From a virus: a DNA stretch of 21,876 nucleotides. Under the pieces are notes generated by a model. It searched no databases, was not told the origin of the DNA, and was given only the letters and a program-made list of their open reading frames with translations. Numbering within the stretch: the first letter of the stretch is position 1; each line of letters opens with the position of its first letter. Location: positions 1 through 21,876 of the IMG/VR virus record IMGVR_UViG_3300042197_001133; one strand, written 5' to 3'. Made by a program: the position numbers and the translations under genes. Shown in pieces: positions 1 to 21,876 of this stretch.

Positions 1-58
1 TAGCTCATATAAATGGTTATTCTCGATTTATACTCTATTCTTATTACTCTATGAGCTA
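1..58. repeat. 9-bp perfect inverted repeat at the left edge
   Basis: TAGCTCATA (1-9) is mirrored exactly by TATGAGCTA (50-58), with a 40-base loop. The stem may continue to the left of the window. It precedes the hairpin terminator at 66-102. It could be an RNA hairpin at the end of the upstream transcript or a protein-binding site; the sequence does not say which. Confidence 0.45.
39..50 (-). repeat. Copy 1 of 12-bp element AGAGTAATAAGA
   Basis: The + strand reads TCTTATTACTCT, and the same 12-mer recurs exactly at 2903-2914 and 3832-3843. Those two copies lie just downstream of the -7 box of minus-strand promoters, so they fall at the predicted start of transcription. Here no matching -7 box is evident just upstream on the minus strand. 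Confidence 0.5.
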
Positions 59-65
59 GGCCTAT

Positions 66-102
66 AAAGGTGGAGGTTTCTGGCCCCCACCTTTTTATTT
101 TT
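66..102 (+). terminator. Rho-independent terminator
   Basis: AAAGGTGG (66-73) pairs perfectly with CCACCTTT (87-94) and is followed by a T-rich run to 102. It would end a + strand transcript that enters from left of the window. A small gene begins about 30 bases later. Confidence 0.8.
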
Positions 103-133
103 GAAAAACATACAAAATATAATATACCTAATT

Positions 134-325
134 ATGAGCAACTTTATAGAAGTAGAAGAAGTCCTTACACGTAAGCACGAAGCCCTCGTAGTATTAGAGT
201 CAGCTGAATCTGTCCTAGTGAATAGGATTAGAGTTATGAGAGATGGTAAGCCAAAGTACGCTGCTAGTGAGAGGTTAAACGAAATTCGAACCGCAATGAG
301 GATACTCAAAGAGGCATTCGCTTAA
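134..325 (+). CDS. Small hypothetical protein, 63 aa
   Basis: I do not recognise this protein. The open frame extends upstream to a TTG at 101, but that would start inside the terminator's T-run, so the ATG at 134 (MSNFIEVEEVL) is the better start. The product is charged and predicted helical, with no Cys, no membrane segment and no signal peptide. The middle carries a basic patch (NRIRVMRDGKPKY), and the C-terminal part looks like one amphipathic helix. It sits alone between two terminators (66-102 and 361-390), so it is probably its own transcription unit. Its promoter is not clear: a TTG at 101-103 has only a poor -7 match 19 bases downstream. Confidence 0.65.
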   Translation: MSNFIEVEEVLTRKHEALVVLESAESVLVNRIRVMRDGKPKYAASERLNEIRTAMRILKEAFA

Positions 326-360
326 CATACAAAACTCATTCAAAGCTAGTAGATTCGTAC

Positions 361-390
361 AACCTGTGGAGGAAACTCTGCAGGTTTTTT
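361..390 (+). terminator. Rho-independent terminator with GAAA loop
   Basis: AACCTG (361-366) pairs with CAGGTT (381-386), and an inner GAG/CTC stem closes a GAAA tetraloop, with a TG/TG internal mismatch between the two stems. TTTTTT follows. It ends the transcript of the 63-aa gene. Confidence 0.85.
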
Positions 391-415
391 CATGTCTACA
401 CACTCGCATATTTGT

Positions 416-442
416 TTATCCGAATATACGGTTATCCGAATA
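416..442. repeat. Direct repeat TTATCCGAATA x2, 16-bp period
   Basis: TTATCCGAATA occurs at 416-426 and 432-442. Two identical 11-mers spaced 16 bp apart in non-coding DNA suggest a protein-binding site. No protein can be named. Confidence 0.55.
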
Positions 443-546
443 GGGGTTTGACGAGTTTCGTGTAGCTAGGAAAAGCGGAACCCTCCAAGACCCAGTCGGA
501 CTCGTTTAAATACCGGGGGGACTTTTTTTGTGGTGGGAACCCTTTT

Positions 547-565
547 TTGACACTAATGTTGACAC
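547..565. repeat. Direct repeat TTGACAC x2, 12-bp period
   Basis: TTGACAC occurs at 547-553 and 559-565, about 55 bp before the ATG at 618. It may be part of a control region. The half-site TGACA also makes up the palindromes upstream of Hsp20 (13381-13393), but here the copies are direct, not inverted. Confidence 0.4.
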
Positions 566-617
566 ATTAACCCCTATATGAACCGATTTCTTTTTACCTA
601 ATTCGATATATATTAGT

Positions 618-776
618 ATGAAACTAAAGGAATTATTGATTAAAGTGTTTGAGAGAGCCTGTGCTAGAATCGATGGGGAATCAGATGAGGATTACCTAAC
701 GAGATGTGGTAACGCACACTTCGCAAGACAAGCACGAACATTTTACTTAACGAAAAGAAAGGTAGATATTAACTAA
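618..776 (+). CDS. Small hypothetical protein, 52 aa
   Basis: The frame begins MKLKELLIKVFERACARIDG and ends at TAA 774-776. I do not recognise it. The protein is basic and helical, with two Cys (15 and 30) and a basic C-terminal third. It is the first gene of a + strand group with the genes at 790, 1103 and 2059, and 13 bases separate it from the next start. Support for coding comes from a full open frame with balanced codon use and from tight spacing to the next gene; no family evidence. Confidence 0.6.
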   Translation: MKLKELLIKVFERACARIDGESDEDYLTRCGNAHFARQARTFYLTKRKVDIN

Positions 777-789
777 TCAAAAACGAAGC

Positions 790-1149
790 ATGTTAAAAAC
801 GGAAGTATACTTAAAGACGGCAAACGATTTCGGAGTATCCGTAGGTATTGCAAACGCAGTAAGGTTTTCCCCTCTAACGGATTCGAAAATCGAGGTTGAT
901 AAATCCACCTACAAAAGAATGAGCTCCGACTTGATGATTAACAAAATCATAACCGAATGTATTGAAATCGGAGAATATAAGACCCTCCAACGGGAACTAT
1001 ACCGTATCAAACGGAGTAAGGGTAAAAGGAAAATATCCGAACTAACTATATATAGAGAGGCGATGAAGATAATCAACTCCTTAAAAAAATTAAAGAAAGA
1101 AAATGGAAGTAAGACCAGTACAAAACCCAAACAGATATATTCGTACTAA
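790..1149 (+). CDS. Hypothetical basic protein, 119 aa
   Basis: I do not recognise this protein. It has a mixed N-terminal half (MLKTEVYLKTANDFGVSVGI) and a strongly basic C-terminal half rich in Lys and Arg (for example RIKRSKGKRK around residue 74 and KKLKKE near residue 100), which could bind nucleic acid. There is no Cys-rich motif and no membrane segment. The last 47 bases overlap the start of the next gene in another frame, which suggests translational coupling. Being in a tight + strand run supports it as real. Confidence 0.65.
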   Translation: MLKTEVYLKTANDFGVSVGIANAVRFSPLTDSKIEVDKSTYKRMSSDLMINKIITECIEIGEYKTLQRELYRIKRSKGKRKISELTIYREAMKIINSLKKLKKENGSKTSTKPKQIYSY

Positions 1150-2056
1150 CGATGGTTGGTTGGTTTCCTCTGTTTCGGATTCACCCAACGGTAATGTAAA
1201 CGGAGAGATTGTTCCCATAACCATACCCGAAGGAACGGCAATCCCCAACTCATCGATTTATACAGTATTAGAAGTTGATGGGATTGTGATTCAGATTGAT
1301 GATAAGTACTTGATTTCACCAGCAACTAACATAGGAATCGGAGCATCCTCTAACCCCCATTGGGATTTCCAGCAAAACGGTTCGGTGATGGGTAAGAAGA
1401 TAGGGAGTTCCATTCCAATCATAAAGATAGATGTATCAAAGTTAGTGAAGAGTGGAGATGAGCAGGACCAAAAAATCTTAAACGCAGGGGTAGAATCTGT
1501 GGAGTACATCTACGAAACGGAGTTGGAGATGGGAATCCCCAAAGGTCTGATTAACCAATTGAACTACACTTTAAAGGAAGGTGCTCAACGACCAGGAGAT
1601 TCTTATTCTCTATGGGATATGAATTTGGGGGATGATACTCTATACTCTATACAGGCTCTAAACATAACCACTGCGCAGGAGGATGGCAAATTGGATACTG
1701 CCAAACTACGGGAATTTTTGGGCTCATTAGGAGAGAGGTTACGGGATTTGAGAAAGGATTTCAATAGTATTAAGGATACATTCTATAACGGAGTACCACC
1801 AATCAATAAGGGTAAGATTCAGTTTCAGAATCGGGTAGCATCTACAGAACAAACCCAGGATTTCCCACCTCGACAAACGGTGATAAAGGAAACCGAAACG
1901 GTTGGTGTGGTGGAAACACCGAATTCAACTACCGTAACGGAAACGACTACACCTATGAGTGCATCTCTAGCAGTAACGGAAGTGGTAGCGGATTTAAGTG
2001 CGGTGATAGGAGATTTAGAAAGGAATCGAAGAATATTTGAAAGTACGGGGAGATAA
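1103..2056 (+). CDS. Hypothetical protein, 317 aa, possible virion component
   Basis: The family is not recognised. The N-terminal part (about 1-110) is rich in Gly, Ser, Pro and beta-type residues (DGWLVSSVSDSPNGNVNGE), as in phage structural proteins. The middle (about 200-235) is helical and charged. A Thr/Val/Glu-rich low-complexity stretch follows (about 250-290) and a final helix ends the protein. There is no signal peptide, transmembrane segment or enzyme motif. The start is ATG 1103, inside the end of the preceding gene; two bases separate its stop from the next ATG. The structural role is only inferred from composition and length. Confidence 0.7.
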   Translation: MEVRPVQNPNRYIRTNDGWLVSSVSDSPNGNVNGEIVPITIPEGTAIPNSSIYTVLEVDGIVIQIDDKYLISPATNIGIGASSNPHWDFQQNGSVMGKKIGSSIPIIKIDVSKLVKSGDEQDQKILNAGVESVEYIYETELEMGIPKGLINQLNYTLKEGAQRPGDSYSLWDMNLGDDTLYSIQALNITTAQEDGKLDTAKLREFLGSLGERLRDLRKDFNSIKDTFYNGVPPINKGKIQFQNRVASTEQTQDFPPRQTVIKETETVGVVETPNSTTVTETTTPMSASLAVTEVVADLSAVIGDLERNRRIFESTGR

Positions 2057-2058
2057 TA

Positions 2059-2202
2059 ATGATAAGCTTGGTTAAATGGTTATTGGCCTCTACACTCATT
2101 CTTTTGGGGGTAGGATGGGTTATCGTGACGGGGTTGATATACTTTCCCATCTGGCTACTTCGAAGGGATAAGAGGAGGATTAAAATGGGTTGGAGACGGT
2201 AA
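2059..2202 (+). CDS. Small single-pass membrane protein, 47 aa
   Basis: The frame begins MISLVKWLLASTLILLGVGW. A hydrophobic span of about 25-30 residues (roughly 3-34) is followed by a very basic tail (LLRRDKRRIKMGWRR), so by the positive-inside rule the C-terminus should be cytoplasmic. It lies two bases after the 317-aa gene and is the last gene of this + strand group. Holin-type or regulatory membrane functions are possible, but no family is recognised. Confidence 0.65.
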   Translation: MISLVKWLLASTLILLGVGWVIVTGLIYFPIWLLRRDKRRIKMGWRR

Positions 2203-2232
2203 CTATCAATTGAGATATAAAAAATTTTTCTT

Positions 2233-2268
2233 AAAAAAAGTTCGACGGAGGCCCCCCAACCCCCGCCG
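2233..2268 (-). terminator. Candidate minus-strand terminator, G-rich
   Basis: Read on the minus strand, CGGCGG (2268-2263) pairs with CCGTCG (2248-2243), one pair being a G-U wobble, around a G-rich loop. A T7 run follows (2239-2233). On the + strand the same stem has an A-C mismatch and no T-run. It lies about 80 bases past the stop of the minus gene at 2347 and in the convergent gap to the + gene ending at 2202. The loop includes GGGGGTTGGGGGG. Confidence 0.4.
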
Positions 2269-2346
2269 ATTGAAAAAATAACTATACGGTTGCTCGAGTA
2301 TCTTTCATTACCTATGAAGCCTTACACCGTTTTTTTTCTTTGTCTG

Positions 2347-2877
2347 TTACATTGAAAGTGCTGCTACTACTTTCTCTTTCATACCAGCTTTCATATAATA
2401 AACTTCTTTTTCCAAGCTTCCACCCTCGTTTTTAATTTCGTTCACCCAGTATTCTACAGAACCCCAAGGTGCCTTATTCTCTACGAAGATATAAGAGGGG
2501 AAGGATTTTAGGGAAGTACCATTATCTGTTTTTAATTTCTCATCATAGTATTCATAACAATCACTCATACCATCGAAGTATCCCGCTTTAAAGGAGTTTG
2601 CGAATTCTCTGATTTCTTTGTAAATGTTTTCTGATATGGATGAACCATCGGAGTTGGAAACGTTTACTCTTACCGAAGAACCACCACTATATACATCAGA
2701 AGTTGACCACACTTTTATATTAGGGAAGTTTTTCTTCACAAATTGTTTGATAAGAGATGCGGTGTTCTTCGCATTCATATTGATGTATGGTTCGTTCTTC
2801 CACTTATCGAACCACAATGCGTTGGAAGGAAGTTCGAAAGTTTGGTTACTGATTTGGATTTTGATTTTCTTACTCAT
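2347..2877 (-). CDS. LPD29-like domain protein, 176 aa
   Basis: The stretch at about residues 40-105 (SLIKQFVKKNFPNIKVWS, then YSGGSSVRVNVSNSDG) has the pattern I associate with the LPD29 domain (large polyvalent protein-associated): a helix with the FPN/FPG turn, then a GGSS strand pair. That domain occurs in phage and mobile-element proteins; its exact function is unknown to me. The C-terminal part (about 110-176) contains a Tyr-rich segment (DCYEYYDE) and ends in a charged helix. There is no signal peptide or membrane helix. It has its own promoter at 2916-2946 and leader element at 2903-2914. The domain match is from memory of the pattern. Confidence 0.6.
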   Translation of the reverse strand: MSKKIKIQISNQTFELPSNALWFDKWKNEPYINMNAKNTASLIKQFVKKNFPNIKVWSTSDVYSGGSSVRVNVSNSDGSSISENIYKEIREFANSFKAGYFDGMSDCYEYYDEKLKTDNGTSLKSFPSYIFVENKAPWGSVEYWVNEIKNEGGSLEKEVYYMKAGMKEKVVAALSM

Positions 2878-2902
2878 TTTGTTAGGGGTTTAGGGGTTGA
2901 AC

Positions 2903-2914
2903 TCTTATTACTCT
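2903..2914 (-). repeat. Copy 2 of 12-bp element AGAGTAATAAGA
   Basis: This exact 12-mer lies 1 bp past the -7 box of the minus promoter at 2916-2946, so it covers the predicted transcription start and first transcribed bases. The copy at 3832-3843 has the same relation to the promoter at 3845-3875. Confidence 0.6.
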
Positions 2915-2915
2915 A

Positions 2916-2946
2916 TAAATGTACGAAAAACTTTTCGTAATTCCAA
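2916..2946 (-). promoter_or_regulatory. Bacteroidota-type promoter (TTG-N20-TACATTTA)
   Basis: On the minus strand, TTG (2946-2944) is followed by exactly 20 bases and then TACATTTA (2923-2916), 7 of 8 bases of the TAnnTTTG -7 consensus. It would give a leader of roughly 32 bases before the ATG at 2877. The bases just before the -7 box (TTTTTCG) recur in the promoters at 3845 and 12623. Confidence 0.7.
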
Positions 2947-2969
2947 GGGTTTGTGAAAATATTTTCAAA

Positions 2970-3185
2970 TTATTTCGAACAATTTTTGTAATCTTCAATT
3001 AGAGATAGTACGGTTTTAACATACCCTTTGAAATACCCAACTTCAAATGCCAGTTGGGATGGTAGTTCAGTGGAATACTCTTTTGCTTCTTTTTCCGCAT
3101 TGGGGATTGAATTGGAAAGAGTAGATTCAATTCCATTTACCAATTCGATAAGTTGGGATTTAGAAAGAGTTCGGTAATTATACAT
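2970..3185 (-). CDS. Small helical hypothetical protein, 71 aa
   Basis: I do not recognise this protein. It begins MYNYRTLSKSQLIELVNGIE and is predicted to be almost all helix, with a Glu/Lys-rich middle and a hydrophobic patch (QLAFEVGYFKGYV) near residues 44-56. It lies 17 bases past the stop of the gene at 3203, so it is probably co-transcribed from the promoter at 3845-3875. It ends before the promoter that drives the gene at 2347. Confidence 0.65.
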   Translation of the reverse strand: MYNYRTLSKSQLIELVNGIESTLSNSIPNAEKEAKEYSTELPSQLAFEVGYFKGYVKTVLSLIEDYKNCSK

Positions 3186-3202
3186 AACATTTAGGGGTTT
3201 GA

Positions 3203-3487
3203 TTATTTAAAGTTTGGGTTATCTAATACGAGGTATCCAATTTTAAATGGTTGGTTACCGTAATCACAGGGTTGATTCATATCAATATTATCATCACCAT
3301 CTTCCATTTCATGTACCGATACAATGGTACAACCTCTACTTTCGTATTCTTTTGCCATTGCTATTTCTTCGGGATGAAGTAATAGAAAATCACCATACTC
3401 TGCATCATCGGCGGTAATAGCAACCAATGCTCCACCATAGTTTTTAAAGAATTCTGTCTTTCTCATATCTTTTAGTTTAAATTCCAC
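3203..3487 (-). CDS. Hypothetical acidic protein, 94 aa
   Basis: I do not recognise this protein. It starts MEFKLKDMRKTEFFKNYGG and has alternating strand-like segments (ALVAITADDA, GCTIVSVHEME), then an acidic stretch (DGDDNIDMNQ) at about residues 63-72. There are two Cys and no membrane segment or signal peptide. The start overlaps the last 11 bases of the preceding gene at 3477, which suggests coupled translation. It is likely an accessory protein of the early-gene type, judging only from size and context. Confidence 0.7.
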   Translation of the reverse strand: MEFKLKDMRKTEFFKNYGGALVAITADDAEYGDFLLLHPEEIAMAKEYESRGCTIVSVHEMEDGDDNIDMNQPCDYGNQPFKIGYLVLDNPNFK

Positions 3488-3806
3488 TTTCCATTCTTTG
3501 AACTCTATTGTGATATTCTACCTCTGAATACTCCACTACCGAAAGTGATGGGATAAATTTGGTCATCAATCTACCACCTGCGTATCTAGCGATTATCTCA
3601 TCGATAAACTCTTTCATCATATAAGTTCCATCGGATGAACCAAACCCTTGGTCTTCAGGCCACATATTAGTCCATTCTTCAGCAACTGAAGTTGCTACTT
3701 CCAACAAATCCCATTGTGGGATATGCTCATCACCAACCATTTTGGTGAAACCACTAACTCTATGGGAGTTGAACACTAAACTTTGGGGGTCAATAAGGTA
3801 ATTCAT
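3477..3806 (-). CDS. Hypothetical protein, 109 aa
   Basis: The ATG at 3806 (MNYLIDPQSLVF) is chosen; a TTG two codons upstream is possible but less likely. The protein has a Trp- and acid-rich middle (EEWTNMWPEDQGFGSSDG, about residues 45-62) followed by a helical segment ending in a basic patch. I recognise no family, no metal motif and no membrane segment. It is the first gene of a three-gene minus operon (3477, 3203, 2970) driven from the promoter at 3845-3875. Confidence 0.7.
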   Translation of the reverse strand: MNYLIDPQSLVFNSHRVSGFTKMVGDEHIPQWDLLEVATSVAEEWTNMWPEDQGFGSSDGTYMMKEFIDEIIARYAGGRLMTKFIPSLSVVEYSEVEYHNRVQRMESGI

Positions 3807-3831
3807 AATCAAGGGGGGTTAAAGGTTCATT

Positions 3832-3843
3832 TCTTATTACTCT
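3832..3843 (-). repeat. Copy 3 of 12-bp element AGAGTAATAAGA
   Basis: This exact copy begins 1 bp past the -7 box of the promoter at 3845-3875, in the same place relative to it as copy 2. It covers the predicted start of the mRNA. Confidence 0.6.
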
Positions 3844-3844
3844 A

Positions 3845-3875
3845 CTAATGTACGAAAAGTTTCTCACAAATCCTA
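3845..3875 (-). promoter_or_regulatory. Promoter (TAG-N20-TACATTAG)
   Basis: On the minus strand, TAG (3875-3873) precedes exactly 20 bases and then TACATTAG (3852-3845). It shares the pre-box CTTTTCG and the trinucleotide TAG in place of TTG with the + strand promoter at 12623-12653. It leads the operon starting at 3806. Confidence 0.6.
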
Positions 3876-3887
3876 GTACTTTCGTAA

Positions 3888-4034
3888 TTATTTTTCTAAT
3901 ACCCAATTAAGTGTATCGATTTGGGCTTGGATTAGTAGTATGTAGGATTGATGTGGGATATCTTGTTTTAAAGCTTCTGATAGTTGCAGTTCTAGTGCTG
4001 AAATTTGGATTAGAATATCGGTTTCGCTTTTCAT
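3888..4034 (-). CDS. Small helical protein, 48 aa
   Basis: The frame begins MKSETDILIQISALELQLSE and ends LEK-TAA at 3888. It reads as two short amphipathic helices separated by a Pro/His turn (QDIPHQSY), the sort of shape seen in small dimeric or inhibitor proteins. No family is recognised. It has its own promoter (4057-4087) with a leader of about 16 bases and lies upstream of the promoter for the next minus operon. The good promoter, uninterrupted frame and sensible amino-acid make-up support it despite its size. Confidence 0.6.
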   Translation of the reverse strand: MKSETDILIQISALELQLSEALKQDIPHQSYILLIQAQIDTLNWVLEK

Positions 4035-4056
4035 ATAGGGCATCTTTATTACAATC

Positions 4057-4087
4057 TTAATATACGAAATTCCAAAATAAAAAACAA
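4057..4087 (-). promoter_or_regulatory. Promoter (TTG-N20-TATATTAA), divergent
   Basis: On the minus strand, TTG (4087-4085) is followed by 20 bases and TATATTAA (4064-4057). A TTTCG pre-box is present, and GTAATAAAG in the leader resembles the 12-bp leader element. It drives the 48-aa gene, and it lies back to back with the + promoter at 4105-4135, with 17 bp between them. Confidence 0.6.
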
Positions 4088-4104
4088 GTATTTCATCGAT
4101 TATT

Positions 4105-4135
4105 TTGGAAAATTTAATAATTATTAGTATATTGT
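4105..4135 (+). promoter_or_regulatory. Promoter of the long modification operon (TTG-N20-TATATTGT)
   Basis: TTG (4105-4107) is followed by exactly 20 bases and TATATTGT (4128-4135). The first ATG is at 4160. No terminator hairpin was seen between here and 12243, so this may be the main promoter for the whole cassette. Confidence 0.6.
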
Positions 4136-4159
4136 TATACTCTAATCATTTACATCTAT

Positions 4160-4462
4160 ATGAACGCCAAGGTTTTATCTAGTTTAGAAAAAAGTTACAT
4201 CCAATTAGATTGGAAAGATTATATTTGTAAAATAGAAATGACGGCGGAACAGATGGTTAAGATTATTGATTTAATCGAAATTTTCAAAAAAATCAAAGGA
4301 ACTAAAGAATTGGTTGTATTTAGATTTGAAGGAGTACCTGCATACGTTACTGTTAAGAAGGAAGAGTATAGTTCGATATTAGATTGGATACATCAGAGAA
4401 TGATAGATTTTGAACTCTTTGAGCAATGTAAACGAATCAATGATATAGTGAAATCTTTATGA
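4160..4462 (+). CDS. Hypothetical protein, 100 aa
   Basis: I do not recognise this protein. It starts MNAKVLSSLEKSYIQLDWKD, is mixed alpha/beta by inspection, and has an amphipathic helix (QMVKIIDLIEIFKKIKG, about 31-47). It has two Cys (23 and 90) and no clear motif. It ends IVKSL, only loosely like the C-terminal tails of the downstream enzymes. The stop overlaps the next start (ATGA), so it is translationally coupled to the zinc-ribbon-like gene. It is the first gene after the divergent promoter. Confidence 0.7.
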   Translation: MNAKVLSSLEKSYIQLDWKDYICKIEMTAEQMVKIIDLIEIFKKIKGTKELVVFRFEGVPAYVTVKKEEYSSILDWIHQRMIDFELFEQCKRINDIVKSL

Positions 4463-4695
4463 ATAAAGCATCAGAGATATTTTTAAGTTGGAGAAGAGCG
4501 GCAAATCCAACACCAGAGCAAAGTATATTAGCCGGAAAACGATACACTATTTGTCAAACGTGTCCATCAAAAAAACCTTCAGTAGTATTTACAGAGATAT
4601 GTGGCGAATGTGGATGCCCATTGGGTAAAAAGATATTCACACCTGTTATGGGTAGTTGTGATTTAAAAAAATGGAATAGTGTAGAAAATTTATAA
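4459..4695 (+). CDS. Zinc-ribbon-like small protein, 78 aa
   Basis: Two Cys clusters are visible: C32-x2-C35 (ICQTCPSKKP) and C48-x2-C51-x-C53 (ICGECGCPLGKK), with another Cys at 67 (GSCDLKKW). This can bind one zinc as a compact ribbon. Small proteins of this look are familiar in T4-like phages, usually without assigned function. The N-terminal 25 residues form a helix. It overlaps the preceding gene by four bases (ATGA) and lies seven bases before the isomerase gene. A role in binding protein or nucleic acid is possible; nothing shows an enzyme. Confidence 0.7.
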   Translation: MNKASEIFLSWRRAANPTPEQSILAGKRYTICQTCPSKKPSVVFTEICGECGCPLGKKIFTPVMGSCDLKKWNSVENL

Positions 4696-4702
4696 AGGAT
4701 AT

Positions 4703-5203
4703 ATGAATTTACAAGAATATAAAAAATGTTTAGCTGAAATAGAAACAGGTAAATTGGCAACATTAAATAATTTAATACACCATCATAGTAATATCATTAT
4801 ATTAGGTAATGGTGGGAGTAATGCAGTTGCGTTACATATAGCGGAAGATTACCATAAAATGTTGGGAATTAAAACAATTACATTTGGTGATACTCCTAGA
4901 ATGAGTTGCTACGCAAATGATTACGGATGGGATAACGCATATCAAATGTTTTTAGAACATTTTGTAGAAGGAGATACATTGGTAATACTAATATCATCAT
5001 CAGGTAATTCAAAAAATATATTGAATTGTGCGAAGTATTGCGTAGATAATTCCATTGATATGATTACAATGTCAGGTCATTCTGAAAAGAATAAATTGAA
5101 ATCTGGTTTCGGAAGCCATTCAAAATTACATTTTTGGGTAGATAGTAAAGATTACGGAATTGTTGAAGGATTGCATGAGTTAATACTACATTCTGTAATT
5201 TAA
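4703..5203 (+). CDS. SIS-domain phosphosugar isomerase, GmhA-like
   Basis: In the family, GmhA converts sedoheptulose 7-phosphate to D-glycero-D-manno-heptose 7-phosphate, the first step to ADP-heptose for cell-surface sugars. The hallmarks are visible: GNGGSN (35-40), E48 in the helix that follows, ANDYGWDNAYQ (71-81), the phosphate-binding loop SSSGNSKN (98-105) and the C-terminal VEGLHELILH. There E155 and H163 have the spacing of the catalytic Q/E and His of GmhA. The length of 166 aa is short against roughly 190. The ATG follows AAGGA, one of the few SD-like sites here. It ends HSVI, loosely like the tails of the genes downstream. The exact sugar is unknown. Confidence 0.85.
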   Translation: MNLQEYKKCLAEIETGKLATLNNLIHHHSNIIILGNGGSNAVALHIAEDYHKMLGIKTITFGDTPRMSCYANDYGWDNAYQMFLEHFVEGDTLVILISSSGNSKNILNCAKYCVDNSIDMITMSGHSEKNKLKSGFGSHSKLHFWVDSKDYGIVEGLHELILHSVI

Positions 5204-5219
5204 TTTCAATTTTGTAAAT

Positions 5220-5804
5220 ATGAGAATACTAATAATAGCAATGGGTAGAAGTGGTGGGTATTCTTTACTTCATTGGATAGGTTGGGAAAAAAAATATCAA
5301 ACTATCCATGAACCAACAATGGATAATGGAGATATATTAAGTATCTATAAAATGAAATTATTGGCTAAAAATAAAAATAATACGGTAGTAAAATATTTAA
5401 TTAGTGAAATAGAAAATGAATTAAATACATTTGATTGGAGTAATTGGGATAAAATTATTGGGTTGATACGGAATGATACGAGAGAGTGTGCTATATCTCA
5501 TTGCTGGGCGTTAGATTCGGATAATTGGAGAGAATCGTATGAAATACCCAACGAATGGTTAATAGAAAATGAAAGAATAATAAAAGATGAGGAATCTAGA
5601 CTAATAAAAAATAAAGAAATAATATCCAATATTCCACAAATTGAATTATTATTATCGTATGAGAATATATATCAAAGTAATACGGATATTGATAAATTAG
5701 CTGAATATTTGGAAATTCAAAAAATAAATTCATATTCCCTATTAGATAGTAGAAATAGATTACGAAATGTAATTGATATTAAATCAAAAAGAAGTTTAAT
5801 TTAA
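5220..5804 (+). CDS. Sulfotransferase-like protein 1, 194 aa
   Basis: Sulfotransferases move sulfate from PAPS to a hydroxyl or amine. The N-terminal strand-loop-helix (MGRSGGYSLLHWI, residues 8-20) resembles the 5'-phosphosulfate loop. IGLIRNDTRECAISHCWA (about 80-97) resembles the 3'-phosphate-binding segment, and LLSYENIYQ (about 143-151) matches the usual late YED/YEN motif. The loop is a variant: GGYSL rather than GSTSL. The last residues are KSKRSLI, the first clear case of the C-terminal tail shared through this operon. It lies 16 bases after the isomerase gene. PAPS binding is inferred by family; the acceptor is unknown. Confidence 0.7.
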   Translation: MRILIIAMGRSGGYSLLHWIGWEKKYQTIHEPTMDNGDILSIYKMKLLAKNKNNTVVKYLISEIENELNTFDWSNWDKIIGLIRNDTRECAISHCWALDSDNWRESYEIPNEWLIENERIIKDEESRLIKNKEIISNIPQIELLLSYENIYQSNTDIDKLAEYLEIQKINSYSLLDSRNRLRNVIDIKSKRSLI

Positions 5805-5847
5805 AACAATCATATTTATATAAGAATACACATATAAAAAAAACAGT

Positions 5848-8094
5848 ATGAAAGGAACACTATTTTCCGCAGATTTTGTAAAAGACTCAATTGGTAATTT
5901 GAGATTATTAGAATTAAATACCGATACTGCATTTACAAGTGGTGCATTATCTCATGTTAATTTTACTGATTTTGTAAATGTATTATCTACTAATACTATC
6001 AATGAAGTTCACATAATTGGTAAACCAATGCATGAAAATTTTATCGAGTATTTATCTCAAAGTTTACATACATTGGGATTCATTGATACATTTTCAAAAA
6101 CCATAGAAAGTGCAAATACTATATATCCAACAATAGTTGAAGATAGTTCCACAAAATTTATATTAAGATGTGCATACGATGAATCTGCTATATTTGATTC
6201 AACTTATTGTAAACAAAAAGAAGAAATTTTTAGTTTGTTTTATGATAATAATGATACCGGTTCTCTAGCAGAATTTTATATATCCTCATCAAATTTGAAT
6301 ATAGATTGTTTAAGAAAAGAAAACAATTCTCAATTTATACCCGATGTGGCTGTTAAAGATATAACAAACGTACACGATGGTATTCAGTTTTATAAAATAC
6401 ATGGAAGCGGTAGTTCAGAACAAAATTTTTTAAATTTTATAGAAGAAATTGGTAATAATAAACTTATTACTAACTATTATTTCAATGATATTGATACCAT
6501 ACAAACTTCATATAGGTCATTCAATATTATTTATGGAGCTAATCTTGATGTTCTGAATCTCACAAATGTTATAATTCCTGCCGTATTTGAAAAACCAAAT
6601 TTTATTGAATATAATGAAAATTCCAATTTTACATTAATTGATGTAAAACATTATTATGAATTTACAACGAATTACCCATTATTTAAAGGAGTTGGTACAT
6701 ATGGTGGTATATTTGAAGATGAAACTATAACTGATATAAATGGGAATTCAATTTGCGTTGCAAGTGCATCCATAGGTAATATTTACAAATCTTTATTTAT
6801 TGCGGGTTCACCTGATACCGATAATAGTTTTGAATTTATGGCTTGGTCTAGTTCAGGTAGTGAATTACCATCTGGTTCTTTTATAACTTCATCTGTATTA
6901 GTTAATTCTATTAAACACGATTTAAGAAAAAAATTAATAACTCATATAATAACCGAAGATTCCGCTTCATTTAGAATAACATCAAATCAACACCTATTAG
7001 TGTATGATTCCATTTCTGATACTTTAAGATATAAATTTGTTAATGAAATTGATACTGCAACTGATTTTTTATTACGTGATAGTGGTGGGTTATCTGCTAT
7101 ATCTTCTAATGAAATAGAAGTTTTAGAAGATACACATTTTACATATGTACTTGATTTTGAAAGTGTAGATACATATCTTCTACATGATAGTGGGGTAAAT
7201 ATCAAAGTTGTAGCACATAACGCATGTTTTCCAAAAGGAACTCGAATTACTCTTGAAAACGGAGAAATAAAAAATATTGAAGACATATTAGAAGGAGATA
7301 CTTTAATTTCATACGATACTTATAATAAAATTTTTACAACAGGTAGAGTTAGTAAATTAAATATATCAAATCAAGCAGGTCTAATTCATTTAAAAACAGA
7401 TTCTAACCACGAATTGAAGTTAACACTTGGTCATAGAATTTATTCAAATAATAAATGGGTAGAGGCCAGAGAGTTAAGGATGGGAGATGTTTTAGTTAAT
7501 TCTAATGGAGATGTATGTAAAATTATTTATCTTGAATTTATTGAAGGAGAGTTTGATGTATATCATATTTTAAATGTAGGTAATGACCATACTTATTTTG
7601 CGAATCAAATTTTGGTGCATAATTACTCACACAATCAATTCTGTTTCATAGCTGGTACACAGATTTCAATGGCAGATAGTTCTGAAAAAAATATCGAAGA
7701 TGTTTTAATAGGTGAAGAAGTATTATCTTACAATGAAGAGACGGGAGTAATTGAAGCTAAAAAAGTAACTAAATTAAATTCACCAATTCATGATGATTTA
7801 GTAGAATATACTTTATCAAATGGAATCAAAATAACTTCAACTTTTGACCACCCATATTATGTAAATGGGTTACATCTTGCATCTTATCAACCAAATTGGA
7901 CAAATGAAAGATATGATTTATTAAGTGAAGTTGCTAAAATAAAAGTTGGTGATTTAGTTAATTTAGTAAATAAAGAAAACGTACAAATTTTATCGATTGC
8001 AGAATTAGATAAAGTTGATACCCAAACATATATTATTTCAGTGGAAGATAACAAAAACTTCTACGCTAATAAAGTTTTAGTTCATAACAAATAA
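5848..8094 (+). CDS. 748-aa protein with three tandem Hint (hedgehog/intein) modules
   Basis: Residues 1 to about 280 form a domain I cannot place with certainty. DSIGNLRLLELNTDTAF (residues 14-30) resembles the E-x-N-x-D-T segment of glutathionylspermidine-synthase-like ATP-grasp enzymes (weak). Three Hint modules follow. Module 1 (about 287-458) lacks the Cys (Gly287 in its place) but keeps SxxH (379-382) and ends VVAHN. Module 2 (460-592) starts C-F-P-K-G-T, has T526-L-G-H529, and ends LVHN followed by Tyr593. Module 3 (599-747) starts C-F-I-A-G-T, has T665-F-D-H668, and ends LVHN plus one Lys. Linkers are one residue (Ala459) and six residues. With no Cys/Ser/Thr after either inner HN, self-cleavage rather than splicing is expected. 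It is the largest gene of the operon, and the enzymes around it may be its partners. Confidence 0.8.
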   Translation: MKGTLFSADFVKDSIGNLRLLELNTDTAFTSGALSHVNFTDFVNVLSTNTINEVHIIGKPMHENFIEYLSQSLHTLGFIDTFSKTIESANTIYPTIVEDSSTKFILRCAYDESAIFDSTYCKQKEEIFSLFYDNNDTGSLAEFYISSSNLNIDCLRKENNSQFIPDVAVKDITNVHDGIQFYKIHGSGSSEQNFLNFIEEIGNNKLITNYYFNDIDTIQTSYRSFNIIYGANLDVLNLTNVIIPAVFEKPNFIEYNENSNFTLIDVKHYYEFTTNYPLFKGVGTYGGIFEDETITDINGNSICVASASIGNIYKSLFIAGSPDTDNSFEFMAWSSSGSELPSGSFITSSVLVNSIKHDLRKKLITHIITEDSASFRITSNQHLLVYDSISDTLRYKFVNEIDTATDFLLRDSGGLSAISSNEIEVLEDTHFTYVLDFESVDTYLLHDSGVNIKVVAHNACFPKGTRITLENGEIKNIEDILEGDTLISYDTYNKIFTTGRVSKLNISNQAGLIHLKTDSNHELKLTLGHRIYSNNKWVEARELRMGDVLVNSNGDVCKIIYLEFIEGEFDVYHILNVGNDHTYFANQILVHNYSHNQFCFIAGTQISMADSSEKNIEDVLIGEEVLSYNEETGVIEAKKVTKLNSPIHDDLVEYTLSNGIKITSTFDHPYYVNGLHLASYQPNWTNERYDLLSEVAKIKVGDLVNLVNKENVQILSIAELDKVDTQTYIISVEDNKNFYANKVLVHNK

Positions 8095-8107
8095 ACAAAA
8101 TAAAAAA

Positions 8108-8248
8108 ATGGCGAACGTATATAAAAAAACAACTCATAATCAAATACAAAATAGATTAATTGAAAAAGTAAATCAATCTACAAGTAATTCAATGAATTCT
8201 ATAATTTTAAATTTTATAAATTATTTTAAAATAAAACATTTAAATTAA
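8108..8248 (+). CDS. Small Asn/Lys/Ile-rich protein, 46 aa
   Basis: The frame begins MANVYKKTTHNQIQNRLIEK and ends FKIKHLN-TAA. It is Asn-, Lys- and Ile-rich with no Cys. It lies 13 bases after the Hint gene and 10 bases before the oxygenase gene, which fits an operon member. No family is recognised. It could be a small accessory protein or, speculatively, a peptide acted on by the modifying enzymes. Because the local DNA is extremely A+T-rich, a chance open frame is also possible. Confidence 0.45.
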   Translation: MANVYKKTTHNQIQNRLIEKVNQSTSNSMNSIILNFINYFKIKHLN

Positions 8249-8258
8249 ATTATAAATA

Positions 8259-8786
8259 ATGTCATCTGTTATATTTTCAAAGAACGATTGTGATTTTATA
8301 AAATCTTATTGGGATGATACTAAAAGTTTAAATGGTTCTGGTAGAATTTCTTTTAAAATCGATGAGGTAAATACTATATCATACAACAGAAAGGTAAATG
8401 GGTATTACATTGATTATAACGATACTATTCTTTTAAATTTTATTTTAGAAAGATTGCAGAAAATCAATATTAAATCGATAACACCCGCGTATGTAAAAAT
8501 TGCTAAATATAAAAAGGGTGATTATTTTGAACCACATCATGATTTTAATTTTTATGGTAAGGGTTCGATTTACAAAACTTTGGTGGTACAGCTATCGGAT
8601 GCATCAACTTATATTGGTGGTGATTTATATGTCAAAGGTGTTTCACAACCGAGAGAACAAGGTTCCTATTCTTTATTTTTCAGTTCAGATATACATGAAG
8701 TAAAATTAGTGGAAAATGGTATTAGATTTAGTTTGACTATATTTTTACAAGAAACTGATTTTATTAATACTAAAACTCTCATATAA
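8259..8786 (+). CDS. 2OG-Fe(II) oxygenase, prolyl-4-hydroxylase type (copy 1)
   Basis: Enzymes of this fold hydroxylate peptide or other substrates using iron, oxygen and 2-oxoglutarate. The iron ligands are visible: H93-x-D95 in YFEPHHDF and H146 in SSDIHEVKLVENG. R156, ten residues after the distal His, fits the 2-oxoglutarate carboxylate contact. GGDLYV (120-125) is the usual strand between them. The length of 175 aa is that of compact phage P4H-like proteins. It ends NTKTLI, a copy of the cassette tail. It starts 10 bases after the 46-aa frame. The substrate is unknown; a virion or surface protein is a reasonable guess. Confidence 0.85.
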   Translation: MSSVIFSKNDCDFIKSYWDDTKSLNGSGRISFKIDEVNTISYNRKVNGYYIDYNDTILLNFILERLQKINIKSITPAYVKIAKYKKGDYFEPHHDFNFYGKGSIYKTLVVQLSDASTYIGGDLYVKGVSQPREQGSYSLFFSSDIHEVKLVENGIRFSLTIFLQETDFINTKTLI

Positions 8787-8800
8787 AATATAATATATAA

Positions 8801-9397
8801 ATGAAAATAGTTGTAATCGCACCTCCTAGAACGGGCTCTACATCATTGTTAACTTCATTATCACAGAGTTTAAATTTAAAGGTTATAACTATACCCGAAT
8901 CGTATATATATCCAGATAACTTTAAATTAATTGAACACGCTATTAATAGCGATAATGTGATTGTTAGAACTGGTATTAGAGTGAATCATGGATTTCCAAT
9001 ACAAGATTTTTTAAAATTTTTTGATTATACGATACTATTATCAAGAAAAAATAATGATGAACATAAAATAAGTTTTGCTAATTTATACTATAAACATTTT
9101 TATACTAATACCGGATATCACAATGTATATACTAAAGATGAATTACCAAATACAATGTTTCAATCAGAGCATTTTATTTCTTATTTCAATAATAATATCA
9201 TAATTGAAAAACAATTTATAAAAGAATTATCAGATAAAGAGAGTATACCTATTATATATTATGAAGATTTATACCAATCATCTGCTGGTCCTCAATTAAT
9301 AAAAAATTTAATTCCGGAATTAAATTTAGATAAATTCTTAAATTGTATATCAAATACAAAAAAAATAAGAATTAATTTAGAAAAAAAAATTATATAA
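8801..9397 (+). CDS. Sulfotransferase-like protein 2, 198 aa
   Basis: The start MKIVVIAPPRTGSTSLLTSL gives a canonical strand plus 5'-phosphosulfate loop (PRTGSTS, 9-15). YTILLSRKNNDEHKISFANL (about 76-95) fits the 3'-phosphate segment (Arg, then Ser in the following helix), and PIIYYEDLYQ (about 150-159) is the late YEDL motif seen in Stf0-type enzymes. Length is short for the family (often 230-300). It ends LEKKII, the Ile version of the cassette tail. It is 14 bases after the oxygenase gene and 16 before the next sulfotransferase, whose N-terminus is closely similar, so the two may be old duplicates. The acceptor is unknown. Confidence 0.75.
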   Translation: MKIVVIAPPRTGSTSLLTSLSQSLNLKVITIPESYIYPDNFKLIEHAINSDNVIVRTGIRVNHGFPIQDFLKFFDYTILLSRKNNDEHKISFANLYYKHFYTNTGYHNVYTKDELPNTMFQSEHFISYFNNNIIIEKQFIKELSDKESIPIIYYEDLYQSSAGPQLIKNLIPELNLDKFLNCISNTKKIRINLEKKII

Positions 9398-9413
9398 TAA
9401 TTTATATACTAAT

Positions 9414-10049
9414 GTGAGAATTGCAATACTAACATCTCCAAGAAGTGGCTCCACTAGTCTTTTTAAATTAATTGAAGAGCATTTAATTAAGGAAGATTAT
9501 ATATCAATATCAGAGCCATTTACTTATTATTTTAAAGTAAGAAAATATTCTAATCCAGATATTTTTAAAGATAAACATAATGTTTTTATTAAAACTTTTA
9601 TAGGTGATAAACATATTCCAAAATTTTTTAAAAATGATGTAGATTTATATTGGAATTGGTTTTTTAATTATTTTGAAAAAATTATTATTTTAGATAGAAA
9701 AAATAAACAATTACAAAGTGAAAGTTTAACATATCAATTAAAGAAAAAAAATTATGAAAATTGGCATAAAAAAAATTATTATGATTTAACTAATATTACA
9801 AAAGAAGATATTGAGCACACTAAAAATATTTTAATAAAAGATTCTGAACAAAAACATATAATTTCTAATAAAGGATATCCTATATTTTATTTTGAAGATA
9901 TTTACATTAAAAAGGATAGAAAAATAATTGATTTTTTGTTTAAATATATTAATTTAAATCTTAATGAAGCACTATATGAAAAATATATTATATCAGATAC
10001 TTTTAAAGTTAGAGTAGAAGATAATTATGAAAAAAATAAATTAATTTAA
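9414..10049 (+). CDS. Sulfotransferase-like protein 3, 211 aa
   Basis: It begins with GTG at 9414; the overlapping ATG at 9412 hits a stop at once. MRIAILTSPRSGSTSLFKLI shows the PRSGSTS loop (9-15) of PAPS-dependent sulfotransferases. IIILDRKNKQLQSESLTYQL (about 91-110) fits the 3'-phosphate segment, and PIFYFEDIYI (about 159-168) is the late (Y/F)ED motif. The DNA is among the most A+T-rich in the window, with Lys, Asn and Ile predominating. The end is EKNKLI, the cassette tail. It follows sulfotransferase 2 by 16 bases and precedes the second oxygenase by 12. Confidence 0.75.
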   Translation: MRIAILTSPRSGSTSLFKLIEEHLIKEDYISISEPFTYYFKVRKYSNPDIFKDKHNVFIKTFIGDKHIPKFFKNDVDLYWNWFFNYFEKIIILDRKNKQLQSESLTYQLKKKNYENWHKKNYYDLTNITKEDIEHTKNILIKDSEQKHIISNKGYPIFYFEDIYIKKDRKIIDFLFKYINLNLNEALYEKYIISDTFKVRVEDNYEKNKLI

Positions 10050-10061
10050 ATAATTTTTATA

Positions 10062-10544
10062 ATGATAAATTTTACAAAAGAAGAATGTAACAAAATAATA
10101 TCATTATCAAATTTATTTGAAAAACATTCATCAAGTGAATGGTCGGAAAGTAATGAGACTATTTATTTTGCCTGGCACATAGAAAGAAACGAGGTAACTG
10201 AATGGGTGTTTGAGCGGTTATTAAATTATATTAAAATGAATACCAATATCACATTAAACAAACCACTCAATGTGATTCATTTACAGAATGTACAAATAGG
10301 AAACAAGTTTGAACCTCATATTGATAAACATAGTTTATATAACATAGGTGTATGTTTAAATAATGATTATGAAGGGGGAGAGTTAATTTGCTATAATCCA
10401 AAATTTATTGTACCTAAAATTGCCGGAAGTATTTATACCTTTTATGGTAGTAAATTACATGAAGTGACAGAAGTTACAAAGGGTGAACGATGGTCTCTAA
10501 TTGCGTTTTTAAGTAAAGAATCACTACCGAATAAATTACTATGA
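10062..10544 (+). CDS. 2OG-Fe(II) oxygenase (copy 2), 160 aa
   Basis: The double-stranded beta-helix core is recognisable: H86-x-D88 in FEPHIDKH and distal H133 in KLHEVTEVTKGERWS supply the iron ligands. R143 sits ten residues further as the 2-oxoglutarate anchor, and GGELI (105-109) lies between. It differs strongly from copy 1 outside these motifs, so it likely has its own substrate. It ends LPNKLL, a member of the cassette tail set. Its stop overlaps the ATG of the radical SAM gene (ATGA), so the two are probably made together. Confidence 0.85.
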   Translation: MINFTKEECNKIISLSNLFEKHSSSEWSESNETIYFAWHIERNEVTEWVFERLLNYIKMNTNITLNKPLNVIHLQNVQIGNKFEPHIDKHSLYNIGVCLNNDYEGGELICYNPKFIVPKIAGSIYTFYGSKLHEVTEVTKGERWSLIAFLSKESLPNKLL

Positions 10545-11590
10545 TTGATAAGTCAAAATATATATGTACGGCACCATTTTTTTTTACGGAAGTGGAAGAT
10601 AATAAACAATTTTTGTGCTGTCCATCTTGGCTACCAGTTGATATAAATGATGGTAATGGAATAGTATCTAGTTTTAATTCCCAAATTTCTGAAAAAATAA
10701 GAGATAGTGTAATTGATGGTAGTTATAAATACTGCAATGAAGTCTTATGTCCGTATTTAGCAAGTTTAAAAAGTAATAGAGTTCCTTCTAAATTTATTCC
10801 TAATACACAGGAAAATGTTGATTTTTTACAAAAAGAAAAAAAACCTAAAGTAATTAATTTTACGTTCGATAGAAGTTGCAATTTTCAATGTCCATCTTGT
10901 AGGGTAGAACTAATAAATTATAAAGGAAAAGCAAGATTATCTGTAGAAAAAAAACTAACTGAAATTAACGATGAAATATCACCGTTCGTTGAACGACTGG
11001 TATTAAGTGGTTCGGCTGACCCATTTTTCTCAAAATCATTCAGACAGTTTCTTATTACATTGGATTCAAATAAATTTAAAAAATTAAAATCAATTCACTT
11101 ACATACAAACGGTTCATTATGGACTCCTGAAATGTGGGAGAAAATGAGTGGTATACATCGTTATGTTAATACTTGCGAAATTTCAATAGATGCCGCTACG
11201 AAAGAAACATACGAAACTAAAACGAGACTTGGTGGTAATTGGGAAGTGTTGCATGAAAATTTAAGTTTTATAACAAAAATACCAACAATTAAAGAATATA
11301 TTTTTTCATTTGTGGTACAGGATACTAATTATAAAGAAATGTATGATTTTTATAAAATGATTAAATCATATATGGATAAAAGAGAAACTAAAGTAAAATG
11401 GGATGTTAGAACCAATGTAATTTCTGATTGGGGTACGTTTAGTGAAGCTGAATTTAAAATTAAAAATGTAGCAAATCCAGAACATTCAGAATACAATTTG
11501 TTTTTGTTAGAATTGGATAAAGTTAAAAATATTCCAAATGTATTACATAATTTTCATCATTTATACGAAACTGAAAAAACTTTAATTTAA
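10541..11590 (+). CDS. Radical SAM enzyme with N-terminal SPASM-like Cys module
   Basis: Radical SAM enzymes cleave S-adenosylmethionine at a [4Fe-4S] cluster to start radical chemistry. The cluster motif is C113-x3-C117-x2-C120 (SCNFQCPSC), followed by a barrel with LVLSGSADPF and SIHLHTNGSLW. Unusually, a Cys-rich stretch lies before it: C9, C26-C27 (LCCPSW) and C65/C70 (YCNEVLCPYL). This looks like the SPASM-type auxiliary-cluster region, which usually lies after the barrel. The length is 349 aa. It ends ETEKTLI, the cassette tail. It is coupled to the oxygenase upstream and lies two bases from the hydrolase downstream. Related enzymes act on peptides or sugars; the substrate here is unknown. 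Confidence 0.85.
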   Translation: MIDKSKYICTAPFFFTEVEDNKQFLCCPSWLPVDINDGNGIVSSFNSQISEKIRDSVIDGSYKYCNEVLCPYLASLKSNRVPSKFIPNTQENVDFLQKEKKPKVINFTFDRSCNFQCPSCRVELINYKGKARLSVEKKLTEINDEISPFVERLVLSGSADPFFSKSFRQFLITLDSNKFKKLKSIHLHTNGSLWTPEMWEKMSGIHRYVNTCEISIDAATKETYETKTRLGGNWEVLHENLSFITKIPTIKEYIFSFVVQDTNYKEMYDFYKMIKSYMDKRETKVKWDVRTNVISDWGTFSEAEFKIKNVANPEHSEYNLFLLELDKVKNIPNVLHNFHHLYETEKTLI

Positions 11591-11592
11591 AA

Positions 11593-12243
11593 ATGGCAAC
11601 ACTTTGGACTTTTGGTGATTCAATGACTTTTGGACACGGATGTGTATTAAACTATGAAGGAGATGCCTATTATAAACAATATAAAAAAAACGATGATGAT
11701 TTAATTTGGCCTGTTCTATTGGCTAATAGATTGGGTTATGAATTAAATAATTTAGGCAAATGTGGAGCATCTAATGATTATATATTTGATAAAATAATAA
11801 GTAATTATCATTTGATTTCAGAAAACGATATTGTAATTGTTAATAAAACTTTTTCACATCGATTTGATATACCATCCGTTACTCCAGATGAATTTTATAC
11901 TATATGTGGGGAGGTAGTCAAATCCGAAACGGGATACAAAACTACAATTAAAAATAAAGAAGAATATGAAACTATTCTTAATTTTTCATATTATTTCAGT
12001 GGGCACGAAGTATATCGTAAACGTCACGAAAAAAGATATGATTTTTTAAAATCTATAATAAAATGTTATAAATATTTTGAATTTTATACCCAAACCATTT
12101 GGGAGGATTCACGTGCACAGAATATAAAAGATGCTACCAAAGGTAAAATGGAAGATTACCATTTAAGTTTTCTTGGACACAAACAATTCGCCAATTATGT
12201 ATACGCATCATTATTTAATAAAGATGGTAAAAAGTTATTATAA
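11593..12243 (+). CDS. SGNH/GDSL-type hydrolase, 216 aa
   Basis: This fold hydrolyses or transfers esters, often acetyl groups on sugars. Block I is clear at FGDSMTFG (7-14, nucleophile S10). LGKCGASND (54-62) supplies the Gly and Asn (N61) of blocks II/III. MEDYHLSFLGH (186-196) is the block V region with H190, but the Asp three residues before the His is Glu187 here, with Asp188 next to it, so the catalytic pair is slightly altered. WPVLLANRLGYELNNLG is typical of the phage members. It ends GKKLL, the last protein with the cassette tail. It starts two bases after the radical SAM gene; a new promoter follows. Confidence 0.8.
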   Translation: MATLWTFGDSMTFGHGCVLNYEGDAYYKQYKKNDDDLIWPVLLANRLGYELNNLGKCGASNDYIFDKIISNYHLISENDIVIVNKTFSHRFDIPSVTPDEFYTICGEVVKSETGYKTTIKNKEEYETILNFSYYFSGHEVYRKRHEKRYDFLKSIIKCYKYFEFYTQTIWEDSRAQNIKDATKGKMEDYHLSFLGHKQFANYVYASLFNKDGKKLL

Positions 12244-12254
12244 GAAACGGTAAT

Positions 12255-12285
12255 TTGTAAAAATCATATTTTTTTACTATATTTA
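12255..12285 (+). promoter_or_regulatory. Promoter (TTG-N20-TATATTTA)
   Basis: TTG (12255-12257), exactly 20 bases, then TATATTTA (12278-12285), a 7/8 match to TAnnTTTG. It lies 11 bases past the stop of the hydrolase gene and gives a very short leader to the ATG at 12304. Confidence 0.65.
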
Positions 12286-12303
12286 CTTGTAAATGTTTTA
12301 ATT

Positions 12304-12618
12304 ATGATTATATTACCGCAGAATCCAATAACCGAAAATAGCTTCAATAGATGGAAGTGTCATAAAATAGAAATAGAAGATGGTATAGATTCATACCATT
12401 ATTACATCATACCATTGGTAGATATAGATGAAGATGATATAGAAAATATAGAATTTGCTCCAGTACTATTCAGTTCCGAATCTGATGAATTTTTTGATGA
12501 AAACGGAAACACTATTTACACTGTCCGATTGTTTGATGATGATTTGCCTGAATTAACTACCGAAGAAGAGGTTGAGATTCTGTATGAAATACTAACAAAG
12601 AAAAAACTTTTTATGTAA
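12304..12618 (+). CDS. Acidic hypothetical protein, 104 aa
   Basis: I do not recognise this protein. It is strikingly acidic (VDIDEDDIENIEF at about 39-51; SSESDEFFDENG at about 57-68; LTTEEEVEILYEIL near the end) with only a few Lys at both ends. The charge pattern could mimic DNA or bind a basic partner, as in phage proteins that block host DNA-binding enzymes, but that is only an analogy. There is no Cys pair and no membrane segment. It stands alone between two promoters, so it is probably a single-gene unit, and it ends KKKLFM, not the cassette tail. Confidence 0.65.
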   Translation: MIILPQNPITENSFNRWKCHKIEIEDGIDSYHYYIIPLVDIDEDDIENIEFAPVLFSSESDEFFDENGNTIYTVRLFDDDLPELTTEEEVEILYEILTKKKLFM

Positions 12619-12622
12619 TGAC

Positions 12623-12653
12623 TAGGAAAATTTGAAAATTTTTCGTATGTTTG
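12623..12653 (+). promoter_or_regulatory. Promoter with full -7 match (TAG-N20-TATGTTTG)
   Basis: TAG (12623-12625), exactly 20 bases, then TATGTTTG (12646-12653), a perfect match to TAnnTTTG. The sequence CTAGGA at the start and TTTTCG before the -7 box are shared with the minus promoter at 3845-3875, so the two may be used at the same time. It leads the HD hydrolase gene at 12692. Confidence 0.7.
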
Positions 12654-12691
12654 GGTATTATTAATAGTTAAACTCTTTACTACTCAAGAAA

Positions 12692-13345
12692 ATGAAACAA
12701 AAAACAGAACAAGAATTAAAAGCAAATTACGAAAAGTTTATCAAAATCCTAGAAAAGTACTTCACAGGAGAAAGATTAGAAAAACTTCTTCATATGTATT
12801 CTGAATCAGAATTAGGTGGTAACCTTATGATTTCACCAGCTTCTGGTAATTTAAATTTCCATAATGCATATCCAGGTGGTTATATCGACCATATTTTTAA
12901 TGTTTGTAAGAACGCACTTGCTGTGAAAAATCTATTTACATCACAAGGTGGTGAGCCTGATTTTACAGATGAAGAATTAATTTTCGTAGCATTACATCAT
13001 GATTTAGGTAAGTTAGGAACCAAAGAAGAATTACATTACCATCCTAATGAATCAGATTGGCATATAAAAAATAAAGGTGAGGTATATACTAGAAATAGTA
13101 AGAACTCATATATGGCAATTACTGATAGAACTTTCTTCTTACTTAATAGGTATGGTATTCAGTATAATGAAAATGAATACTTTGGTATTAAACTTACAGA
13201 TGGTATGTATGATGAGGATAATGTAAAATACTATAAAGTATTCGATGTATCCAAGTATCTTAAATCAAACATTCAGTATATAATGCATTGGGCAGACCAT
13301 ATGAGTACTATTATTGAAAGACAAAATTACAATAAATCTAAATAA
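12692..13345 (+). CDS. HD-domain metal-dependent phosphohydrolase, 217 aa
   Basis: HD proteins hydrolyse phosphoesters, usually nucleotides, with His/Asp-bound metals. The metal ligands are readable: H67 (GGYIDHIFNVC), the H103-D104 doublet (LHHDLGKLG, 101-109) and the late D202 (MHWADHMS). A predicted helical N-terminus of about 50 residues precedes them. A His-rich insert (ELHYHPNESDWH, about 113-124) may add substrate or metal contacts. Phages commonly carry such enzymes for nucleotide turnover, but a signalling-nucleotide role cannot be excluded. It has its own strong promoter and is followed by the palindromes that precede Hsp20. Confidence 0.8.
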   Translation: MKQKTEQELKANYEKFIKILEKYFTGERLEKLLHMYSESELGGNLMISPASGNLNFHNAYPGGYIDHIFNVCKNALAVKNLFTSQGGEPDFTDEELIFVALHHDLGKLGTKEELHYHPNESDWHIKNKGEVYTRNSKNSYMAITDRTFFLLNRYGIQYNENEYFGIKLTDGMYDEDNVKYYKVFDVSKYLKSNIQYIMHWADHMSTIIERQNYNKSK

Positions 13346-13347
13346 TA

Positions 13348-13393
13348 CAGACATTGTGTCAGATATTTATTAAAGAATACTGACACTTTGTCA
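13348..13393. promoter_or_regulatory. Two TGACA/TGTCA palindromes before Hsp20 (candidate operator)
   Basis: GACA-TTG-TGTC (13350-13360) sits in an imperfect 15-bp palindrome, and TGACA-CTT-TGTCA (13381-13393) is a perfect 5-3-5 palindrome. Their centres are 32 bp apart, about three helical turns, so both would lie on the same face of DNA. The second ends 22 bases before the Hsp20 ATG. The position suggests a stress-response or repressor site. I recall similar TGACA/TGTCA elements near heat-shock genes in this host phylum but cannot verify it here. Confidence 0.6.
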
Positions 13394-13415
13394 TATTAAT
13401 TTGATTGGTATAATA

Positions 13416-13844
13416 ATGGATAGTATCAATCTAAATTATTTTAAAAACTTAAACAAATTAATTATGTACAATTCAGATTTAAAAAAATTAGTAAATTTAT
13501 TTAATTCTCCAAACTGGTACACTACCACAACTAATTACAATACATTTGTATCGGATTACGATGTAACGCAGTTGGAGGATGGTAAACAACAATTAACATT
13601 TAATGTGTTAGGGCATGATGTTAAAAACATTAAATTAGAAGTTACCGAAGATAAGGTAACAATTAAAGCAAAAAAGCAAGAAAGTAGTTCTCCATTAGTA
13701 CAGGACATCGATGTCACATTCAGTGTAGGCAAAGATTACGATGGAACTAAAACGGAGGCAAAATTCACTAATGGGTTACTTACTTTAACAATTGATAAGA
13801 AAGACGAAAGGAAATCAAAATCAATTTCCATTAAAGTTGATTAA
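13416..13844 (+). CDS. Small heat-shock protein, Hsp20 family, 142 aa
   Basis: Small heat-shock proteins form oligomers that hold unfolding proteins. The alpha-crystallin domain is visible from about residue 45, with alternating strands (QQLTFNVLGHDV, IKLEVTEDKVTIKAKK) and the hallmark NGLLTLTIDKK near residues 121-131 (A/F-x-N-G-L-L). An I-x-I motif (SISI) lies just before the end, as used for subunit contacts. The start is ATG 13416 rather than TTG 13401; a later ATG (MYNSDLKK) would give a 126-residue product, which would also fit. T4-like phages often carry one, where it aids virion assembly or stress survival. It is controlled by the palindromes upstream and ended by the hairpin at 13870. 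Confidence 0.9.
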   Translation: MDSINLNYFKNLNKLIMYNSDLKKLVNLFNSPNWYTTTTNYNTFVSDYDVTQLEDGKQQLTFNVLGHDVKNIKLEVTEDKVTIKAKKQESSSPLVQDIDVTFSVGKDYDGTKTEAKFTNGLLTLTIDKKDERKSKSISIKVD

Positions 13845-13867
13845 GTGAATTATTTTTTGTATATTTA
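13837..13867 (+). promoter_or_regulatory. Promoter (TTG-N20-TATATTTA) abutting a terminator
   Basis: TTG (13837-13839) lies in the last codons of Hsp20. Exactly 20 bases later comes TATATTTA (13860-13867). The predicted start of transcription falls within the 5' arm of the terminator stem at 13870-13899. RNAs started here would lack part of the hairpin and could pass it, supplying the genes from 13914. Confidence 0.55.
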
Positions 13868-13869
13868 TA

Positions 13870-13899
13870 GGTGGTGAGATTAACTTACCACCTTTTTTT
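13870..13899 (+). terminator. Strong Rho-independent terminator after Hsp20
   Basis: GGTGGTGAG (13870-13878) pairs with CTTACCACC (13884-13892) through nine pairs, one a G-U wobble, around the loop ATTAA, followed by T7 (13893-13899). It ends Hsp20 mRNA. Confidence 0.9.
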
Positions 13900-13913
13900 A
13901 TTTAAAAATACTT

Positions 13914-14096
13914 ATGATTATGATATACGACGAAAAAATTAAAAATCTATTGGAATCCATTGATGGTAAATTGAGAATTTTACAGAATGGAATTAGTGGT
14001 GCTCAACATTTATCACCATCTGAAGCACATACTACATTGGCAGATGCTAGAATATTACTAGAGCGTGTTGCAGAATTATCCAGAATAAATCGATAA
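13914..14096 (+). CDS. Small helical protein, 60 aa
   Basis: I do not recognise this protein. The frame has two close ATGs (13914 and 13920); MIMIYDEKIKNLLESIDGKL is the longer form. It is predicted to be two amphipathic helices joined by a Gly/Ser/His stretch (NGISGAQHLSPSEAH, about 25-39), and the second helix ends ELSRINR. It lies one base before the membrane-protein gene, and after the promoter/terminator pair, so it is probably co-transcribed with that gene. It may be a small partner of it. Confidence 0.65.
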   Translation: MIMIYDEKIKNLLESIDGKLRILQNGISGAQHLSPSEAHTTLADARILLERVAELSRINR

Positions 14097-14097
14097 T

Positions 14098-15180
14098 ATG
14101 AATTGGTTAAAAGTATTAGTGGGGTTATCTGCTATTATTATAGCCGGATGTGCTGCTTATTTCTCTGTAACTGGATTAGGTGTTCTTTTTGCAGGAGCAT
14201 CTACATCTGTTATAGTGATGGCATCCTCGTTGGAGTTAGCTAAATTAGTTGCTGCAACATATTTAAAACAAAAATGGGATGTAATCGGTGGATTTAACAA
14301 ATGGTATCTTACACTTTCAGTAGGAGTCCTTATGTTAATCACCTCCGCAGGTATTTTTGGATACCTTTCTAATGCTTTTCAGGCACAATCTCTTCAGTTA
14401 CAACAGGTAGATAGAGAAATTGAAGTTCATCAAACTAAAATTGACCAAAACACTGCTCAAATCACTCAACTTTCTACTCAAATTAGTGAATTTAATACCA
14501 ATCAAGGTAAAATTATCGATGGAGGTACGGTAAATTCTCGTTTACTGCGTTCAATTGATGCTAGAGATAAAGAAATCAGTAAAATTAATGATAAAATTTC
14601 AATTTTACAAGAAAAAAATGCAGCCGAAACCGAAAAAATTAACGAAATTAAGGTTACTAACCTAGATTTAGAGAAAGAAGTGGGTGGATTTCGATTTGTA
14701 GCAGAGGCATTTGATATAGAATTGAAAAATGTAGTAAAATTCTTCATATTTTTGATTGTAATTGTGTTTGACCCACTCGCAGTTGCTCTAATTATCGCAT
14801 TTAACGGATTAATTTCTGATAAAAAAGAAAAAGAATACGAAGTATACGGTGATAAAGAAAAACAAAGAGAACTTCTTAAAGAAATCATACAAGCAGATGA
14901 GAAAGATGGTTTGTATGATGATTGGGATGTAACTTTGAACGACGGATTGGAAGATAAACCAACGGTAAATGAAGATATAGTAGAAAATCCCCCTAAAGAA
15001 GAAGAAGAATTACCGAATTTAAAATGGGAAGAGTATATGCATCCCGAATTTCCATGGAATAATCGTAAATTGTGGATAAATAATCCAAAAGCGGTAAATT
15101 ATTGGTTAAATACTAAAAAAGGGAGTGTTAGAGATTTAGCTAGATTTCGTACAGAGGATGAAAATATCAAAGTTTACTAA
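14098..15180 (+). CDS. Membrane protein with periplasmic or cytoplasmic coiled coil, 360 aa
   Basis: Three hydrophobic helices near the N-terminus (about 4-22, 27-55, 70-92) are followed by a long heptad-type coiled coil (about 95-195; LQQVDREIEVHQTKID and on). A fourth helix (about 212-238, FFIFLIVIVFDPLAVALIIA) comes next, then a soluble acidic tail of about 120 residues with an aromatic block (PEFPWNNRKLWINNPKAVNYW). I do not recognise a named family. Such proteins may anchor a complex at the inner membrane during infection; a lysis or superinfection role is possible but unsupported. It follows the 60-aa gene by one base, and a new promoter follows. Confidence 0.75.
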   Translation: MNWLKVLVGLSAIIIAGCAAYFSVTGLGVLFAGASTSVIVMASSLELAKLVAATYLKQKWDVIGGFNKWYLTLSVGVLMLITSAGIFGYLSNAFQAQSLQLQQVDREIEVHQTKIDQNTAQITQLSTQISEFNTNQGKIIDGGTVNSRLLRSIDARDKEISKINDKISILQEKNAAETEKINEIKVTNLDLEKEVGGFRFVAEAFDIELKNVVKFFIFLIVIVFDPLAVALIIAFNGLISDKKEKEYEVYGDKEKQRELLKEIIQADEKDGLYDDWDVTLNDGLEDKPTVNEDIVENPPKEEEELPNLKWEEYMHPEFPWNNRKLWINNPKAVNYWLNTKKGSVRDLARFRTEDENIKVY

Positions 15181-15184
15181 ACGC

Positions 15185-15215
15185 TTGTAAATACGAAATA
15201 ATTTTCTTATATTTA
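15185..15215 (+). promoter_or_regulatory. Promoter (TTG-N20-TATATTTA) directly before uvsE
   Basis: TTG (15185-15187), exactly 20 bases, TATATTTA (15208-15215). The ATG of the next gene is only five bases after the -7 box, so the mRNA from this promoter would have almost no leader. Confidence 0.55.
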
Positions 15216-15219
15216 ACAT

Positions 15220-16119
15220 ATGAATATAGGATATGCATGTATTAATATGACCGTAGGTAAGAAAATTACCACTAATCGTACAATGGTCAAAAAAACCTTC
15301 AATCAAAAAGGTTTAGATTACGTTTCCGAACTTGCATTGCTCAATGCAAAGGATGTTATTAAGATTTTAGAGTGGAATAGGATGAATGGTATTAAGTTCT
15401 TCCGTCTTTCATCTACTATCATTCCGTGGGGTGATAATTTCGACATTACTCAATTAAAGGATTACAAAGAAATCAAATCAGAGCTTAAAAAAGCAGGTGA
15501 TTTTGCTAAATTTCATAATATCCGTATTAATTCACATCCAGGTCCATTTAATGTATTACCATCTCCAAACGAAGAAGTTATTCAAAAGACTTTTGCCGAT
15601 TTGGAACTACATGGTAAGATTTTTGATATGATGGGTTTATCACAAACACATTACAACAATATAAATATCCATTGTAATGGTGTCTACGGAGATAAAAAGT
15701 CTGCAATGGATAGATTGATACAAAACTTCAAAAGACTCTCTCCAAGCGTACAAAAACGATTGACATTGGAGAATGATGATAAAGCATCTATGTACTCTGT
15801 TAAAGATTTGATGTATATCCACGAACATACTGGTATTCCTATTGTTTTTGATTATCATCACCACCAATTTTGTACAGGTGGACTCACTGAAGAAGAAGCA
15901 CTTAAATTAGCAGCAACTACTTGGCCTAAAGGTATCAGACAAGAAGTTCATTACTCTGAATCAAAGGCATTACATGAAAACAACCCAAAAGAAAAACCGC
16001 AAGCACATTCCTATCTTATTAATGCCCTCCCCAATACATACGAGTTGGATTTGGACATTATGGTTGAAGCAAAAGGAAAAGAATTAGCAATTTTACCTTT
16101 TATAAAAATAATGTTATGA
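15220..16119 (+). CDS. uvsE: UV-damage endonuclease, UvsE/UVDE family
   Basis: UvsE nicks DNA 5' of UV photoproducts and so starts repair independent of light. The TIM-barrel metal ligands can be followed in order: H106 (SHPGPFNVL), H151 (NIHCNGV), E184 (LENDD), D211 and H214 (FDYHHH), H244 (EVHYSESK), H263 and E283 (MVEAKGKE). They match the family in order and closely in spacing. The N-terminus MNIGYACINM is the usual family start, which fixes the ATG at 15220. The length of 299 aa is normal. It overlaps the next gene by four bases (ATGA). It may protect phage DNA in sunlit water, an inference from function. Confidence 0.93.
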   Translation: MNIGYACINMTVGKKITTNRTMVKKTFNQKGLDYVSELALLNAKDVIKILEWNRMNGIKFFRLSSTIIPWGDNFDITQLKDYKEIKSELKKAGDFAKFHNIRINSHPGPFNVLPSPNEEVIQKTFADLELHGKIFDMMGLSQTHYNNINIHCNGVYGDKKSAMDRLIQNFKRLSPSVQKRLTLENDDKASMYSVKDLMYIHEHTGIPIVFDYHHHQFCTGGLTEEEALKLAATTWPKGIRQEVHYSESKALHENNPKEKPQAHSYLINALPNTYELDLDIMVEAKGKELAILPFIKIML

Positions 16120-16481
16120 AAAAATACGCACTATACATCGGAAGATGGCAGAATTGGCACAAAGGACACGAATGGTTAATCAATCAACAATTACAAAAAG
16201 GAAAAAATGTTTGGGTGGCAATTAGAGATGTTCCAACAGATGAGAATAATCCAAAAACTGCTCAACAGGTTATGATAGATTTAACTAAAGAATCTTTTTT
16301 TATTGATAATTGGGATAAAATTCATATATCAATTATTCCTGATATTGAATCAGTAAATTACGGTAGAGGAGTAGGATATGATGTAATTTATCACGAACCA
16401 CCTACAAATATAGCCGAAATTAGTGGAACTGCAATCAGAAATGGAGAAATAGATGCCACAGGTAAAAAGACACATAGCTAA
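16116..16481 (+). CDS. Nucleotidyltransferase, HxGH/ISGT class, 121 aa
   Basis: These enzymes transfer AMP or CMP from the triphosphate to a small acceptor. GRWQNWHKGHEWLI (9-22) carries the H15-x2-H18 nucleotide-binding motif, and ISGTAIR (102-108) is the second signature. NYGRGVGYDV (81-90) lies between them. The signature class includes NMN adenylyltransferases and ATP-sulfurylase-like domains, and I cannot tell which it is. The protein is short, about a single domain with a clipped C-terminus. It is coupled to uvsE (ATGA) and overlaps by 29 bases the DUF2061 gene, a family often near sulfate-activation genes in hosts of this phylum (from memory). Confidence 0.75.
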   Translation: MKKYALYIGRWQNWHKGHEWLINQQLQKGKNVWVAIRDVPTDENNPKTAQQVMIDLTKESFFIDNWDKIHISIIPDIESVNYGRGVGYDVIYHEPPTNIAEISGTAIRNGEIDATGKKTHS

Positions 16482-16662
16482 AACCATCTCATACCGCATT
16501 GTAAGTACTTTAATTGGATTCTTAATAATGTGGTGGATAAGTGGTTCTATTAAAATAGGTGCTGCTTTTGGAGTGGTTGAATTAGTGTACAAACCAATAC
16601 AATACTTTATACATGAACGAATATGGTATAAATTTATAAAATACGGACTTAAAAATAAATAA
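16453..16662 (+). CDS. DUF2061 membrane protein, 69 aa
   Basis: The segment RHIAKTISYRIVSTLIGFLI (5-24) followed by a second hydrophobic helix and the end KPIQYFIHERIWYKF (47-61) is the DUF2061 pattern: two short membrane helices, Arg/Thr-rich first, with a closing HER(I/V)W. The family's function is not known; in host genomes it is often beside or fused to sulfate-activating enzymes (recalled, not checked). It starts inside the nucleotidyltransferase gene in another frame, which implies coupled expression, and is four bases from the deformylase gene. Confidence 0.8.
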   Translation: MPQVKRHIAKTISYRIVSTLIGFLIMWWISGSIKIGAAFGVVELVYKPIQYFIHERIWYKFIKYGLKNK

Positions 16663-16666
16663 AAAT

Positions 16667-17314
16667 ATGAAATTAATTACAGACAAAGCATCAAACGGAT
16701 TACAATCTAAAGAATTTAGTGAGTTTCTTTTAACACGCGTACCCAAAACCGAAATTACTGCTAAAGAAGCAGATGAATTAGAACAAACTCTGAAAGATGG
16801 ATTAAACGAATACCCAGGATTAGGTATATCTGCAACTCAATTGGGTATTAAAAAAAGAGCATGTTATATTAAATTTGGGTACGATGAAGATAGTAGAGAA
16901 CTATTTTTAGTGAATCCCGTTATTACAGAACGGTCTAAAGAAGGATTTCTTTTTTATGAAGGATGTTTATCCATTCCTAAAACCATTGAAAACCCATTAC
17001 GAACTATTAGGTCTTGTAAAATTAAAGTTCAAACTGATAATTTGGGAGAATTGGAATTTGAAATCAATCCAGAAGGAGATAAAGCTGATGAAAGAGTTTC
17101 AATTGAAACAATGATGACTGTTATCGTTCAGCATGAAATCGACCATTTAGATGGAATAACTATTAAAGATAGAGTTTATTCTACAACTATCGTAAAGAAA
17201 AATAATTATGGTAGAAATGATAAAATTGTAATGAAATCACCAGCAGGGGAACTAGTTGAGGTTAAATACAAAAAAGCAAATAATTATTTTTTACAAGGAT
17301 ATGAAATAGTGTAA
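16667..17314 (+). CDS. def: Peptide deformylase, 215 aa
   Basis: Peptide deformylase removes the formyl group from the first Met of new proteins. All three motifs are present: GLGISATQ (51-58, with Ser for the usual first Ala), EGCLS (98-102, C100 as metal ligand) and QHEIDHLDG (155-163, H156 and H160 as ligands, E157 catalytic). The stretch between motifs 2 and 3 is slightly longer than usual, and a C-terminal extension of about 40 residues follows the core. Phage copies are common in T4-like viruses of marine bacteria and are thought to keep late protein synthesis running. Confidence 0.95.
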   Translation: MKLITDKASNGLQSKEFSEFLLTRVPKTEITAKEADELEQTLKDGLNEYPGLGISATQLGIKKRACYIKFGYDEDSRELFLVNPVITERSKEGFLFYEGCLSIPKTIENPLRTIRSCKIKVQTDNLGELEFEINPEGDKADERVSIETMMTVIVQHEIDHLDGITIKDRVYSTTIVKKNNYGRNDKIVMKSPAGELVEVKYKKANNYFLQGYEIV

Positions 17315-17316
17315 TT

Positions 17317-17559
17317 ATGGAAATAGCTTTATTTATAATCACCATATTATTCGTATTATGTATTTACATTATTTTTAACTTATTAAAAAAGTTAGAAAAA
17401 TACGAAGAGTTTATAGAAATAGAAACTCAAAGAAACGAAGCATTACTGGAGGCATTACGACAAATTGACAGTCGTGAAATGTTTGAGAAGGATGATGAAG
17501 TAGGTTCTATATTTTACCAAATAAAAGAAACTATCGAAAGATTCAAACAATTCAATTAA
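17317..17559 (+). CDS. Small N-anchored membrane protein, 80 aa
   Basis: One hydrophobic helix at the N-terminus (MEIALFIITILFVLCIYIIF, 1-20) is followed by a charged helical domain with heptad-like spacing (about 23-80), probably a coiled coil on the cytoplasmic side. It is not cleaved by an obvious signal peptidase site. I recognise no family. It lies between deformylase (two bases before it) and the sigma factor (one base after it), so it is coupled to both. Confidence 0.65.
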   Translation: MEIALFIITILFVLCIYIIFNLLKKLEKYEEFIEIETQRNEALLEALRQIDSREMFEKDDEVGSIFYQIKETIERFKQFN

Positions 17560-17560
17560 A

Positions 17561-18250
17561 ATGCCTAGAAAAGCCAAAAATAAACAATACTTCACATCAG
17601 ACACAGAACAAGCTATTATAGAATATAATCTATCGGATAATCAGAGTGTTAAAGATTTATTATATAGAGATAGAATCAAACCCGCATTTGATAAACTTGC
17701 CGAAATAGTTTATAACAAATGGAAGTTTTCATATTTTGATGATGACCCACAGGATGTGATGTGTGAAGTAGTTGCTTTTATGATTGAGAAAATTCATATG
17801 TATAAAAATGGAAAGGGTAAAGCCTTTTCGTATTTCACAATTGTTGCTAGGAATTACCTTATTTTAAATAATAACGCAAATTACAAAAGATACAAAGATA
17901 CCGATATAATATCCGCAATGCCAGACCATTGGGATACTGAAAACAATTTTACAGAAGAAGTTCGTAATGATGACCATAGAACTTTTAATGTAGTAATGTT
18001 AAACTATTGGGATAAACATTTAGAAAACTTCTTTCCTAAAAAAAGAGATTTACAAATAGCAGATTCCGTATTGGAATTATTTAGAAGAGCAGAATACATA
18101 GAAAATTTTAATAAAAAATCATTATATCTACTTATTAGAGAAATGACAGGACACCCAACTCATTATATTACTAAAGTTGTTAATAAGATGAGAGAAAGAC
18201 AAATGGAACTATATAATGAGTTCGAAAGAGATGGTGACATAAAAATTTAA
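17561..18250 (+). CDS. Late-transcription sigma factor, gp55-like, 229 aa
   Basis: In T4, gp55 replaces the host sigma factor and directs RNA polymerase to late promoters. Here residues about 40-110 look like sigma region 2: DDPQDVMCEVVAFMIEKIHM (61-80), then GKAFSYFTIVARNYLI (86-101) with the typical F-x-Y-x3-(I/V)ARN helix. The C-terminal part (about 185-222, LYLLIREMTGHPTHYITKVV) looks like a helix-turn-helix of region 4 type. It is longer than T4 gp55 (185 aa). It is in an operon with deformylase and the carbamoyltransferase. The family is a pattern match; the promoter it reads is not known, and no T4-type late box could be supported here. Confidence 0.7.
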   Translation: MPRKAKNKQYFTSDTEQAIIEYNLSDNQSVKDLLYRDRIKPAFDKLAEIVYNKWKFSYFDDDPQDVMCEVVAFMIEKIHMYKNGKGKAFSYFTIVARNYLILNNNANYKRYKDTDIISAMPDHWDTENNFTEEVRNDDHRTFNVVMLNYWDKHLENFFPKKRDLQIADSVLELFRRAEYIENFNKKSLYLLIREMTGHPTHYITKVVNKMRERQMELYNEFERDGDIKI

Positions 18251-18254
18251 GATT

Positions 18255-19952
18255 ATGATTCAATTAGGTTTATCAGCATTTTACCATGATTCAGCAGCGG
18301 CATTAGTCATAGATGGTAAAGTAGTATTTGCAATAGAAGAAGAGAAGTTGTCGGGTATAAAGCACGACAACTCTTTTCCATTAAAGGCCATAGAAGCATG
18401 TCTATCTTATGCACAAATTACAATAGGTGAAGTTGATATGGTGTGCTGGTATGAAGTACCAAATATCAAATATGATAGAGTTAGTAAAACATTAGGAAAG
18501 AGATGGATTAAGTATTTCAAAACTTGGAATAAATTTAAAAAAGAATTTAAAGCAACTGAAGGTAATTTAAAAAAATATATAAAAGACGCTATTGGATATG
18601 ATGGAGTAATCACATTTACAAAACATCATTTATCACATTTAGCCTTATCTTTTTATACATCACCATTTGATAAAGCTATTGGAATTTCAATTGATGGAGT
18701 TGGTGAATGGGATACAATATCCATTGCGGAATGCAATTCAAATGGTATTATTGAAATTAAAACAGTCAAATTCCCAAATTCATTGGGATTAGTATATTCA
18801 ACTATAACTTCATATTTGGGATTTAAACCAAATAGTGGTGAGTACAAAGTAATGGGGTTGGCTCCATACGGAGATTCTTCAAAATATAACGAATTATTTG
18901 ATACATTCGTATCGTTAGATACGGTTAATTTGGTTGATATAAATCAGAAGTATTTTACATGGGAGTATTCTAATACGGATATGTTTACATTGGATTTGGT
19001 TAAATTGATAGGATTTGAACCACGAGAACCTGAATCTAAATTAGAACAACATCATATGGATTTAGCTGCTGCTTTACAACGATGGTATGAGAGATGTTTG
19101 TATTATATTATCAATAACTCATGCAGTCATTCCGATAATTCAAATCTAGTATTAGGTGGAGGATGTGCATATAATGGAACTGCCAATGGTAAAATAAAAA
19201 AACATTGTGCAATAAAAAATGTTTGGATTCCATATGCACCATCCGATGCAGGTTCTGCAATTGGAGCATGTTTATATGTTTGGCATGATGTAATTGGAAA
19301 TCCTAAAGTAAAAGGTGGTGATAATCAATCCCCATATTTAGGACCCGAATTTAATAAAGAATATGTATTAAATATTATAGATAGAATCGGTGATATATCG
19401 TTTAAATACTATAAAAATTCAGATGAGTTATTAAATAAAACCGCAGAGTTAATCAATGAAGGTAATATCATAGGATGGTTTCAAGGTAGAACTGAATTTG
19501 GTGCAAGAGCATTGGGTAATCGTTCTATTTTAGCAAATCCACATTTACCAGATGTTAGAGATAAGATAAATAAAGTTGTTAAAAAAAGAGAAATGTTTAG
19601 ACCATTTGCTCCATCGGTAACTCACGAAGATTATCAACAATACTTTAAATCGGAAGAAGATGTTCCATACATGAATCAGGTTGTACAAGTAATTTCCGAA
19701 ATACCAATTCCATCTGTAACTCATGTAGATAATAGTGCACGAATTCAAACGGTAAAAAGTGAACAAAATCCTCTATATTATGAATTGTTAAAAGCATTTG
19801 AAAAAGTAAGTGGAACACCTATACTATTGAATACATCTTTTAATTTAAGAGGACAAACAATGGTTAATGACCCGTACACTGCGGTTAACACATTTAAAAA
19901 TTGTGACATGGATTATTTAGTTATTGGGAATTACATAATAAGTAAGATATAA
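18255..19952 (+). CDS. Carbamoyltransferase, NodU/TobZ family, 565 aa
   Basis: This family transfers a carbamoyl group from carbamoyl phosphate, through carbamoyl-AMP, to a hydroxyl of a sugar or natural product. The Kae1-like part shows AIEEEKLSGIKHD (26-38), the metal/nucleotide motif HHLSH (124-128) and DGVGEWDT (147-154), then GGGCAYNGTANGK and PYAPSDAGSAIG. The YrdC-like second part carries GWFQGRTEFGARALGNRS (407-424) and KREMFRPFAPSV. All parts are intact and the length is normal. Copies occur in T4-like cyanophages, where the target is not known. In this phage a capsular or virion glycan is a sensible guess. It starts four bases after the sigma gene. Confidence 0.93.
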   Translation: MIQLGLSAFYHDSAAALVIDGKVVFAIEEEKLSGIKHDNSFPLKAIEACLSYAQITIGEVDMVCWYEVPNIKYDRVSKTLGKRWIKYFKTWNKFKKEFKATEGNLKKYIKDAIGYDGVITFTKHHLSHLALSFYTSPFDKAIGISIDGVGEWDTISIAECNSNGIIEIKTVKFPNSLGLVYSTITSYLGFKPNSGEYKVMGLAPYGDSSKYNELFDTFVSLDTVNLVDINQKYFTWEYSNTDMFTLDLVKLIGFEPREPESKLEQHHMDLAAALQRWYERCLYYIINNSCSHSDNSNLVLGGGCAYNGTANGKIKKHCAIKNVWIPYAPSDAGSAIGACLYVWHDVIGNPKVKGGDNQSPYLGPEFNKEYVLNIIDRIGDISFKYYKNSDELLNKTAELINEGNIIGWFQGRTEFGARALGNRSILANPHLPDVRDKINKVVKKREMFRPFAPSVTHEDYQQYFKSEEDVPYMNQVVQVISEIPIPSVTHVDNSARIQTVKSEQNPLYYELLKAFEKVSGTPILLNTSFNLRGQTMVNDPYTAVNTFKNCDMDYLVIGNYIISKI

Positions 19953-20011
19953 TACCAATACAATCTAATAAGTGAATAACTTTATAATTATATAGTAAAG
20001 AACAACATAAT

Positions 20012-20416
20012 ATGAGCGCAGAATTTCAATTATTTGATGGTAAAAACTTATCATCACTATTCAAAGATATTTACGATAATCAACAAGTAAAGAAGAAAAA
20101 CATTTCAGAAATGATTGAATCACTTCGTAAATTAATTAAGAGTGTAGGAGAAGCAACTGTCATAGCTCCCATTATTAGAGATTTAATCGATTCATCTATT
20201 AAGAATGATGACCATTTAATTAAATTGGCTACAATTGCACAAAGATTAGCCGCAGCAGAGACCAAAGGTATTGGAGAAGATGGTTGGTTAAGTGAATACG
20301 AAAAGGCACAACTATTAACGGAATTGGAAGATACTGTTAATGAGATTGATAAAAAAAATGATGAGAAGTTATTAGATATTCAAGTTGAAATTGAAGAAAT
20401 AAAAACTAAATTATAA
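20012..20416 (+). CDS. Helical hypothetical protein near the baseplate genes, 134 aa
   Basis: The protein is predicted to be almost all helix. It begins MSAEFQLFDGKNLSSLFKDI, a start I associate with a conserved but unnamed protein next to baseplate genes in T4-like phages of marine bacteria. The C-terminal third (about 95-134) has heptad-like charge spacing (coiled coil). There are no Cys or membrane segments. Its stop overlaps the ATG of the gp5-like gene (TAATG), so it is coupled to the hub. It may be a chaperone or small structural partner; this is inference from position. No clear promoter was found in the 59 bases before it. Confidence 0.7.
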   Translation: MSAEFQLFDGKNLSSLFKDIYDNQQVKKKNISEMIESLRKLIKSVGEATVIAPIIRDLIDSSIKNDDHLIKLATIAQRLAAAETKGIGEDGWLSEYEKAQLLTELEDTVNEIDKKNDEKLLDIQVEIEEIKTKL

Positions 20417-21660
20417 TGGCAGATACTCAAAGTAACATATTTGGTTTTTTGGCAACAGTAGATAATGTATACGGTACAACAACCGAATTATTAACTAAAG
20501 AAGCAGGTGAAGCTGGACTTGATGCTATTTCGGTATATAACGATAATAAAGCATTTTCTGACAAAGATGCTAGAATGTACGGTGCCATTACTTATCGAAG
20601 AGAAAGTAATATCAAAGTAGATGATTACGCATTCCCATTTGATAAAAATAATTTTACATTCCCAATCAAAGGAGAAACGGTAGTGATAGTAAAATTACAT
20701 AATCAATCATTTTATCTACCATACACTAATACTCCTTATTCAAATTATAGAAGAGATTACACAACCTATTACGCTACATTAGAGGAAGATGTAGAAGTAC
20801 CTGCTGGAAAACAGGGAGGTGGTTCTATGGCTAATACTGCTGCTACTGGTGGTAAGACAAATGCAAAAACTAAAACTAAAGATAAAAACGAGTATTCGGT
20901 AAATGAAAAAATTAAATTTTTAAAACCATCAAACGGTGATACTATTATAAGTGGTAGAGTTGGTAACACAATTCGTTTTAGTGAGTTCTTTTTAACCGAA
21001 GATGGTAAAACTTCATCTTCAGGTATATTCATTCGTAATAAACAAAATACAGAATTAGATTCTAAAAAAATTGGTGAATTAGTAGAAGAAGATTTCAATA
21101 AAGATGGTACATCAATTTATATTACTTCTAATAAAATAAAAATTCCATTTAAAGAAGAGGTTAAAAAAACCAAAGTAGCTTTTAAAGAATATCCCAATTC
21201 AAAGGATTTAAGTGGAGACCAATTATTTATAAATTCGGATAGAATACTTTTATCTTCTAAAGCCAAAGAGTTTATCATCTTTGGTAAAGGAAACACTGGT
21301 GTAATTACGGATGGTAATTATTCAGTAGATGCAACAAAAGAAATATATCTACATACGGAAAATAATTTAACTTTACATTCTAAAGGAGCTAATCAGATAT
21401 TTTTTAATTCAGAAAACGGTAAGATATTTTTAGGTAAAGATAAAGGAGCGGGTGATGCAGGAGCGGATGTACAAAAAATGGTATTGGGTGGCGAATTGGT
21501 CCAAATAATGGGTGAATTAATAGATGCAATTGGACAACAAATATATTTAACTCCAGCTGGACCATCGGCACCTGGACCTGTAAACATTGCTCAATTTAAT
21601 TCTATAAAATCAAAGTTACAAACTATCTTATCCGCTAACAATTATTTAAGTAAGAACTAA
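20416..21660 (+). CDS. Baseplate hub/spike protein, gp5-like, 414 aa
   Basis: In T4, gp5 forms the central spike that pierces the cell envelope. The parts can be read: an N-terminal OB-fold-like region (about 50-115; FPFDKNNFTFPIKGETVVIV), a low-complexity linker (GGSMANTAATGGKTNAKT, about 136-153), and a C-terminal stretch of short strands (about 265-345; QLFINSDRILLSSKAKEFII, then EIYLHTENNLTLHSKGAN), typical of the triple-stranded beta-helix of spikes. I see no lysozyme domain like that in T4 gp5, so it may act with a separate enzyme. It is coupled to the genes on both sides (TAATG at each junction). Confidence 0.75.
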   Translation: MADTQSNIFGFLATVDNVYGTTTELLTKEAGEAGLDAISVYNDNKAFSDKDARMYGAITYRRESNIKVDDYAFPFDKNNFTFPIKGETVVIVKLHNQSFYLPYTNTPYSNYRRDYTTYYATLEEDVEVPAGKQGGGSMANTAATGGKTNAKTKTKDKNEYSVNEKIKFLKPSNGDTIISGRVGNTIRFSEFFLTEDGKTSSSGIFIRNKQNTELDSKKIGELVEEDFNKDGTSIYITSNKIKIPFKEEVKKTKVAFKEYPNSKDLSGDQLFINSDRILLSSKAKEFIIFGKGNTGVITDGNYSVDATKEIYLHTENNLTLHSKGANQIFFNSENGKIFLGKDKGAGDAGADVQKMVLGGELVQIMGELIDAIGQQIYLTPAGPSAPGPVNIAQFNSIKSKLQTILSANNYLSKN

Positions 21661-21876
21661 TGGCATGGGGTGTATTTAAATCTACATTACTAGCTTCCAT
21701 GCAAGCAAATGCATTTGGTAATGATATTTCCGGATTCGCAAGAACATTTACTACTTCTTATGATTTTGCAATAAAAAGCGGATTTGATGTACTAAATAAA
21801 GTTCCACTTGCAAAAGGTAATACAGAATTAATGCAATCAACACTGGAATTATTAATGGTACAAACTCAATTATCAC
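21660..21876 (+). CDS. Start of a phage structural-region protein (runs off the window)
   Basis: The ATG at 21660 overlaps the stop of the hub gene, and the frame stays open to the end of the window (72 complete codons). It begins MAWGVFKSTLLASMQANAF. Starts of the type MAWGVFK are familiar from unnamed proteins in the baseplate blocks of T4-like phages of marine bacteria, from memory. The part seen is helical with a Ser/Thr-rich middle. No function can be given. Confidence 0.7.
   Translation, partial: MAWGVFKSTLLASMQANAFGNDISGFARTFTTSYDFAIKSGFDVLNKVPLAKGNTELMQSTLELLMVQTQLS

Follow-up and report, generated by a model that had tools for sequence, protein, structure and literature searches.

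Why would seven enzymes from unrelated families, encoded in one phage cassette, end in nearly the same four aa? The question is raised by a window of 21,876 nt (positions 1 to 21,876 of the viral record IMGVR_UViG_3300042197_001133), for which a sequence-only reading had listed the enzyme C-termini, in order, as RSLI, KTLI, KKII, NKLI, NKLL, KTLI and KKLL. It had proposed a shared signal, perhaps read by the Hint protein of the same locus.

The C-terminal tag and its recurrence in related loci

All seven C-termini were confirmed (Table 1). The pattern [KRN][KTS][LI][LI] closes 7/7 cassette enzymes and none of the 19 remaining genes in the window (Fisher 1.5e-6), as the earlier reading had held for genes outside the cassette; the Hint and 46-aa proteins, likewise said to lack it, end in HNK and HLN. 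The GmhA-like HSVI end, previously taken as a loose match, is fixed in all close relatives and was rejected as a member of the pattern. Among the tagged enzymes, sulfotransferase-like protein 1 gave no Pfam match; the profile of its family, whose alignment was too diverse for use in scanning, weakly matched the CurM sulfotransferase. The radical SAM protein has an additional conserved N-terminal Cys in the alignment, and tagged relatives of the SGNH/GDSL-like hydrolase match Lipase_GDSL.

Table 1. Tagged enzymes, tags and carrier protein features in the window
Feature	Positions	Strand	Basis or remark
Sulfotransferase-like protein 1, end SKRSLI	5220..5804	+	PSB-loop-like MGRSGGYSLL; family alignment
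Tag RSLI	5790..5801	+	End of sulfotransferase-like protein 1
ATP-grasp-like/Hint protein, 748 aa	5848..8094	+	Accompanies tag in long tag-bearing contigs tested
N-terminal domain, ~residues 1-275, predicted GspS/YjfC-like	5848..6672	+	AF2 model and Foldseek
E-x-N ATP-grasp motif DFVKDSIGNLRLLELNTDT, residues 9-27	5872..5928	+	Alignment
Degenerate Hint domain (Hint0), ~residues 285-458	6700..7221	+	No N-terminal Cys; end VVAHN
Hint module 1 (Hint1), C460 to HN592	7225..7623	+	Pfam PT-HINT/Intein_splicing; Foldseek BIL2 6y75, E 4e-11
Linker YSHNQF, six residues, between Hint modules	7624..7641	+	
Hint module 2 (Hint2), C599 to HN747, then one Lys	7642..8088	+	
Small conserved ORF, 46 aa	8108..8248	+	Homologues follow ATP-grasp/Hint genes
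2OG-Fe(II) oxygenase 1, end NTKTLI	8259..8786	+	PF13640, E 2e-8
Tag KTLI	8772..8783	+	End of 2OG-Fe(II) oxygenase 1
Sulfotransferase-like protein 2, end LEKKII	8801..9397	+	Family alignment
Tag KKII	9383..9394	+	End of sulfotransferase-like protein 2
Sulfotransferase-like protein 3, GTG start, end EKNKLI	9414..10049	+	Family alignment
Tag NKLI	10035..10046	+	End of sulfotransferase-like protein 3
2OG-Fe(II) oxygenase 2, end LPNKLL	10062..10544	+	PF13640, E 7e-8
Tag NKLL	10530..10541	+	End of 2OG-Fe(II) oxygenase 2
Radical SAM protein, end TEKTLI	10541..11590	+	PF04055, E 8e-8; alignment
Tag KTLI	11576..11587	+	End of radical SAM protein
SGNH/GDSL-like hydrolase, end DGKKLL	11593..12243	+	GDS motif in alignment
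Tag KKLL	12229..12240	+	End of SGNH/GDSL-like hydrolase

The comparison was extended to contigs of uncultured phages, with 94 distinct loci in all. Tagged cassette families in these loci comprise 2OG oxygenases, sulfotransferase-like, radical SAM, SGNH, SET and methyltransferase proteins, and the tag is borne by at least a dozen unrelated enzymes that modify peptides or proteins, all from uncultured large phages. A tagged small protein with a Cys motif and no Pfam match was also observed, including in loci whose carrier (the ATP-grasp-like/Hint protein) lacks the Hint modules. The tag occupies ~50-78% of close downstream positions, as against 1.7% inside proteins. Specifically, it was found at positions +1 to +4 after the Hint gene in 16/22, 11/22, 15/22 and 11/20 cases (internal rate 1.65%) and, where the Hint modules are missing, at 51-78% of positions +1 to +8; about one third of cassette positions carry no tag. 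Homologues in similar cassettes retain the tail though the genes themselves are exchanged. The strict tetrapeptide rule first put forward stands as a shared C-terminal pattern and is looser in detail, with L/I (some F/M/V) at -1 and -2, usually K/T/S/N at -3 and usually K/N at -4.

A base composition of 18-28% G+C favors K, I and L, and the tag might be a product of chance, of A+T-rich coding or of a DNA or RNA element lying over the stop codons. From each protein's own composition, however, the per-gene probability was 1-4% for [polar][LI][LI] and 0.1-0.3% for [KRN][KTS][LI][LI], giving joint probabilities for the seven enzymes of ~1e-12 and ~1e-19, respectively. Tagged genes made up 15/28 of the cassette genes and 25/667 (3.7%) of all others in four long related contigs (Fisher 3e-13). 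The composition-matched or background rate of 1.7-3.7% bears out the view that A+T-rich coding is insufficient. The Leu/Ile codons of the window tags vary (TTA, CTC, ATT, CTA, ATA), as the earlier reading had noted, and are followed by TAA or TGA; in related loci Leu/Ile codons within the tag follow genomic usage and all three stops occur, which points to selection on the protein and not to a DNA element. A degenerate DNA pattern scan of five related contigs found nothing. With the pattern seen again in ~90 loci, chance, A+T-richness and a DNA-level repeat or stop-codon element are refuted by the codon, background-rate and composition results and retain virtually no probability. The shared protein-level signal originally proposed is strongly supported, since both refutation tests named in the earlier reading were run and neither went against it.

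In the oxygenase alignment a variable linker separates the tag from the final strand of the core. Cultured cyanophage (Kyanoviridae) genomes also contain runs of 2OG-Fe(II) oxygenases in variable regions, but without the tag and with no ATP-grasp-like gene found there; their oxygenase homologues end at the core, and 1/92 genes and no oxygenase was tagged. This distribution bears on whether the tag could be a C-terminal degron or a handle for host proteases (ClpX or the Tsp/Prc type). A basic stretch with a pair of aliphatic residues after it does resemble the ClpX C-motif 2, exemplified by MuA (...RRKKAI), but such a role would explain neither the absence from cyanophage homologues nor the confinement to a single enzyme class and to genomes that have the ATP-grasp-like gene, and is considered very unlikely.

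The same short C-terminus on unrelated folds, conserved at the protein level, is what characterizes a C-terminal targeting tag. Short tags of this kind include peroxisomal PTS1, encapsulin cargo peptides and PDZ ligands, with which the phage tag shares the placing of one short C-terminal peptide on unrelated enzymes; it differs in sequence, in occurring in phages and in having a receptor that is only putative.

Co-occurrence of the tag with the carrier gene

A homologue of the carrier N-terminal domain (N-domain) was present in 18/20 Hint-negative tagged contigs; the other two contain the same cassette and are cut beside it. When SGNH and 2OG homologues were compared, tagged ones in contigs >25 kb were accompanied by an N-domain gene, even at a distance of ~200 kb, and untagged ones were not. 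N-domain homologues were found neither in cultured phages (at the protein level) nor in bacterial genomes. The Hint modules are absent in 64 loci and are dispensable; since Hint-less genomes keep the tag, these modules are ruled out as its necessary reader. The suggestion of reading by the Hint protein therefore fails for the modules and survives in part for the rest of the protein, as an N-terminal ATP-grasp-like domain and a degenerate Hint domain do accompany the tag, with the small ORF adjoining. From this co-occurrence, the ATP-grasp/Hint0 protein is probably the tag reader. Hint-less loci more often have T or S at -3 (196/326 vs 59/147), and this preference tracks the carrier type, not the small-ORF type, which hints at the carrier as reader, with ancestry and enzyme mix as confounders.

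Co-inheritance offers another account of these data: the tag and the ATP-grasp-like gene could have been passed on together in one phage lineage while a different protein reads the tag. Packaging or loading as cargo, whether into virions or into a compartment made by the phage, is unlikely: short C-terminal tags on unrelated enzymes act in this way elsewhere, and the tagged small Cys-motif protein of Hint-less loci would fit, but it is the ATP-grasp-like gene that tracks the tag, and among capsid or shell genes none was seen to do so.

The carrier protein and its predicted domains

Because full-length Foldseek searches were swamped by Hint matches, a separate model of the N-domain was made and searched on its own. 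The AF2 model (pLDDT 75) apparently represents a circularly permuted ATP-grasp fold, and its sole Foldseek match below 0.001 was E. coli YjfC (7uk6; E 7e-6, prob 1.00), with a TM-score of just 0.3-0.4 that makes the placement uncertain. The alignment has D9, E22, N24, R107, D111, D117 and K170 as invariant residues, of which D9, E22 and N24, unchanged in 36 sequences, form the metal-binding D...E-x-N motif with the same D-to-E spacing of 13 as YjfC D103-E116-N118; hhalign weakly placed residues 8-70 on YjfC 102-164. The likeness to the YjfC/YgiC/GspS ATP-grasp peptide ligases thus comes from a predicted fold and one equally spaced motif. Unlike those ligases, the carrier stays under the Pfam GSP_synth (PF03738) cut-off (best E 0.057, 1/22 members), has Ser/Gly in place of the RxD Arg found two residues ahead of the motif Asp in YjfC/YgiC, and is joined to either Hint domains or a peptide rich in Cys. 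When the N-domain profile was run against PDB sequences, nothing reached significance; of the four weak matches, three were to ATP-grasp D-Ala-D-Ala ligases, with the E-x-N strand as the aligned region.

YjfC carries the annotation of peptide-spermidine ligase (Pederick 2023, cited in PMC12270671 and PMC12568646). With this as the closest fold, the carboxylate of the tag might itself be a substrate, with the ATP-grasp-like protein ligating an amine (polyamine or amino acid) onto the -Leu-Ile-COOH end that each enzyme carries. It is the C-terminus itself that is conserved, and that of the small ORF is near-invariant as well; against this, the YjfC/YgiC Arg is replaced and the fused precursor-like core would be left unexplained, making such ligation rather unlikely.

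Hint1 and Hint2 have the Hint fold with the N-terminal Cys and C-terminal HN of BIL/Hint domains, and Hint0 retains HN without the Cys. Hint1 is followed by Y in the window and by K, L, R or others in homologues, in place of the C/S/T at the +1 position of splicing inteins; the inter-Hint linker of homologues varies in sequence as well as in length (~2-12 aa), and nothing but K follows Hint2 in the window. The tandem modules around short segments recall BIL domains and BUBL proteins (T. thermophila BIL2, 6y75), from which the carrier differs in having no ubiquitin-like segment, segments of 2-12 aa, a Hint0 without N-terminal Cys, and many family members from which the Hint modules are missing.

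In 54/64 Hint-less loci the carrier ends in a hypervariable peptide, and the cysteine count of this C-terminal core is even in 54/54 proteins. Close Hint-less pairs share 82-94% identity in the leader and 29-88% in the core. Judged by its sequence, the Hint-less carrier is a RiPP precursor-like protein, with a conserved leader and a hypervariable core; that of the window is not, its group ending in Hint modules and not in a Cys-rich core. An ORF of 25-52 aa, homologous to the 46-aa gene of the window, follows nearly every copy of the ATP-grasp/Hint gene.

A proposed peptide-tailoring system

The tag on unrelated enzymes, together with a precursor-like ATP-grasp/Hint protein, suggests an unrecognized tag that gathers phage peptide-tailoring enzymes. 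With moderate confidence, we favor a tag at the C-terminus that recruits enzymes to a phage system for peptide modification, the likeliest partner being the ATP-grasp-like/Hint0 protein of the same locus. The tag, ~[KN]-[TSKN]-[LI]-[LI]-COOH, would mark structurally unrelated tailoring enzymes as parts of one phage-encoded system and bring them to this common partner, which in most lineages resembles a precursor with a hypervariable, disulfide-type C-terminal peptide. The enzymes may dock on the carrier via their tails and then modify the attached core (hydroxylation, sulfation, methylation or other changes), and asparagine cyclization of the Hint type, at the conserved His-Asn, may set the core free.

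Proteusin- and borosin-type RiPP clusters have a large leader or enzyme domain fused to the core. The phage loci are similar in placing a carrier with a hypervariable C-terminal core beside oxygenases, radical SAM proteins, methyltransferases and further tailoring enzymes. They differ in that the leader is ATP-grasp-like with a degenerate Hint domain, the system resides in phage genomes, modification is putative, and the recognition element apparently lies at the enzyme C-termini, not in the leader alone. In a literature search with subscription journals outside its scope, no paper on a matching phage RiPP class or cluster was found.

More tentatively, though still a serious possibility, these loci may represent a widespread, undescribed system in which a tiny partner protein is produced next to an ATP-grasp-ligase-like/Hint carrier with a hypervariable even-cysteine peptide, and any enzyme gaining the K-x-L-I tag would be enlisted to modify this peptide, so that exchanging tagged enzymes would exchange chemistry. 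If true, this would point to a large disulfide-type peptide family from uncultured phages, of which no cultured representative was found, and to a plug-in rule for biosynthetic chemistry by which a C-terminal tag of 3-4 residues enrolls unrelated enzymes in one pathway. In that case the combination of tag, ATP-grasp/Hint gene and small ORF would also provide a simple sequence test, both to probe the role of the peptides and to find further systems.

A common C-terminal tail on cassette enzymes

The sequence-only reading had proposed that seven consecutive enzymes (5220-12243) end in one tetrapeptide pattern, and the C-termini read from the window ORFs agreed exactly with those it listed. When the composition of each protein is taken into account, the seven enzymes would jointly show the proposed pattern with a probability of ~1e-19, and a looser [polar][LI][LI] end with one of ~1e-12; none of the remaining window genes (0/19) carried the tail. 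In four long related contigs the tail was present on 15/28 cassette genes vs 25/667 of all other genes, and since some of these 25 appear sulfotransferase-, oxygenase- or SGNH-like in their N-terminal sequence, the real background rate is probably lower. In relatives, the gene following the cassette has a KKKLFM or KKKLFI end, which comes close to the tag without fitting it. Another window gene, conserved in relatives, encodes a 360-aa protein with a weak match to an Rz-like spanin profile (phrog_739, E 1.7e-4).

Relatives were gathered from IMG/VR with radical SAM and Hint proteins as queries. In these homologous cassettes, a comparison suggested by the same reading, the tail was kept although single enzymes had been swapped for unrelated ones, the newcomers bearing the same tail. 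With near-duplicates removed, it was found on 53/86 genes at positions +1 to +4 relative to the Hint gene vs an internal tripeptide rate of 1.65%, and in a second, larger group its rate was 66, 78, 75, 75, 62, 54, 56 and 51% at +1 to +8. The consensus was K/N at -4, T/S/K/N at -3, L>I at -2 and I>L at -1. As the Leu/Ile codons of the last two positions followed usage inside the same genes, with ATA mildly over-represented at the final one, and each of the three stop codons occurred after the tail, a DNA motif was excluded; the tail is a protein-level and general signal. In alignments of the 2OG oxygenases, the last core strand is followed by a linker of variable length and then by the tail; homologues from cultured cyanophages stop at the core strand, and in eleven fetched stretches from such phages the tail was present on 1/92 genes, that one not being an oxygenase.

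The putative carrier protein accompanying the tag

Many tagged cassettes had no Hint gene nearby. Using the first 300 residues of the window Hint protein as query, a homologue was detected in 18/20 such contigs, most of these proteins being ~500 aa long without a Hint module (the window protein and its homologues are hereafter called the carrier); the other two contained the same cassette, with the contig cut beside it. In a separate test of SGNH and 2OG homologues, with contigs of 10-12 kb counted as uninformative, the tagged/untagged split again followed the presence of the carrier gene. For tagged homologues in contigs >25 kb it occurred in the same genome even at a distance (~210 kb apart in a 289-kb contig), and it was not found in the contigs of untagged homologues. 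There was no carrier match in one 26-kb contig with an untagged SGNH but tagged neighbours, nor in two others, of 28 and 51 kb, where the oxygenase has the near-miss end RSML. A search of 84,980 genomes of bacteria and archaea detected no carrier homologue at the sensitivity used; none was found in INPHARED.

In the AlphaFold model of the full-length window protein, the N-domain is followed by a degenerate Hint domain (Hint0) and then by two Hint modules; in a structure search these modules resembled BIL/intein structures, most closely BIL2 of the Tetrahymena BUBL1 locus. The N-domain alone gave a single PDB match below E 0.001, to E. coli YjfC (E 7e-6), which is now annotated as a peptide-spermidine ligase (Pederick et al. 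2023, as cited in PMC12270671, PMC12568646). Its motif has the Asp-Glu spacing of YjfC, and D9, E22, N24, T25, R107, D111, D117, Y120, P165 and K170 were invariant in 36 carrier sequences from both groups. However, the Pfam GSP_synth cut-off was not reached and the Arg preceding the YjfC motif Asp is missing, so the N-domain is reported only as ATP-grasp-like by fold in the predicted model, not as a proven family member or active ligase. A less favoured possibility is that the tag itself is ligated by this domain.

Nearly every carrier gene is directly followed by an ORF of 25-52 codons; automatic detection recovered it in 86/94 loci, and inspection by eye added L014 and L056. Its products have a helix-like core in common and an almost constant C-terminus, KH[LST] or ANS. 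This product is a second candidate for the partner of the tag.

Coordinates of carrier-associated, tagged and neighbouring features (L-numbers denote individual loci in uncultured phage contigs; other positions are those of the window)
Feature	Position	Remarks
Small ORF	8108-8248	46 aa
Hint-module linker	7624-7641; also L014-L055	flanked by HN and C
APS kinase genes	L187:396-824; L041:1599-2030	adjoin cassettes with sulfotransferase-like proteins
Tag-bearing phage SET-domain proteins	L198:8285-8668; L020:3121-3558	PF00856, E 1.7e-11 and 0.0015, respectively
Small Cys-motif protein	4459-4695	untagged
Small Cys-motif homologue, Hint-less group	e.g. L178:1813-2112	tagged
Gene after cassette	12304-12618	
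Rz-like spanin match	14098-15177	

Precursor-like C-termini and Hint modules

In the 64 loci of the Hint-less group, the carrier consists of the N-domain, Hint0 (lacking the N-terminal Cys, with the final His-Asn conserved) and a C-terminal segment, the core, which spans 23-56 residues where its limits could be set (54 cases). Cys made up 18.5% of this segment vs 0.5% of the preceding leader. Cys counts in this hypervariable segment were 4, 6, 8 or 10 and even in 54/54 cases (L175-L186, L190-L264), compared with 17 even and 37 odd for the leader, and the segment diverged much faster (e.g. leader 0.85, core 0.3-0.5). From these sequence features, the Hint-less carrier looks like a precursor whose product would be linked in pairs, by disulfides or otherwise. 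In the window's group, tandem Hint modules occupy the place of the core, an arrangement like that of BUBL proteins, with ~2-12 variable residues between modules; these linkers could be excisable as very short peptides.

Tagged enzyme families and a proposed recruitment model

Tagged proteins assigned by Pfam included 2OG-Fe(II) oxygenases, radical SAM, SET-domain, methyltransferase and GDSL-type proteins and an Asp/Asn-hydroxylase-like protein; others were sulfotransferase-like by a PSB-loop-like motif only, with a weak CurM match, and several families had no database match. Several cassettes have a nearby gene for APS kinase (Pfam E 2e-17), which would supply PAPS for sulfotransferases, and a motif scan gave APS-kinase-like sequences in 48/214 loci. 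The location of APS kinase genes beside cassettes with sulfotransferase-like proteins suggests that PAPS-dependent sulfation may be real. Homologues of the window's small Cys-motif protein in the Hint-less group end in KTLM, KTFL or KSLI. A recurrent untagged protein ending in NFWFH or FWFYR was present in downstream cassettes of many Hint-less loci (L190-L264).

The recruitment model is weakest in its reliance on genome-level co-occurrence, which cannot tell function apart from shared descent of these phages. That unrelated, swapped genes have gained the tail repeatedly and convergently shows a requirement for it somewhere in these genomes, without indicating its nature; a packaging signal and a degron are both possible. 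The simplest account is an enzyme-side recruitment tag, with the carrier (N-domain and Hint0), as the component that tagged genomes share, being the favoured putative reader and the small ORF product the alternative. Under such recruitment, any enzyme gaining the tail would be brought to the carrier and would act on the carrier's peptide.
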